A DNA stretch of 64,000 nucleotides, from positions 1 to 64,000 of the forward strand of contig JAUIJE010000006.1 in assembly GCA_030431455.1 (NCBI GenBank), given 5' to 3'. The position numbers were made by a program, and so were the translations under genes. This DNA comes from a bacterium. Lineage in GTDB: Bacteria; Myxococcota; UBA727; JAUIJE01. The notes under the pieces are model-generated. The model was not told where the DNA came from. It was given only the letters and a program-made list of their open reading frames with translations, and did not search any database. Of the stretch, positions 1-64,000 are shown piece after piece (the stretch's first letter is position 1; the number at the start of each line of letters is the position of its first letter).

Positions 1-1
1 C

Positions 2-1156
2 GGGGGAGCGACGGTCACCGAAGCGAACGCACAGTCTCCATTGGCATTGCCGATCGATGATGAATCCGGCCGCGGCACCTACGGTCTGAGCTGTCAGGGC
101 CCAGGAACCAGCAACAGCGCGATGTGGATGAACGGTCCGTTGGTGTACGTGGGCGATGCCACGAGCACAATCGATGCGGCGATCGACGGAGCAGAGGCCA
201 TACTGGGAAGCGCAACCTTCAGTGGTCTGGACATCGTCAGCCTTGCGGGCCTCTCACAGCTTCGCTTCATTTCGGGCAACCTCACCTTCGGGTCGGGCCC
301 CGTCGTGGATTTCTCGCTGTCCCTTCCGGCGCTCGAGTACGTCGGAGGCTTCTTCGAGATTTCCTCCAATGCGGGATTGATGACGGCGTCATTTGCAAAG
401 CTAGTTGGAGTGGTCGGGCACCTGACAATCAACAACAACGGAAAGGGCGCCACGACGGCTGAGCGTCACCTCGCTGACGTCCGTATTGGACCTGCTATCC
501 CTGGCGCACCGCTCGACATCGGTGGTCCCGTGATGGTGACTCAGAACAACTGGACGCTGGGCGTCGGTGACGAACTGAGGGCATTGGCGTTGGACAGCAT
601 CGGCGGAGCATTGATCATCTCCGACAACCTTGGACTTGACGACATTAACCTCGCGGAACTCGCTCTGCTTCAGGGCCCTTTGACATTTGCTCGCAACGAC
701 GCCAGTTCTGAACTTGCCCTGCCAGTACTCACCACCGTTGACGGCGACTTCACCATCGAGGACAACGCACAACTCGCGTCGACCATCTTCACGTCCCTGA
801 CTGATGTCGAAGGCAACTTCCGCGTGGCCGCGAACACCGCCCTCGACACCATCGACTTCACAAGTCTCACCACCATCACCGGCAACTTCACGTTCTCAGA
901 TACGGCGATCAACAGCCCGACCGCCATCCCGCTCCATACCTCGGTCTTCCTTCAAGGTTGGCCAGTGGACTTTGCTGCGCTTGGAAACAACTTCCAGGTC
1001 CTGACGCACGCCTCCGTGCCCTGTGAGCAGAGACAGTGTCTTTATTGTCGAGCGCATGCCGATGAGGCTACCGCCGGACTCGATTTCCTCGCGGATGGGG
1101 CAGGGGACCCAGCGTGTTCTTTGCCGATCTGCCCCGTCGGGGACTGTGTCCCCTAG
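2..1156 (+). CDS. L-domain/leucine-rich repeat surface protein, 5' end outside window
   Basis: The reading frame is open to the left edge, so the N-terminus is missing. At least 371 residues are visible from a possible internal TTG at 41. After a short Cys-containing segment like the Ig-type modules of the lipoprotein at 6930, the protein has repeats of about 22-25 residues with the pattern 'LxxVxGxFxIxxNxxLxxxxFxxL', typical of receptor-L-type leucine-rich repeats. It ends in a Cys-rich tail (CEQRQCLYC...CSLPICPVGDC). The same repeat type and a similar Cys-rich end occur in the C-terminal half of the 6930-9482 protein, so the two are probably paralogues. The protein is probably extracellular or outer-membrane anchored, by analogy with that lipoprotein; no catalytic motif is visible. 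Function is unknown, with ligand binding or adhesion as the likely role. Confidence 0.75.
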   Translation, partial: GGATVTEANAQSPLALPIDDESGRGTYGLSCQGPGTSNSAMWMNGPLVYVGDATSTIDAAIDGAEAILGSATFSGLDIVSLAGLSQLRFISGNLTFGSGPVVDFSLSLPALEYVGGFFEISSNAGLMTASFAKLVGVVGHLTINNNGKGATTAERHLADVRIGPAIPGAPLDIGGPVMVTQNNWTLGVGDELRALALDSIGGALIISDNLGLDDINLAELALLQGPLTFARNDASSELALPVLTTVDGDFTIEDNAQLASTIFTSLTDVEGNFRVAANTALDTIDFTSLTTITGNFTFSDTAINSPTAIPLHTSVFLQGWPVDFAALGNNFQVLTHASVPCEQRQCLYCRAHADEATAGLDFLADGAGDPACSLPICPVGDCVP

Positions 1157-1335
1157 TGCGCTGGCTGGCACATCACACCCCGCGACTCCGTCCCACCCTC
1201 AACCCCCCCGTTTCACCCCTGAAACGCCGGTCCCAAGCCATTTCCCGCCCCTGAGCGGGAGATTGGCTTGGGGCCGCGAAAATCTCTGCTGGCACAATCC
1301 CCGCAATCTCTTGTTGCACCACACAGGAGATTTTC

Positions 1336-3375
1336 ATGAACACCAGCAGCCTTTTCCTCACCGCCATCCTCCTCGCCTCCTCCACCGCCGTCGCCGGCCC
1401 CGTGCAGGAGGCGTTCGACGCGTACGGTGTGCCGCAGTCCCACGTGGCCGGCACCCTGCTCGTCCAGCTCGCCGACGCGCCCCGCACCGACGACGGCGTG
1501 CAGGCCATTCTCGATGAGGTCGGCGCCCGCACCGACCTTTCCCTGAAGCTGCGCCGCCGCGGCGCCCTCGACTGGAACCTCGTCATCGTGCGCGACCCCA
1601 AAGACCCGGCGCACGTGCCCACCGAGGACGAGACGGAGTCGCTTCGCAACCAAGTCGCCGCCGACAAAGCCGTGGCCCAGGCGACCACCAACGCCTGGTT
1701 CCGCACCCAAGCGGTCCCCAACGATGAGTACTACGGCGCCATGTGGCACCTCCCGATGATCGGCCTCGAGGACGCGTGGGACGTCACCACCGGCACGTCG
1801 AGCCAGCGCATCGGTGTCATCGACTCTGGACTGGTGCGTACCCACCCGGAGCTGTCGGCCAAGGATGCCGCGGGCTTTGACTTCATTGAGGACCCCGCCT
1901 TCAGCAACGACGGCGACGGCTGGGACGCAGATTATACCGACGAGGGGGACGGGTGTCCGGAGCAGGGCCAGCCGAACAGCTGGCATGGCACGCACGTGTC
2001 CGGCACCATCGCTGCGTCGAGCAACAACGGCGCGGGCATCGCAGGCATCAACTGGCAAGCGGAGATCGTCACCGGACGCGCGTTGGGGCGGTGCGGCGGC
2101 GACATGTTCAACTCCGTGAATGCCGTCGCTTGGATGGCCGGCTACGAGGTCCCGGGCGTGGCCCCTCTCGCGGCGTCCGACCGCCCGCAGGTGATCAACA
2201 TGTCCCTCGGCAGCCCCAACACCTGCGAGGGTGGTTTCAACGACGTGTTCGAAGCCGCCCGCGACGCCGGGGTTCTGGTGGTGGTCGCGGCCGGCAACGC
2301 CGCGGGACCGGTTCAGCTTCCCGCCAACTGTCCGGACACCTTCGCGGTCGGTGCGTTCGGGCCCACCGGCGCCCGGACCAGCTACAGCGACTTCGGCCCG
2401 GAAATCGACATCGTGGCCCCAGGTGGCGAGCAAGCGATGGGCGATGATGCCGGCGTGCTCTCCACCGTTTCGCCGGTCGATGGCAGCTACACCTTCCTCC
2501 AAGGCACCTCGATGGCCGCGCCCCATGTCGCCGGCGTCGCGTCGCTCCTCCTCGCCGCCAACCCCAGCCTCTCGGTCGCCCAGCTCAAGACCGCCCTCAC
2601 CGGCAGCGGCTACACCTGCGAGAACTGCGACAACAAACCCGCGCTCGTCGCTTCGGTGTCCGTCGCCGCCGTGGCCGATGGCAGCATTCCCGACCAGGGC
2701 GGCAACGACCCCGGCAACAACAACCCCGGCACCCCCGCCCCCACCGGGCCCACCGGCGACGTCGAGCCCAACGACGGCTTCGACCAAGCGAGCCTCGTCG
2801 AGTGTGGCCAAACCTACCAAGGCACCATCTCCAGCGAGACCGACTTTGACGAGTTCGTGCCCGAGACCTTTGACGGTCCCCTGACCGTGACCCTGACCCC
2901 CCAAGGCCAAGACCTCGATCTGTACGCCTCCACCGGTGACGACTGGCAGAACGGCGACCTGCTCGCCTACAGCGAAAACGAGGGCACCGCGGCCGAGTCG
3001 TTCTCGATCACCATGACCGGGACCCGCACCGCCATCGTTGTCCTCCCGTACCAAACCCAAGGCAGCGTCGGCTACACCTTGTCCGTCGAGTGCAACGCCC
3101 CGGCTCCGGCGCCCACCCCCGGCCTGCCCGGCGACGGCGGGGGCGACAACGACAACAACGACGACAACAACAACAACGACGACAACAACAACGACAATGA
3201 CCGCGACGACCGCGACGACGACGACCGCGACGACCGCGACGACCGCGACGACCGGTACGATGACCGTGACCCGGGCAGCAGCGGCGGCTGCAGCCACATG
3301 GGTTCGCCGAGCTCGGTCGCGCCCTTCGCTGGCTTTGCCTTGTTGCTCACCTTGGTGCGTCGCCGCCGCCGCTGA
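1336..3375 (+). CDS. Secreted subtilisin-like serine protease with PPC domain and MYXO-CTERM-like tail
   Basis: 679 residues. An AGGAG ribosome site lies about 8 nt before the ATG. Residues 1-20 are a Sec signal peptide (hydrophobic core ending AVAG). The S8 catalytic triad is visible: Asp163 in VIDSG, His217 in HGTH and Ser392 in GTSMAAPH. A propeptide-like region lies between about 30 and 130. A pre-peptidase C-terminal (PPC) domain follows at about 475-590, beginning at 'EPNDGFDQA' with the usual DLDLY core. A low-complexity Asn/Asp then Arg/Asp linker (3128-3263) leads to Gly-Gly-Cys, a hydrophobic segment and five Arg. That end matches the MYXO-CTERM sorting pattern, in which the protein is processed and attached at the surface. 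All active-site residues are present, so it should be an active protease; the substrate is unknown. It sits alone, with a terminator after it. Confidence 0.93.
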   Translation: MNTSSLFLTAILLASSTAVAGPVQEAFDAYGVPQSHVAGTLLVQLADAPRTDDGVQAILDEVGARTDLSLKLRRRGALDWNLVIVRDPKDPAHVPTEDETESLRNQVAADKAVAQATTNAWFRTQAVPNDEYYGAMWHLPMIGLEDAWDVTTGTSSQRIGVIDSGLVRTHPELSAKDAAGFDFIEDPAFSNDGDGWDADYTDEGDGCPEQGQPNSWHGTHVSGTIAASSNNGAGIAGINWQAEIVTGRALGRCGGDMFNSVNAVAWMAGYEVPGVAPLAASDRPQVINMSLGSPNTCEGGFNDVFEAARDAGVLVVVAAGNAAGPVQLPANCPDTFAVGAFGPTGARTSYSDFGPEIDIVAPGGEQAMGDDAGVLSTVSPVDGSYTFLQGTSMAAPHVAGVASLLLAANPSLSVAQLKTALTGSGYTCENCDNKPALVASVSVAAVADGSIPDQGGNDPGNNNPGTPAPTGPTGDVEPNDGFDQASLVECGQTYQGTISSETDFDEFVPETFDGPLTVTLTPQGQDLDLYASTGDDWQNGDLLAYSENEGTAAESFSITMTGTRTAIVVLPYQTQGSVGYTLSVECNAPAPAPTPGLPGDGGGDNDNNDDNNNNDDNNNDNDRDDRDDDDRDDRDDRDDRYDDRDPGSSGGCSHMGSPSSVAPFAGFALLLTLVRRRRR

Positions 3376-3393
3376 TCTGCACCCCCACCGCAT

Positions 3394-3424
3394 ACGGCCG
3401 GGCGTTCGCGCGCTCGGCCGTTTT
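3394..3424 (+). terminator. Intrinsic terminator after the protease
   Basis: A GC-rich inverted repeat (ACGGCCGGGCG / CGCTCGGCCG around a small loop) is followed by TTTTGCGTTT. It lies 20 nt after the protease stop. The following 3425-3569 holds no gene or RNA I can support. Confidence 0.6.
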
Positions 3425-3569
3425 GCGTTTGACAACCTATGCACCACATGCGCATATGAACGGTATGCAACTGCGTTCCCTCAACTCATTGTGCGATTCG
3501 GAATCACGCTTCCGACGCGGGAGGGGTGCATAGCGAGACCGTTGCTGTAACGACGACCACGCTTGACCA

Positions 3570-3594
3570 AGCCCGCCCTCCCGGCGGGCTTTTT
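3570..3594 (+). terminator. Intrinsic terminator upstream of the EF-Tu paralogue
   Basis: Stem AGCCCGCC / GGCGGGCT with a 5-nt loop runs straight into TTTTT. No gene between 3425 and 3569 explains it. It may close read-through from the protease, or be the relic of a lost tRNA or small gene before tuf. Confidence 0.75.
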
Positions 3595-3627
3595 CGTTGG
3601 TCTTTGGTTTGCCTCGACAGGATTTGC

Positions 3628-3647
3628 CGGCGGGTTCGATTCCCGCC
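3628..3647 (+). other. Isolated tRNA T-arm-like hairpin before the EF-Tu gene
   Basis: The segment has the exact form of a tRNA T-arm: stem GCGGG, loop TTCGATT, stem CCCGC, then CCGGGGC where a 3' acceptor strand would be. No matching 5' acceptor strand (GCCCCGG), D-arm or anticodon arm is found upstream, so this is not an intact tRNA. Bacterial tuf genes often follow tRNA clusters, so a degraded tRNA is the favoured explanation. Chance is possible because the motif is short and GC-rich. Confidence 0.4.
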
Positions 3648-3717
3648 CGGGGCGAAGACGGACAGGTACGTCTGCAAGACCAGGCCCGTACGCGGGCCGC
3701 AAAAAGGAGAAGAGCAA

Positions 3718-4908
<1,191 letters not shown>

Positions 4909-4914
4909 CCCCGC

Positions 4915-4950
4915 AATCCGGGCCCCACCGCAAAGTGGGGCCCGGATTTT
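4915..4950. terminator. Strong intrinsic terminator between convergent genes
   Basis: A 14-bp perfect stem (AATCCGGGCCCCAC / GTGGGGCCCGGATT) encloses a 6-nt loop and is followed by TT. It lies between the EF-Tu stop (4908) and the stop of the convergent gene (4974). The A residues on the left allow function on both strands. Confidence 0.8.
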
Positions 4951-4973
4951 GGGGACGGTGCGCGGCGGAGGGG

Positions 4974-5282
4974 TCAGTCGCCGCGCAACCAGCCGTAGTT
5001 GATCGCGTCTGCGGTGTGTTCTCGGTCCTCTTCACTGCAATCGTCATCGACGAAGTATTCGTATCGCTTGTCCGAACACGGCACCTCGTCACACACGCCG
5101 TCGAGAGCCCAGCCACAGGGATCGGTCTGGTGACACGTACACGCGTTGTAGGCCCCGGCGGAGCAGGCGTCCTCGCAGTCCTGTTCTTGGGTGGCGGGGT
5201 CTTCGTAGGTGACGGTGGCGGTGGTTGCGAAAACCGCGAACCCCAACACCACCAAGGCAGGGATTTGTCGAAGCCAGCTCAT
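4974..5282 (-). CDS. Small exported Cys-rich protein of unknown function
   Basis: 102 residues. Residues 1-25 form an N-terminal hydrophobic segment with one Arg before it (MSWLRQIPALVVLGFAVF), consistent with a Sec signal or an anchor. The mature part is acidic and has eight Cys residues in pairs (CEDACSAGAYNACTC, CGWALDGVC, PCSDK, DDCSEE), suggesting a disulphide-stabilised periplasmic or extracellular domain. I do not recognise the family. The gene is convergent with tuf and divergent from the VTT gene at 5375. Start at 5282 (ATG) gives a clean signal peptide. Confidence 0.7.
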   Translation of the reverse strand: MSWLRQIPALVVLGFAVFATTATVTYEDPATQEQDCEDACSAGAYNACTCHQTDPCGWALDGVCDEVPCSDKRYEYFVDDDCSEEDREHTADAINYGWLRGD

Positions 5283-5374
5283 CGGGCCCTCCCGCGCGTG
5301 CGTGTGGCACCAACTGACCGGCCCGGCCGGCTTGAACGCGAAGTGGCCGCCTGTTACCTATCACTTGATTAATT

Positions 5375-5941
5375 ATGAAAACCGCATCCAAACGCCCCTG
5401 GCTTCGTCCCTTGATCCTCGTCGTCAGCATCGTGACAGCGGTGGTCGTCGTGAAAATGACGGGCCTCGATCAGCACATCGATCGCGACACCCTCTCGACG
5501 TTCCTGCGGGAGCAAGGCGCGGTGGGGTTGGTGGTGTTCTTGTTGGCCTTTTCCGTGGGGCTGATCGTGCAGCTGCCGGGGCTTTTGTTCTTCGCGGCTG
5601 CGGTTCTGGCCTACGGTGCCTACACAGGCGGATTTATTGCCTTTTTTGGTGGGCTCATCGCGTTCACGGCGAGCTTTTTCTTCGCCCGGGCGGTGGGGGG
5701 CAAGGCCGCGCTCGACCAGCTCAAACACCCGTGGGCCAAGCGGGCGCTCTCCGCGGTGGAGTCCCGGCCGGTGCGCACGGTGGCGTTGCTCCGGGTGCTC
5801 ACGTTGTTCAGCCCGCCCACGACCTATGCGCTCGCGCTGTCGAGCGTGCGGTACCGGGACTTTCTCGTCGGGAGCGCGCTGGGGCTGTTGCCGGTGGTGG
5901 TGGTGTTCTCTGCGCTCAGCGAGTGTGCGCTGATGAGCTGA
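5375..5941 (+). CDS. VTT/TVP38-TMEM64 (DedA-like) membrane protein
   Basis: 188 residues with five or so hydrophobic segments: about 10-28, 48-65, 68-90 and two near the C-terminus. The central part, with 'GLIVQLPGLLFFAAAVLAYG' followed by 'GGLIAFTASFFFARAVGG', fits the VTT domain (SNARE-associated Golgi family), in which a re-entrant loop carries a Pro/Gly motif and a later Arg/Gly motif. The segment 'LRVLTLFSPPTTYALAL' matches the second conserved Pro-rich re-entrant region. Known relatives are lipid-scrambling or transport proteins of the inner membrane. The neighbour on the opposite strand, ending 6 nt away, is an acyltransferase of phospholipid synthesis, which fits a lipid role, but the genes are convergent and not an operon. 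Confidence 0.8.
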   Translation: MKTASKRPWLRPLILVVSIVTAVVVVKMTGLDQHIDRDTLSTFLREQGAVGLVVFLLAFSVGLIVQLPGLLFFAAAVLAYGAYTGGFIAFFGGLIAFTASFFFARAVGGKAALDQLKHPWAKRALSAVESRPVRTVALLRVLTLFSPPTTYALALSSVRYRDFLVGSALGLLPVVVVFSALSECALMS

Positions 5942-5947
5942 CCGGGG

Positions 5948-6814
5948 TCAGCTCGCGAGCTTGCGCGGCTGGGGTTGGTCGCGCAGCGGATGCAGCGGCT
6001 GCTGGTCTTCGCTGAGGTTGCGGATAAACGCGTCTTCGATGGCCGCGAGGTGCTCTTCGATGCGATCCGCTGACCAGCCGGTGGTGTCGATGGGCTCGGG
6101 AAACACGATGTGCACGTCGGTGGGCGTGACCCGCGGCGGGCCCTTGGGCCAGGCCCGCTGGGTGCCCATGGTGACCATGGGTTGGATCGGGAGGCCGGTC
6201 TGGATCGCGAGGTGCACAATGCCTTTGCGTACCTCTTGCAGACGGCCATCGCGGGACCGGGTGCCCTCGGGCCAGATGAAGATGCTCAGCCGGTTGTCGT
6301 TGATGAACTTCGCCATGCGTTGCAGCGATGCGATTGCGCGCTTGGACACGCCGCGGTCAATGCGCACGTGGCCGGCGAGCACGTAGAGCAAGCCAAAAAA
6401 CGGGTACAGGATCACCTGGCGCTTGCCCACGCCACAGGTCCCCGACGGGGAAAACCAAATGCCGAGGGGGATGTCGAGCAGCGAGCAGTGGTTCATGGCC
6501 CAGATCGCGGGGGGCCGGGCCAGGGCTTCGGCGTGCCCGGTGGTGTGCACGGTGGAGCCCGAACACCAGAACATCGCCCGGCCAAAGATCGACCCATACA
6601 CATTGGAGATGCGCACCCGCAGCGGTCGCGACGGCAGGGCCAGCAACAGCAGCGGGATGAACAGGACCACCCCGAGCGACATCAAGATGCCGCCGAAGGC
6701 GAGCCGGGCCACCGACGTGGTCAGCAGCCAGACAGAGAGGCGGGGGGGAACGAAAGCCGGGGCTTCGCTGAGGCTCAAATCAGATGTCGGCACAGGAGGC
6801 ATCGTAGGGCCCAT
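5948..6814 (-). CDS. PlsC-like 1-acylglycerol-3-phosphate O-acyltransferase
   Basis: 288 residues. A hydrophobic segment at about 35-60 (GGILMSLGVVLFIPLLLLAL) anchors it to the inner membrane. The catalytic HX4D motif is NHCSLLD, the lipid-binding motif is WPEGTRSRDG (usually FPEGTRS), and 'GLPIQPMVTMG' matches block IV of the family. These motifs transfer an acyl chain to the sn-2 position of lysophosphatidate in phospholipid synthesis. The N-terminus before the membrane segment is longer than usual, Pro-rich and probably cytoplasmic. The stop nearly abuts that of the VTT gene (5941). Confidence 0.9.
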   Translation of the reverse strand: MGPTMPPVPTSDLSLSEAPAFVPPRLSVWLLTTSVARLAFGGILMSLGVVLFIPLLLLALPSRPLRVRISNVYGSIFGRAMFWCSGSTVHTTGHAEALARPPAIWAMNHCSLLDIPLGIWFSPSGTCGVGKRQVILYPFFGLLYVLAGHVRIDRGVSKRAIASLQRMAKFINDNRLSIFIWPEGTRSRDGRLQEVRKGIVHLAIQTGLPIQPMVTMGTQRAWPKGPPRVTPTDVHIVFPEPIDTTGWSADRIEEHLAAIEDAFIRNLSEDQQPLHPLRDQPQPRKLAS

Positions 6815-6929
6815 CGGTCACGGTTCGGTCATCGGCGGGGTCCTACACAGTCCGACATCGGGTGTCGACGCGGGCCCGCCGTGACCGGGGTGCGTCGCCG
6901 GGTGGCGGAGCGGTGCGGTAGGCTGAGCC

Positions 6930-9482
6930 ATGCGCGGCATTTTGATGGCCTTGATGACTCTGTGCGTCACCGGCGCGGTGACAGGGTGCTCGTTTTTCTT
7001 TGGGCAAAGTCCCGCGGACTGTGCGGCCGATGCGGATTGCGCGGACGGCGCGACCTGCGTGGACGGGGTCTGCGTGGTCAACGGAGATGGTGACGGCGAC
7101 GGCGACGGGGATGGGGATGGCGACTGGCCGCCTGACGGCGGCTTGGAAGAACCGTCGGACGGCGGAGCCGCCGACTCCGGTTCTTCAGGCGATGGGGATG
7201 GCGACGGCGACGGCGACGGTGATGGCGACGGCGACGGAGATGGAGATGGGGACGGTGATCTGATCGCGGCGGTGCAGGTGGCGCCCCATGACCCGATCTA
7301 CTTTGGCCAGCCGTTGGCCATCGAGGTGGTGGCCCCGGACGCGGCCGGCTGTTCGCTGGCGACGCCCGGGGGGGCGGAGATCGTGCTGAACGACGCGGGG
7401 CCGCTGTTCACATTTGTGGTGACGCAGCTGGCCACGCCCGCGGACACCGGCGACTACGCGCTGTCCTGCGCCGACGGGGCGGGGCGCGAGGAAGAACGCA
7501 CGGTGAACGTGGTGGCCGCGCCCGATCTGGGGCCGGCGATGCTCAGCTTTTCCGGCCCCGCGGGGCCCGCGGCCGCGGGCGATGCGTTGACATTGCTGGC
7601 GGGGGCCGATTTTCAGATCGGGTTCGGGGCGGCGTTCGCGTCCTCGTGCGCGCTGTTGGAGGGCGGGATGGCGGTGGCCGACGCCGCGGACGGGGACGTC
7701 TGGGAGACAGGCGGCGGACCGCCGGGCAGTCTCACCGCGTGGACCGTGCAATGTGACGGCAACGCGAACGGCTTGCCGGGAAGCGTGACGCACACCACGG
7801 TGGTGACTTTTGGGGACGCGGGGGAGGCGCCCGAGGTCGACATCGATGCGTTTGTCGACGGGGTGGCCACCGACATTGTCGCCAGCGGCAACTTCAACAC
7901 CGGGTTCGCGGCGGAGGAGTGCGAGGCGGTGTTGCTCGACGAGTCGGGGACCGAGGTGGACGTGGCGGGCCTCGACCAGTTGGAGAGCGTCCAGGTGAGC
8001 TTCGCCGCCAGCGGCGGCATCCAATGGCGCTGCACCGATGCGGTGGGGCGGTCATCGGTGAGCGACGCACGCGCGGTCTACGGCGTCTCGGTGTCCCTCG
8101 ACCCGGGACCGTATTGGGTGGCGGCCGGCGACGACCTGCAGGTCGACTACACGGTGGGCGACGGCGTCTGTGTGTGGGGGCTCGACGACCCGGGCGCGGC
8201 GTTGTCGGTTGCAGAGAACGCCAACGGGGTGTTGCTGCAGAGCGTGAACGACGACGTGCAGCTCTCGGTGACCTGCGGGGGACCTGTCACCCCCGCCGCG
8301 CTCACGGTCACCGCCGCGGTGATGGTGCCGGCGAACATCGACGACATCGACGTGGTGTTCGGCAACACCAACAACGAGCTCACGGTTACCTATGTCGCGC
8401 CCGAGGCCGTGTCCTGTGGGCTCACCGACGGCGCCGGCGTGGACGCGGTCAGCGCGGGGGGCGTGTTCCCCCTGTCCGGGCTGGTGGCCGACCGCCACGA
8501 CTTTGTGCTCACGTGCACGGGGGAGACAGGGGCGCCCGAGGACGAAGCGGTGGCCGCGTTCGCGGTGTGGATCGGCGACTTCAACATCGACCCCGACGCG
8601 GCCTCGGCGGTGGGCATCCTCGCCTTGTCGGGGACCTGGAACAACAACGGCAACGGGGCTTTTCCCGACGCCGTGGCCGCGCAGTTGCGCCGGGTGAGGC
8701 AGGACATCAACATCCAGAGCCGGCCGTTCACCACCGTGGCGTTCCCGGCTCTGGAGTCCATCGGCCGTCACCTCCGGGTGGAGAACAACACGAGCCTGCT
8801 CAGCGCCAGCTTTCCGCGGTTGGTGTCCGTCGGGGGCGACACCGTGTTGGCCAACAACGACGCGATGACGAGCATGAGCCTTGACGCGCTGGAAGACGCG
8901 AACGAACAGTTCTACTTCCAGGAGAACGACGTGGCGTCCTCGCTGTACACGCCGGTGCTGGCCCGGGTGGGGCACCAGATGCGCATCTACAACAACGACG
9001 GGTTGCCCACCGCGTCGTTCCCGGCGCTCGTCAGCGTCGGGGAGAACAACACCTCGCTGGTGGTGCAGCAAAACGACGTGATGTTCAATCTCTTTGCCCC
9101 CTCGCTCGCGGTGGTCGGTCACGACGTCAACGTGCAAAACAACCCCGCGCTCACCAACGTGAACTTTGGGGCCCTCGACACCGCCGACAACGTCTTCATC
9201 CAGAACAACCCGGCGGTGAACGCGCTGCTGGTGGGGGTCAATGCCTCGGGCGGCCAACTCGACATCGAACTGGAGCTGCGGGTCAGCGACACCAGCCTCA
9301 CCAGCGGCAGCGGGTTTGAGGGCGGCTTCGCCCCCGCCATCAATGCGCTGACCCTGCGGGTGCGGGACAACGACGACCTCGAATGCATTGACATTTTGCC
9401 GTTGGCCTGCCGGACGGTGGCGAGCAACTATTTCTTGTTCGGCGGAGACGACCTCAGCTGCCCCTTGCCGACCTGCGACTGA
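6930..9482 (+). CDS. Lipoprotein with (GD)n linkers, Ig-like modules and L-domain repeats
   Basis: 850 residues. The signal peptide ends in a lipobox with Cys20 (GAVTGC), so it is lipid-anchored. A six-Cys segment (CAADADCADGATCVDGVC) precedes two (Gly-Asp)n stretches encoded at about 7083-7128 and 7189-7260. Residues of about 110-540 hold four or five Ig-like modules, each with paired Cys (for example 'YALSCADGAGREE' and 'VQCDGNANG'). The C-terminal 300 residues are leucine-rich L-domain repeats with 'LxSVGGDTVLANNDAM'-type units, and the protein ends at a Cys-rich tail. The last part matches the partial gene at the window start, so the two are paralogues. No enzymatic motif is seen; a surface binding or adhesion role is inferred. 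ATG 6930 is chosen because it begins a good signal peptide. Confidence 0.85.
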   Translation: MRGILMALMTLCVTGAVTGCSFFFGQSPADCAADADCADGATCVDGVCVVNGDGDGDGDGDGDGDWPPDGGLEEPSDGGAADSGSSGDGDGDGDGDGDGDGDGDGDGDGDLIAAVQVAPHDPIYFGQPLAIEVVAPDAAGCSLATPGGAEIVLNDAGPLFTFVVTQLATPADTGDYALSCADGAGREEERTVNVVAAPDLGPAMLSFSGPAGPAAAGDALTLLAGADFQIGFGAAFASSCALLEGGMAVADAADGDVWETGGGPPGSLTAWTVQCDGNANGLPGSVTHTTVVTFGDAGEAPEVDIDAFVDGVATDIVASGNFNTGFAAEECEAVLLDESGTEVDVAGLDQLESVQVSFAASGGIQWRCTDAVGRSSVSDARAVYGVSVSLDPGPYWVAAGDDLQVDYTVGDGVCVWGLDDPGAALSVAENANGVLLQSVNDDVQLSVTCGGPVTPAALTVTAAVMVPANIDDIDVVFGNTNNELTVTYVAPEAVSCGLTDGAGVDAVSAGGVFPLSGLVADRHDFVLTCTGETGAPEDEAVAAFAVWIGDFNIDPDAASAVGILALSGTWNNNGNGAFPDAVAAQLRRVRQDINIQSRPFTTVAFPALESIGRHLRVENNTSLLSASFPRLVSVGGDTVLANNDAMTSMSLDALEDANEQFYFQENDVASSLYTPVLARVGHQMRIYNNDGLPTASFPALVSVGENNTSLVVQQNDVMFNLFAPSLAVVGHDVNVQNNPALTNVNFGALDTADNVFIQNNPAVNALLVGVNASGGQLDIELELRVSDTSLTSGSGFEGGFAPAINALTLRVRDNDDLECIDILPLACRTVASNYFLFGGDDLSCPLPTCD

Positions 9483-9501
9483 CCGGTCGACCCGGCGTCG
9501 A

Positions 9502-10095
9502 TCAGTACCGCACCGCGGTGGGCTTGACGCGACCGGGGCCTTGCTCGGGGAGGACCCCCGCGAGCGGTCCGGTCTCCTCCAGCTGCCCGGTGAAGAGCAG
9601 AATCAGGCCGTGGATGATGCCGATGGTGCCGGCGAGCACGATGCCCGCCAATGAGCCTGCACCGCCACACACCAGAGCCACGATCACGAACCCAAACGCG
9701 GCATCGAGCAGCGCTTGGGTGTTGCCGAGCCCCTGGGCCACCTCGGTGCCGTAAATCGAGGACGCGTAGAGCCCGCCCGGCAGCGTGCCCCCCAAACAGC
9801 CCGCGGCGAAGCCACCCACCGAGCCGATGCCCGCGTAGACCACCGCGAGGGAGTAGATGGCGGTGCCTTTGCCCCCGAAACACTCCTGGTCGATCATGCT
9901 CAAGCCAATGCAGGTGAGCTGTTGCCAAAGAGAGAGGCAGGGATCGTAGGCGAACACCCGGGGGGACAGCCCGGTGTCTTCCTCGTCGAGGTCGTCAGCG
10001 ATCGGAGCCGACGGAGCCGACGAAGGGGCCAGGGGCGCGCCGTCGCTTGTCACGGAAGCCGGACCCAACGACAAGACAAGCACCAACGCGAGCAT
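9502..10095 (-). CDS. Small membrane protein of unknown function
   Basis: 197 residues. The start is at an N-terminal hydrophobic segment (MLALVLVLSLG) followed by an Ala/Pro/Ser/Asp-rich linker to about residue 45. Two long Gly/Ala-rich membrane segments follow, at about 78-105 (AIYSLAVVYAGIGSVGGFAAG) and 133-165 (AFGFVIVALVCGGAGSLAGIV). The C-terminal tail is charged and soluble. Cys at about 53, 62, 72, 99 and 142 may pair. I recognise no family. It is convergent with the lipoprotein ending at 9482, and the next gene upstream on the same strand ends at 10158, so it may be co-transcribed with the giant lipoprotein. Confidence 0.7.
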   Translation of the reverse strand: MLALVLVLSLGPASVTSDGAPLAPSSAPSAPIADDLDEEDTGLSPRVFAYDPCLSLWQQLTCIGLSMIDQECFGGKGTAIYSLAVVYAGIGSVGGFAAGCLGGTLPGGLYASSIYGTEVAQGLGNTQALLDAAFGFVIVALVCGGAGSLAGIVLAGTIGIIHGLILLFTGQLEETGPLAGVLPEQGPGRVKPTAVRY

Positions 10096-10157
10096 CCGCG
10101 CACTCTAGCCCGGGGCGGGAGACCCGGCAATGTGAATGGCTGCGGGTGTGACCCCGG

Positions 10158-13100
10158 TCAGTCGTTGAAACACCCGCCCTCATCCGCGAACCCCACGACC
10201 ACGCCTTGGATCGAGGCCCCATCGCTGGTGTGGTACAGCACCGCCGCGTTGCCGGGGGTGGTGTCGCCGGTGGAGAGCATCGGGCGCCGGTCGTCGGCGG
10301 GATACTGGCGGTCTTGGCGCTCGGCCGCGGACAGGGCCGCGGGGTTGGCGTTGTAGCTGTCGGTGAGTTCAAACACATTGTCGAGGGTGTCGTGCAGCCA
10401 CGCCGCGGTGCGGTACCCACGCTGGTAGTAGGTGGGGTAGGGGTAGGCGGCGGGCGCGACCTGCACGCTGCTGGTGGTGAACGCCGCGTAGGCGCGCACT
10501 TCACCGGCCGCGGTGGCGGCGGACATCATCTGGTAGGGCGCGTACACGGTGTTGTAGCTCTCGAACACGTCGCGCTTCACCATGGTGCCGTACGGCGACA
10601 CGGTGGCCGAGAACCCGGCCGCGTCGGGGTAGGTCAGCCCCTCGTGAACGCCGCCCACCGCGTAGTAGCTGGTGGTGCGCGCGACCTCCCACTGGTTGGT
10701 TCCCCGTCGGAGGTAGAGGGACGACGCGCCGCTGAAGGCCAGGCCGTAGTATTGCCGCGTCTCGAACCCGTTGAGCTGGCCTTCGATGAACGACGGGTTG
10801 CTGTTGCCGTTGTCCCGCACGATGGGGGTGCCGTTGAACAGCACGCGGTTGAGGGTCTCGGCGGGAAGGAACCCGGCAATGTAGTTGGACGTGACCAGGG
10901 CCTCCCAGTGGGGGTCGGTGGTGGACGTCCAGCGCAGCACGTCCATCGACCCCATGGCGTAGCCCATGGTGCCCCCCGCGTAGAAACTCCAGGGACCTTG
11001 GGTCCCGCTGAGACCGGTGTAGGGATTGTTGAGCGGGTCGCGCCACACCACGGTGCGCACCTCGCCGCCGTCGTCGAAGGAGGGCGAAGCGAACGGCTCG
11101 ACGTAGGACATCACGATGCGGTCGTCGTCGATGGTGCAGGCCGCGTCGAGGGTGAGATCAAACCGTGGCGGGTCGAGGAAGTTGACCGATTGGGCCACGA
11201 TCTTGGCCAGCCCGCCTTCGCCGCTCAGCCGGTAGAAGCCGAGGTTGGTCAAATCGAGCACGTAGATGTCCGGGTACACCACGGGGTTGACCTCGGCGGG
11301 GTTGGACGTGACCGTGTTGGGGAGGCCAAACGCCACCGGCCAAATCGAGGTGTCTTTGAGAATCGCGAAGCGGCCCCCGTCGCAGACCTGCTTCACCGTG
11401 AGGTTGGTGGGGATGACCGAACTCGATGTCTCGTTGACGAACGCCACCGAGGCCTCGCCCACGTTGCCGGCGGAATCCACCGCGCGAATCTCGAGGAGGT
11501 TGTCGGTGTCTTGCTCGAGGTCGAACTGAATCTTGCCGCCGGAGGGCACGGTGTTGATCCAGGGACCCCCGTTGCTGCGCTGCTCGTACCGGTTGAAGTT
11601 GGTGTCCAAGGTGCTGCCCGCGGGGACGTCGATGCGTGCACATTCATAGTTGACCCCGACGCTGTTGGCCGGGGCCACCAAGGGGGGGCTGGGGGGGACG
11701 TTGTCGAACGTGATCGCGTCGGAGTTCATGGCCCGGACGTTGCCAGCGGCGTCGCGGACTTGGGCGTCGACGCGTTTGAGTCCTTGGCTCAAGATGTCGA
11801 GCGAACAAGAGAACGTCGGTTGGTAGGGAACCACCGGCTTGGTCTGCGGGGAGGTGCCGTTGCAATCCACCTGCATCTGCACCGGGGTGTCCCCGGTGCA
11901 GCTGATGTCGGCGATGACGTCGTTGGCGTTGGTGAAGGCTTGGCCGCCGTTGATCAACACCGACACGCCACTTTCGCAGGGCGCGACGTTGTCGAACACG
12001 AAGGTGTCGATGGTCCAGGGGCTGGCTTGGCCGAGATCATCGAAGGCGCGCACGCTGAAGGTGTAGCCGTCGCCCGCCGCCGCGCTGGGGCTCGACATGT
12101 GGCTGCCGGCCAAGAGCGTGTACGTCGAGGTCGCGGTCATGTCTTGCCACACCGTGACCCCCACGGCGTTCTCGAGCTTGATTTCGAAGGTGCCGTTGCC
12201 GCCGCCCCCGTCGACCCAGTCCGTCACAATGTTGCTGTTCTGGGGGGAGACGATGGGCAACAGGCTGGGGGCGTCGGGGGCGACGGTGTCCACCACCAAC
12301 GAGCGAGAGGCAGACAGGCTTTCGTGGCCCGCGCGGTCCACCGCCCGCACCCGGAAGTACCAGGTGCCATCGGTGAGCTCGGCGGGGGGGAGGATGCCGC
12401 CCGCGGGCCAGAGGTCGCTTTCGTAGTCCACGAACGCGAAGCTTGACGACGTGGAGAGCTGCAGCGAATAGCCCTGGATGCCTGAGGTGGCGTCGCTGCC
12501 ACCGCCCCAGTTGATCCGGGGGCGGGGGTCGTTGGTGAGTTCGCCGTTGGTGATGGTGGTGTCGCCGCTGGCGGTGGTGGCGCCGGGGGTGTTCACAATG
12601 GCACTGAAGGCCGTGGGGGCGGTGGGGGGCACCTGGTCCAGGGTGATGTAGGCGGGGCCCACCGGCGAGATGTTGCCCGCGGCGTCGCGCAAGCACGCGT
12701 GCACTTCGCGGGGGCCGTCGCTGTTGGTCAAGGTGGTGGTGGTGGATGGGAGGTAAGCGACCCACTGTGGTTCGGTGAGCAGAGCGCAGTTGGGCAGCGT
12801 GGTCCCGGTGACGAACATGTCGGTGGTGTCCACCGGAGCCCCCGAGAAGTCGACGTCCACGGTGGTGTCGGTGGAATAGGGCGCGCCGCCATCCACGGTG
12901 ATGATCGCGCTGGGGACGGCGGTGTCGAGCACAATGGTGTCACTGATGACGCTGACATTGCCGGCCCGGTCTTTGAGACAGGCGTACACCGTGCGGTTGC
13001 CGTCCAGGCTGAACAGCGTGGCGGTGCCGCTGATCGAGGTGCTGAACAACCCTGAATAGGTGGCGGAGGAGCAGTCGATGGACTCGGCCCCGACCGCGAT

Positions 13101-16100
13101 CTGCACCGCTTCGTCCGCGGTGCCGGACAGGCTGACGGTGGTGGTGGTGGTGAAGGCCGCGCCCCCGTTGATGCTCAGGCTGCCGCCCGGGCTGGCGCGG
13201 TCGACGGTGATGGTGTCGGTCTGGGTGCTGGTGTTGCCGGCGTAGTCGGTCACCTCCACGCACACCGTGCGCACGCTGTCCGCGCCGGTGGACAGCGTCC
13301 AGGGCAGAGACGAGGCGTAGGGGGTGAGGGGGCCGGTCAGGTTGGCACAGTTGTCGTTGGCGAGGCGAATGCCTTGGATGCCCGAGGTCGCGTCGGTGGC
13401 GGTGAGGTCGAGGGTCACGGGCAGCTTGGCGGTGTGGGTCTCGCCTTGGTCGATGGTGAAGGCGCCGATGGGCGGGGCCAGGGTGTCGAGCACGATGGGA
13501 TCGTTGGCGGTGCCGGTGCGGCCGCTCCCGTCACGGAAACACGCGGTGACGACCTTGGTGCCGTCGCCCCCGCCGAGGGTGAACAGCTTGCTGCTGGCCA
13601 TGGCCTCGTAGGTGGCGGTGGCGCAGTTGAGCGGGCCCTGGGCCAATGCCACTTGGGTGACATCGGGGGAGGCGGAGAGGGAGACGGTGACGCTGGTCGA
13701 GCTGGTGGCGACCGCGCCGCTGTTGACCGAGACCGCGCCCACCGGATCGGTGGTGTCGAGCGAGATGCTGTCGAACGCGGCCGCGGTGTTGCCCGCGACA
13801 TCCCGAAAACACGCGGCCACGGCCTTGAGGCCGTCGCCCGAAGACAGGGCGATGGAGGTGGTCGCGCCGGTGAGGCCCACCGTGACCGGGGTGTAGGTCG
13901 CGGTGGCGCAGTCGAGGCCGTCGTTGGCCAATGCATAGCCATTGGTGTCGCTGGGGAAGGAGACCGACGCGGACACGGTGGTGGACTGGGTGGTGGTGGA
14001 GCCGCCGGCGAGGTTGAGGGTGCCGCTGGGGGGGGTGGTGTCGAGCACGATCGACGTCGAGGCCGAGCCGACCTGGCCCGCGGCGTCGCGCACGCAGACC
14101 GCGAGCTGTTTGGTGCCGTCGGGGGTGGGCAGGGTCCAGTTCTGCGAGGCGGTGAAGGGGGAATAGGTGGCGGTGGCGCAGTCGAGACTGGGTCCGTTGG
14201 CCACCGAGAGGTCGGTGACGTCAGCGTCGGCCGAGATCGCGAGGGTGACGTTGCGGGTGGTGGTGTGGCTGTCCCCGCCGTTGATGCTGACCGCGGCCGA
14301 CGGGGCGGTGCCGTCGAGGGTGATGCCGTCGCTCATGGCGTAGGTCAGGCCCACGCGGTCCCGCAGGCACGCGTACAGGGTGACGGCCCCGTCGGTGGCG
14401 GCGAAGGTAAACTGCTTGTTGGGTTCGTAGCTCTGGTAGCCGGTGGCGGTGGTGCAGTTGGGGGCGGTGGCGGTGAGGAGCACCTCGGTGACGTCCTCGG
14501 AGGCGCTGAGCAGGACGTCAACGGTGGGCGATGTCGAGAACGCCGCGCCCCCGTTGACGAGCACGGTGCCGGAGGGGGCGGTGGTGTCGAGCAGGATGTC
14601 GTCGGCGGCGAGCCCGATGTTGCCGGCTTGGTCGACAAAACACGCGGTCACGGTCTTGGTGCCATCGGGGGCGGGGAGCGGTTGGGTGACGGTGAGCGAG
14701 GTGGTGCCCACGGTCAGCGCGGTGTTGATGTTGACGGTGGCGCAGTCAGCGGCGCCGCCCTGCAGCGCGTAGGCGGCGGTGTCGTTGGGGAAGGTGAGGG
14801 CCACGTCGGGGGTGCTGTCCGATGTGGCCGCGGCCCCGGCCGCGATGCTCACGGTGCCCGCGGGGGGGCTGGTGTCGAGGATGATGGTGGCCGAGCTCTG
14901 GGCGACGTTGCCCGCGGGGTCGCGCACCTCGACGAACACTTCTTTGCTGCCGTCCACCGCGGGGGAGCCGAGCGTCCAGACCGTAGAGGGCGAAAAGCCG
15001 CCGAAGGCGCTGAGGAAGGTCGCGCTGTTGGACAAGCGCAGGGCGGTGGCGCCCGCGGCGACGATGGTCACGTCGACGGTGGCGTCGGTGGTGTAGGCGG
15101 CGCCGTCGTTGAGGGCGAAGGTGCCGATGGTGGGCGCGACCCGGTCGAGGGTGATCGCGAGCGAACGGGGGGCGCTGGGGTTGCCCGCGCCGTCCACGAA
15201 CACCACCGAGACGGTGTGCGCCCCGTCGCTGTCGGGCAGCAGCACCGCGTGGCTGAGCACAAAATCTTGCTCTGCGGGGGCACCCCCATCGACGCTGGTG
15301 CGGATGGTCTTCACCCCGCTGAGGGCATCAGACGCGAACAGTTCGAGCACCACCGTGCGGTCGGCGGTCAACACGTTGCCCGCGTCGAGCACACAACTGC
15401 TGCAGGTGAGCGGGACGGTGTCCGGCGGGGTCGTGTCCAGGGTGATGCTGTCGGTGCGATCGACATCGTTGCCCGCGGCGTCGAAGAACCGGGCGTACAC
15501 AAAGTACAGCCCATCGCCCACGTAGTCGGACGAGTCGCTCAGGTCGAAGGGGACCGAGCCGGGGGGCGTGCCCAGGGTCGCCTCGTCATAATCGGTGAAC
15601 AGCCCGCCGTCCTTGCTCACCCACACCCGGGTCGGGCTGTCGGTCGGGGGCGCGGTGATGTCGAGCGACACCGTGGTGCTGGTGGTGTAGGGACTGCCCC
15701 CGTCGACGGTGAACGACACGCTGGGGGGCGCGGTGTCCAGCACCAGGTCGAAATAGAACGGGTTGTTGTCCGCTGCAGAGACATTGCCGGCGCGGTCCCG
15801 GAACTGCGCGAACACGCGGTAGGCCCCGTCGTTGCCGGACAGGCCCGGCCCCACGAGATTGGCCAGGGTCGCCCCCGCCCCCGCCCCCGACGCGTCGGTG
15901 AACGCGACCTGGGACATGTCCACCCCCGGGGGGGCGATGCCGGTGCCCACGTAGACGGGCAAGAAGCGGTAGGCGGCCACGTCCGCCACCGGCGCGCCGG
16001 TCACGTCGAGCACCGGGGTGAGCGCATCGGTCTGCGCGGTGCCCACCCCGAGGTCGATGAGGTACTGCGCGATGGTCGTGTAGAAGGTGCCCGCGCTTTC

Positions 16101-19100
16101 GATCACCGCCGCCCCGGTGGGGGACGCTTGTACGCCGTGGAGCGCGCGCGGTTCGGTCACGTCGTACACGATGCCGGCGGACAAGGGATTTTGTGAACAG
16201 TTGCCGGCCTGGTCACAGGCAAAACCCCACACGGTGTGCACCTGCTCCAATGGGGCTGCACCCCCCGGGAGGTCAACGACGCAGGCGGCGTTGGCCGCGC
16301 ACACGTCGGCCCCGGGGGGGATGGACCCGGGGGCGGTCGCGGCCCAGGTGACGTACGCGCTGCCCAGGGGGGCGACGTCGCCCTGGCCGGCGGAGGCCGA
16401 GACCCGGACCCGGGCCACCGGCAGGTTGGTGAACGCGCCCACCGCGTTGGGCTGGGTCGATTCGGCGGTGACCGACGAGGGCTCGGGGGCCACGGTATCG
16501 AGCAGAATGCTCGCGGAGAGCACCGGGCCGTTGACCCCACCCTGGACGACCTGCACATAGACCTCGACCACGCCGTCGGCCCCGCTGATGTCGACGGTGG
16601 GGGGCGCGCCCGGGACGTACGTTTGCCAGGCGGGGGTGGCGTCCCCGGCGTCGAAGGGCGTGCGGGCCTGCACCCGGATGTCGGTGACGTCCGCGTCCGC
16701 TTGGAGCCGAATTTGGGCTGACGTGGCGTTGGTGTACGCCTTTTGGGTGCAGGGGTCGTCGCCGACGTGGCACAGGATGAAGTCGCCGCTGATCGGCTTG
16801 AGCAACACCGGGGTGGGCTCGCCCGGGGTGTCCTCGGCCACGATGGTGGTCTGGTTCTGCACGACCTGAATGCCGGTCTCGGTGGCGGTGAAATAGCTCT
16901 CGTAGCTCGCGCGCAGCTCGTAGCGGTCGCTGCCCACCGTGACCACCAGCCCGGGCACGGGGAAGGTGTAGCTGCCGTCGGGCTCGGTCACGGTCTGGTC
17001 GATGATGTCGCCGTTGAGCACGGCGCTGACCAAGATGCCGCCGTGGGCGGACAGGTCGTCGGCCTTGTCCTCGAAGCGAAACACCCCCGTGACGTTGCCG
17101 CGGGCGTAGGCCAGGCGCGTGGTGCCCACCGCGGTGGGTTGGCCGGCCACCACTTGGCCCACGGGGATTTCGGTGGCGACCAGGCCCGCGCGCTCGAGGG
17201 TCAAGAAGTAGCCGGTGCCTTCCGGCACCTGACCAAACACGAACCCGCCGAGCGCATCGGTGAGGGTCTCGTCAACTGGCGCGTCCGTGCCCGGCGCCGC
17301 GCCGGGGGCGTAGAGCCGGGCCACAATGCCACTGTGAACGGGGCTGTCCCCTGGTTCTTGGTCGACCAGGGCCCGGCCGCCCACGGTGCCGGTGAGGTCC
17401 AGGGTGTAGACCGGGCTGTCCACAGACAGGACGTTGCCGGCGCGGTCTTTGACCTCGGCGGTGAACGAAAAGGACGACCCGTTGGCGCCGGTGACGCTCA
17501 GCACCTGGCTTGCCACAAAAGGACCAAAGGCGGTGCCGGCGGGGATCGCGTCTTGGTGTACGCGCATCGCGACCGGTTCGTCGGCGAGGTCGAGGTCGTC
17601 AGGCACAAAAAACGCAACCTGCGCGCTTCGGCCTTTCAGCACGCCCCCCGCGTCGGCGTTCTGCACCTCGAGGGGCAAAATGCCTTGGCCCGCGTCCCCG
17701 AGCACGGGGGGGCTGGTGTCGACCATGATGCTCACCGGCACCGGGTCAGCGGCGTTGCCCGCCTGGTCCGCGAGCCAGACCCAGAACACCTTCTCGCCTT
17801 CCCCCGCGCTGGCCACGGAGTTGAGCTGCAGCTGGGCCAAGCCGGGGGGGGCGTCGATGTCCGCCCCCGCGAGCACGGTCTCGTCGCCGGGGCCGTTGTC
17901 GGCCTGGATGTGCACTTGGGCCCGGGCCACCTGAGAGGTCTCGTCCACCGCGAGCACATCGAGCCCCACCGCGGCCCCGTCCTCGGTTTGCCAATAGGTG
18001 CCGTCGGCGTCGGGCACGAGGTTGCGGACCTCGACGTCGATGACCGCGGGGGGCACGGTGTCGCGCACCACCTCGGTGGAGAACAGATCGGTGGTGAACA
18101 CAAACTCGGGATGGTCTGGGCTCTGGGCTTGAAACTGTGCATAGATGGGCACCGGGCCTTGCACATTGGGCAGCGCCACCGTGACCTGGGCGGTGAACGC
18201 GGCAAACGGGGCCGCCTCCGCCGCGAACGCGGGATCGGTCGAGACCCGCATCGAGAGCTGGCTGGCGTCGGTGAAGGCGAGCACGTCCACCGCGACCTCG
18301 TCGTCGCGGGTGTAGTAGGCGCCGTTGTCCTCGGTGGACAGGTTGGGCTTCAGCACCGCGGTGACCGGGTAGAGCAGCAGCGCGTCCCCGTCGGCCGAGC
18401 CCTCGTCGAACAGCACGGTGGGGGGCTCGGGGGTGCGGGCCCCGGTCACGGTGATGCCCACCCGGAAGTCAGGGGCGAACCCGGGCCGCTCCGCGAGCAG
18501 GCCGTAGGTCCCGTTGTCGAGACCCGCGAAGCTGAAGCCGCCCTCTCCGTCGGTGGGCAGCTCCCGAATGGGCTGGGCCCCGGTGCCGGTTCGTTTGTAC
18601 AATGTCACTGTGCGCGGGCCGCCTTGTACGTCTTGGAGGTTGACCCGCCCCGCGATCACGGCTTGGCCGGCGTTGTCCTCGGTGGTGGGTTCGCGCAGCA
18701 CCAGGTCCCCGAGGTCGCGCTCCTCGCCGGGGGCGAGCAGGTCGATGGACAGCGCGTTCTCCATGCCCAGGAGGTCGGCGGGCCGCTCGGGGATGGTGAG
18801 GCGGAGATTGCCGGGGGTGAGCTCGTCGAACACAAACCCTGCGGTCCCGCTGCTCTCATCGCAGTCGAGGGGGAACTCGAGGGCGCCGAGCGGTTCGCAG
18901 CGGCCGGCTTTGACCAGCTCGCCGCCCTGCTTGAGCTCGAGCCGCAGGGTGCGGAGGTCCTCGAGCACGACGTCGGGGTCGGCCCCCACCCGGTCGATGA
19001 CCACGGTGCCCAAGACGCTGGCTTTGGCTTGTTGGCTCGGATCGTTGTCCGGGTCGTACGCGTTGATGGGGGGCAGGCAGCCAGTGAACACAAAGATCAA

Positions 19101-19130
19101 AAGGACGACACAGCGACCAGCCACACGCAT
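10158..19130 (-). CDS. Giant multi-Ig lipoprotein (about 2990 residues), adhesin-like
   Basis: The reading frame extends upstream to 19283, but ATG 19130 is the likely start. GGGAGG lies 7 nt before it, and it begins a lipoprotein signal (RCVVLLIFVFTGC, lipid Cys18); the extension would be (Cys-Val)n from a CA repeat. The N-terminal 250 residues hold two carboxypeptidase-regulatory-like folds (GEGGFSFAGLDNGTYGLLAE); a third lies further on (LGGFVFGQVPEGTGYFLTLE). The middle is about 20 tandem modules of roughly 75-110 residues, each opening with 'LDTTPPSGTVxINGG' and ending 'VRDAAGNVGxxSxxI', typical of bacterial Ig-like repeats. Many modules carry one or two Cys. The last 550 residues are different, Tyr- and Asn-rich, possibly propeller-like, ending GGCFND. 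It is probably an outer-surface adhesin or fibre. The antisense frames of 746-940 codons are shadows. Confidence 0.85.
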   Translation of the reverse strand: MRVAGRCVVLLIFVFTGCLPPINAYDPDNDPSQQAKASVLGTVVIDRVGADPDVVLEDLRTLRLELKQGGELVKAGRCEPLGALEFPLDCDESSGTAGFVFDELTPGNLRLTIPERPADLLGMENALSIDLLAPGEERDLGDLVLREPTTEDNAGQAVIAGRVNLQDVQGGPRTVTLYKRTGTGAQPIRELPTDGEGGFSFAGLDNGTYGLLAERPGFAPDFRVGITVTGARTPEPPTVLFDEGSADGDALLLYPVTAVLKPNLSTEDNGAYYTRDDEVAVDVLAFTDASQLSMRVSTDPAFAAEAAPFAAFTAQVTVALPNVQGPVPIYAQFQAQSPDHPEFVFTTDLFSTEVVRDTVPPAVIDVEVRNLVPDADGTYWQTEDGAAVGLDVLAVDETSQVARAQVHIQADNGPGDETVLAGADIDAPPGLAQLQLNSVASAGEGEKVFWVWLADQAGNAADPVPVSIMVDTSPPVLGDAGQGILPLEVQNADAGGVLKGRSAQVAFFVPDDLDLADEPVAMRVHQDAIPAGTAFGPFVASQVLSVTGANGSSFSFTAEVKDRAGNVLSVDSPVYTLDLTGTVGGRALVDQEPGDSPVHSGIVARLYAPGAAPGTDAPVDETLTDALGGFVFGQVPEGTGYFLTLERAGLVATEIPVGQVVAGQPTAVGTTRLAYARGNVTGVFRFEDKADDLSAHGGILVSAVLNGDIIDQTVTEPDGSYTFPVPGLVVTVGSDRYELRASYESYFTATETGIQVVQNQTTIVAEDTPGEPTPVLLKPISGDFILCHVGDDPCTQKAYTNATSAQIRLQADADVTDIRVQARTPFDAGDATPAWQTYVPGAPPTVDISGADGVVEVYVQVVQGGVNGPVLSASILLDTVAPEPSSVTAESTQPNAVGAFTNLPVARVRVSASAGQGDVAPLGSAYVTWAATAPGSIPPGADVCAANAACVVDLPGGAAPLEQVHTVWGFACDQAGNCSQNPLSAGIVYDVTEPRALHGVQASPTGAAVIESAGTFYTTIAQYLIDLGVGTAQTDALTPVLDVTGAPVADVAAYRFLPVYVGTGIAPPGVDMSQVAFTDASGAGAGATLANLVGPGLSGNDGAYRVFAQFRDRAGNVSAADNNPFYFDLVLDTAPPSVSFTVDGGSPYTTSTTVSLDITAPPTDSPTRVWVSKDGGLFTDYDEATLGTPPGSVPFDLSDSSDYVGDGLYFVYARFFDAAGNDVDRTDSITLDTTPPDTVPLTCSSCVLDAGNVLTADRTVVLELFASDALSGVKTIRTSVDGGAPAEQDFVLSHAVLLPDSDGAHTVSVVFVDGAGNPSAPRSLAITLDRVAPTIGTFALNDGAAYTTDATVDVTIVAAGATALRLSNSATFLSAFGGFSPSTVWTLGSPAVDGSKEVFVEVRDPAGNVAQSSATIILDTSPPAGTVSIAAGAAATSDSTPDVALTFPNDTAAYALQGGAADCATVNINTALTVGTTSLTVTQPLPAPDGTKTVTACFVDQAGNIGLAADDILLDTTAPSGTVLVNGGAAFSTSPTVDVLLSASEDVTEVLLTATAPNCTTATGYQSYEPNKQFTFAATDGAVTLYACLRDRVGLTYAMSDGITLDGTAPSAAVSINGGDSHTTTRNVTLAISADADVTDLSVANGPSLDCATATYSPFTASQNWTLPTPDGTKQLAVCVRDAAGQVGSASTSIVLDTTPPSGTLNLAGGSTTTQSTTVSASVSFPSDTNGYALANDGLDCATATYTPVTVGLTGATTSIALSSGDGLKAVAACFRDVAGNTAAAFDSISLDTTDPVGAVSVNSGAVATSSTSVTVSLSASPDVTQVALAQGPLNCATATYEAMASSKLFTLGGGDGTKVVTACFRDGSGRTGTANDPIVLDTLAPPIGAFTIDQGETHTAKLPVTLDLTATDATSGIQGIRLANDNCANLTGPLTPYASSLPWTLSTGADSVRTVCVEVTDYAGNTSTQTDTITVDRASPGGSLSINGGAAFTTTTTVSLSGTADEAVQIAVGAESIDCSSATYSGLFSTSISGTATLFSLDGNRTVYACLKDRAGNVSVISDTIVLDTAVPSAIITVDGGAPYSTDTTVDVDFSGAPVDTTDMFVTGTTLPNCALLTEPQWVAYLPSTTTTLTNSDGPREVHACLRDAAGNISPVGPAYITLDQVPPTAPTAFSAIVNTPGATTASGDTTITNGELTNDPRPRINWGGGSDATSGIQGYSLQLSTSSSFAFVDYESDLWPAGGILPPAELTDGTWYFRVRAVDRAGHESLSASRSLVVDTVAPDAPSLLPIVSPQNSNIVTDWVDGGGGNGTFEIKLENAVGVTVWQDMTATSTYTLLAGSHMSSPSAAAGDGYTFSVRAFDDLGQASPWTIDTFVFDNVAPCESGVSVLINGGQAFTNANDVIADISCTGDTPVQMQVDCNGTSPQTKPVVPYQPTFSCSLDILSQGLKRVDAQVRDAAGNVRAMNSDAITFDNVPPSPPLVAPANSVGVNYECARIDVPAGSTLDTNFNRYEQRSNGGPWINTVPSGGKIQFDLEQDTDNLLEIRAVDSAGNVGEASVAFVNETSSSVIPTNLTVKQVCDGGRFAILKDTSIWPVAFGLPNTVTSNPAEVNPVVYPDIYVLDLTNLGFYRLSGEGGLAKIVAQSVNFLDPPRFDLTLDAACTIDDDRIVMSYVEPFASPSFDDGGEVRTVVWRDPLNNPYTGLSGTQGPWSFYAGGTMGYAMGSMDVLRWTSTTDPHWEALVTSNYIAGFLPAETLNRVLFNGTPIVRDNGNSNPSFIEGQLNGFETRQYYGLAFSGASSLYLRRGTNQWEVARTTSYYAVGGVHEGLTYPDAAGFSATVSPYGTMVKRDVFESYNTVYAPYQMMSAATAAGEVRAYAAFTTSSVQVAPAAYPYPTYYQRGYRTAAWLHDTLDNVFELTDSYNANPAALSAAERQDRQYPADDRRPMLSTGDTTPGNAAVLYHTSDGASIQGVVVGFADEGGCFND

Positions 19131-19232
19131 CGGCACACCTCCCAAAGCGGGAGGCATTGTCCGCTGAGCCGAAAGTGGACCGCAAGCGACCGGCGGGGCC
19201 TGGTGCGTCGAGACACAGCCAGGGGTCGGGCA

Positions 19233-19261
19233 TAAAAAAAAGCCCCTCCCGAGGGAGGGGC
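19233..19261 (-). terminator. Intrinsic terminator, minus strand
   Basis: Stem GCCCCTCCC/GGGAGGGGC with a tiny loop is flanked on the + strand by an A8 run on the left only. It therefore ends transcripts moving leftward, ahead of the giant lipoprotein gene. Confidence 0.85.
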
Positions 19262-19263
19262 AT

Positions 19264-19283
19264 ACACACACACACACACACAA
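19264..19283 (+). repeat. (CA)n dinucleotide microsatellite
   Basis: About ten CA units, with a second shorter (CA)4-5 at about 19355-19367. On the minus strand they are (TG)n within the RNA candidate, and they create the spurious (Cys-Val)n extension of the giant lipoprotein frame. Slippage here would change the spacing between the RNA fold and its terminator. Confidence 0.85.
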
Positions 19284-19549
19284 TCAGGGGGCTACAACCC
19301 GAGGGGCGCAGAGTCGGCAAGGCCACCACCTCGCCGGGCGCCACATCGGAGGGGTCACACACACACCGAGCGGTCCCTGACCAAAAGGAGTATCGCCCCC
19401 CGGTGTGGTCAGGTTGCTGACATGTCGGATAAAGGCCCACGTTGACTGTAAGTGGCTGTACAATTTGAAAAAACTGGTCGCCGGCCGAGATCCAGCGGGC
19501 GGCGCCGCCGTGCACGAGCGGGCCAAGGTTCGTATGCTGGCGCGACCTT

Positions 19550-20890
19550 GTGGGGGTGAACGTGAACGAGTCAAAGCCGCGTCCGACGTGGCGCCGCCGC
19601 GTGCTGCAGGTGGTGTTGTTGCTGGTGTTGCTCGGCCTGGTCGTCAGCGGGGCGCTGGCCACCGCGGCGTGCCGAAGCATGGGCCAGGCCCCGCGGGGCG
19701 AGCGGCTGCTGCGCATGAAGCACTCCCCGATTTGGAGCGAGAGCAGCCAAGGCTTCAAAAACCGGATGCCCCAAGTGCAGGACCCGATGCTCGACCTGGT
19801 CGGGGACTGGGTCACCGGGGGGTCGGCGCACCGGGTGCCCGAGACGCTGCCGCCGGTGTTGTCGCGGACCCGCGCCGACTTCGACACCCCGCCGGCCACC
19901 GGCCTGCGCGTGACCTGGCTCGGTCACTCGACGCTGCTCGTCGAGATCGACGGGGCCCGGGTCCTGGTCGACCCGGTGTGGGGGCCCCGCGCGTCGCCCT
20001 GGACCTTCCTCGGCCCCGCGCGCTGGTACCCGCCGCCGCTCCCCCTCGACGAGCTGCCCGACATCACCGCGGTGGTGATCTCCCACGACCACTACGACCA
20101 CCTCGACCTGCCCACCGTCGACGCCCTCAAGGACAAAGACATCCCCTGGGTCGTGCCGCTCGGGGTGGGCGCGCATCTCGAGTACTGGGGGGTGCCGACC
20201 GAGCGCGTGTTCGATCTCGACTGGTGGGAAGCAAAGACCCTCGGCGGCCTCACCCTCACCGCGACCCCGGCGCGCCACTTCTCCGGCCGCTCGATGCCCG
20301 GCGAAAACGGCGGGCCGACCTTGTGGGCAGGCTGGGCGATGACCACCGACGCCCACCGCGTCTACTACTCGGGCGACACCGCGATGTTCGAGGAGCTGCT
20401 CGACATCGGCAAACGGCTCGGCCCCTTCGACATCACCATGATCGAGACCGGGGCCTACAACAAGGCGTGGGCCGACGTGCACATGGGGCCGGAGCAGGCG
20501 GTGCGCGCCCACCGGCTGGTGCGCGGCGAGGTGTTCTTGCCGGTGCATTGGGGGCTTTTTGATCTCGCCCTGCACGGCTGGACCGAGCCCATCGAGCGGG
20601 TGTTGGTCGCGGCCGAAAAAGAGGGGGTGACGGTGGTGAGCCCGCCGCCGGGCGGTTCGGTCGAGCCGGCGGTGCCCACCCCGGTGAAGCGGTGGTGGCC
20701 AGACGTCCCCTGGGACCCGGTGGAGGTGCACGCGGCGTTTTCGAGCGGAACCGCGCATCTCATGCGCGACGACGCCGTGCCCGCGGCGCTGCCCGCGGCC
20801 GCCGATGACAAGCCCGCCGCGGTCCTGGACGCCGACGACGGGCCGCTCAGCGAGGAGCCCGCGGCGGTGATCACCCCGTCGAAGCCCTGA
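19550..20890 (+). CDS. MBL-fold metallohydrolase, NAPE-PLD/UlaG-like
   Basis: 446 residues from GTG 19550 (a GTG at 19562 is also possible). One N-terminal membrane segment, at about 17-40 (VLQVVLLLVLLGLVVSGALA), suggests an anchored protein with its domain outside the cytoplasm. The core has the metallo-beta-lactamase signature: 'TWLGHSTLLVEIDG', zinc motif HxHxDH at His179, His181, Asp183 and His184 (HDHYDHLD), a later 'TPARHFSGR', 'YYSGDTAMF' and 'LPVHWGLFDLALH'. This arrangement matches the L-ascorbate-6-phosphate lactonase/NAPE-phospholipase D branch, so a phospholipid phosphodiesterase activity is possible but not shown. After about 370 there is an Ala/Pro/Asp-rich tail with no domain. 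It is monocistronic, with tRNA genes downstream. Confidence 0.85.
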   Translation: MGVNVNESKPRPTWRRRVLQVVLLLVLLGLVVSGALATAACRSMGQAPRGERLLRMKHSPIWSESSQGFKNRMPQVQDPMLDLVGDWVTGGSAHRVPETLPPVLSRTRADFDTPPATGLRVTWLGHSTLLVEIDGARVLVDPVWGPRASPWTFLGPARWYPPPLPLDELPDITAVVISHDHYDHLDLPTVDALKDKDIPWVVPLGVGAHLEYWGVPTERVFDLDWWEAKTLGGLTLTATPARHFSGRSMPGENGGPTLWAGWAMTTDAHRVYYSGDTAMFEELLDIGKRLGPFDITMIETGAYNKAWADVHMGPEQAVRAHRLVRGEVFLPVHWGLFDLALHGWTEPIERVLVAAEKEGVTVVSPPPGGSVEPAVPTPVKRWWPDVPWDPVEVHAAFSSGTAHLMRDDAVPAALPAAADDKPAAVLDADDGPLSEEPAAVITPSKP

Positions 20891-20946
20891 GCTATTCGGT
20901 TGACTCCCCGGGTGGCTTTAGTACTCATCCAGGCTGGTTCTTCCAC

Positions 20947-21037
20947 GGGCAGGTGTCCGAGTGGTTGAAGGTGCCTGACTCGAAATCAGGTGTGCGTTCA
21001 TAGCGTACCGGGGGTTCGAATCCCTCCCTGCCCGCCA
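20947..21037 (+). tRNA. tRNA-Ser (anticodon CGA)
   Basis: Acceptor GGGCAGG pairs with CCTGCCC, the discriminator is G, and CCA is encoded. The anticodon loop CTCGAAA gives CGA (Ser, UCG codons). A long variable arm and a perfect T-arm (GGGGG-TTCGAAT-CCCTC) identify a class II serine tRNA. Confidence 0.96.
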
Positions 21038-21096
21038 TTTGAAGACTGTGACGAAGGAGCGACGCAGAGACATTTGAGGAGACAGTCTTCCGCCAC

Positions 21097-21186
21097 GGAT
21101 CGGTGACCGAGTGGCTGAAGGTGCACGACTGGAAATCGTGTGTGCGTTTACGCGTACCGAGGGTTCGAATCCCTCCCGATCCGCCA
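21097..21186 (+). tRNA. tRNA-Ser (anticodon GGA)
   Basis: Acceptor GGATCGG pairs with CCGATCC, with discriminator G and encoded CCA. The anticodon loop CTGGAAA gives GGA (Ser, UCC/UCU). It has a long variable arm and shares most of its body with the neighbouring tRNA-Ser, so the two are probably an old duplication. The 60-nt spacer holds an inverted repeat (GAAGACTGT at 21041, ACAGTCTTC at 21082) that could fold as a processing hairpin in a joint precursor. Confidence 0.96.
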
Positions 21187-21189
21187 GCC

Positions 21190-21270
21190 GCATCACAATC
21201 GCAACGTCCGAACCCCGCCAGGCCCGGAAGGGAGCAACGGTAGGACCCCCTGCGATGTGTGGTGCGGTCT
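21190..21270 (+). ncRNA. ffs: Bacterial small SRP RNA (4.5S RNA)
   Basis: The diagnostic apical motif CCAGGCCCGGAAGGGAGCAA is present (symmetric and asymmetric loop with the GGAA tetraloop). The ends GCATCACA-ATCGCA and TGCGATGTGTGGTGC pair to form the long rod, and a T6 run follows at 21269-21275. The RNA binds Ffh and targets nascent membrane proteins to the Sec machinery. It starts 4 nt after the tRNA-Ser CCA, so it may be released from a tRNA-ffs precursor. Confidence 0.93.
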
Positions 21271-21324
21271 TTTTTGTCTCGAAACCGTCCCCGCATTTGT
21301 CCCTCGCGCCCGCGGTGGGCGACC

Positions 21325-22431
21325 ATGCGCGCCATGTACATCTGGAGCGCCGTGATGTTGGCGTCGCTGGCGGGGCAACCCGCCGAGGCGCCGGCCCCCA
21401 AGGTCAAGACCCTCGTGCTCGACGCGGAGGCCCCCGCGGCGCCAGACGTGGTGCGGGTGCTGACCGACACCGTGGTGAACGTGTACGGGGCCGACGAAGG
21501 CCGGGAGGTCATCGCCCAGTCGGAGGTGGCCGAGGTGCTGGACGTCGAGCAGCAAAAGATGGCCGCCGGCTGTGACGCGGTGAGCTGCCTGGCCGAGATC
21601 GCGCTCGCCCTGGACGCAGATACATTGGTCAAGCTCTCGGTGGCCCAGGTGGGCGAGCAGTATGTGTTGAGCATGAGCGAGTTCTCCGCGGACACCGGCC
21701 GGCCGGTGGCGCGCATGCAGTCCCGTTGTCAAGCCGACGACGGGGCGCTGCTCGCGGCGGTGGAGCAGCTGACCACAAAGTTGCTGCAAAGCACCCGGGG
21801 CGAGGTGCAGTTCTTCGGCACGATCTCGGTCAAGACCGTGCCCGGCGGGGGCCAGGTGTACGTCGATGGCGAACGCCTCGGCCCCTCCCCGGTGAGCAAA
21901 GCGGTGCCGGTGGGCGCGCACCAGGTGCGGGTGGTCCAAGACGGCGACGAGGCGGCGGTGGATGTGGAGGTTCGCCGCAAGCTGGCCACCGACGTGGAGA
22001 TGGCCTTGCGGTACCGCGCGCCCCCGCCCCCCGAGGTGCTCGAGGCCTACGAACAATCGAGCGCGGTGCGCCCGGTCTGGCTGGCGGGGGAGCTCGGCGG
22101 GGGGACGGCGGGGCTTTTGTGCGGCGGGTGTTGTGCCGCGTTCGGGGGCATGGCCGCGGTGCAGAGCGGGTTGGGGTTGGCCTACGCCACCGACGACCAG
22201 CAGCGCCAAGGTCTGTACTTGGGCATCTTCATGTGGGGCGCGTTCGCGGTGGTGGGCACGGTGGCCGCGGTGCTGGGGGTGACCGGCCTCGGCTACGGGG
22301 TCTACGACCTCGGCTTCGGCGCGCCCGAGGAGCCGGCGGACGGGCCCGTGGTCCACCGGGTCACGATCAAGACCGAGGGCGAGGCCCCGCGCGAGTTGCG
22401 GTTGGACGTCGGGGAGAGCCAACGTCACTGA
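21325..22431 (+). CDS. Exported PEGA-domain protein
   Basis: 368 residues from ATG 21325; ATG 21334 is an alternative, and the frame further upstream overlaps the SRP RNA terminator and is rejected. A signal peptide (MYIWSAVMLASLAGQPAEA) is followed by a domain of about 130 residues with two Cys (CDAVSCLAE). A short PEGA domain follows at about 170-225 (FFGTISVKTVPGGGQVYVDG ... LGPSPVS), the surface-layer-like beta fold common in Myxococcota envelope proteins. After a linker there are two hydrophobic, Gly-rich membrane segments (about 255-285 and 293-325) and a short tail. An N-terminal domain of this type before PEGA often senses or binds in the periplasm. The exact role is unknown. Confidence 0.8.
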   Translation: MRAMYIWSAVMLASLAGQPAEAPAPKVKTLVLDAEAPAAPDVVRVLTDTVVNVYGADEGREVIAQSEVAEVLDVEQQKMAAGCDAVSCLAEIALALDADTLVKLSVAQVGEQYVLSMSEFSADTGRPVARMQSRCQADDGALLAAVEQLTTKLLQSTRGEVQFFGTISVKTVPGGGQVYVDGERLGPSPVSKAVPVGAHQVRVVQDGDEAAVDVEVRRKLATDVEMALRYRAPPPPEVLEAYEQSSAVRPVWLAGELGGGTAGLLCGGCCAAFGGMAAVQSGLGLAYATDDQQRQGLYLGIFMWGAFAVVGTVAAVLGVTGLGYGVYDLGFGAPEEPADGPVVHRVTIKTEGEAPRELRLDVGESQRH

Positions 22432-22618
22432 CCGGTGGCCAGGACCCGTGGGTTCTTGTTGGGCGTCCGGCGGGTGCGAAATTTCTGAGCAGAAACAGCA
22501 GCTTGTGCTGGCCACGGCGCGATTTGTCAGCCAGGGTCCGCTTCTGAAACACTGGCGCCCCAAACCGGACGGGCAGGTCCGGGCGCGGCGTGGCGCCGCG
22601 AAGATGAAAGGTCATGAA

Positions 22619-25105
<2,487 letters not shown>

Positions 25106-25128
25106 TCGGTCTCGTTTGAGCCAAGAAG

Positions 25129-25152
25129 AGCCCGCCGCAAGGCGGGCTTTTT
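25129..25152 (+). terminator. Intrinsic terminator after the first lipoprotein
   Basis: Stem AGCCCGCC / GGCGGGCT around GCAA, then TTTTT. It separates the first and second tandem lipoprotein genes and supports independent transcription units. Confidence 0.85.
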
Positions 25153-25190
25153 CTTTTGGCCCGGGGACGACGGGCCTTGCGTCCCATGCC

Positions 25191-25297
25191 ACGGTTGGCG
25201 CAGCCGCCGCGAGCGGCGATGGGGGACGGAGGGCCCGGGCTCGTCGGGCAAGACCTCAGGGAGAGGCATTGCCGCACCGGGCGTCGTGCGGGACACT
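25191..25297 (+). other. Conserved structured spacer element, copy A
   Basis: This ~107-nt segment aligns almost without gaps to 27111-27217. Constant blocks are ACGGTTGGCGCAG, GATGNGGGACGG, GGGCTCGTCGGGCA and GTGCGGGACAC. A hairpin at 25205-25218 (CGCCG-CGAG-CGGCG) is replaced in copy B by CGTTC-GAG-GAACG, with three compensated base pairs. It lies about 125-230 nt before the lipoprotein ATG 25423. It is probably a transcribed leader or a separate small RNA; no known riboswitch class is recognised. The rest of 25153-25422 holds no gene I can support. Confidence 0.6.
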
Positions 25298-25422
25298 GGG
25301 TGCGTCGTGTGGCCGGGCGTGCAAGGCGTGGATCCGCGCGGGCGGTTGCGCCGCCCACGCCAAGACACCGGCCGCGCGTCGTTGGCCACGCGAGGGTACG
25401 GTTGTCGGTGAAGGAGTCTTCC

Positions 25423-26862
25423 ATGCAGCGCGTTCTTTGGTTCTCTTTGGTCGCCCTGTTGGTGGCTCCTGCGTCGATCACGCTCACCGCGTGCCCAGCC
25501 GACCCTGGTGATGGCGATGGGGACGGCGATGGGGATGGTGACGGTGACGGTGATGGGGATGGCGACGGTGACGGGGATGGCGACGGTGACGGGGATGGCG
25601 ACGGTGACGGTGACGGGGACGGTGACGGGGATGGCGACGGTGACGGGGATGGCGACGGTGACGGGGATGGCGACGGTGACGGTGACGGTGATGGCGATGA
25701 CGCGGGACCGGGCGATGACGCGGGACCGGGCCACGACGCGGGCGTCGATGGGGGGCTGGGCATGGACGCGGGACCGGACATGGACGCGGGACCGGGCAAT
25801 GATGCTGGACCCGGCGATGACGCTGGCGCTCTTCCCGACGCGGGTCAGCCCCCCGATGCGGGGCTGGGCACGTGCGGCGACGGCGTGCTGCATCCCGCAG
25901 AAGAGTGTGACGACGGGAACCTGGATGATGGGGACGGTTGTGCGGGGGACTGCACCTACGAGGATTTGAGCACCCAATCCGAATCGGAGCCTAACGACGA
26001 CGGCACCCCAAACCTCGACACCGACGATTTTAGTGCGGCCAACGCCAACGGGCCCTACATCCAAAACGAGATCATCAGCGCGTCCATCTCGCCCGCTGGC
26101 GATGACGATGTGTTCGCGGTGGGGAACGCCAACGCGACCTACGGCGCGCTGCTCACGGCCCAAACCTACGGGTTGGCGGGGTTGGATACGTGCCCGTTTG
26201 ACACCATCGTTCAAGTTCGCGACGCCGCCGGCGACCTCTTGACGGGTGACGACGACGGTGGCGCCGGTCTCTGTTCGCGGGTGGTCCACGTGGTGCCCGC
26301 GGGCGCAACGGTCTTCGTCCAGGTCAACGAGTACGGCGATACCGAAGAACAGGGCCCGTACTATCTGAAGCTGGACCTGCTGCTCCTTCAATGCGGCGAC
26401 GGTGTTCTCACCCCCTTCGAACAGTGCGACGACGGGAACACCGTCCCGGGGGACGGCTGTGACGCCACCTGTGCGTACGAGTTCAGCGGTGTGGAGATGG
26501 AACCAAATGACACCGCGGCGACGGCAACGCCTTATGTGGCCCCGACCGCCGCCGCCGTCGACGTGGCGGGTGATTTTGATTTTTACGCGGTGGCGGTCAC
26601 CGCCGGGCAGGTCATCACCGCCGAAACGTTCGACAACGGGGATGGTACCTGCGCCGGTACCACCAAGGACACGGAGCTGCGCGTGTACGATGTGGACGGC
26701 ACCACGGAGTTGGCCGAGGACGACGATGGCGGGCTCGGCTACTGCTCGCTTGTGTCGACGACAGCGCCGGCCGACGGGACGTACTACGTGCGCGTCGCGG
26801 CGTCGCAGCTTTTCGCTCCCGACGACACGTTCGACTACAACTTGGTCATCGGCATCGAGTAG
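25423..26862 (+). CDS. (GD)n-linker lipoprotein with Cys-rich modules and two PPC domains
   Basis: 479 residues from ATG 25423, with AAGGAG 7 nt upstream. The signal MQRVLWFSLVALLVAPASIT ends in a lipobox (LTAC, Cys24), almost identical to the neighbouring paralogues. A (Gly-Asp)n linker of 32 or so repeats and a DAGPGDDAG-rich stretch follow. Then come two DUF4215-type Cys modules (CGDGVLHPAEECDDGNLDDG ... and CGDGVLTPFEQCDDGNTVPG ...), each followed by a PPC domain opening 'SEPNDDGTPN' and 'MEPNDTAATA' and ending in the usual YxxR/YNLVI strand. The arrangement is Cys-PPC-Cys-PPC. The gene stops at TAG 26860, and a somatomedin-B-like domain lies just beyond in another frame. No enzymatic motif is seen; surface binding is likely. 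Confidence 0.88.
   Translation: MQRVLWFSLVALLVAPASITLTACPADPGDGDGDGDGDGDGDGDGDGDGDGDGDGDGDGDGDGDGDGDGDGDGDGDGDGDGDGDGDGDGDGDDAGPGDDAGPGHDAGVDGGLGMDAGPDMDAGPGNDAGPGDDAGALPDAGQPPDAGLGTCGDGVLHPAEECDDGNLDDGDGCAGDCTYEDLSTQSESEPNDDGTPNLDTDDFSAANANGPYIQNEIISASISPAGDDDVFAVGNANATYGALLTAQTYGLAGLDTCPFDTIVQVRDAAGDLLTGDDDGGAGLCSRVVHVVPAGATVFVQVNEYGDTEEQGPYYLKLDLLLLQCGDGVLTPFEQCDDGNTVPGDGCDATCAYEFSGVEMEPNDTAATATPYVAPTAAAVDVAGDFDFYAVAVTAGQVITAETFDNGDGTCAGTTKDTELRVYDVDGTTELAEDDDGGLGYCSLVSTTAPADGTYYVRVAASQLFAPDDTFDYNLVIGIE
25507..25699 (+). repeat. Hexanucleotide GGNGAY array coding (Gly-Asp)n
   Basis: About 32 units, here rich in GGGGAT and GGTGAC, with a visible higher-order unit (GGGGATGGCGACGGTGAC) repeated, a sign of local duplication. 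It spaces the lipid anchor from the Cys/PPC domains. Confidence 0.95.
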
Positions 26863-26879
26863 TTCGCGCGGTCTGCCCG

Positions 26880-27031
26880 CCCCCCCAAGGGCGTGTGTGT
26901 CGGTGGATCCCAACGGCTGCGCGGGGCGTTGCGGCGCCTCCGTCGAGGGCGCGAACTGCCAATGCGACGCGCCATGCATGGACTTCGCGGACTGCTGCCC
27001 CGACTTCGCGACGTTCTGTCCGGTCCCCTGA
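26880..27031 (+). pseudogene. Out-of-frame somatomedin-B-like domain
   Basis: In the frame one nucleotide off the preceding gene, the sequence encodes NGCAGRCGASVEGANCQCD, then APCMDFADCCPDFATFC and a stop. The Cys pattern C-x3-C-x8-C-x-C-x3-C-x5-CC-x6-C is that of somatomedin-B. It has no signal peptide or ribosome site of its own and starts right after the upstream TAG. It is most likely the former C-terminal domain of the 25423 lipoprotein, split off by a frameshift or by a sequencing indel (there is a C7 run at 26880-26886 and an upstream shift would also be needed). Confidence 0.6.
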
Positions 27032-27053
27032 GACCGCGCGGGATCTGAGCGCC

Positions 27054-27078
27054 GAACGGCCCGCGGAGGCCGTTCTTG
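27054..27078 (+). terminator. Terminator-like hairpin
   Basis: Stem GAACGGCC / GGCCGTTC around a 6-nt loop, followed by the short T-rich TTGT. It is in the same place relative to copy B of the spacer element as the terminator at 25129 is to copy A. Confidence 0.5.
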
Positions 27079-27110
27079 TGGGGGCGCACGGCGTGCGGTT
27101 CGTTGACGCA

Positions 27111-27217
27111 ACGGTTGGCGCAGACCGTTCGAGGAACGATGAGGGACGGGCCGTGCGGGCTCGTCGGGCACAGACCGCGCGAACGGGCGTTGTCGAAACG
27201 GCCGGAGTGCGGGACAC
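27111..27217 (+). other. Conserved structured spacer element, copy B
   Basis: This segment aligns to 25191-25297 (see copy A). Its hairpin at 27126-27138 is CGTTC-GAG-GAACG. It lies about 90-200 nt before the third lipoprotein ATG (27308). No open frame with a ribosome site is seen in either copy. Confidence 0.6.
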
Positions 27218-27307
27218 CGCGCGCGTTGGTGTCGGCCAGATCGCGCATCTCGACGGGTTGGCCGACCCCGGGGTTTGATTCGTTTCCCGGTTGGGAGGAG
27301 TTTACAC

Positions 27308-29788
27308 ATGCAGCGAATTCTCTGGTTTTCCTTGATGGCCCTGTTGGTGGGCCCCATGTCGGTGACGATGACGGGGTGCCCGTCCGACACGGGCGACGGC
27401 GACGGCGACGGCGATGGCGACGGCGACGGCGATGGTGACGGCGATGGCGACGGCGATGGTGACGGCGATGGCGACGGCGATGGTGACGGTGACGGTGACG
27501 GCGACGGTGACGGTGATGGTGACGGCGACGGCGATGGCGACGGCGATGGCGATGGCGACGGCGATGGTGACGGCGACGGCGACGGTGACGGTGATGGCGA
27601 CGGCGACGGCGACGGCGATGATGCGGGAACACCAGGTGATGATGCGGGCGTGACCGGGCCCGACGCGGGCGTGACCGGCCCTGACGCGGGCGTGACCGGC
27701 CCCGACGCGGGCGTGACCGGGCCCGACGCGGGCGTGACCGGGCCCGACGCGGGCGTGAACGGGCCCGACGCGGGTGTGAACGGGCCCGACGCGGGTGTGA
27801 ACGGCCCCGACGCGGGCTTTGTCGGCTGCGGCGACGGCGTGGTGGTGGCCCCCGAAGAGTGCGACCCGCCCGACGGGGTGATTTGCGACGTCACGTGCAG
27901 ACTCATTGTGGCGGCGTGCGGCGACGGCGTGGTGCAAGCGGGGGAAGAATGTGACCCGCCCGACGGCACCACCTGCGCGGCCGACTGCACGCTGTTGGTG
28001 CCGGGCGACTGGCGCTGCAATGCCGACTACTTCAACGACGGCGACTGTGACTGTGGCTGCGGGGCGTTTGACCCTGATTGCACCGCCATCGACGACATTG
28101 ACGACTGCGATTTCTGCGGCGACATCGGGAGCTGTGGCGAAGGCTTCGGCGGCTGCCCGTCGAACATCGATCCCGCCGACATCACCGAGTGCCTCCCCGC
28201 GGGCTGTGGCGACAACGTGGTGGTGGCCCCGGAGACGTGTGAGCCGCCCAACAGCGCGACCTGCGACGCCACCTGCCAGATCATCCCCGACGTGTGCGGC
28301 AACGAAATCGTCGAGGTGGGCGAACAGTGCGACCCGCCCAACGGCACCACCTGCGACGCCAACTGCCAAGACATCCCGGTGGTGTGTGGCAACGGCATTG
28401 TGCAGACCGACGAGCAATGTGACCCGCCCAACGGCACCACCTGCGACGCGACCTGCCAGTACATCGTGCCGGGCACGTGGACGTGCGACCCCGCCTGGTT
28501 TGGCGATGACCTGTGCGACTGCGGCTGCGGCGAGCTCGACATCGATTGCCCCACCGGCGCGGTGATCGACGACTGCCAGTTCTGCCTCGGCACCGGCAAC
28601 TGCAACCCCACCGGCACCTGCCCGGGCACCATCGACCCCGCGAACCTCGGCACCTGCTTGGCCCCGGTGTGCGGCAACGACCTGGTCGAGGTGGGCGAGC
28701 AGTGCGAGCCGCCGAACCAAGGGTTCTGCGACGCGGCCTGCCAAACCGTGACCGACGTGTGCGGCAACGAGATCGTCGAGACCGGCGAACAGTGTGACCC
28801 GCCCGACGGCGTGCTGTGCGACGCCAACTGCCAGGACATCCCGGTGGTGTGCGGCGACGGCATCCTGCAGCCGGGCGAAGCCTGCGATCCCCCCGACGGC
28901 AACCTCTGCGCCAACGACTGCACCATCATTGTGCCGGGGACCTGGGTCTGTGACCCGGACTGGTTCGGCGATGGCATCTGTGACTGCGGTTGCGGCGCGT
29001 TCGACGAGCTCGACTGTGCCGACGCCGACGTGAACAGCTGCGAATACTGCGGCAACTGTCCGGGCGACAGCGTGGGTTGCCCCGCGTTTGTGGACCCGGC
29101 GAACGTCGCCCAGTGTCTGCCCCCGGTCTGCGGCAACAACGTGGTCGAGGCGGGCGAGCAGTGCGATCCGCCCGATGGCACGACCTGCGACAACAACTGC
29201 CAGGACATCCCCCCGGTGTGTGGCAACGGCGTGCTCGAAGGGCTCGAAGAGTGTGACCCGCCCGACGGCACGACCTGCGACAACAACTGCAATATCATTG
29301 TGCCGGCGGCGTGGACCTGCGCGGACACCTGGTACACCGACTCCATCTGCGATTGCGGGTGCGGGGCGCTGGACCCCGCCTGTGGGCCGGGCGCGGGCAT
29401 CGACGCGTGCGAGTTCTGCACCGGGACCGGCAACTGCAACACCGCGGCCGACTGCCCGGGGGACATCGACCCCAACGACATCGCGCAGTGCGTGTCGGCG
29501 GCGACCTGTGGCAACGGCGTGCTCGAGGTGGGTGAAGAATGTGACCCGCCCGACGGCACGACCTGCGCCGCGGACTGCACCTTGTTGGTGCCGGCGAGCT
29601 GGACCTGCAACCCTCAATTCTTTGATGGGGCGGACGGCTGCGATTGTGGCTGCGGCGCCTTCGACCCGGATTGCGCCGACGCCACCGTCGGCAGCTGTGC
29701 GTTCTGTGGCAACACGGGGAGCTGCAACACCGGCGGGTGTCCGGGCACCATCGACCCCAACGACAACGCCGTCTGCGCGGGGCCGTAG
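27308..29788 (+). CDS. (GD)n-linker lipoprotein with long Cys-rich array
   Basis: 826 residues. GGAGGAG lies 8 nt before ATG 27308. The signal MQRILWFSLMALLVGPMSVT ends in a lipobox with Cys24 (MTGC), matching both upstream paralogues. A (Gly-Asp)n linker of about 38 units is followed by a seven-residue DAGVTGP repeat. The rest is an array of two alternating Cys modules: a short one of about 30 residues (CGDGVVVAPEECDPPDGVIC... type, at least eleven copies) and a longer one (WTCDPAWFGDDLCDCGCG ... CPGTIDP, five copies) with paired Cys. The density of Cys suggests a rod stiffened by disulphides outside the cell. The short module is the one common in Myxococcota secreted proteins. No catalytic residues are visible. 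A terminator follows. Confidence 0.88.
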   Translation: MQRILWFSLMALLVGPMSVTMTGCPSDTGDGDGDGDGDGDGDGDGDGDGDGDGDGDGDGDGDGDGDGDGDGDGDGDGDGDGDGDGDGDGDGDGDGDGDGDGDGDDAGTPGDDAGVTGPDAGVTGPDAGVTGPDAGVTGPDAGVTGPDAGVNGPDAGVNGPDAGVNGPDAGFVGCGDGVVVAPEECDPPDGVICDVTCRLIVAACGDGVVQAGEECDPPDGTTCAADCTLLVPGDWRCNADYFNDGDCDCGCGAFDPDCTAIDDIDDCDFCGDIGSCGEGFGGCPSNIDPADITECLPAGCGDNVVVAPETCEPPNSATCDATCQIIPDVCGNEIVEVGEQCDPPNGTTCDANCQDIPVVCGNGIVQTDEQCDPPNGTTCDATCQYIVPGTWTCDPAWFGDDLCDCGCGELDIDCPTGAVIDDCQFCLGTGNCNPTGTCPGTIDPANLGTCLAPVCGNDLVEVGEQCEPPNQGFCDAACQTVTDVCGNEIVETGEQCDPPDGVLCDANCQDIPVVCGDGILQPGEACDPPDGNLCANDCTIIVPGTWVCDPDWFGDGICDCGCGAFDELDCADADVNSCEYCGNCPGDSVGCPAFVDPANVAQCLPPVCGNNVVEAGEQCDPPDGTTCDNNCQDIPPVCGNGVLEGLEECDPPDGTTCDNNCNIIVPAAWTCADTWYTDSICDCGCGALDPACGPGAGIDACEFCTGTGNCNTAADCPGDIDPNDIAQCVSAATCGNGVLEVGEECDPPDGTTCAADCTLLVPASWTCNPQFFDGADGCDCGCGAFDPDCADATVGSCAFCGNTGSCNTGGCPGTIDPNDNAVCAGP
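27392..27619 (+). repeat. Hexanucleotide GGNGAY array coding (Gly-Asp)n
   Basis: About 38 units, dominated by GGCGAC, GGCGAT and GGTGAC, with a local block of GGCGATGGTGAC duplicated. It is part of the third lipoprotein's linker. Confidence 0.95.
27641..27820 (+). repeat. 21-bp tandem repeat coding DAGV(T/N)GP
   Basis: Eight full 21-bp units plus a partial one, near-identical in DNA. The first five read DAGVTGP and the last three DAGVNGP. It extends the spacer between the (GD)n linker and the Cys-rich domain. Confidence 0.9.
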
Positions 29789-29823
29789 TGGTCGCGGTCA
29801 TCTTGGGGTGACCAAAAAAGAAG

Positions 29824-29849
29824 CGGGCCCCGAAAGGGGCCCGTTTTTT
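29824..29849. terminator. Bidirectional intrinsic terminator between convergent lipoprotein genes
   Basis: CGGGCCCC-GAAA-GGGGCCCG is followed by T6 on + and preceded by an A-rich run (AAAAAAGAA). It can therefore end both the + gene (stop 29788) and the convergent gene (stop 29879). Confidence 0.9.
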
Positions 29850-29878
29850 GTTCGGCGGCGTTGGGGCACGAACGCGGC

Positions 29879-31369
29879 TCAGGGAATGTCCCAGTCGCCG
29901 ACCACGATCAAGCTTTGGGCCGTGCCCGCGTAGGTCAAGTCGCCCACCAATGTGGTTGTGCCCCCGGCGGGCACGGAGACCGCGCTGGGGGGATCGATGT
30001 ACAGGCTCCACAAGGGCCGCTCGTGCTCGTCGAGCAAGATCGCCACGTTGAACGTCGAGCCGCTCACGTCGAGCGCGGCGCTGCCGGTGTTCTGCACGGT
30101 GACCGACAGCGTGTCGCTGGCAAAGCTGTAGTTGGTGACCCGCAGCCCCTGCGGCACGGTGTACGCGTAGCTCGACGGGGCCTCGAACAAGATGTCCACC
30201 GACGCGGCGGTGGCGAAGACATCACCGACCGGTCGCAGCACCCCAAAGCCGGTGTCGCCCGCCTCCAGGCAGGTGTTGGTCTCGATGCCGCTGGCGGTGA
30301 GCGAGTGGGTCATGCCCTCGACGTAGGTGACCGAATCGGTCTCGAGCACGGTGCCGCCGGCGTTTTTGATGTCGGCGGCAAAGTTGGTGAAACACTCCGC
30401 CGGGGCCCCCGCGGACAACCGCACGGGCAAGATGATGTCGGCGGTCGTGCTCGTGGCGTTGGTCCGCACGACGTAGGCGAAGGCCACGTCTTTGGTGTCG
30501 TTGCCGGCCGCGGCCGCGTTTTGCAGGGTCACGGGGATAACGCGCAGGAGGTCGTCGTTGTTGTCTGCGCCGGTGCCGATCACCGGCCCATCGAAGTAGG
30601 TCACGCCGCTGTTCGCGTACACCGTGGTCGGCGCCTGGCACACGCCATCGAGCAGGTTGCACACGTCGGCGCCGCACTCGGCATCGCACCCGCCCTCCAC
30701 CGCCACCGGCTCGGGAATACACTGGGTCACGTCATTGGGGTCGACCTCGAACCCGGTGGGACAGATTTCAAAATCGCAGTCGAACAGCTCGGGATTGGGC
30801 GGGCAGTCGAACTCGTCGACCACCCCACAACCACAGTCGCAGAAACTGTCGTCGTACCAGCTGTCCATACATGTCCACCCGGCGGGCACAAAGTCTCCGT
30901 CTCCGTCTCCGTCTCCGTCTCCGTCTCCATCTCCATCCCCATCTCCATCCCCATCTCCGTCTCCGTCCCCATCCCCGTCTCCGTCTCCGTCCCCATCGCC
31001 ATCGCCATCCCCATCGCCGTCTCCGTCCCCATCGCCATCGCCGTCTCCGTCCCCATCCCCATCTCCATCGCCGTCCCCATCTCCATCTCCATCGCCGTCC
31101 CCATCTCCATCTCCATCGCCGTCTCCATCTCCATCGCCGTCTCCATCTCCGTCTCCGTCTCCATCCCCATCGCCGTCTCCATCCCCATCGCCGTCTCCAT
31201 CTCCGTCCCCATCCCCGTCCCCGTCTCCATCTCCGTCTCCGGGAATGATCGGCAAGGAGCCGGCGTCTTCACCGTTCTGCGGGAGGCCGGCGTCGGGGGT
31301 CAGGCCATCGGTGCTGGGACAACCGGCGCCGATCAACAACACAAAAAGGGCGATCCAGGGCGTTCTCAT
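29879..31369 (-). CDS. (GD)n-linker lipoprotein with unique C-terminal domain
   Basis: 496 residues. ATG 31369 is chosen because it opens a lipoprotein signal ([17 protein letters not shown], Cys17) with GAAGGG just upstream; the frame continues far further upstream inside gdhA antisense and that part is rejected. Next come a short DAG stretch, a (Gly-Asp)n linker of about 58 units (the longest in the window), then one Cys module like those of the 27308 protein ([18 protein letters not shown]). A short [18 protein letters not shown] segment follows. The C-terminal 280 residues are a beta-rich pair of modules ([20 protein letters not shown]...; [20 protein letters not shown]) resembling Ig-like or CARDB folds. 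It is convergent with the tandem set and belongs to the same family, but its signal peptide is not closely related. Confidence 0.87.
30894..31240 (-). repeat. Longest (Gly-Asp)n array, built from GGA/GGG codons
   Basis: About 58 units, read on the minus strand. Gly codons are mainly GGA and GGG and Asp codons GAC and GAT, whereas the arrays at 22703 and 27392 use GGC and GGT. The array is internally homogeneous, with blocks such as (GGGGATGGAGAC) repeated, so it expanded on its own. Confidence 0.93.
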
Positions 31370-31480
31370 CCCTTCACCATACGGTGTTTGCCCGCTGGCG
31401 CCTCCCCAAAGCGACCGACCCGAGCCACGGTCGCGCGGGGGGGGGGGGAGTGCGTTATCACCGTGAAAAAGGGGGCAGAG

Positions 31481-32827
31481 ATGAGCGTGCAAGCACGGAT
31501 CGACGCGTTGATGGACCTGGTGAAAAGCCGGTCTCCGCATGAGCCCGAGTTTCACCAGGCGGTGCACGAGGTGGCGGGCTCGGTGGCGCATCTGGTCGAA
31601 GACAACCCCGCGTACGCCGACGCCCGCATTCTCGAACGCCTGGTCGAACCCGACCGGGTGGTGATCTTCCGCGTCACGTGGATGCGCGACGACGAATCCA
31701 TCGCGATCAACCGTGGCTACCGGGTGCAGTTCAACGGGGCCATCGGTCCTTACAAGGGAGGTCTGCGCTTTCACCCGTCGGTGACGTTGTCGGTGCTCAA
31801 GTTTTTGGGGTTTGAACAGATTTTCAAGAACAGCCTCACCGGCTTGCCCATGGGCGGGGGCAAGGGGGGCTCGGACTTCAACCCCAAAGGCCGCTCCGAC
31901 GCGGAGGTGATGCGGTTTTGTCAGTCGTTTATGATCGAGCTGCACCGTCACATCGGGCCGGACACCGACGTGCCCGCGGGGGACATCGGGGTGGGGGCCC
32001 GCGAGGTGGGGTACCTGTTCGGGCAGTACCGCCGGCTGGCCAACGCCTGGACGGGGACCATGACCGGGAAGGGCATCGCGTTTGGTGGCTCGCGCATTCG
32101 CACCGAGGCCACCGGCTACGGGAGCGTGTACTTCGCGCAGAACATGCTGCACCACATCTCCGAGGAGCTCGCGGGCAAGACCTGCACCGTGTCCGGCAGC
32201 GGCAACGTGGCGCTGTACACAATTGAAAAGGCGCTCGCGTTTGGGGCCAAGGTGGTGACGGCGTCGGACTCGGGGGGATTTATTCATGACCCCGAGGGCT
32301 TTGATGCCGAAAAGCTCGCCTACCTCAAGAACCTCAAAGAGGTCGAACGGGGGCGCATCAGTGAATATGCAAAGAAGTTCAAGGGCGCGACGTTCACGAA
32401 AGACCAGCGCCCCTGGTCGGTGCCCTGCGACGTGGCGTTCCCCAGCGCGACCCAAAACGAGATCGGGCTCGAGGACGCCAAGGGGTTGGCCAAGAACGGC
32501 TGTCGGTTGGTGTGCGAAGGGGCGAACATGCCGTCGACCGCGGAGGCCATCGACGTGTTCCACGACGGCGGCATCCTGTTTGCGCCCGGCAAGGCGGCCA
32601 ACGCCGGCGGGGTGACGGTCAGTGGGCTGGAGATGATGCAGAACGCGGGCTTCATGTCCTGGACCCACGACGCGGTCGAACAGCGGCTGGCCGAGATCAT
32701 GCGCGACATCCACGCGACCTGCGTGCAGCACGGCCAGGAAGAAAAGCGCGTGAACTACCTGAAGGGCGCCAATGTGGGTGCGTTCTTGCGGGTGGCGGAG
32801 GCCATGCTCGCCCAGGGCGCGGTCTAG
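31481..32827 (+). CDS. gdhA: NADP-type glutamate dehydrogenase
   Basis: 448 residues, the length of E. coli GdhA. ATG 31481 is preceded by a G-rich site (GGGGGCAGAG), and MSVQARIDALMDLVKSRSPH matches the start of the hexameric NADP-type family. Substrate and catalytic motifs are all present: 'QFNGAIGPYKGGLRFHPSV', 'LTGLPMGGGKGGSDFNPKG' (catalytic Lys in GGGKGG), 'PAGDIGVGAREVGYLFGQY', and the nucleotide fold 'VSGSGNVALYTIEKA'. The reaction is reductive amination of 2-oxoglutarate with ammonia, linking nitrogen assimilation to the TCA cycle. The gene is divergent from the lipoprotein at 31369, with about 110 nt between them, and is followed by the first copy of the dispersed hairpin repeat. 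Confidence 0.97.
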   Translation: MSVQARIDALMDLVKSRSPHEPEFHQAVHEVAGSVAHLVEDNPAYADARILERLVEPDRVVIFRVTWMRDDESIAINRGYRVQFNGAIGPYKGGLRFHPSVTLSVLKFLGFEQIFKNSLTGLPMGGGKGGSDFNPKGRSDAEVMRFCQSFMIELHRHIGPDTDVPAGDIGVGAREVGYLFGQYRRLANAWTGTMTGKGIAFGGSRIRTEATGYGSVYFAQNMLHHISEELAGKTCTVSGSGNVALYTIEKALAFGAKVVTASDSGGFIHDPEGFDAEKLAYLKNLKEVERGRISEYAKKFKGATFTKDQRPWSVPCDVAFPSATQNEIGLEDAKGLAKNGCRLVCEGANMPSTAEAIDVFHDGGILFAPGKAANAGGVTVSGLEMMQNAGFMSWTHDAVEQRLAEIMRDIHATCVQHGQEEKRVNYLKGANVGAFLRVAEAMLAQGAV

Positions 32828-32903
32828 GGTCCACCGACGAGACGCCCGATGGGCGCTCGTCGTGGCCTGGCGGGCGCACGCCGCATTTGTTTTGAGATGC
32901 GCT
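32828..32903 (+). repeat. Dispersed ~76-bp intergenic hairpin element, copy 1
   Basis: It begins right after the gdhA stop with GGGTCCACCGACGAGACGCC and shares that pattern with 38391-38470. The core ACGAG-ACGCCCGATGGGCG-CTCGT folds as a nested hairpin, and the 3' end TTTTGAGATGCGCT is also shared. It might be a terminator or processing element, though no T-run directly follows the stem. Confidence 0.65.
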
Positions 32904-32960
32904 GGGTGCGCTCCCGCCGCGGGTGGTGCTCAACCGTGGGTTCTGCGACGATGGGGGCCC

Positions 32961-35510
32961 ATGACCCGCCTCGCCGTTGCCATGATCGAGCTGCAAGCCG
33001 CGGTGGCCAAGTCGCTCACCCAGGCTTGGAAGGACCACGCCGACCTGCGCATGGTCGCGGCCGAAGGGGCTCTCGACGAGCTGGCGCGAAATCCGCCCGA
33101 TTTGATCATCGTGCCTGAGCGGCTGTCCAAGCGCAGTGGCTTTGGGTTGGTCAACCGCATCCGGCACATGGAGGCCCTCGACGCGGCCAAGCTCATCCTG
33201 GTGTCCATTCGCGGCACCCAGGACGCGCTCGACCACCACCAGGCGGGACCGACCCCGGCGGACGCGTATGTGTTGCGGCCCAAGGTCGGCGGCTACACCG
33301 CGCTGGCCCACCTGGTGATGGGGGCCGCGGCCAAGCTGTACCCCGGGCGGCTCACCACCGCGGAGTCTGACCTCGAGGAGGTGGACGCGGCCGACGTCGA
33401 GGAGGTGGACCCCGACCCCGCACCCGACGACCTCGACGCGCGGTTGCAAGGGGTCATGGAGCGCCTGGGGGGATACCGGGTGCTGCGCCGGATTCGGGAC
33501 GAAGACGGTGGCGCGGTGTTCGCGTGTATGGACGAAGAGCTCGATCGTCCGGTGGCGGTGAAGATCTTGCCGCCCCCCGGTCCCGATGACGGGGAGGCGG
33601 TGCAGCGCTTCTTGCGTGAGCGCCAGGTGCTGGCGGTGGTGAACTCCCCCCACGTCTTGCGTGTGCACGGCGCGGGCACCCATGAAGGTTGTCCCTATTT
33701 GGTCCGCGAGCTCGTGGTGGGGGCGAGTCTGGACAGCCTGCTCCTCGAGGGGGCGCCGGCGGTGGACGACATTTTGCGATGGGGGCGTGAGGCGGCGTTG
33801 GCGCTCAAGCACACCTTCGACGCGGGGGTGGTGCACCGGGACGTGCGCCCCGCGAACATCTACATCGTCGACGGGCACGTCAAGCTCGCGCGGTTCGGCG
33901 CGGGCCGGGTGCTCCGGGCGCGCGAACACGAAATCACCATGCCCGACGCGCGCATGCGCCACCAGGCGTACTGCGCGCCCGAGCGGGTGGGCGGCGGCGG
34001 GGACGACCGCAGTGACATTTATTCGCTGGGCGCGACCTTGCACACCCTGCTCACCGGGCGCGCGCCCTTCGCCTCCGCGCGCCCCATCGACGTGGTCACG
34101 CACAAGCGCAAAGAGGACCCGCTCCCCCTGGTGCGCGACGGCGAACCGGTGCGTCCCGACATCGCCGCGCTCGTGACCCGGATGATGGCGGAGGACGTCG
34201 CGGACCGGCCGCAGAGCTGGAACGAAGTCATCGTGGCCCTGGACAACCTGCGCCACCCCGCGTCCGCGGCGCCCGCCCCGGTGGAGACCCTCGAGCCAGA
34301 GCCCTCCGGCATTCACGGCACCCTGCGGCGCATGAACGTGATCGATCTCGTGCAGAGCCTCGAGCTGTCCCGCAAGACCGCGGTGGTCACCGTGTCCGCC
34401 CCGGACGGGGCCGAGGGCCTGCTCGCGTTCGACGCGGGCGAGCTGACGTTTGCCCGCTGGCGGGCCGAGACCGGGGAGGAAGCGTTCTTCGCCCTCGCCG
34501 CGCTCACCGATGGCGCGTTCCGTGTCGGGTTCGGCGCGCCCCCCGACGGGCGGAACGTGCACCAGCCCACGATGGGCCTGCTGCTCGAGGCGGTGCGCCG
34601 CCGGGACGAGGACGATGCAGGGGCATTGCCAGAGGGCGCGTCCGGCCCGGGGGTGACCGATTCCGGATGGTTCGCGGCGGCCCCGGGGGAGGACGCGGGG
34701 GACGCGGGCCCGGGCGATGTGTTGTTCGCCATCGACGAGGAACACCAACCCCGCGACGACGATGCCCCCGACGCGGCACGGGGCGTCCGGTCGGGGGGCG
34801 GGCGCCGGGTGCCGTCGGCAGTGGGGTATCTGGCCATCGCCGCGGGCCTCGGCCTCGGCGGGTGGGGCGGGCTGCAGCTGCCCTCGTGGACCCCGGCCCC
34901 GGCCGAGGAGGGGGCCCAGATCGACAAGCTCGTCGACGAGCAATACGCCAAGCTGCGGCGGCTGCGACAAGAGCTCCAGGCCGCGGGCCCGGCGGTGGCG
35001 GCGGCCGCAGACAAGGCCGCGCAGGCGGCGCGGGCCGAGGCCGCGGGCGCGCAGGTCAGGGCCCAACTCGAGGAGCTGCTGGCCACGGACGTCAAGGCGC
35101 GCCGGGTGCGGCTGCGCACCGCCGACGACAAGCTGGTGCTGGAGATATCCAGTGACATTTTGTTCGGGGGGGTCACCGCCCAGCTCACCCCCGACGGCCA
35201 GGCCCTGGTCAGCCGCGTCTCCACCGCGCTGGCCGCGGCCGGGGTCAAACACGTGGGGCTCGAAGCGCACAGCGACGACCGCGCGCCCCCGCCCGCGGCG
35301 GGACACGCGAACAACTGGGGCCTCAACGGCGCCCAGGGCCAGGCGATGGTGGGCGCCCTGGGGGTGCTCGGCTGGACCGCGGACCAGCTCACGTTTGTGG
35401 CCCGGGCCGACACCGCCCCGCTGCAGTCCAACGCGGGCCCGCGGGGGCGGGCGCGCAACCGGCGCATCGACGTCGTGATGTCGTGGGGGACCGGACCCGA
35501 GGGACGCTGA
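32961..35510 (+). CDS. Pseudo-receiver/pseudokinase/PATAN/OmpA transmembrane fusion
   Basis: 849 residues from ATG 32961. Residues 1-125 have a receiver-like fold, but the acidic pocket and phospho-Asp are absent (PDLIIVPERLSKRSG). A protein-kinase domain spans about 169-430: Lys201 (VAVK), H292-R-D294-VRPAN299, YCAPE and SDIYSLG are intact. However the DFG motif is R311-F-G, the HRDxK Lys is Arg296 and the Gly-rich loop is reduced to DEDGG. It is therefore probably a pseudokinase. A PATAN/DUF4388 domain lies at about 451-525 (IHGTLRRMNVIDLVQSLELS), a long acidic linker follows, then one membrane segment at about 620-640 (GYLAIAAGLGLGGWGGLQL), an Ala-rich coiled coil, and an OmpA-like peptidoglycan-binding domain at about 720-848. 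The topology suggests a cytoplasmic scaffold tied through the inner membrane to the cell wall. Confidence 0.85.
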   Translation: MTRLAVAMIELQAAVAKSLTQAWKDHADLRMVAAEGALDELARNPPDLIIVPERLSKRSGFGLVNRIRHMEALDAAKLILVSIRGTQDALDHHQAGPTPADAYVLRPKVGGYTALAHLVMGAAAKLYPGRLTTAESDLEEVDAADVEEVDPDPAPDDLDARLQGVMERLGGYRVLRRIRDEDGGAVFACMDEELDRPVAVKILPPPGPDDGEAVQRFLRERQVLAVVNSPHVLRVHGAGTHEGCPYLVRELVVGASLDSLLLEGAPAVDDILRWGREAALALKHTFDAGVVHRDVRPANIYIVDGHVKLARFGAGRVLRAREHEITMPDARMRHQAYCAPERVGGGGDDRSDIYSLGATLHTLLTGRAPFASARPIDVVTHKRKEDPLPLVRDGEPVRPDIAALVTRMMAEDVADRPQSWNEVIVALDNLRHPASAAPAPVETLEPEPSGIHGTLRRMNVIDLVQSLELSRKTAVVTVSAPDGAEGLLAFDAGELTFARWRAETGEEAFFALAALTDGAFRVGFGAPPDGRNVHQPTMGLLLEAVRRRDEDDAGALPEGASGPGVTDSGWFAAAPGEDAGDAGPGDVLFAIDEEHQPRDDDAPDAARGVRSGGGRRVPSAVGYLAIAAGLGLGGWGGLQLPSWTPAPAEEGAQIDKLVDEQYAKLRRLRQELQAAGPAVAAAADKAAQAARAEAAGAQVRAQLEELLATDVKARRVRLRTADDKLVLEISSDILFGGVTAQLTPDGQALVSRVSTALAAAGVKHVGLEAHSDDRAPPPAAGHANNWGLNGAQGQAMVGALGVLGWTADQLTFVARADTAPLQSNAGPRGRARNRRIDVVMSWGTGPEGR

Positions 35511-35539
35511 AGCGCATCTCTCACGTCAACCCGGAGCGG

Positions 35540-36160
35540 CTAGGTCGAGCCCGCGGGGTCGGGGTCGTACAGTGACAAGCTGCGCCGGAGGAGCCCGCGA
35601 AAGAAGCCCATGTCGGTCTTGTCCACGCCGTCGACCAGGTCGTTGTTGAGCAGGTCGGACAGGCCGTGCACCAGCGACCACAAGATGAGGGCGTCGACCC
35701 GCACGCTCATGTCGTCGAGGGGCTGCCCGTGGGCGGTGCGCAGGGCGACCACACAGTCAAACAGGCGCTCGTTGGTGGCGTCGGTGGTGCGCAGGGCGTC
35801 GAGCACATCGTCGCGGGGGCACAGCTCGCTGTCTTGCATCAGCCGGTAGAGCTCTTGGTTGCGCAACGCGAACATCACGTAGCCGAGGCCGATGGCGGTG
35901 AGCTGCTCGTCGGGGCGCGGGCTGGCGATGGCCTGGGCGTCGGCCATGCTCTGGTCCAAGCGGCGAAACCCTTCCGCCGCGAGGGCGACCAGCAGCGCGT
36001 GCTTGTTGGCAAAGTGATTGTATGGCGCGGCGTGCGAGACCCCGGCCCGGCGCGCGACCTCCCGGAGGGAGAGCTTTTGGGGGCCGCGCTCCTTGATCAC
36101 GTCCAAGGCCGCGTCGAACAACGCGGCCTTGACCGGGGCTTCGGCGGGGGTGGTGCTCAC
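35540..36160 (-). CDS. TetR-family transcriptional regulator
   Basis: 206 residues from GTG 36160. A TTG at 36196 would add 12 residues, but it covers the palindrome at 36177-36188, so the GTG is preferred. The N-terminal helix-turn-helix is typical: 'FDAALDVIKERGPQKLSLRE' then VARRAGVSHAAPYNHFANK. The C-terminal ligand domain (about 75-200) is of the WHG/TetR_C_13 type. It lies in one direction with two small lipoprotein genes (36212 and 36750), 51 nt after the second, so it is probably co-transcribed and self-regulating. The ligand is unknown. Confidence 0.9.
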   Translation of the reverse strand: MSTTPAEAPVKAALFDAALDVIKERGPQKLSLREVARRAGVSHAAPYNHFANKHALLVALAAEGFRRLDQSMADAQAIASPRPDEQLTAIGLGYVMFALRNQELYRLMQDSELCPRDDVLDALRTTDATNERLFDCVVALRTAHGQPLDDMSVRVDALILWSLVHGLSDLLNNDLVDGVDKTDMGFFRGLLRRSLSLYDPDPAGST

Positions 36161-36176
36161 CCCGCGGTTGTACAGG

Positions 36177-36188
36177 TTGACAGCGTCA
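36177..36188. promoter_or_regulatory. Operator-like palindrome before the TetR gene
   Basis: TTGACAGCGTCA, an inverted repeat (TGAC-AGC-GTCA), differs in only two positions from the palindrome at 37155-37167. Its place just before the TetR GTG start fits an internal operator for autoregulation. Confidence 0.45.
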
Positions 36189-36211
36189 GCTGGCAAGCGG
36201 CACCGGGCGGA

Positions 36212-36748
36212 TCAGTACGCGGTGGCGTTCTGGTCGTCGCCCACGCGCGCGACGGCGTCGTCCCACGTCGGGGGCACTTGGTCGGCGTTGATCTCCCAGG
36301 CCACCGTCCGGGCTTCGCCGGGCTCGGCGATGTCCGACATGCTGGCCATCGCCGCGGCGTGGGCGTCGGACATCACAAACGCGTACATCGCGTCGTACGA
36401 CTCCCACACCGTCAAGGTGCGGTACCGGTGTTTGCCCACCATCGCCTGGGAAAAGGACACCCCCACCAGGCCCTCGGGCTTGGCATCGAGCAGCTCTTGG
36501 ATGGCCACCATCTTGTCATCGAACGCGGCCTGGGCTTCGGGGGTGTCGAGCAGGGGGAGGTAGGTGGTGGCGGCGACGAAGGTGTGGTCGTCGGCGAAGT
36601 CGCCGACCAGGCCGTCGTCCATGGTGTAGGCCGGACCTTCAAACGGGCTGCGGATCCACCCGTCGGGGGTGGCGAACTCACACGCGGCGAGCCCGAGCGC
36701 GGCGGTGGACAGAACAAAAGCAGACAACAAACGGGACGGACGGGTCAT
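36212..36748 (-). CDS. Small lipoprotein with ABM-like dimeric alpha+beta fold
   Basis: 178 residues. AAGGAG lies 6 nt before ATG 36748. The signal peptide MTRPSRLLSAFVLSTAALGL ends at a lipobox (LAAC, Cys23). The soluble part has the look of an antibiotic-biosynthesis-monooxygenase/DUF3291-type barrel: 'GLVGVSFSQAMVGKHRYRTL' then TVWESYDAMYAFVMSDAHAA, where the Trp-Glu-Ser and the later helix match that fold. It is translated next to the preceding gene (one nucleotide gap), so the two are an operon with the TetR gene. Such barrels bind small aromatic compounds or haem; here the role is unknown. Confidence 0.8.
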   Translation of the reverse strand: MTRPSRLLSAFVLSTAALGLAACEFATPDGWIRSPFEGPAYTMDDGLVGDFADDHTFVAATTYLPLLDTPEAQAAFDDKMVAIQELLDAKPEGLVGVSFSQAMVGKHRYRTLTVWESYDAMYAFVMSDAHAAAMASMSDIAEPGEARTVAWEINADQVPPTWDDAVARVGDDQNATAY

Positions 36749-36749
36749 G

Positions 36750-37133
36750 TCATTCTCCTTGTGAGGGGGAAGGGGCGTCTTGGACGCGGGAAAAAGCCAG
36801 GGTGGAAAAGGTTCGATCAAGGCGGGCGGACACGAAGTCTTGTTGGGTGCCATAGACAGTGACAACCACGCGGCGGCCGGCCGGCGGGCCATCGCCGAGC
36901 ACCACCGCCCACCGCGCCGCGCCGGTCTCGGGCCGCACCGAGAGATAGGTGTAAGGGCCCGCGGCCACCCGTTCGGTCACGGTGCCAGTGAAGATTTCCT
37001 TTGAAAAATCAAGCTGAAAGGGGATCGACGCGCTTCGCGTGGGGGCGGTGGGCCCGGCGGGCGCGCCCCCGCAGGCGAAGAGCAGACCGAGGAGCAAGAA
37101 CATCCCGAAGCGGGCGTGGACGATGGTGTTCAT
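36750..37133 (-). CDS. Small lipoprotein of unknown function, first gene of TetR operon
   Basis: 127 residues from ATG 37133; GTG 37139 is possible. The N-terminal signal MNTIVHARFGMFLLLGLLFAC has a lipobox with Cys21. The mature part is a small beta-rich domain (FTGTVTERVAAGPYTYLSVR ... VTVYGTQQDFVS) resembling OB-fold-like lipoprotein domains that follow GTV/YL patterns. I do not recognise a family. Its stop is one nucleotide before the next gene's start codon, so the two are translated together. Confidence 0.75.
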   Translation of the reverse strand: MNTIVHARFGMFLLLGLLFACGGAPAGPTAPTRSASIPFQLDFSKEIFTGTVTERVAAGPYTYLSVRPETGAARWAVVLGDGPPAGRRVVVTVYGTQQDFVSARLDRTFSTLAFSRVQDAPSPSQGE

Positions 37134-37154
37134 GAGCACAGCGTAGAGGCTTTA

Positions 37155-37167
37155 TTGACAGTGTCAA
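37155..37167. promoter_or_regulatory. Operator-like palindrome, TetR operon promoter region
   Basis: TTGACAGTGTCAA is a perfect inverted repeat about one central base. On the minus strand TTGACA could serve as a -35, with TACGCT 16 nt on as a poor -10. The same motif occurs before the TetR gene. It lies between the lipoprotein operon and the divergent gene at 37340. Confidence 0.55.
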
Positions 37168-37339
37168 CCTAGATCCGGTGAATTCACAAAGCTGCGCATG
37201 GCTACGACGTCAAGACGCACCAGATCTGCGACCTGACCTTGTTGGCAGCGTCTATCTGATGGCGGCGACGCCGCTGCGAACGGGGGTTCGGGCCCACGGC
37301 GGCGCGTGGTACACCCCAGGTTCATCCCTGGGAGACCAC

Positions 37340-38377
37340 ATGGGCGATCGCATCCCCCCCCGCAGCCCCCTCACCACCGGCCCCCGGCCTGGCCCGGCCC
37401 GCAGCGCTTCGGGCCCGGCGACCCCCGCCGCCCCCGCGGCGACTGGCCCGGTGGACACGCCCTCTGCAGATGGGTTTGGCGTGGTGCCCGGCACTCCGTC
37501 AGGCGGATCTCACAATTCCACCCTGCCCGACGTGCTGCTCGACCTCGGCAGCACCCGCGTGGTGCACGGGGACGACCCCGGCGACTTCTACTGTGAGCAC
37601 ATGTTCTACGCGGGGCAGCGCGCGGCCGAGCAGAGCGCCACCGTGGCCAAAAACCCACAGGGCGAACGGCTGGTGGGCTTTCTCCACGTGCCCTGGGACG
37701 GCTTCACCTCCAAGACCTTCGTCGACGGCGCCTATGCCCAAAAAGACCGGCACGCGCTCACCCGGCAGGTCATCGGGGCCGCCCTCCGCGGGTACTTTGT
37801 CGACGCCAAGGCCGCGGCGGGGCCAGGGCCGGTGCACATGATGGTCACGGGGTACGGGCCGTTCTCGTCGGCGCGGGACAACCCCACCGGCGATTTTGTG
37901 CGGCACGCCGAGAACATCGACGCCGCCATGCAGCACGCGTTCGGCGCCGACCTGCTCACGCCCACCGGCCAGGACCGCGCCGACAGCGGCTTGCCCGCGG
38001 ACACCTACCGCCGGGTCTACAAAGTCAAAGACGGGGGCCAGACCCGCGAGGTGGTGGTGCAAGCCCAGTGGTTTCCCGTCACCGACGACGCCATCGACGG
38101 CCAGCACGGGCGGTCGGTGCAAAAATCCATCGCCCAGTTCGGCGCCCACGCGGTGGTGTCTATGGGGGTGCACTCGGGCAAGGAATACCTCGCCGAGCAT
38201 CACGCCGATGACGGGGGCCTGCGCCACGAAGCCGGGCGGTTGGTGCACGACTATTCGCGCCAACCCCAGCACAACCTCGCCGACAACTACGCGTTGCCGC
38301 GCGCGATTCTCCAGGGTGACAAGCTGCGCCGCTCGCTCAGCGTCACCGACCTGCGCACCGGCGGCGGGCCGCGCTAG
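37340..38377 (+). CDS. Pyroglutamyl-peptidase-like fold protein lacking the usual Cys
   Basis: 345 residues from ATG 37340, where GGGAGACC precedes it; frames further upstream have no ribosome site. Residues 1-55 are Pro/Ala-rich and disordered, with no signal peptide. The segments 'MVTGYGPFSSARDNPTGDFV' and 'HAVVSMGVHSGKEYLAEHHA' resemble the peptidase C15 fold (pyrrolidone carboxyl peptidase: VTGFGPF and the strand before the catalytic Glu). The C-terminal half, where C15 has its Cys, contains none; the only Cys is in FYCEH near residue 79. It is therefore either inactive or uses other residues. The gene stands alone, followed by copy 2 of the hairpin repeat. A related role in peptide or glycan handling is only a guess. 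Confidence 0.65.
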   Translation: MGDRIPPRSPLTTGPRPGPARSASGPATPAAPAATGPVDTPSADGFGVVPGTPSGGSHNSTLPDVLLDLGSTRVVHGDDPGDFYCEHMFYAGQRAAEQSATVAKNPQGERLVGFLHVPWDGFTSKTFVDGAYAQKDRHALTRQVIGAALRGYFVDAKAAAGPGPVHMMVTGYGPFSSARDNPTGDFVRHAENIDAAMQHAFGADLLTPTGQDRADSGLPADTYRRVYKVKDGGQTREVVVQAQWFPVTDDAIDGQHGRSVQKSIAQFGAHAVVSMGVHSGKEYLAEHHADDGGLRHEAGRLVHDYSRQPQHNLADNYALPRAILQGDKLRRSLSVTDLRTGGGPR

Positions 38378-38390
38378 CGCCGGCGCTCTC

Positions 38391-38470
38391 GGGTCCAGCC
38401 ACGAGACGCCCGATGGGCGCTCATCGTGGCCCTGCCGAGGACGCTGCCACTTTGATTTTGAGAGGCGCTC
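38391..38470 (+). repeat. Dispersed ~80-bp intergenic hairpin element, copy 2
   Basis: It begins GGGTCCAGCCACGAGACGCC and shares the hairpin core and a TTTTGAGAGGCGCT end with copy 1 at 32828-32903. The right end abuts the stop of the HDOD gene. In both places it follows a + gene. Confidence 0.65.
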
Positions 38471-39654
38471 TAATCGAGAAGGTCGTCTTCCGCGGCCTCG
38501 ACCTTGGCGCGCCACGCCGGGATCTGATCCGCGAGGCCACAGCCCTCGAGGTAGGCGCGGTCGAGCTTGGACTCGGGCTCACCGCACACCACGATGCCGA
38601 ACAGCGCGTCGGCGGCGTGCACCGCGCCGAGCACGGGGTTGCTGCAAGTGGTCTCGCGGCTGGGCTGGTGGTGGAACGCGGTGGCTTCCACCAATGTCAT
38701 GGGAAGGCCCCACGCCTGGAACAACAGCGCGCCGGCTTCGGCGTGGGTGGTGCCGAGCACGGCCTGTTCTGCCTCGGGGAAGTCGATGTTCTCCTCGGCG
38801 AGCCGCTCGGTGATGGCGTTGAACGCTTGGGGCCGCTGGCGGGCGATCACCAGCTTGCCGGTGTTGTGGATGAGGCCCAAGGTGAAGGCGGCGTCGGCGT
38901 CCGTTCGGTTGGGCAAGAACGACCGGGCGAGCTTGGCGATGCGCAGGCTCGACTTGCGAAAGTGGTCCATGGAAAAGCCCGGCGTGGGCACGCCCGCGAA
39001 GGCCTCGTTGATGTAGACCGCCACCGCGATGTCTCGGATGTGTTTGACCCCGAGGAGCGAAGCGGCCTCGGCCAGTGAGGTCACCCGGCGCGAGCGGCCG
39101 AAGGCCGCGGAGTTGGCCAGCCGCAGCGTGCGGGTGGCGAGGGCGGGGTCGCTCTCGACGATGGCGGAGATTTCTTTGATCGACGCGCCGTCTTTGGCGG
39201 TGGCGGCGTAGAGGCGTTGGTAGTTCTCGGGGGCGGTGGGGAGCTCCCCGTCGGTGTCGACCAGCGCGCGCACCGCCTCGTGGTTGAGCACGGTGCTGAG
39301 GCGCATGGCCCGGGCCAACAGATCGTGGGTGGCCCGGGGCTCGTCCTTGGTGCTCAAGTCGAGTTGAGCCACCGATCCAGTGACATCGGTGCGGTCGTTG
39401 ACCAAGGCCACCAACGTGTTGAGGTGTTTGGCCCGCAGGCTCTCGGTGAGGGCGGGCACCTCTTCGCTTTGCTGGTCGTGCACCAGCACCGCGCAGCAGG
39501 GCGCTTGCTCGAGCTGGGCCACGGCGGCCTCGACGCTGCCGACTTGTTGAAAGGACAGGGCGGGCGCGGTCCGCGCTTGTCGCACCGAATGCAGCCAATC
39601 GGTGTGCGCGGGGGTACCGCCGACGAGGAGAATGGAACACGTGGGGGTTGTCAT
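38470..39654 (-). CDS. HDOD-domain signalling protein with degenerate receiver
   Basis: 394 residues. The N-terminal 115 residues have a receiver-like fold, but the acidic triad is missing (ILLVGGTP in place of a DD pair) and the Asp position reads VLVHDQQSEE. The rest, about 125-360, is an HDOD domain ('LPTAPENYQRLYAATAKDGA', 'SDPALATRTLRLANSAAFG', 'SLLGVKHIRDIAVAV'). The metal His-Asp pair of true HD domains is replaced by HNTGK, as is usual for HDOD, so it is likely a non-catalytic signalling module. It is the last gene of the chemosensory operon; its ATG overlaps the stop of the preceding gene by 4 nt. Confidence 0.88.
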   Translation of the reverse strand: MTTPTCSILLVGGTPAHTDWLHSVRQARTAPALSFQQVGSVEAAVAQLEQAPCCAVLVHDQQSEEVPALTESLRAKHLNTLVALVNDRTDVTGSVAQLDLSTKDEPRATHDLLARAMRLSTVLNHEAVRALVDTDGELPTAPENYQRLYAATAKDGASIKEISAIVESDPALATRTLRLANSAAFGRSRRVTSLAEAASLLGVKHIRDIAVAVYINEAFAGVPTPGFSMDHFRKSSLRIAKLARSFLPNRTDADAAFTLGLIHNTGKLVIARQRPQAFNAITERLAEENIDFPEAEQAVLGTTHAEAGALLFQAWGLPMTLVEATAFHHQPSRETTCSNPVLGAVHAADALFGIVVCGEPESKLDRAYLEGCGLADQIPAWRAKVEAAEDDLLD

Positions 39655-40769
39655 GGGGCCATGACCTCGACTTGTTGCTTGGGGGCCAACTGGTCACGAA
39701 GCCGGCCGATGACTTTGCTCGAGAGGCGGGTGCCGTTTTTGACCATGAGGATGCCGCGGGGGTTGAACACGTCGTTGACCACGACCATGCCCTCGGCGAG
39801 ATGCCCCGGCACCACAAAACGATTCTCTTTGGAGCGCAAGCCCACCGAGACGAAGATCTCCACCCCGTCGGCGGAGAGGGTGCGGGTCTCGTGTCGCTTG
39901 AGCACCACCGTCGGGCGCATGACCTCGCCAATGTCGACGAGCTTGGGCAGGCCGCTGGCGAACCCGGCCTTCTCCTTGGAAAAGCCGGTCTTGAACCCCC
40001 CCATCATCATGTTGCCCAGCTCGGTCAACGTGTCATCCGCGAACTCGTCCCCGGACTCGCCGAACAAGTGCACGGTCAAGGACTCGAGGGTGGCGGCGTC
40101 GACCCCGAGGGCAATGCGCACCTCCACCCCGTGGTCGGCGTTGGCGAGATCGATGACACACCCCTTGGTGGGCTCGCGCTTGGGCGGCTTGTCCCGGGAC
40201 TCGGTGTCCATCATCAAAAACCCGCCCGCGGCGGCTTGGAGCACGGCGTCCAGATTGCGCCAGGTCGCGCTGCGGCTCACCGCGTCGATGAATGACATTT
40301 CCTTGGAGAGCTCGGAGATGTCCACCGGGCCTTGCGACACCGCGCCGTCGTCGTCGGCCACGCTCCCGGCCCGAAACACCGGCTCCCCCGGCCGCCACCG
40401 CGCGATGCGCTCGGCCAGGCGCAGCCGCATCTTGAGCGCGTCGTCGTTGACCGGCTTTTGCAGCTCATGGTCAACCCCGCCCTCGTACATCAGCGCGCGT
40501 TCGTCGTCGGTGACCGCGCCACACAGGGCGATGACCACCGGGTAATGCACCGTGGCCTGGCGGCGCAGCGTCCGGGTGAACTCCACCGCGCGCTTGAGGT
40601 TGGCGGTGGCGTCGACGAACAGGGCCCCCGGAATGTCATTGCCGAGCTTCTCGACGTCATCGGGGCTGGCCGCGGCCTGGATGTGTTCGACCTCGTGACC
40701 GAGCTCCCGGAGCCGGTCCCGCAGCCGCGTTACCTCGTCGGAGGCCAGGGCCACCAGGGCGGTCTTCAT
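39651..40769 (-). CDS. Degenerate receiver fused to CheX-like phosphatase domain
   Basis: 372 residues. Residues 1-120 form a receiver-like domain (ALVALASDEVTRLRDRLREL; GALFVDA; QKPV). The Asp in VDA and the Lys in QKP remain but the acidic pocket is missing. Residues of about 165-280 resemble a CheC/CheX phosphatase: 'TLTELGNMMMGGFKTG' contains the E-x-x-N pattern that dephosphorylates CheY-P. The C-terminal 90 residues hold two more beta-strand repeats (VKNGTRLSSKVIGRLRDQLA). It starts 4 nt inside the end of the CheX gene and overlaps the HDOD gene by 4 nt. Confidence 0.82.
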   Translation of the reverse strand: MKTALVALASDEVTRLRDRLRELGHEVEHIQAAASPDDVEKLGNDIPGALFVDATANLKRAVEFTRTLRRQATVHYPVVIALCGAVTDDERALMYEGGVDHELQKPVNDDALKMRLRLAERIARWRPGEPVFRAGSVADDDGAVSQGPVDISELSKEMSFIDAVSRSATWRNLDAVLQAAAGGFLMMDTESRDKPPKREPTKGCVIDLANADHGVEVRIALGVDAATLESLTVHLFGESGDEFADDTLTELGNMMMGGFKTGFSKEKAGFASGLPKLVDIGEVMRPTVVLKRHETRTLSADGVEIFVSVGLRSKENRFVVPGHLAEGMVVVNDVFNPRGILMVKNGTRLSSKVIGRLRDQLAPKQQVEVMAP

Positions 40770-41233
40770 GCCGCGGCTCGGGGCGGGTCGCCTTGCAGGT
40801 CCACCACCGCCCGGTCGCCGCCGAGTCGGAACTGGAAGCGCTGGCGCCCGTCGGGGGGCAGCTCACGGGGCGCGGTCTGGATCACCGGCAACGAGAAGTA
40901 GCAAGGCGCCTCTTGGAACGACGCGAACATCGACTTGAGGTTGCCGCCAATCACATTGGTGAGCTCTTGGAGCGCGTCGGCGGCGTCTTCGTTGTCGACC
41001 TCCTCGGTGGCGAACATCGCGGTGGCCATTTGCCGGGCGAAGCCAGGGCTGCAGTTGACCACCACCTGTCCGGTCCAGCCGCCGCTGGTGTGCACGCTCG
41101 CGGACCACATGTCCGCGTCGAGGGCGACGGTGGGATCTTCGTGGGAGAGCAGCTCGGCGTCGAGACCGGCGAATGACGTGGTCACCGAGAGCATGAGGTC
41201 ATTGATGTATTCGCGAAGATCTTGCTCGTTCAT
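40766..41233 (-). CDS. cheX: CheX-type CheY-P phosphatase
   Basis: 155 residues, the length of CheX. The conserved helix 'LQELTNVIGGNLKSMF' carries the E-x-x-N motif whose side chains attack the phospho-Asp of CheY. The N-terminal part (MNEQDLREYINDLMLSVTTS) and the central VVVNCSPGFARQMATAMF match the family. It would end the signal of the CheY in this operon, replacing CheZ, which is not found here. Its ATG overlaps the cheR stop by 4 nt and its stop overlaps the next gene by 4 nt. Confidence 0.87.
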   Translation of the reverse strand: MNEQDLREYINDLMLSVTTSFAGLDAELLSHEDPTVALDADMWSASVHTSGGWTGQVVVNCSPGFARQMATAMFATEEVDNEDAADALQELTNVIGGNLKSMFASFQEAPCYFSLPVIQTAPRELPPDGRQRFQFRLGGDRAVVDLQGDPPRAAA

Positions 41234-42051
41234 CGCTTCTCCTGTTGGGGCAAACGGTAATAGCGGGCGGGTCCGTGCTTCTCGGTGACCCAGCGGTCGT
41301 CGACGTTGAGGGTGCTCTCGGCCGCCCCGAGGAACAGCACGCCGTCGGGGGCCATGTTCTTGGCCACGGTGTCGAGGATGCGTTTGCGGGTGGGCACGTC
41401 GAAGTAGATGAGCACGTTGCGCAAGAACACGATGTCGGGGCGGGGGTACAAAGACCAGGCCTCGGCCAAGTTCATCGCCTTGAACTCGATGAGTTCGCGC
41501 AGCACCGGCTTGGCCCGCCAGTACATGCCTTCGCGCTGAAAGTATTGGGTGGCGAGCCGGGCGGGCAGTCCGCGGTTGATCTCCATCTGCTTGAACCGGC
41601 CCTCCCGGGCGGTGTCGAGGATGGCCTCGGACAGGTCGGTGGCGAGGATGTGCGCCCGGCTGGCGTCGAGCTGGGGGAAGGCCTCCCGCAATGTCAGCGC
41701 AATGCTGTAAGGCTCTTGTCCCGACGAGCAGGCCGCGGACCAGATGTGCAGGCGCCGGCCCTGTCGCCGCTCCAGCAGCTCGGGGATGACCTTTTCTTTG
41801 AGGGCATCAAACGGGTGACGGTCCCGGAAGAACGAGGTCTCGTGGGTGGTGATGCCCTCGACGATCTCCTGCACCATGCGGCCCGCGCGGGCCTCGTGAA
41901 TCAGCTGGTTGACGTCCTTGAGCCCCGCGGCGCGGGCCACGCGGTCGAGGCGGGTCTCGATGAGGTAGCCCTTGGTGTCGTCCAGCACGATGGAGGAGCG
42001 CTGGTACACCAGGTCGCGCAGAAAGTGAGCCTCAGGCGAGCCCAATGCCAT
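41230..42051 (-). CDS. cheR: CheR chemoreceptor methyltransferase
   Basis: 273 residues from ATG 42051; the frame continues further upstream inside cheB in another frame and is rejected. The N-terminal helical domain (FLRDLVYQRSSIVLDDTKGY) and the SAM-binding domain ('IWSAACSSGQEPYSIALTLR', 'LATDLSEAILDTAREGRFKQ', 'FLRNVLIYFD') match the family. It transfers methyl groups from SAM to Glu residues on the chemoreceptor. The start lies 20 nt inside the end of cheB, and the stop overlaps cheX by 4 nt. Confidence 0.95.
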   Translation of the reverse strand: MALGSPEAHFLRDLVYQRSSIVLDDTKGYLIETRLDRVARAAGLKDVNQLIHEARAGRMVQEIVEGITTHETSFFRDRHPFDALKEKVIPELLERRQGRRLHIWSAACSSGQEPYSIALTLREAFPQLDASRAHILATDLSEAILDTAREGRFKQMEINRGLPARLATQYFQREGMYWRAKPVLRELIEFKAMNLAEAWSLYPRPDIVFLRNVLIYFDVPTRKRILDTVAKNMAPDGVLFLGAAESTLNVDDRWVTEKHGPARYYRLPQQEKR

Positions 42052-43129
42052 TGTGGTGTCCTTGGGTGGGGGTGGGGGGACGGGGGGAAAGGCGGTCCAG
42101 GGCCGCGGCGGCAATGCCGTCGACGGGCAGCACCGCGTCGGCCAGGCCCTGGCGGGCCACGATGCCGGGCATGCCCCACACCACCGAGGTGGCCTCGTCT
42201 TGCACGATGGCGCGGGACCCGGCGGCGAGGAGGGCTTCGACCCCGCGCAGGCCGTCCTGGCCCATGCCGGTGAGGATGATGCCCAGGGCCCGGTCTCGGA
42301 ACTGGGTGGCCACATCGCGGAACATCACGTCCACCGCCGGCCGGCAGGAGTTCTCGGGGGGGCCCTGGTTGAGCTTGACCCGGACCGCGGCCCCGTCCCG
42401 GGACAGGCCGAGGTGCCAGTCGCCGGGCGCGATGAGGGCTTGTCCGGGGGTGAGCAACATGCCGTCTTCGGCTTCGCGCACGTCGAGCGCGCAGCTGCTG
42501 TTCAGCCGGTCCGCGAGGAGCTTGGTGAATGGTTGGGGCATGTGCTGGGTGACCAGCACCGGCACCGAAGGCTTGCCCAGTCCGCGCAAAACTGTGGACA
42601 GCGCGGCGGGACCCCCGGTGGACGACCCGATGGCGATGACGTGCGGCACCGGGGCGGGGGCGGCGCGGGGACGGGGCACCGCCCGCGGCTTCGGGGCGGG
42701 CCCGGTGGCCCGGGCGAGGGCGGGCCGGGCGAGCTGCTTGACCTTGGCCAGCAGCTCACGCTGTACGTGGGCCCGGGCGGCTTCGCGGTCTTTCATGCCC
42801 GAAGGCTTACACGCGTAGTCGGTGGCCCCCGCGGCCAAGGCCTCGAGGGTGATGCGCGCGGCCCGGTCGGTGAGCGTGCTGAACATGATCACCGGCAGGT
42901 GGGGGGCCCGCTTGCGGATGTGGCGCAAGGTCTCGACCCCGTCCATGCCCGGCATCTCCACGTCGAGCGTGACGACATCGGGCTGAACGAGGTCGAGCTT
43001 CTGCAACGCGATCTCACCGTTGGCGGCCACGCCGGCGATCTCCACGTCGGGGTCGTCGGCGAGGATGTCGGACAAGAGCCGGCGGATGACCACCGAATCG
43101 TCCACGATGAGAACACGCGTCTTCGTCAT
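42032..43129 (-). CDS. cheB: CheB protein-glutamate methylesterase/deamidase
   Basis: 365 residues. A receiver domain (phospho-Asp56 in TLDVEMPGMDG, preceded by VDDS) is joined by a Pro/Ala-rich linker to the methylesterase domain. The catalytic triad is Ser170 (GSSTGG), His196 (QHMP) and Asp292 (TGMGQDG). It removes methyl groups from the receptor when phosphorylated by CheA, giving adaptation. The gene starts 4 nt after the cheY stop. Confidence 0.96.
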   Translation of the reverse strand: MTKTRVLIVDDSVVIRRLLSDILADDPDVEIAGVAANGEIALQKLDLVQPDVVTLDVEMPGMDGVETLRHIRKRAPHLPVIMFSTLTDRAARITLEALAAGATDYACKPSGMKDREAARAHVQRELLAKVKQLARPALARATGPAPKPRAVPRPRAAPAPVPHVIAIGSSTGGPAALSTVLRGLGKPSVPVLVTQHMPQPFTKLLADRLNSSCALDVREAEDGMLLTPGQALIAPGDWHLGLSRDGAAVRVKLNQGPPENSCRPAVDVMFRDVATQFRDRALGIILTGMGQDGLRGVEALLAAGSRAIVQDEATSVVWGMPGIVARQGLADAVLPVDGIAAAALDRLSPRPPTPTQGHHNGIGLA

Positions 43130-43133
43130 GACT

Positions 43134-43502
43134 CTACCGGGCGAGACCGAGCATCAGGAGCTTGTCTTGCAGCACATCGGGGGTGAACGGCTTCATCACG
43201 TACTCGTTGGCCCCCGCCTCGAGCGCGGCCTCGACCTGGCTCGATTCCGTCTCGGTGGTGACCATCATGATCGACATGGAGTCGAACTGTTTGAGCGCGC
43301 GGACCTCCTGAATGAACTCGAACCCGGTCATCACCGGCATGTTCCAGTCCACCAGGGCGAGGTCGGGGGCACCGTTCTTGTTGAGTTCGTCGAGCGCTTC
43401 TTGTCCGTTGCCTGCTTCGCAGACCTCGAACCCCTCCGCGATGAGCGCTCGCTTGATGATGGCGCGCATGGCGCGTGAATCGTCGACGACAATGGCCTTC
43501 AC
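43134..43502 (-). CDS. cheY: CheY single-domain response regulator
   Basis: 122 residues, a lone receiver. The acidic pair Asp7-Asp8 (IVVDDSRAMR), phospho-Asp52 (LALVDWNMPVMTG), the TTE switch Thr and the Lys in MKPFTP are all present, so it should be phosphorylated by CheA. No flagellar motor gene is near, so its target is unclear; the CheX domains next door would dephosphorylate it. Confidence 0.95.
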   Translation of the reverse strand: MKAIVVDDSRAMRAIIKRALIAEGFEVCEAGNGQEALDELNKNGAPDLALVDWNMPVMTGFEFIQEVRALKQFDSMSIMMVTTETESSQVEAALEAGANEYVMKPFTPDVLQDKLLMLGLAR

Positions 43503-43559
43503 TGGTTCCTCCTGGTGGCCGGGTTGAATGGGCCGGTAAAAAAGGGGGCGGGCGGCCGC

Positions 43560-45596
43560 CTACTCCCCTTGGCCGTTGAAGCTCTGCACCAGCCCTTGCA
43601 GGTTGGTGGCCATCTCCGCGAGGGCTTGGGACGCGCGCAGCGCCCGGGACGCCCCCTCGGCGGTCTCGCGGGCAGCCTCGGCCACCCCAGACACATTGGC
43701 GGTGATTTCTTCCATGCCGCGCGCGCCTTCGGACACGTTGCGGCCCATCTCGTTGGACGTCGCGGTTTGTTCCTCGACGGCGCTGGCGATGGTGTTTTGG
43801 CGGTCGTTGATCTGGTCAATGATGTTGCCGATTTCGGAGATGGCTTTGACCGCCTCGGAGGTGTCGGCTTGGATCGCCTCGATCTTGCTGCCGATGTCCT
43901 CGGTGGCCTTGGCCGTCTCCTTGGCCAGCTCTTTGACCTCGGTGGCCACCACCGCGAAGCCTTTGCCGGCTTCGCCCGCCCGCGCGGCTTCGATGGTGGC
44001 GTTGAGGGCGAGGAGGTTGGTCTGCTGGGCGATGGAGGTGATGACCTTGATGACCTTGCCGATCTCGCCGCTGCTTTCGCCCAGCTTCGACACCGTGCGG
44101 TTGGCCCGCTCGGCCACGTCGACCGCGGTGCTCGCCACCCGCGCCGCGTCGGCCGCGTTGCTGGCGATTTCGCTGATGCTCTGCACCAATTCTTCCGTGC
44201 CGGTGCTGACGGTGCGGACGTTCTTGCTCACCTGCTCGGACGCCGCCGACACCGTGCTCGCCTGGGCCGAGGTCTCCTCGGCGCTGGCCGCCATGTGCTG
44301 GCTGATGGCCTCGAGCTCATCAGAGGCCGAGCCCAGCGAGGTGGCGTTGTGGGCCACTTGCTGCAACACCTCGTTGACCTGGCCGCGCAACCGGACCGCT
44401 TCGGTGATGTCCGAGGCGTATTTCACCACCTTGAACACCCGGCCGCTGGGGTCGAGGATGGGGTTGTACGACGCCTGAATCCAGACCTCGCGGCCGCCTT
44501 GGCCGAAGCGTTGGAACTCACCGGCGAGGAACTCGCCCCGCCGAAGCTGGGCCCACATCTCCCGGTACGCGGCGCTGGCTTTGTACTCGGGGCTGACAAA
44601 CATGCTGTGGTGCCGGCCGACCACCTCCTCCGCGCGGTAGCCCACCGCCTGGAGGAAGTTGGTGTTGGCCGATTGGATGTTTCCATCGATATCGAACTCA
44701 ATCACCGCCTGGGATTTGTTGATCGCGTCGATCTGCCCCGCGTGGTCGGCGGCGAGCTGTTTGGCCGCGGTGACGTCGGTGGCGTACTGCACCACCTTCA
44801 TGGGCTTTTTCGTCTCGGGGTCGAGGATGGGATTGTAGGTGGCCTGGATCCAGATCTCCCGTCCCCCTTTGCCGTACTGCAGGAACGCGTCCTCGACGTA
44901 TTCGCCGGCCCGGAGCTTGTCCCACATTTGTTGGTACCCACTCGAGCGCGCCTCCTCCTCGCTGACGAACAGCCGGTGGTGCTTGCCTTTGATCTCCTCG
45001 AGTGAATAGCCGACGGTTTGGCAGAAGGTGTCGTTGGCGGTGAGGATGTTGCCGTCGAGGTCGAACTCGATCACCGCGTTGGAGCGCCGGATGGCCACGG
45101 TCTCGGCGTCGTATTCCTTATTCGCCTGTTCGAGCTTGAGGGTCTGGGTCACCACCGCCCAGGTCAGGGCCACGCCGTTGTATTCGCCGTCGACGTAGAC
45201 CGCGTCGAGGTTGAGCTCGAGCTTCTCGTCCCCGAGGCCGATGACCGCCTTGTGGGGCATGTTGTTGGGGTCGGCCACGATGCGCCGTTGGTGGGTCGGG
45301 TTCTTGTGGAACACATCAAAGCTGTTGCCGATGATCTGCTCGACCTGCACCGGGAGCAGATGTTCGATGCTGCGCAGGGTGCGCTCGGACTCGCGGTTGA
45401 GGTAGCGGATGATGCCCTCTTTGTCCGCGTAGATGATGTTCATCGGGAGGTCGTTGACCATCGCGGCGAGGAACGGGGGCACGCCATCGTCGGCGGGGGG
45501 GGCCTTCTTCGCGGCCGCGGACCGGGGCTTGCGCTTGCTCTTGGGGGCGGGGGCGGCGGAGGCGCCGAAGTCGCTGGGGTTTTGTCCATCGGGCAT
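43560..45596 (-). CDS. Soluble PAS-domain methyl-accepting chemotaxis protein
   Basis: 678 residues. No membrane segment is visible and the N-terminal 40 residues are Lys/Ala-rich. Three PAS domains follow at about 42-150, 170-285 and 296-405; the second and third share long identical stretches ([12 protein letters not shown] / [12 protein letters not shown]), so they arose by duplication. The methyl-accepting signalling domain occupies about 430-675, with the conserved hairpin tip '[20 protein letters not shown]' then [15 protein letters not shown]. No CheR-docking pentapeptide is at the C-terminus. It probably senses an internal cue (redox, oxygen or metabolite) through PAS and controls CheA through CheW. 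Confidence 0.94.
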
Positions 45597-45599
45597 GGG

Positions 45600-46067
45600 T
45601 CAGTTCCTTTCGGGCGAGGGGCGCGACGACACCTGCACCGCGCGATCCGTGTTGAGGAGGAAGAGGAGCTGGCCATCGAGTTTGTAGACCCGTTCGATGA
45701 GGTCGCGACCGACGGCCATGGTTTCGGGGGGAGCTTCGGCGTCGACGTCGACCACGTCGACGACGTCGCCGATTTCATCGACGAGAAGAGTGACGGCGCC
45801 GTTGCCGTTGTTGATCACCACGTTCATGGGCGGCTGGCCGTCGGCGCGGGGGGGCATGCCCAGGCGGCACCGCATGTCGATGGCGGTGACGATCTGGCCG
45901 CGCAGGTTGATCAACCCGCGCACGGCCTCGGCCGCGAGGGGCACGGGGGTCATCTCTTGGGCCCGCACCAGCTCCTGCACATGGGTCACGTTGACCCCAA
46001 ACGCTTGGTCCCCCAAATGGAACGTACAGATTTGCAGAACTGTCGAATCTTGAACCGGAGCGCTCAT
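45600..46067 (-). CDS. cheW: CheW coupling protein
   Basis: 155 residues from ATG 46067, after a GGGAGG site. The CheW beta-barrel is clear (LQICTFHLGDQAFGVNVTHV, 'GLINLRGQIVTAIDMR', LLVDEIGDVVDV). It joins the receptor to CheA in the array. The start overlaps the cheA stop by 4 nt, and the stop is 3 nt before the receptor ATG. Confidence 0.95.
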   Translation of the reverse strand: MSAPVQDSTVLQICTFHLGDQAFGVNVTHVQELVRAQEMTPVPLAAEAVRGLINLRGQIVTAIDMRCRLGMPPRADGQPPMNVVINNGNGAVTLLVDEIGDVVDVVDVDAEAPPETMAVGRDLIERVYKLDGQLLFLLNTDRAVQVSSRPSPERN

Positions 46068-48346
46068 GCCGCCCTCCCGGTGGCGAAGTCGGGGTTGCAC
46101 TCGGCCACCACCCCGTGGAGGTCGAGCATTTCGGTGACTTGGCCATCGATGACCGCGGCCCCGAGCACCCCGTGTTTGGACAGGGGGGGCTTGAGGTTGA
46201 CCACGGTGTCGACGACGTCGATGATCTCCGACACCGTCAGCGCGATGCTGTGGCCGTCTTGGGTGTAGACCAGGGCGTGCACCGGGCCCTCGGTGGACGC
46301 GGCCGGCCCCCCGAGGACCTTGCCGAGGTCGTACAAGGGGAGAATGTCGTCGCGGTACTGCACCACCTGGCGGTCGCCCACCTGCTCGACGTGGCGGGGG
46401 GCGAACTCCTCGAGCCGGGCCACCAAGTGCAGCGGCACCGCCATGCGCCGGTTGGCCCCGAGGGAGAACAGCAAGAGGTTCTGGCGCTCGCCCTGGCTCG
46501 AGCCCGCGCTCATGTCGACGAGCTCACCGCGGGCGTCGCCGGCGGCCTCGTTGTGTTCGTGGGCCCCGGCCCGCGCGGCGATGCCGAGCACGTCGAGAAT
46601 CAGCGCGACCTTGCCGTCGCCCATGATCGTGGCCCCGGCAAAGACCTCGAGGTCGCCGAGCACGCTGCCCAGGGGCTTGACCACGATCTCCTCGGTGTCC
46701 CGCACCTCGTCGACGACCAGGCCGAACTGCCAGTCGTCCGCCTGCAGCACCACGATGTTGAGGGCGTGGTCCTCCTCGCGGTCTGGGGGGGGGAGGCCCA
46801 GGGCCTGATCGAGGAACACCAACGGGAGCAGGTTGCCCCGCAGGCGGAACACCGGCGCGCCGTGCACGTCCTCAATGGCGCTGCGCGCGTTTTCGTCCTT
46901 CAGGCGCACCAGCTCGAGCAGGCTGACCTGGGGGATGGCGAATCGTTGGTCGCCGCTGGTCACGATCAATGCAGGAACAATGGCGAGGGTGAGGGGGATC
47001 TTGATCTTGACCGTGGTGCCTTTGCCTCGGGTCGAGGTCAGGTCCACGGTGCCGCCGATCTTCTCGATGTTGGTCTTGACCACGTCCATGCCCACCCCGC
47101 GGCCGGAGATCTGGGTCACCTGTTGGGCGGTGGAGAACGCGGGCTGAAACACGAGCTGGATGAGCTCGCGATCGCTGGCCCGGGCCGCGCGCTCGGCGCT
47201 CATCACCCCGCGGTCGATGGCTTTTTGGCGAATGGCGTCGACGTTGAGGCCGCGGCCGTCGTCCGCGATCTCGATGTTGACCTGGCCGCCCTCGTGGAAC
47301 GCCCGCAGCCGCAGGTTGCCGGTGCGGCCCTTGCCCGCCTTGGCCCGGTCGTCGGGGCTCTCCAGCCCGTGGTCGACCGCGTTGCGCACAATGTGGGTGA
47401 GGGGGTCTTTGATCGCCTCGAGAATCGCGCGGTCGATCTCGGTTTCGCGGCCGACCATCTCGACCCGGACCTGTTTGCCCACCTGCACCGAGAGGTCGCG
47501 CACCACCCGGGGGAGCTTGTCCCACACATTGCGCACCGGCTGCATGCGGGTCTTCATCACGCTCTCTTGCAGCTCACTGGTGATGTGGTTGAGGCGTTGC
47601 GATGTGCTCTGGAACGCTTGGTCCTCGACGGTGGACCCGATGCGCAACACCTGGTTGCGGGCTAGCACCAGCTCGCCCACGAGGTTCATCAGCCGATCGA
47701 GCAGGCCCACGTCGACGCGCACGTAGCTGTCCGCCACCGGCGCGGACGAGACCGGGCCCGGCTTGGCGGTGGTCTTGGGCGGGGGGGCGGGGGTGGGGGA
47801 GGCATCGACCGATGCAGGCACATGGCCTGCTTCGGCCGCGGGGGCTTTGGGCGGGGGCGGGGCCTTGTCCTCGACGGGCGCGGGGGGGGCGGGGGGCGCG
47901 GCGGCTTCCTTCGGGTCTTGCCCCGGGGGCGCATCATCGGGGGCGGCCGCCTCCGCCAGGGCCCCATCGCGCAGGGCGGTCAGGCGGTCGGCGAGGGACT
48001 CGTAGGCATTGGAGCCCTCGGCCCCGGTCTGTTCGATGTGGCCGAGCATGTCGCGAACCGCGTCGACCACCGCGAGCAGCGCGGAGGTGATGTCCGGGGT
48101 GAGCACGATTTCGCCGTCACGGAGTTTGCTCAGGAGATTCTCGGCGACGTGGGTCAGGCTCTCGAGTTTGTGCAGGCCGAGAAAACCGCTGGTGCCTTTG
48201 ATGGTGTGAATGGTGCGAAACACCGCCGCCAACCGTTCGGGTTGGTGCGGGTTTTCCTCGAGGGCGACAAATTCTCGGTCCAACTGGTCGAGGTTTTCGT
48301 GGCTCTCCACCAAGAACTCGCGAACAATATCGTCGCCTACATCCAT
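46064..48346 (-). CDS. cheA: CheA histidine kinase with an extra C-terminal CheW-like domain
   Basis: 760 residues from ATG 48346 (AGAGGAGG 6 nt upstream). Phosphotransfer domain P1: His47 in RTIHTIKGTSGFLGL. A long Pro/Ala-rich linker lacks an obvious CheY-binding P2 domain. Then come the dimerisation domain P3 (about 220-290), the ATPase domain P4 with N box HIVRNAVDHGLE, G1 DDGRGL and G2 GRGVGMDVVK, and the regulatory CheW-like P5 domain. A second CheW-like domain follows (LLLFSLGANRRMAVPLHLVA). Missing P2 and doubled CheW-like modules are known in Myxococcota CheA proteins. It phosphorylates CheY and CheB under receptor control. First gene of the operon; cheW overlaps its stop by 4 nt. 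Confidence 0.95.
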   Translation of the reverse strand: MDVGDDIVREFLVESHENLDQLDREFVALEENPHQPERLAAVFRTIHTIKGTSGFLGLHKLESLTHVAENLLSKLRDGEIVLTPDITSALLAVVDAVRDMLGHIEQTGAEGSNAYESLADRLTALRDGALAEAAAPDDAPPGQDPKEAAAPPAPPAPVEDKAPPPPKAPAAEAGHVPASVDASPTPAPPPKTTAKPGPVSSAPVADSYVRVDVGLLDRLMNLVGELVLARNQVLRIGSTVEDQAFQSTSQRLNHITSELQESVMKTRMQPVRNVWDKLPRVVRDLSVQVGKQVRVEMVGRETEIDRAILEAIKDPLTHIVRNAVDHGLESPDDRAKAGKGRTGNLRLRAFHEGGQVNIEIADDGRGLNVDAIRQKAIDRGVMSAERAARASDRELIQLVFQPAFSTAQQVTQISGRGVGMDVVKTNIEKIGGTVDLTSTRGKGTTVKIKIPLTLAIVPALIVTSGDQRFAIPQVSLLELVRLKDENARSAIEDVHGAPVFRLRGNLLPLVFLDQALGLPPPDREEDHALNIVVLQADDWQFGLVVDEVRDTEEIVVKPLGSVLGDLEVFAGATIMGDGKVALILDVLGIAARAGAHEHNEAAGDARGELVDMSAGSSQGERQNLLLFSLGANRRMAVPLHLVARLEEFAPRHVEQVGDRQVVQYRDDILPLYDLGKVLGGPAASTEGPVHALVYTQDGHSIALTVSEIIDVVDTVVNLKPPLSKHGVLGAAVIDGQVTEMLDLHGVVAECNPDFATGRAA

Positions 48347-48476
48347 CTCGCGCCTCCTCTGGAGACGATCGACACGGGCATTTTCAACCTGAAGAGATCC
48401 TCGGCGGAACCGCCAGATCGCCAGAACGCGGTCCACTCGACGTCAAAATGCTGTCGTGGGCGGGGGCGCCCGGGGC

Positions 48477-49799
48477 TCAGGACACCTGTTCGGTGGTCTT
48501 GCGGAGCCGGGCCGTCAGGGTTTTGACGAACCCGTGGTAGACGCGCAGCGCGATGTGATCGTCCGCCAGCAGCAGCTGCTCGAAGTCCGACTTGTGGATT
48601 TCGAACGTGATCGTCTCGGCGGTGGCCACCACCTGGGCGGAGGTCGGCGCGTCATCGACCAACGCCATCTCCCCCACAAAATCCCCCGGCGACAACCGGG
48701 CCAGGGCGATGGGGTCCCCTTGGCCGACCACGCGTTGGACCATCACCTCGCCGCTGCGCAGGATGTGCATCGATCGCCCCGGCTCGCCTTGTTCGATCAG
48801 GACCCGGCCGGGCCGAAACCGCGCCACGTGGCAGAGGGAGAAAAACGCCCGCATCTCCTCGAGGGAGAGCTCCTCGAGCAAGGGGATGTCGCGCAGAAAA
48901 TCAAAGTCCTGCAGCAGCCCCACGACGTGGTGCTCGATGTCGCCGCTGCCGCTCACGGTGGGCTCTTCCCAGGTCAACGTCGGGGCCTCGGCCCCGGACT
49001 CCTCGAGCTGCTCCAGCCGGGCTTGGACCGCGCGGTTTTCGCCTTCGAACGCGAGGATGTCCCGGTACAGGCCCTTGGCCTCCTCGACGTCACCCCACTG
49101 ATCGGTGAGCTCGGCGAGGCGCCGGTACAGCGTGAGCGTGTTGCGCTCGATGGGCAGCTCCTCGAGCACCGACTGCAACCGCCGAATCCCGCGCATCGCC
49201 GCCCCGGTCTTGACCAACGTCAACGCGATGAGCTCGACCGCGGAAAAATATTCTTGGGCGTTGTCCTCGATGCGCTGGAGCAGCTCGATCGCGCGCTGAA
49301 ACTGCCCGGCCTCGTAGTACAGCTTGCCCGCGAGGAAAGGTTGACCCGCGCGCTCGTAGTTGAGCGCGGCCCGGCCCTTGTTGCCCGTCTCCGCGTAGAG
49401 GTCGCCGGCGATTTGGTAGCTGCCGTACTTTTCGTACATCACCGCCGCGCGCTCGGCCTGTCCGATGCGGGCGTAGATCTCGCCGGCCATGAAGTAGTCG
49501 CACGCGCGCTCGTACAGCTCCGCGGCCCGCCGCTCGTCGTCGAGATTGCCCCACAGGAGCGCGGCCTTTTTGTAGTCCCGGGCGCGGTCGAACATCATCG
49601 CGCATTGGCGCTGCAGCCCCTCGTCGGAGCGCGCTTCGTTCATCATGCGCCAGCCCACGTCGTCGTGGCATTGGGAATACAACGAGACCGCTTCGGCGAT
49701 GCGGTTGTCCGCGAGCATACCCTTGAGCGTCTTCACCACCGTGGCGATCGAACGAATGGTGGGCTCGGGGGTCGAGGACACGCCCCGGTTGCATCCCAT
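48477..49799 (-). CDS. TPR-repeat protein with cyclic-nucleotide-binding domain
   Basis: 440 residues from ATG 49799. The N-terminal 290 residues are tandem helical repeats of the TPR/SEL1 kind ('AALLWGNLDDERRAAELYER', AGEIYARIGQAERAAVMYEK). The C-terminal 130 residues are a cNMP-binding barrel: 'VARFRPGRVLIEQGEPGRSM' and 'PGDFVGEMALVDDAPTSAQV', where the Gly-Glu and the later Thr fit the phosphate-binding cassette, though Arg of the usual R-T/S-A is replaced by T-S-A. No output domain is seen, so it is a scaffold or sensor. It is transcribed toward the cheA gene with 130 nt between, and it is divergent from the gene at 49879. Confidence 0.88.
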   Translation of the reverse strand: MGCNRGVSSTPEPTIRSIATVVKTLKGMLADNRIAEAVSLYSQCHDDVGWRMMNEARSDEGLQRQCAMMFDRARDYKKAALLWGNLDDERRAAELYERACDYFMAGEIYARIGQAERAAVMYEKYGSYQIAGDLYAETGNKGRAALNYERAGQPFLAGKLYYEAGQFQRAIELLQRIEDNAQEYFSAVELIALTLVKTGAAMRGIRRLQSVLEELPIERNTLTLYRRLAELTDQWGDVEEAKGLYRDILAFEGENRAVQARLEQLEESGAEAPTLTWEEPTVSGSGDIEHHVVGLLQDFDFLRDIPLLEELSLEEMRAFFSLCHVARFRPGRVLIEQGEPGRSMHILRSGEVMVQRVVGQGDPIALARLSPGDFVGEMALVDDAPTSAQVVATAETITFEIHKSDFEQLLLADDHIALRVYHGFVKTLTARLRKTTEQVS

Positions 49800-49878
49800 T
49801 TGCCCGCCTTTCGCAACCGGGGAGCCCCCGGCCGCATAATCGTGGTAGCAGAGAACCGGACCGCCGACGGGCGGCCTG

Positions 49879-51699
49879 ATGGTCAAGACTGTGCACGAAG
49901 AAGACGAAGACCCGACCCTGACCGAAGCCCCGGGCAAGAAGCCGCGCGACCACGCCCCCGGCTTGTTGTTGCTGTTGGTGTTCGCGTTTTTGATCGGGGC
50001 CGGCGCGGCCACCCTGTCGGTGATGACCGCCCTGTCCAAGGTCAACATCTGGGTGTCGTCGTCGGTGGGCCTTTTGTTCGCGGTTGGCTTTCCCCTGTTC
50101 ATGGCCTTGCGGGCCCGCTCGGCGTTGGTCCGGCGGGGGCTCAAGAAGATCCTGCGCCGCACCACCTTGTTGTTGCTGGTGGTGTTGCTGCAGCTGACGC
50201 TGGTGATGGTGGTGGTGTTCTGGGTGGGGCGGTCGGGGGCCGATCACGCCCGCATGCTCGGCCACGTGGTCGAGCGCACGCTCGGCGACGTGCCGGTGGT
50301 GACAAGGACCCTGGCCCGTCTGGGCGAAGACTCGACGTTGACCTTTGCCGACGACGAGACCGGCGCGGTCGCGGGCGACGGCGGGCCCGCGGCGGGGTCC
50401 GACGGCGGGACCCCAAGCGCCGATGCCGGCCCGGCCCCCGCGGACAAGCCCGGGGCCCGAGGCAGTGCCGATGCCGGCGCCCCCGCGGCCCGGCCGGATG
50501 CCGGCGCCCCCGCGGCCCCCCCGGTGCAACAGACCGCGGCGGTGATCGACGTCGGGGGCAAGCGCGAGTTGGTGTTCGTCGACCTCGACGACAAAGGCGC
50601 GGCCACCTTTGTGCGGCAGGACATCACCGGGTTGCTGCAACACGCGGCCGTCACCCAGCTGTGGCCCACCGAGACCGGGGCTTGGGTGCGGGTGGGCACG
50701 GAGGGGGCGGTGTTCGTGCCCCGGGCGGGCGCGCCCGATTGGGACCTGAAGGTCAAAGATCCGGTGGAGGCGGGCACGGTGCGCGCGGTGCACGACATCG
50801 CCCCTGTCGGGGAGGGGGTGTTGGTGGTGGCCGACGTCGTCGACGATGTCGGCGAACAGGTGAGCCAAGCCCTGGTGTTGAGCACCAAGAAGGGACCCTT
50901 GGTGTTGCGGGCGGAGGGCGACGACGTGCCCGGCGAGCCCGGGGGGGAGGCGCGGCGGTACCGCATCCTCGACGCCGACGGCCGGGGCCGGTTCGCCATC
51001 GAGGAAGAGTTCATCACCGGGGGCAAGAGCGTGCCGGTCAAGCTCACCGGCGAGAAGTTCAAAATGAACCCGCGGCGCATGTTGATCGGGGACGCGGTCG
51101 CGCCCAAGGCGTTGACCGAGTTGTGGCGCACCGGGCGCACCGATCCCGCCGACGACCAGCGCACGTTGCAGGCCACGGTGTTCGCGGAGCTGTGCGGCGA
51201 CGGCAGCGTGTTGTTCGTGGCCAACACCGTGCAGAACGGCAAAAAGGGCGGCTGGTACCGCGCCAAAAACGCCGACGACCTGCGCGCGTACGGGCTGCGC
51301 ACCACCGACAAGCCCTGGGGGGCGACGCTGTCCAAGGGCGCGTTCGCCATCGGGCGGCAGCGCATGCTCACCGTCGACAAGTGGGGGCGCGTGTTGCACG
51401 TCGACATCGACGCGGACAAGCCCCAGGGCGCGGTCTGGCTGCGCACCGGCCAGCGCGCGGGCGCGGGCAAAGTCCAACGCATCGGGGCGGTGGCCCTGGC
51501 CGACACCGGGACCCAGGGGGTGGCGTGGGTCGAGCTCAAGGCCGGTCCCGCGCTGGTGACCTTCAACGCCGAGGACGTGACTGGGGTCCCACTGGCCCAA
51601 GGCGCGCCCTGGCCCGAGGGGGGCAAAGCCCGCATCGCGGATGTGTTTTTTGGGGACAAGACCCCCACCGTGCTGGGGCCCCTCGTCGGGCTGCGTTGA
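49879..51699 (+). CDS. Membrane protein with large extracytoplasmic domain, unknown function
   Basis: 606 residues. Three hydrophobic segments near the N-terminus (about 29-50, 57-78 and 93-117) are followed by an Ala/Pro/Asp-rich linker with DAGAPA motifs (about 160-215). The C-terminal 390 residues form a soluble domain of repeated short strands and loops ('AVIDVGGKRELVFVDLDDKG', 'LVLRAEGDDVPGEP'), possibly a beta-propeller, but no blade repeat is clear. No known domain can be named. It is divergent from the TPR/cNMP gene with a 79-nt gap, so the two may share a promoter region. A palindrome-type terminator follows. Confidence 0.75.
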   Translation: MVKTVHEEDEDPTLTEAPGKKPRDHAPGLLLLLVFAFLIGAGAATLSVMTALSKVNIWVSSSVGLLFAVGFPLFMALRARSALVRRGLKKILRRTTLLLLVVLLQLTLVMVVVFWVGRSGADHARMLGHVVERTLGDVPVVTRTLARLGEDSTLTFADDETGAVAGDGGPAAGSDGGTPSADAGPAPADKPGARGSADAGAPAARPDAGAPAAPPVQQTAAVIDVGGKRELVFVDLDDKGAATFVRQDITGLLQHAAVTQLWPTETGAWVRVGTEGAVFVPRAGAPDWDLKVKDPVEAGTVRAVHDIAPVGEGVLVVADVVDDVGEQVSQALVLSTKKGPLVLRAEGDDVPGEPGGEARRYRILDADGRGRFAIEEEFITGGKSVPVKLTGEKFKMNPRRMLIGDAVAPKALTELWRTGRTDPADDQRTLQATVFAELCGDGSVLFVANTVQNGKKGGWYRAKNADDLRAYGLRTTDKPWGATLSKGAFAIGRQRMLTVDKWGRVLHVDIDADKPQGAVWLRTGQRAGAGKVQRIGAVALADTGTQGVAWVELKAGPALVTFNAEDVTGVPLAQGAPWPEGGKARIADVFFGDKTPTVLGPLVGLR

Positions 51700-51732
51700 C
51701 ACCCGCCCGGCGAGCCCCTATGCCGTGAGCGC

Positions 51733-51760
51733 TTCGTCGTCGACGACGATCGTTTTTCTT
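51733..51760 (+). terminator. Palindrome plus T-run, possible terminator
   Basis: TCGTCGTCGACGACGA is a perfect palindrome with TCG then TTTTTCTTTTTT after it. It lies between the membrane protein stop and metK. The stem needs an inner loop, so it is weaker than the classical type. I see no SAM-riboswitch pattern in the metK leader. Confidence 0.5.
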
Positions 51761-51804
51761 TTTTCGCCCGACCCATCACACGCTGCGCGCGTGCCCGAGA
51801 CATC

Positions 51805-53076
51805 ATGAGCAAAGACTTCATTTTCACCAGTGAATCCGTCACCGAGGGCCACCCCGACAAGATGTCGGACCAGGTGTCCGACGCCATCCTCGACGCCATC
51901 CTCGCCCAAGAAAAGAACCCCGCCGACGCCCGCGTGGCGGTGGAGACGTTGTTCAAGACCGGCATCTGCATGGTGGCCGGCGAAGTCCGCACCTCGGGCT
52001 GGGTCGACATCCCCAAGATCGTGCGCCGCACCATCAACCGCATCGGCTTCACCTCGTCCGACATGGGCTTCGACGGCAACACCTGCGGGGTGATGAGCGC
52101 CATCGAAGAGCAGTCCAGTGACATTGCGGTCGGGGTCGACGCCAAGAAAAAGAAGAGCGGCAAAGAAAAAGAGCAAGGCGCGGGCGATCAAGGCCTGATG
52201 TTCGGCTATGCCTGCGATGAGACCAAAGAGCTCATGCCCATGCCCATCGCCTACGCCCACCGGCTGACCAAGCGGCTCGCCGACGTGCGCAAAAAGAAGA
52301 TCCTCCCCTGGGTCCGGCCCGACGGCAAAAGCCAAGTGTCGATCCGCTACGAAGGCGGCAAAGCCACCGGCATCGACGCGGTGGTCATCTCGACCCAGCA
52401 CTCGCCCGAGGTGAAGCAGAAGCAGATCAAAGAGGGCATCATGGAAGAGGTCATCAAGAAGGCCCTTCCCGAGAAGCTCCTCGGCAAGAAGACCATCTAC
52501 CACGTCAACCCCACCGGCATCTTCGTCGTCGGGGGCCCGATGGGCGACGCCGGTCTCACCGGCCGCAAAATCATCGTGGACACCTACGGCGGCATGGGCC
52601 GTCACGGGGGCGGCGCGTTCTCGGGCAAAGACCCGTCGAAGGTCGACCGGTCGGCCGCGTACATGGCCCGTTACGTCGCGAAGAACATCGTGGCCGCCGG
52701 GCTCGCCAGCCGCGCCGAGGTGCAGCTCGCCTACGCCATCGGGGTCGCGGACCCGGTCAGCGTGATGGTCGAGACCTTCGGCACCGCCCTGGTGCCCGAA
52801 GAGACCATCGAAGCGGCGGTGCGCCGCCTGTTCCCCTTGCGTCCCGCGGGGCTGATCAAGCACCTCAACCTGCTCCGGCCCATCTACGAGCAGACCGCGG
52901 CCTACGGCCACTTCGGCCGCACCGGCGACGCCTTCACGTGGGAAAAGACCGACATGGCGGACAAGCTCAAAGCCGAGTGCAAGCTGGGCAAGAGCAACGG
53001 CGTCAACGGCCACGCCAAGACCGCCAAAAAAGAAAAGGCCAAGGGCAAGGGCAAAAAGAGCCGCGCCGCGGCCTGA
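51805..53076 (+). CDS. metK: S-adenosylmethionine synthetase
   Basis: 423 residues; the family is usually 380-400. The catalytic motifs are present: '[20 protein letters not shown]' near the N-terminus, '[16 protein letters not shown]' (methionine/ATP site) and '[20 protein letters not shown]' (phosphate loop). An internal Lys-rich insertion ([13 protein letters not shown]) precedes GAGDQG, and the C-terminus has a Lys/Ala-rich tail ([20 protein letters not shown]). It makes SAM from ATP and methionine, the methyl donor for the CheR encoded 10 kb away and others. It is followed by a strong terminator. Confidence 0.97.
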
Positions 53077-53114
53077 GGCGCGGGCCGGCTGCGTCCGGCT
53101 GGCCACAAGCCCCG

Positions 53115-53148
53115 CCCCGATCGCAGATTTCTGCGATCGGGGTGTTTT
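53115..53148 (+). terminator. Intrinsic terminator after metK
   Basis: CCCCGATCGCAG / CTGCGATCGGGG around ATTT, then TGTTTT, 39 nt after the stop. Confidence 0.9.
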
Positions 53149-53228
53149 ACGTCTGAACGGTAAGTGTCCAATTCTATAAGCTTTTCAGGTCCTGGCGGTC
53201 TGGCCTGTGGCTTGCTTTGATAGAAGAC

Positions 53229-54503
53229 ATGAAGCGGGTCTCGCTCCTGGTTTTGCTCTGCGCGGCGCTGTTGGCGCCCGCCGCGGGCGCGCGTCCGGCC
53301 ACGGTGTCGACCGCGCTGCTCGACGTGGCCGGGGTGCCCGCCCAGCGTCTGATCGAGCGGCTGGAGCAAGGCCACCGCGATGTGGACGCGGCCCTGACCA
53401 CCCGCACCCAGCGCCTGTCGACCTACCAGGCGGCGGCCGCGGCCCGGGACAAGAAGGCCGGCCAGATCGCCGCGCTCAAAGCCGGCGGGGTCGACGCCAC
53501 CACCGTGCGGCGCGCGATGAGCGACGCCCTGGTGCTCGACGAGCGCGCCATCGTGGCCCGCTCGCAGCTGCTCGCGGCCGAGGCCGAGGTGGCCAAAAAG
53601 GGCGCCGAGCTGCTCCAGATTTACGAGGCCATTCTCGTCGAGAAGCGCCGCGAGGCCATGCGCGCGGACAAACAGAGCAAGGCCCGGGCGCGTGCGGTCA
53701 AGGCCTTCCGCGCGCTGTCCGAGCGGCGGGACGCCATCCGCAAGGCCCTGTTGCCGGTCCTGTCCCAACGCGGGGGGGCCGACCCCGAGGCCATGGACGA
53801 GGTCGCGCCCCAGCGCGGCGACGACATCGAGACCCTCTTGGAAAAAGCCGACCTCGCCCGCGACCTCGAGGAGCGCTTTTTGCGCCGGGCCGAGTCGGTG
53901 CGCAAGCGCATCATTGAGCTCGAAGCCGAACGCGCGGTGGCGCGCGACGTGGTCGGCATGGTGCGGTCCAACAACCTGTTCGACGAGACCGACCGGCGCC
54001 TGTTTGTGACCGGGCCGGCCGCGGGCGATGCGCGCACCGCGACCCCGGGGTTGTTCGGGATCGGGGCGCCCGGCCTGGCGTCGGCAGACAGCGAGACGCT
54101 GCAAGACCCGGCCCCGCCGCCGGCCGACAACGGCGCGGTGGACATCGGCGACGGCCGCGAGACCCCCACCGAGTCCGACGACAACCAGTTCTCGGGGCGC
54201 GAGCCGAGCGTGGGCGTGACCCCCGACGTGAGCAAGGACGGCATCACCGACGCGGACAACAACGCCGACGTGGGCCGCACCGCGGACCCAGGCCAGGCGA
54301 TCTCGTCGGGGGTGGCCACCGAACAATCCTTCGAGGGTCTCGCCGGGGGGGGACAAGCCCGCCTCAACGCCTTGCTCGCCCGCGACGACCTGTCGTTGTC
54401 CGAGCTCAAGGAGCTCGAGGCCCGGCTGCGCAAACAAGCCGCGGACATGAAAAAACAAAACCGCGCGATCCGCACCCGCATCGGCGAGCAGATGAAGCGC
54501 TGA
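53229..54503 (+). CDS. Exported coiled-coil protein of unknown function
   Basis: 424 residues from ATG 53229 (a TTG at 53217 would add four residues). A signal peptide (MKRVSLLVLLCAALLAPAAG) is present. About 30-280 is a long Ala/Arg/Glu-rich helical region with heptads (AEAEVAKKGAELLQIYEAIL, LEERFLRRAESVRKRIIELE), expected to form a coiled coil. A disordered Asp/Asn/Pro part follows, and the last 60 residues are again helical (LLARDDLSLSELKELEARLR). I cannot name a family; the pattern is that of a periplasmic structural or adaptor protein. Alone between metK and the convergent Kelch lipoprotein, whose stop is 14 nt away. Confidence 0.78.
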   Translation: MKRVSLLVLLCAALLAPAAGARPATVSTALLDVAGVPAQRLIERLEQGHRDVDAALTTRTQRLSTYQAAAAARDKKAGQIAALKAGGVDATTVRRAMSDALVLDERAIVARSQLLAAEAEVAKKGAELLQIYEAILVEKRREAMRADKQSKARARAVKAFRALSERRDAIRKALLPVLSQRGGADPEAMDEVAPQRGDDIETLLEKADLARDLEERFLRRAESVRKRIIELEAERAVARDVVGMVRSNNLFDETDRRLFVTGPAAGDARTATPGLFGIGAPGLASADSETLQDPAPPPADNGAVDIGDGRETPTESDDNQFSGREPSVGVTPDVSKDGITDADNNADVGRTADPGQAISSGVATEQSFEGLAGGGQARLNALLARDDLSLSELKELEARLRKQAADMKKQNRAIRTRIGEQMKR

Positions 54504-54517
54504 GCGACCCCGCGGGC

Positions 54518-57500
54518 TCAGTCCGCGAAGTCGCCGTGAAACACAAAACCGAACGCGCCGTAGTAGCTGACCGCGGCCACCCCCTGCGGTCCCGCGGCCA
54601 GCGTGGGCACACACCGCAACGACAGCGTGCCCTCGTCGACAAACCGCGCGGCGAGCGCGGGCCCGGCAAAGCTCAAGGTCGCGGCGTCGTCGTCGCCCGC
54701 GGGGTTGCAGGGGGGCAGCGCGGTCCGGCCTTGGGTCGCCAATGTCTCTGCCGCGGACGCGGGCCAGACGCACAGGTCTTGCCACGCCCCGGCCCCGAGC
54801 TCGGGGTCTTTGAGCAGCGGGCCGGTGCGCGAGCTGCGGGCCCACGCCTGCAGTGTGACTGCATAGACACATTCGTAGGTGCCGGTGTCGTCGTCGGGGC
54901 AGGGGAAGGGGTTGTCCCCCGGGTCGGGGGCGAGGTCGATGGTCTGGCCCACGCAGCCCGCGCTGATCTCGCCGGCCGCGACCTGATCGGTGTCGCCGAT
55001 CAGGTCCCCGAGGGGAATGCTGAGGGTGATGTCGGCGCGCGCGCCTTCGAGCGGGAACGCGGGGCGCTCCCAGTGGTGGCCTTGGGGGAGACCGGCGGCG
55101 TTGCGACCGCCGAACACAAACGGGGTGTGGTCGTCGGGGCCGTACCCGGCGTGTCCGTCGAACAGCGGAAGGGGTTGGTACTGCATGGTGTAGGTGGAGA
55201 TGAAGGACGCTTCCTGCCACCGGGGCACGTCTGTGTGCAGCTCCCAGAGGCGAAAGACCGCGGTGGTGTTGGCCACGGGGTCGACGGTGTCCTGTTGGCC
55301 GCCGACGAGGGCCACCGCGCCCCGCCGCTCGTCATAAAAGGCCGCGGTGCTCGACAGCGGCGCGGGGCAAGGGGCGCTCAGCGACACCGGCGAAAACGTC
55401 TGGGTGTTGACGTTGAAGCGCCACACGTCGGCGCATTCGTTGCCGATGGCGTTGTGGGGCACGATGGCGGTGCTCTGTCCGGTGGCGATCTCAGGGACGT
55501 CCCGGCCCCCGATCAACAGGGCGTGGTCCTGCCCCCGGTCGTAGACCAAGGCCGCGGCGGTGCGCGCGGGGGGCAACGTGCCGCCGAGCTCGGTCCAGAC
55601 CAACGGCTGGCCCGGTCCGTCGTCCACGCCGATCCAAGCGTCGCCCCAGGGGTCGGTGCCGTCGTCCCCGCCAAAGAGCAGAACCGCCCCGTTGTCCAGG
55701 CTCACCAAAGAGGCCCCGGCCCGGGCGGGGAAGGGAGCGGGATCGTTCTCCCACACAAAGGCATTGTTGAGGATCCAAACCCCGTCGTCCAACAGCACAG
55801 GGTCGTGGGTGCCGTTGAGGGTGTCGTCGGAGCGCCCCCCCACCACCACCACCCGGCCGTCGGGGAGCGCGGCCATGGCCGCGTCATAGCGGGGGGCCGG
55901 GCCGCCGGTGTCGACGGGGATCCAGCCCCCGCTGTTGTAGGCCCAGGTGGTGTCGCTCCGGGAGATGACCCGGCCGTTGCCCCCGACCTGGGCCCCCCCG
56001 AACATCACCGTGATCCCGCCGGGATGGGTCGCCACCGCGGCGGAGAAGCGCGGCAAGGGGGGCTGGACCGAAAAGAACCCGCCCCCCACCGGGCGCCACG
56101 CCCCTTCGCGGAATATCTCCGCGTCGTCAAGTCCAGTGCCATTGCTCGAGCCCCCCACGAACAGCACCTCGCCCCCCGGCAACGCCACCAGCCCCCCGAA
56201 CTGCCGGCCACAGGCTTGGGCCCCGAGGGGAATGCCATTGCCGAGCAGGCCCCCCGGCACCAGGTTGTTGCCGTTGTACCGGCGCACGGATTGTTTGTAA
56301 TAGATGCCGTCCCCGTCGGGGTCGCAGCCGTTGAGCGGGCCGCCGACCTCGAGCTGGGCCACCAGGACCCCATTGCGGGTCGCGTCGTAGGCGAGCTCCG
56401 GGGGCTGGGTAAAGGGGTAGCCGTCGCCCTGCAGCGACCACGCGTCGTCGAGCACGTCGAACTCCCAGATCTCGTCGGACAGCCCGCCCCCCGCCAGCAG
56501 GCCCCCGGCGAGGACCATGCGGCCGCGCGCCGGGTCATACACCATGTCCATGCCCGCCCGCGGGGAGGGCCCGCCGGGCACGTCGATCAAGGACCATTGG
56601 CCTTGGGCGGACAGGGCCCACAGATCGTTGAGCGGCCCGGTGGCGTCGGCTTGGCCGCCGAACATCAGGTGGCGCCGGTTGATGGGATCGTAGGCGAATG
56701 CCATGGCATTGCGCGCGGTGGGCAACGCGCTGTTGGGGGCGAGCACGAGGGGGGTCCAGGTGTTGTCCCCCAGCACCCAAGTCTCGTTGGTGCTGCCGAG
56801 GTCACGAAAGCCACCGAAGGCGAGCACCTGGCCGGTGACCGCGTCGAAGCTGACCCCGAAGCAACGTCGGGGCGAGGGCGAGGGCCCCACCAGGCTGCGC
56901 TCTTCGAACCGACGCCCATCGAAGTCCACCGGTCGCATGTCGTCGGTGAGCACCACCGCCCGGCCCGCGTGGTTGTCGTAGACCGCGCCGGTGCAGACCC
57001 CGCGGGACAGGGGATCGTTGACCGCGGGCCGCAACGTCCAGGCCGGGGTGGTGACCACGGTGGGCACGCTGTCGCCGCCCTCGGAGAACGGGTCCACGTA
57101 GGGGTCGAGCGACAACGGCAAGGTCTGGGACAGGCGCGCGCGCTGGGTTTCGTCCCCGCGCAGGGACGGGGTGGTGTGGTGGTGCGCGGTGGCGGCCAAA
57201 GTGAAGCGACCGTCGCGGTAGCCCGACGAGACCACCAGCACGTTGCCATCGATGCGCACCGGCGACGAGACATTGCCGGCGCGGTCCACGCCGCGGGCGT
57301 AGACCTCGGCCGAGTCGTTGGGGGCCATGCTCTGGCTCGGCCACCAGCCGTCGTCGGAAGGTTGCAGCCGGCCCACCGTCTCGGCGCCTTCGGGGTCCAG
57401 GGACAGGCGCACCTCGAGCAGCTCGCGGGGAGGGTTGTCGAAGGCGAAGGTACAAGGGGGGAGCTGGTCCGGGGCGGGCGCGACCAGTGCAGGATCATTG

Positions 57501-58567
57501 CAGTACTCGTGGGCGTCGCCGTCGAGGCTGACGTAGGCCGGGCTGGCCACAAAAAACGGGAACGAGAGCGTGAGGTCTGGCTGCAGGTCGCCTTCACAGT
57601 TGTCGGTGCATTCGACCAGGCCCGCGGGGGCGTGCACGTACACGATCTCCCGTTGCCGCACCTGGAACTCCGGCGCGGCGGTGGCGATGGTGAGCGGCCG
57701 GGGCAGGGGGTTGTCCCTCTGGTTGCCGAGGGCGTCGCTCCAGCGCACCGACAGATCGTAGCTGCCGTCGGGGAGGTCCAAGGGGGTGGCGCCGGCGGCG
57801 CCGAGCCGGAAGGTCACGGTGCGCGAGGCGGCATCGACCTCGTCGTGGGGCACGCTGAGGGGGGGATCGGTGCCGGTGTCGACGAGCAACACCGGCGCGG
57901 TGTCGGGCCCGAGGTCCTCGTCGGCGGTGAGCACGATGTCCACCCGGCTGCCCACGGTGGCGGCGCTGGTGGTCCCGGGGGGCAGGCCCGCGGCGGGGGG
58001 CGCGGTGTATTCGACGCTGCCGTCGGCGAGCCCCGGCCCGGTGAAGTCGAGGGTGAGCTCACCGATGACAAAGTCGCTCAGCCAGGTGCCCTCGAACGAA
58101 ACGATGTCGGCCACCACCGCGAAGGTGCCCTCGGGGGTGTTCTCGTCGGGGGTGACGGTGAGGGTGAGCTCGCGTTCGTCAAACTGAGCATAGCGACGGC
58201 CCTCGTCGAGCGAGAACACCACCCCGGGGTTCTCGGCCAACCGGACGTAGGGGTTGCGGTCCCATTCCAGCGCCACCTGTTCGGCCAGGAGCGTGCTCTG
58301 GGCGAGCTCCAACCTGACCGTGACCGGCGTGCCCGCGGACACCGCCGCGGGGTCGAGGGCCGCGGCCACCACCTCCGGGACCTCGGCGGGCGACTCCCGG
58401 GTGCGGCACCGCCCGATGGCGGTCCGGCACGTCCACTCCGGGGGGCAGTCGTCGTCGACGCCGCACGACACCGAGGTGTTGTCGGGCAAAAATGTATACG
58501 AACCGATGCACCCGCCCATGCTCCACACGGCACAGACCGCGGTCCAACCACGCCAACCCATTGTCAT
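54518..58567 (-). CDS. Large Kelch-type lipoprotein
   Basis: 1349 residues from ATG 58567. A short signal ends in a lipobox with Cys20 (SMGGC). A Cys-rich segment (CGVDDDCPPEWTCRTAIGRC) is followed by three or so Ig-like modules up to about 480. About 500-1130 is a Kelch/galactose-oxidase-like beta-propeller in several repeats ('RNAMAFAYDPINRRHLMFGG', 'MDMVYDPARGRMVLAGGLLA', 'YDAAMAALPDGRVVVVGGRS'). The last 200 residues are different, with several Cys. The propeller lacks the Tyr-Cys cofactor and copper site pattern that would identify an oxidase, so it is probably a binding protein. Outer-membrane or surface lipoprotein. Confidence 0.85.
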   Translation of the reverse strand: MTMGWRGWTAVCAVWSMGGCIGSYTFLPDNTSVSCGVDDDCPPEWTCRTAIGRCRTRESPAEVPEVVAAALDPAAVSAGTPVTVRLELAQSTLLAEQVALEWDRNPYVRLAENPGVVFSLDEGRRYAQFDERELTLTVTPDENTPEGTFAVVADIVSFEGTWLSDFVIGELTLDFTGPGLADGSVEYTAPPAAGLPPGTTSAATVGSRVDIVLTADEDLGPDTAPVLLVDTGTDPPLSVPHDEVDAASRTVTFRLGAAGATPLDLPDGSYDLSVRWSDALGNQRDNPLPRPLTIATAAPEFQVRQREIVYVHAPAGLVECTDNCEGDLQPDLTLSFPFFVASPAYVSLDGDAHEYCNDPALVAPAPDQLPPCTFAFDNPPRELLEVRLSLDPEGAETVGRLQPSDDGWWPSQSMAPNDSAEVYARGVDRAGNVSSPVRIDGNVLVVSSGYRDGRFTLAATAHHHTTPSLRGDETQRARLSQTLPLSLDPYVDPFSEGGDSVPTVVTTPAWTLRPAVNDPLSRGVCTGAVYDNHAGRAVVLTDDMRPVDFDGRRFEERSLVGPSPSPRRCFGVSFDAVTGQVLAFGGFRDLGSTNETWVLGDNTWTPLVLAPNSALPTARNAMAFAYDPINRRHLMFGGQADATGPLNDLWALSAQGQWSLIDVPGGPSPRAGMDMVYDPARGRMVLAGGLLAGGGLSDEIWEFDVLDDAWSLQGDGYPFTQPPELAYDATRNGVLVAQLEVGGPLNGCDPDGDGIYYKQSVRRYNGNNLVPGGLLGNGIPLGAQACGRQFGGLVALPGGEVLFVGGSSNGTGLDDAEIFREGAWRPVGGGFFSVQPPLPRFSAAVATHPGGITVMFGGAQVGGNGRVISRSDTTWAYNSGGWIPVDTGGPAPRYDAAMAALPDGRVVVVGGRSDDTLNGTHDPVLLDDGVWILNNAFVWENDPAPFPARAGASLVSLDNGAVLLFGGDDGTDPWGDAWIGVDDGPGQPLVWTELGGTLPPARTAAALVYDRGQDHALLIGGRDVPEIATGQSTAIVPHNAIGNECADVWRFNVNTQTFSPVSLSAPCPAPLSSTAAFYDERRGAVALVGGQQDTVDPVANTTAVFRLWELHTDVPRWQEASFISTYTMQYQPLPLFDGHAGYGPDDHTPFVFGGRNAAGLPQGHHWERPAFPLEGARADITLSIPLGDLIGDTDQVAAGEISAGCVGQTIDLAPDPGDNPFPCPDDDTGTYECVYAVTLQAWARSSRTGPLLKDPELGAGAWQDLCVWPASAAETLATQGRTALPPCNPAGDDDAATLSFAGPALAARFVDEGTLSLRCVPTLAAGPQGVAAVSYYGAFGFVFHGDFAD

Positions 58568-58699
58568 CCACGCAGGCTATCAAGAGCGCGTCACGCGCCG
58601 CTGGGGACATGGACACAGCTCCGCCCGACGACAGAACCGCGCGGCGTCACTTGACGGGTCGAGTCTCCGCCGGCTACGCGCCGGCGGCGACGTCACCGT

Positions 58700-58864
58700 T
58701 CAGCGTCGCTGCAGCCAGATGTCGCGCAGCTCGTCGAGGTCCGCGCCCCGGGCCCGGGCCTCCCCGTGCGCGTTGATCTTGGCCGCCAGATCGGCCTCGC
58801 CGGCCTCGGCCAGCACCTTCACCACACGCTTCAGACGGATTTGGGCAACAATCGCATCGCTCAT
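58700..58864 (-). CDS. 54-residue small protein, helical
   Basis: The ATG at 58864 follows ACAGGAGGTTGTC, a full Shine-Dalgarno (AGGAGG, 5 nt away), and a stop is at 58700. The product begins MSDAIVAQIRLKRVVKVLAE and continues with GEADLAAKINAHGEARARGA and a short charged end, predicted largely helical, with no signal peptide. It is too short to be listed by ORF tools with a 60-residue limit. It lies between the Kelch lipoprotein and the BamA-like gene in the same direction. I do not recognise a family. The strong ribosome site and amphipathic helix support a real gene. Start to the upstream BamA-like stop is about 250 nt, in which I see nothing else. Confidence 0.6.
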   Translation of the reverse strand: MSDAIVAQIRLKRVVKVLAEAGEADLAAKINAHGEARARGADLDELRDIWLQRR

Positions 58865-59113
58865 GACAACCTCCTGTCACCGGCGCCGCCAAGTGGCGCC
58901 CGGTGTCGCCATTGCACACCACCTGGCCCCCCAAATCCAAAAAACGACCCGTGCGCAGATCCGCCGCCCCCTGCGCCCCGGTGGGCCGACGCCAAGAGAA
59001 GCCGGAGCGGGGGAGCGACGCGGCGCGCTCGCGAGCCGTGCGCTGCGGAGGGCGAACAAAGTTCGCCTCAGCCAGGCGAAGCATTGCCAGGGATGGGACA
59101 CCCCGCCGGAGGG

Positions 59114-62100
59114 TCAGAACGCATAGCCGAGCTGGATGTGCACGTTGAACGCGGGGTCTTGTTCGGCGAGGGCCAACACCGGCACCCCCACGTCGAAAGA
59201 CAGCGGCCCCACCGGCAACACGTAGCGAACGCCCGCGCCCACCGACGCCCCCACCCGCGGCTGGGCGGGGTCGAAGTGTTTGCTCAGCCAGTCTTCGTCG
59301 GCGGGGGACCAGTCGTTGTAGGTCACAAAACCCCCATCGACGAAGCCCGCGACCTTGAGGTCGCCGATGAAGAAGTTGCGCACCAGGGTGTAGCGGAGCT
59401 CGGCGTTGGCCACCGCGCCGCCGAGGATGAGCAGGCCTTGGTCGGTGACGTCGACGTTGTTCTGGGCGAGGGTGGGGAGCTGGGGCACGCCGATGCGGTC
59501 CCGCAGGTACCCGCGCACGGTGCGGTCGCCGCCGACGACAAGGAGGTCTTGCTGCAGCAGGGTCGACTTGCGGCCTTTTTCGCCGAAGGACGCGCCCACC
59601 CAGCCCCGGGCGTGCACCGCGAGGGTGAGGCGGGACAGGCTGAAGTAGTAGGCGCCCTCGAGTTTGGGCAGGACGATGGCCTCTTGGTGAAAGGGGAAGG
59701 CGATCCAGCCGTACCCGTCGGGCAGCGTGTAGTCGGTGAGGGCGGACAAAAAGGGCAGACCCATTTGCAGGGAGCCGGCCACCGAGAAGCCTTCGGTGGG
59801 GTCGAAGGGGTTGTTGAGCGACCGGTAGGTGACCCGGGGAATGAGCGCGTTGATGCGCAGGGGGGTCCGGTCGAGGGTGGTGGTGATGCCGTCGATGGTC
59901 GCGTAGTTGTCGAGCGAGAGGGGGTCGTTGGTGCGGGCGTCGGCGTCGTCCCACTCGAGCCGGTATTCGTTGTCGAGGCCGAAGGTGAGGTCGATGGTTG
60001 AAAACGGCCGCGACTCGATGCCGATGGTGTTTTGGATTTTGAAGTTGCGGCGGCGGATGTCGTTGGCGAACCACACCGGCACCGCGCCGGTTTTGCCCGC
60101 GCCGCCGGGTTGGCGGCTGACGTACGACGAGGGCCGGTCTTGGTAGCTGAGCGCGGGGGTGGCGGAGAGGGTGAGGGGCAAGCCGAACAAGCGGGGCCAG
60201 CGCAGCGACGACGACAAGCTGCTCTCCCGCCCGATGAACAGCCCGAAGTCGGCCACCGCCGAGAGGTCGAGCATCCGCCCGAGCACGTTCTTGTTGCGAA
60301 ACTCGTTGCGGATGGAGAAGTACCGGTCGGTGGAGAACGCGGCGGACGCATCCCAGGTCCACGCTGGTTTCTCCTCGACGTCGATGCGCAGATGGACGCG
60401 ATCGCTTTTCTCGTCCACCCCGATGTAGTCGAGCTTGACCCGATCGTAGATGCCGGTGCGGCGAAGGCGTTTGATGCCGGCCTGGATTTGTTCGGGGCGG
60501 ATCACGCTCGGCAAATCGCCGAACTCGCGCATCATCACCGCGCGGTTGGTGACCCGGTCCCCGTCGATGAACACCATGCCCCGCCGCACCACGTCGGGGT
60601 CGCCCACAGTGTCGTCTTCGAGGGTGCTCCCGATCTTGATCACCAGGCCCGGCCCCGCCTCGCTGAAGGTCGGCTCGATCTCGACCTTGGTGTAGAGATA
60701 ACCGCGGGCCACGTAGGTGTTGAGCACGCGCTTTTCGTCCGCCGCGATCTCGTCGGGCAAAAACGGTGCCCCCACACAGTCCTTGGGCTCGTTGGGCGCG
60801 CGCCCTTGTTTGGCCGCGGCGCCGCCCTTGCAGTGCACCAGGTTGCGCAGCACCTGCATGTTGAGGGCGAGGTTGCCGCCTTCGACCTCGAGCGAACCCA
60901 GGGTGTACTGCTCGCCCTCTTCGATGCGGAACTCGATGTCGACGTAACCGTCGGCGTTGCGTACGCCTTTGTAGCCCACGTCGATGTCGCGGTAGCCCTT
61001 CGATTCGTAGAAGCGCAAAATGCGCTGTACGTCGTTTTCGAGGTCTTGCCGGGTCACGAACCCGCGGTTGGTCAGGCTGCGCGGTTGGGTGGCCAGCTCC
61101 ACCGCGTCGCCGAGCACGGTGGCGGAGAACGCTTCGTTGCCCACAAACGAAACCGATCGCACCGCGCTGATCGACCCCGGGTAGACCTCGTAGAGGATGT
61201 TGATGACCTCCGGGGTCGAGGTGTACTTCATCTTCACCACCGCGTTGAAGTACCCGCGGCGCCGCAGCACGTCTTCGAGCACCCCGCGGGTGGTCTCGGC
61301 CTCGAGTTCGTCGACGCTGCGGTTTTCGTCGAAGGTGAGATTGGCCTGGAGGTCGGCGAGCCACACCGCGGAGTCCTCGGTGCTGCCGAGCACGTCGCCG
61401 GTGGTCTGTTGCACCGCGATGCTCACCGGCTCGAGAAAGTCCTCGCGCACGCTGCGCCAGGTCCCGTCGAGCAGGTCGCCGGTGGGCTGCAAAAACGCGC
61501 GCACCGCCTCCGCGGACATGGGCGCGGGGTCGGCCCCGTCGTCGTCCGAGCCGAACACCCCGACCACCCAGCGCCCGGCCTCGGCCCCCACCTGCGCCGC
61601 GGGCAACACCGCCCGGGCCACGTCGGCGGTGGTGAACAAGTACTCGGCGTAGGGGCCGTCCAGCACCACCACCGAGGTGATCAGCCGCGGCCCCGGCGTG
61701 ACCTTGACCCGCAGGCGCACACACCGGGGGGGCGGGGGCACGTCCTCGTCGAGCCAGAGCTTTTGTTCGAGGGGGCTGTACCGGCACAGGCGGTCGCTGC
61801 CTTCGTCGGTGCTGTCGATGAACTCCTTGGTCACCCGCACCCGGGCCTCGGGGAACCCCTGTCGCTGCAGCAGGGCCTCGATGCGCTCTTTGGTGGCCCG
61901 GAGCTGATCGTGGGTCAGGCAGTTGAGTTCGAAAGTTTCAAAACCATCTAAGAAGCCGTCCACGGTCAGGCACATCCATTGGAAGGCGAAGCCCACCGCG
62001 TCTTTGTCGATGGGGCCCGCGTCCTCGACCAGCACCTCGTGCACACGCACGAAGGCGCCGCCCCGGATGACCACCTTGACGTCGACCTCGCTGCTCTCCT

Positions 62101-62677
62101 GGCTCGACGCGGTCTCGATCTCGACCTCGGCCCCGTAGTAGCCCTTGCGCTCGAGGTAATCGATGATGCGGGCCCGCTGGCGGTCGCGCGCGCTCACCCC
62201 CCGCGCGTCCCGGGTGTCGAGGGGGGTGCCCGGCCGCAAGAAGATTCGTTTTTCCAGGTCGGTGCGCAACAGCCGAATGGGCAGCCCCTCGATGTCCACC
62301 GCGCGCACGATGCGGGCCCGGGCCACGCCGCAGCGCATGCGCCCCTCGTGGGCGGGGTCGCGCCAGAACCGGCAGTGGGCCGCCTGGTAGCGGTCGAGGC
62401 GGAGCAGCCAGCGCTCGGCCTCGACCAAGGTCTTGGGCGTGGCCGGCCGGGTGATGAACGGGGTGAGGTAGGTGAGCAGCTCGGCCTCCTCCCCGGGGCG
62501 CGGCCGGTCGACGGTGACCTGCACCCAGGTGACCTGTGGGTCGGGCTTGTCCGTCGGGGGCTCGAGGGTCGCGCGGATGCTCTCGAAGCGGGGCACGGTT
62601 TCGGCCGCGGGCGGCTCGGCCCCCGCCGCGGACCCCGCGATGGCCAGCACCCCCAGGAACACGACCGCGCGGATCAA
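59114..62677 (-). CDS. BamA/TamA-family outer-membrane assembly protein with expanded POTRA region
   Basis: 1187 residues from TTG 62677, whose TTGA overlaps the TGA stop of the TamB-like gene; the frame further upstream runs inside that gene and is rejected. A signal peptide (IRAVVFLGVLAIAGSAAG) is visible. The periplasmic part, about 35-800, contains some six or seven POTRA-type units (for example 'IIDYLERKGYYGAEVEIETA', 'ILRFYESKGYRDIDVGYKGV', 'IKRLRRTGIYDRVKLDYIGV'), more than the three of TamA or five of BamA. The C-terminal 380 residues are the 16-strand barrel family (surface antigen D15), ending in the C-terminal aromatic (VHIQLGYAF). Next to a TamB-like gene, so it is more likely TamA-like; it inserts outer-membrane proteins. 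Confidence 0.92.
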   Translation of the reverse strand: MIRAVVFLGVLAIAGSAAGAEPPAAETVPRFESIRATLEPPTDKPDPQVTWVQVTVDRPRPGEEAELLTYLTPFITRPATPKTLVEAERWLLRLDRYQAAHCRFWRDPAHEGRMRCGVARARIVRAVDIEGLPIRLLRTDLEKRIFLRPGTPLDTRDARGVSARDRQRARIIDYLERKGYYGAEVEIETASSQESSEVDVKVVIRGGAFVRVHEVLVEDAGPIDKDAVGFAFQWMCLTVDGFLDGFETFELNCLTHDQLRATKERIEALLQRQGFPEARVRVTKEFIDSTDEGSDRLCRYSPLEQKLWLDEDVPPPPRCVRLRVKVTPGPRLITSVVVLDGPYAEYLFTTADVARAVLPAAQVGAEAGRWVVGVFGSDDDGADPAPMSAEAVRAFLQPTGDLLDGTWRSVREDFLEPVSIAVQQTTGDVLGSTEDSAVWLADLQANLTFDENRSVDELEAETTRGVLEDVLRRRGYFNAVVKMKYTSTPEVINILYEVYPGSISAVRSVSFVGNEAFSATVLGDAVELATQPRSLTNRGFVTRQDLENDVQRILRFYESKGYRDIDVGYKGVRNADGYVDIEFRIEEGEQYTLGSLEVEGGNLALNMQVLRNLVHCKGGAAAKQGRAPNEPKDCVGAPFLPDEIAADEKRVLNTYVARGYLYTKVEIEPTFSEAGPGLVIKIGSTLEDDTVGDPDVVRRGMVFIDGDRVTNRAVMMREFGDLPSVIRPEQIQAGIKRLRRTGIYDRVKLDYIGVDEKSDRVHLRIDVEEKPAWTWDASAAFSTDRYFSIRNEFRNKNVLGRMLDLSAVADFGLFIGRESSLSSSLRWPRLFGLPLTLSATPALSYQDRPSSYVSRQPGGAGKTGAVPVWFANDIRRRNFKIQNTIGIESRPFSTIDLTFGLDNEYRLEWDDADARTNDPLSLDNYATIDGITTTLDRTPLRINALIPRVTYRSLNNPFDPTEGFSVAGSLQMGLPFLSALTDYTLPDGYGWIAFPFHQEAIVLPKLEGAYYFSLSRLTLAVHARGWVGASFGEKGRKSTLLQQDLLVVGGDRTVRGYLRDRIGVPQLPTLAQNNVDVTDQGLLILGGAVANAELRYTLVRNFFIGDLKVAGFVDGGFVTYNDWSPADEDWLSKHFDPAQPRVGASVGAGVRYVLPVGPLSFDVGVPVLALAEQDPAFNVHIQLGYAF

Positions 62678-64000
62678 AACTCGAACACCCGGTAGCTGAG
62701 GCGCAGGTCGCTGCTGGCTTGGCTCCCGCTGGTGCCGACCCCGCTTTGCACCTCGCCCTGGAACGCGATCTCCTCGCCCACCCACCACGAGGGGAAATGG
62801 TCGACGAGGAGCAGGCGCAGCCGGGCGTTGCTCCCGGTGCCGGTGGGTTGGCTGGGGTCGCCGTTTCCAGTGGCATTGGCTTGAACCCCGGTCTCGCCTT
62901 CAAACTTGATGCGGTCCCCGAGCTGGTAGCGAACCCCGCCTTTGACCTGCCCGGCCTCGTAAAAAAGGCTGAACTGGATCTGGGTGCCGAACTGTTCGCG
63001 CACGGTCTCCTCGAGGTCGCGGGTGAAGGCGGCGGTGAGCTCGGTGGACACCGCCCGCAGGGCCGCTTCCCGGTCTTGGAAGTTGGCCCCCGACGACAGC
63101 GGGGTCCCGAAGACGATGAAGCGCAGAATCGTGCTCCGGTCGTAGTTGACCCGGGCGTCCTCGACCTCGAAGTTGAGGGTCATGCGGTCGAGGTTGCCGT
63201 CGACGGTCATGGTGCAGGGCAGCTCGGTCTCGAGTCCGCTCTTGGGGGGCTCGAGGTCGCCGCGGGCGAGCACAAAGATGTCCGGGCTGATGCGACCATC
63301 GGGCCGGCGGGGAAATTCGATCTCCGTCTGCTCGATGTCGAAGTTGGCGTACGGGAAGATGACGTTGCCCTCGCTGACCTCGATGAGCCCGGTGAGCTGG
63401 GGCACCCGCACCGAATCGCTGAGGGTGAGTTCGCCCCGCAAGGTGGAGTCGAGGCGAATGGTGGACACGTCGGCCCGGACCCGGAGGTCGCTGACCAACA
63501 GCTCGACGTCGAAGGTGAGGTTCTCCAGGCTCGCCGGGCGCAGTCGTTGGTAGAGCGGCTCGCTCGGCGCGGTGGTGTCCTTTTCGAGATAGAAGTTCTT
63601 GAGCTCGAAGCTGTCGCGCAGGGCGCCCTCGGTGATGCGGGCGGTGCCGGCCAGCACCGGTTCGCTCCGGGGGCCGGTGAGGCTCAACTCAAAGGAGGTG
63701 GTCGCGAACTGGCGGCCCACCGCGTACGACAAGTCCTCGCCCTCGGCCCGGAGGTTCCACTCCGCGAGGCTGATGTCCTCGTCGTCGAACAGGTGCTCGG
63801 CGTCCACCGAGCCATCCACGAACACCCAACCTTCGCCGGTGAGGGCGCGGAACTGCTCGGCCGAGAGCACATGGCGACCGGGCTTGTCCCGCGAGGTCTC
63901 GAGACACAGCGCGCCCCCGTCGAACACCACCGGCTGGCCCCAGGCCCGGGGCACGATCTGCGCGCCGGGGCTCGGCCGCACACACCCGTCGTAGCGGGGC
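62674..64000 (-). CDS. TamB-like translocation/assembly protein, 5' end outside window
   Basis: At least 442 residues; the frame is open to the right edge. A GTG exists at 63981, but the frame reads through it, so it is unlikely to be the start. The visible part is the C-terminal DUF490/TamB region: beta-strand repeats with 'LTGLIEVSEGNVIFPYANFD', 'FEFPRRPDGRISPDIFVLAR'-type strands and 'YDRSTILRFIVFGTPLSSGA', ending 'DLRLSYRVFEF'. TamB spans the periplasm as a hydrophobic groove and helps move lipids or proteins with the outer-membrane partner. Its TGA stop overlaps the TTG start of the BamA-like gene, so the two are translationally coupled and likely a functional pair. Confidence 0.9.
   Translation of the reverse strand, partial: PRYDGCVRPSPGAQIVPRAWGQPVVFDGGALCLETSRDKPGRHVLSAEQFRALTGEGWVFVDGSVDAEHLFDDEDISLAEWNLRAEGEDLSYAVGRQFATTSFELSLTGPRSEPVLAGTARITEGALRDSFELKNFYLEKDTTAPSEPLYQRLRPASLENLTFDVELLVSDLRVRADVSTIRLDSTLRGELTLSDSVRVPQLTGLIEVSEGNVIFPYANFDIEQTEIEFPRRPDGRISPDIFVLARGDLEPPKSGLETELPCTMTVDGNLDRMTLNFEVEDARVNYDRSTILRFIVFGTPLSSGANFQDREAALRAVSTELTAAFTRDLEETVREQFGTQIQFSLFYEAGQVKGGVRYQLGDRIKFEGETGVQANATGNGDPSQPTGTGSNARLRLLLVDHFPSWWVGEEIAFQGEVQSGVGTSGSQASSDLRLSYRVFEF

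Follow-up and report, generated by a model that had tools for sequence, protein, structure and literature searches.

What does a strong intrinsic terminator end if no protein gene precedes it on its own strand? This question is raised by a divergent gap of about 420 nt in the window analyzed here, i.e. a stretch of 64,000 nucleotides (68% G+C) on contig C2, which belongs to a 7.7-Mb genome. To the left, the gap is bordered by a giant lipoprotein gene (10158-19130, minus strand; 2990 aa) with Ig-like and carboxypeptidase-regulatory-like domains; its ATG at position 19130 has the sequence GGGAGG just 5' of it and is followed by the lipobox FTGC. To the right, a metallo-beta-lactamase-fold hydrolase (Lactamase_B_2, Pfam PF12706) is encoded on the plus strand (19550-20890; exact start codon uncertain within 19550-19571), behind which two tRNA-Ser genes (anticodons CGA and GGA) and a small SRP RNA are located in a row (20947-21273, plus strand). 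The gap between both genes houses the terminator and a candidate RNA: a short non-coding RNA, some 200 bases long, probably has its 3' end at the orphan terminator, as predicted from the analyses described below.

The intrinsic minus-strand terminator that had been described in the earlier note was recovered at positions 19261-19234 (stem 19261-19242, GCCCCTCC-CTCG-GGAGGGGC; U8 tract 19241-19234). Its stem comprises 8 bp, seven of them G-C, and encloses a loop of 4; eight T follow next on the minus strand, and the distance from the stem to the lipoprotein ATG is 112 nt. Folded alone, the hairpin reached −16.5 kcal/mol, and its base pairs had a probability of at least 0.99 in the computed fold of the whole transcript. 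The statement that no minus-strand protein gene lies 5' of the terminator held as well: the neighboring gene occupies the plus strand, and codon scores were negative for all ORFs tested in the gap, including an 87-aa plus-strand ORF. In contrast, the long rod with nested stems that had been described for the preceding sequence was not substantiated. The fold of 19233-19430 was more stable than that of shuffled sequences (z = −2.7 to −3.2), with the terminator contributing most; without it, z was only −1.5 to −1.7 (9-13 of 200 shuffles were equally stable), and the stretch 19285-19460 yielded z = 0.0. The “rod” is only what so G+C-rich a sequence gives.

The rarity of such a structure was assessed with one gene- and terminator-calling procedure applied to 2.46 Mb of the genome. 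A stem of 8 bp or more with U6 behind it was found 26 times, versus 2, 0, 0, 0 and 0 times in five shuffles. On a stricter list of 17 terminators, two were orphans with no same-strand gene before them (19261-19242 and C8:223772), while the remaining ones were located 9-85 nt behind a same-strand gene, except for two inside called genes; the terminator at C2:435290, inside a called gene, looks as if it belonged to a minus-strand gene that had been called on the wrong strand, since a stop codon precedes the hairpin. Only three of 320 divergent gaps contained a strong terminator, including the one at 19261-19234; the two others end tRNA-Lys and tRNA-Glu genes, and further orphan terminators of the genome end tRNA-His and tRNA-Ala genes. 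Orphan terminators in this genome therefore tend to mark the ends of RNA genes. In consequence of its rarity compared with shuffled sequence and its orphan position in a divergent gap, a short minus-strand transcript probably ends at the terminator investigated here, and the earlier proposal of a minus-strand RNA candidate is backed by the terminator together with its unusual place. Around six further terminators, either orphan or distant, no Rfam family was found. The strong orphan terminator at C8:223772-223793 (minus strand; U6) has no tRNA nearby and no Rfam family on its 20-kb stretch, and is a candidate for a second small RNA. At C16:164070-164270, three similar terminator hairpins follow a tRNA-His gene with a spacing of about 88 nt.

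The predicted non-coding transcript extends over positions 19438-19234 of the minus strand (about 200 nt), as delimited by the terminator and a promoter scan; it shows no coding signal and matches no Rfam family. Its 3' end is well supported, its 5' end (about 19438) is guessed from the best promoter match. Of the features expected of a stand-alone small RNA, it possesses its own Rho-independent terminator that belongs to no protein gene. The best minus-strand promoter-like matches were located 5' of the predicted RNA and between terminator and ATG. The former, TTTTCA-15-TACAGT (19471-19445), lies where the gap is richest in AT and suggests a start near 19438; it is weak (95th percentile of random 150-nt stretches, 83rd percentile of gene-upstream stretches) and overlaps a likewise weak plus-strand match for the hydrolase gene, TTGACT-17-TTGAAA (19442-19470). 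The latter, TTGCGG-18-GACAAT (19185-19156), is also weak (90th percentile of random stretches) and could serve the lipoprotein gene alone, with a start near 19149.

The reading that we favor, and to which we assign an even chance of being correct, is that the gap yields a short non-coding minus-strand RNA stopped constitutively by the terminator, and that the lipoprotein gene is transcribed from a promoter of its own. The RNA of about 200 nt would start in the AT-rich stretch near 19440-19475, from a promoter that probably overlaps the hydrolase's own promoter, and would be released at the strong terminator 19261-19234. By acting constitutively, this terminator would keep transcription of the RNA out of the lipoprotein gene, which would be transcribed separately from a promoter in the gap of about 110 nt behind the terminator. 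Both promoters, the 5' end of the RNA and the separate transcription of the lipoprotein gene are what we infer from these matches, as would be any function of the RNA. The candidate is ordinary in kind: it may represent either a lineage-specific small RNA or the by-product of a two-way promoter.

Conservation analyses did not provide further indications. Among 195 genomes of the phylum (none of the same family), only short chance matches to the DNA of the gap were found; a single match in another genome (L103) reached E < 1e-4, but most likely represents coding sequence because long open frames overlap at its position. At 12 homologues of the lipoprotein gene and about 38 homologues of the hydrolase gene, neither the terminator nor the CA repeat described below was found. 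These data therefore provide no evidence of selection on the predicted RNA, of which conserved relatives were absent in the 195 genomes and paralogues in its own genome, where it is present as a single copy.

Both variants of this reading have counterparts in the literature. Like the orphan-terminator candidates of Sinorhizobium meliloti (PMC2573895), the predicted RNA is marked by an intergenic Rho-independent terminator of neither flanking gene, lacks an Rfam family and shows no coding signal; in contrast to the present case without relatives, nearly all candidates of the first S. meliloti set had conserved counterparts in related species, and transcript tests were carried out for several of them. 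Two-way promoters have been shown to be enriched between divergent genes of the Salmonella chromosome, the second RNA often being non-coding (PMC10268837). Resemblance to these bidirectional-promoter RNAs is given by the divergent gene pair, the promoter-like matches that overlap on opposite strands where the gap is most AT-rich and a predicted non-coding RNA directed away from the main gene; however, the candidate starts are about 39 bp apart in contrast to the defining 7-25 bp, and a dedicated strong terminator is present here (PMC10268837).

The main rival of a separate short RNA is a conditional-termination leader, as had already been suggested by the earlier note in the form of a leader that switches the 9-kb gene; we regard it as possible, but rather doubtful. 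According to this explanation, the promoter near 19440-19475 is that of the lipoprotein gene; most transcripts stop at 19242-19234, and a factor or signal permits readthrough into the costly 9-kb gene. Indeed, the terminator is situated downstream of a possible promoter and upstream of a very large gene's ATG, in the same orientation, and from sequence a conditional leader would look identical to a separate short RNA. In addition, the genome encodes two NusG homologues, and specialized NusG paralogues such as LoaP, which enable polymerase readthrough of leader terminators in very long operons (PMC12691694), offer a precedent. The arrangement is thus similar to leader attenuators and LoaP/RfaH-type leaders in that a terminator occupies the putative 5' leader preceding a very large gene, but differs by the missing antiterminator, by having no established recruitment element and by a NusG paralogue that is not close to the gene (PMC12691694). 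The second NusG homologue (G000:C18:113745-114029, minus strand; 63 bits) resembles operon-specific antiterminators; it is positioned on another contig, among genes that, judged by their sequences, resemble those of polysaccharide export. No link between the NusG homologues and the terminator locus was found, and RfaH/LoaP-type antitermination was not retained as a candidate.

Several results argue against the leader. Attenuators are characterized by mutually exclusive antiterminator and terminator pairings; in the full fold, nothing upstream competed for the 5' arm of the hairpin, which has no upstream partner, and forbidding the hairpin cost 17.7 kcal/mol. No riboswitch or other leader family was matched: searches of the stretch with riboswitch and 6S (RF00013) models gave nothing above the cut-off, and all Rfam matches remained far below the gathering scores and were mostly placed over the terminator region. 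The terminator is not conserved at the 12 homologous lipoprotein genes. The one upstream ORF with three Trp codons (MWRPARWWPCRLCAPRVVAP, 19346-19284) is reminiscent of a trp leader peptide, but lacks a Shine-Dalgarno sequence and has a coding score of −9.1; a peptide-leader attenuator of the trp type was rejected on these grounds. In summary, neither a riboswitch match nor an antiterminator was found for the proposed switching of the 9-kb gene, and a possible separate promoter lies downstream of the terminator.

Alternatively, the hairpin could be a chance structure or a relic with no transcript to end, e.g. the remnant of a lost gene or a rearranged junction. The lack of relatives at the terminator locus and the weakness of the promoter matches would be consistent with this explanation; it is nevertheless unlikely, as shuffled sequence contains hairpins of this kind only very rarely and both the stem and the U8 tract are intact.

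Slightly less probable still is a trans-acting small RNA, an explanation based on the CA repeat. The presence of this repeat, also described by the earlier note, was confirmed: (CA)9 at 19264-19281 reads as (UG)9 in the minus-strand RNA, where it is predicted to be unpaired directly 5' of the terminator, and a second run, (CA)5, is located 90 bp away at 19356-19365. (CA)9 is the longest CA run of the 7.7-Mb genome, which contains no other run of (CA)8 or longer; among 92 intergenic terminators in 2.46 Mb, a run of more than three units was present at the 19261-19234 terminator only. At G000:C16:534764, (CA)7 reads as (UG)7 immediately ahead of another protein gene's terminator, the parts being ordered as at 19234-19281; of the three longest CA runs in the genome, two abut terminators. 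With this one further case only, (UG)n beside terminators was not accepted as a general feature. The assumption that the CA repeat tunes the RNA or its terminator was likewise unsupported, the repeat being unpaired with the hairpin in the computed folds.

As a trans-acting RNA, the candidate would pair with CA-rich ribosome-binding-site regions via the unpaired (UG)9. A precedent exists in GcvB, whose unstructured, GU-rich region R1 recognizes CA-rich repeats located at ribosome-binding sites (PMC3879156), and the predicted single-stranded state of (UG)9 beside the terminator would be in accordance with such a mode of action. In one gene of the genome (C28:75019), (AC)7 immediately precedes the Shine-Dalgarno sequence; the run is located at G000:C28:74993-75019, directly 5' of AGGAG and ATG, and the product starts like a peptidoglycan-binding protein as read from its sequence. 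However, against 1,800 start regions, (UG)9 gave pairing energies that did not surpass those of shuffled seeds or of the wrong strand, no Hfq (PF17209) was matched in the 97%-complete genome, and the predicted RNA is without conservation in the 195 genomes of the phylum. The candidate shares with GcvB an unpaired GU-rich stretch and a Rho-independent terminator, but differs by the missing Hfq, by targets that do not exceed the control level and by the lack of a detectable sequence relationship. The more specific assumption of a small RNA in an Hfq-less member of the phylum, with an uninterrupted, slippage-prone (UG)9 seed whose repeat length could alter its strength on mRNAs with CA-rich leaders, is very improbable.

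The assignment of the terminator-bounded RNA as the organism's 6S RNA, for which only length and a long imperfect computed fold speak, can be dismissed with near certainty: a 6S RNA of 62 bits, matching the full covariance model (RF00013; gathering score, 46.4 bits), is encoded as the sole copy of the genome at G000:C25:32064-32239, the very finding that the note itself had named as refuting, whereas no 6S match was obtained in the window or, up to E = 10, at the candidate locus itself. Single copies are the rule in the phylum (one match each in 40 of 58 genomes searched). The two blocks said to resemble Escherichia coli 6S RNA were not confirmed, as the best local alignment of the stretch to the genome's own 6S RNA was equaled by 30 of 500 shuffles. 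The candidate resembles 6S RNA in its length near 180-200 nt and in a long imperfect helix of the computed fold, but fails the model, i.e. the closing stem, central bubble and terminal stem mimicking an open promoter were not matched.

If transcribed, the RNA would be one more lineage-specific non-coding RNA; alternatively, the locus would clearly illustrate how a terminator can protect a surface-protein gene of very large size against divergent transcription. How giant lipoprotein genes are controlled in this bacterial group has, to our knowledge, been little studied; for this reason, the terminator would gain greater weight only if readthrough into the lipoprotein gene proved to be regulated.
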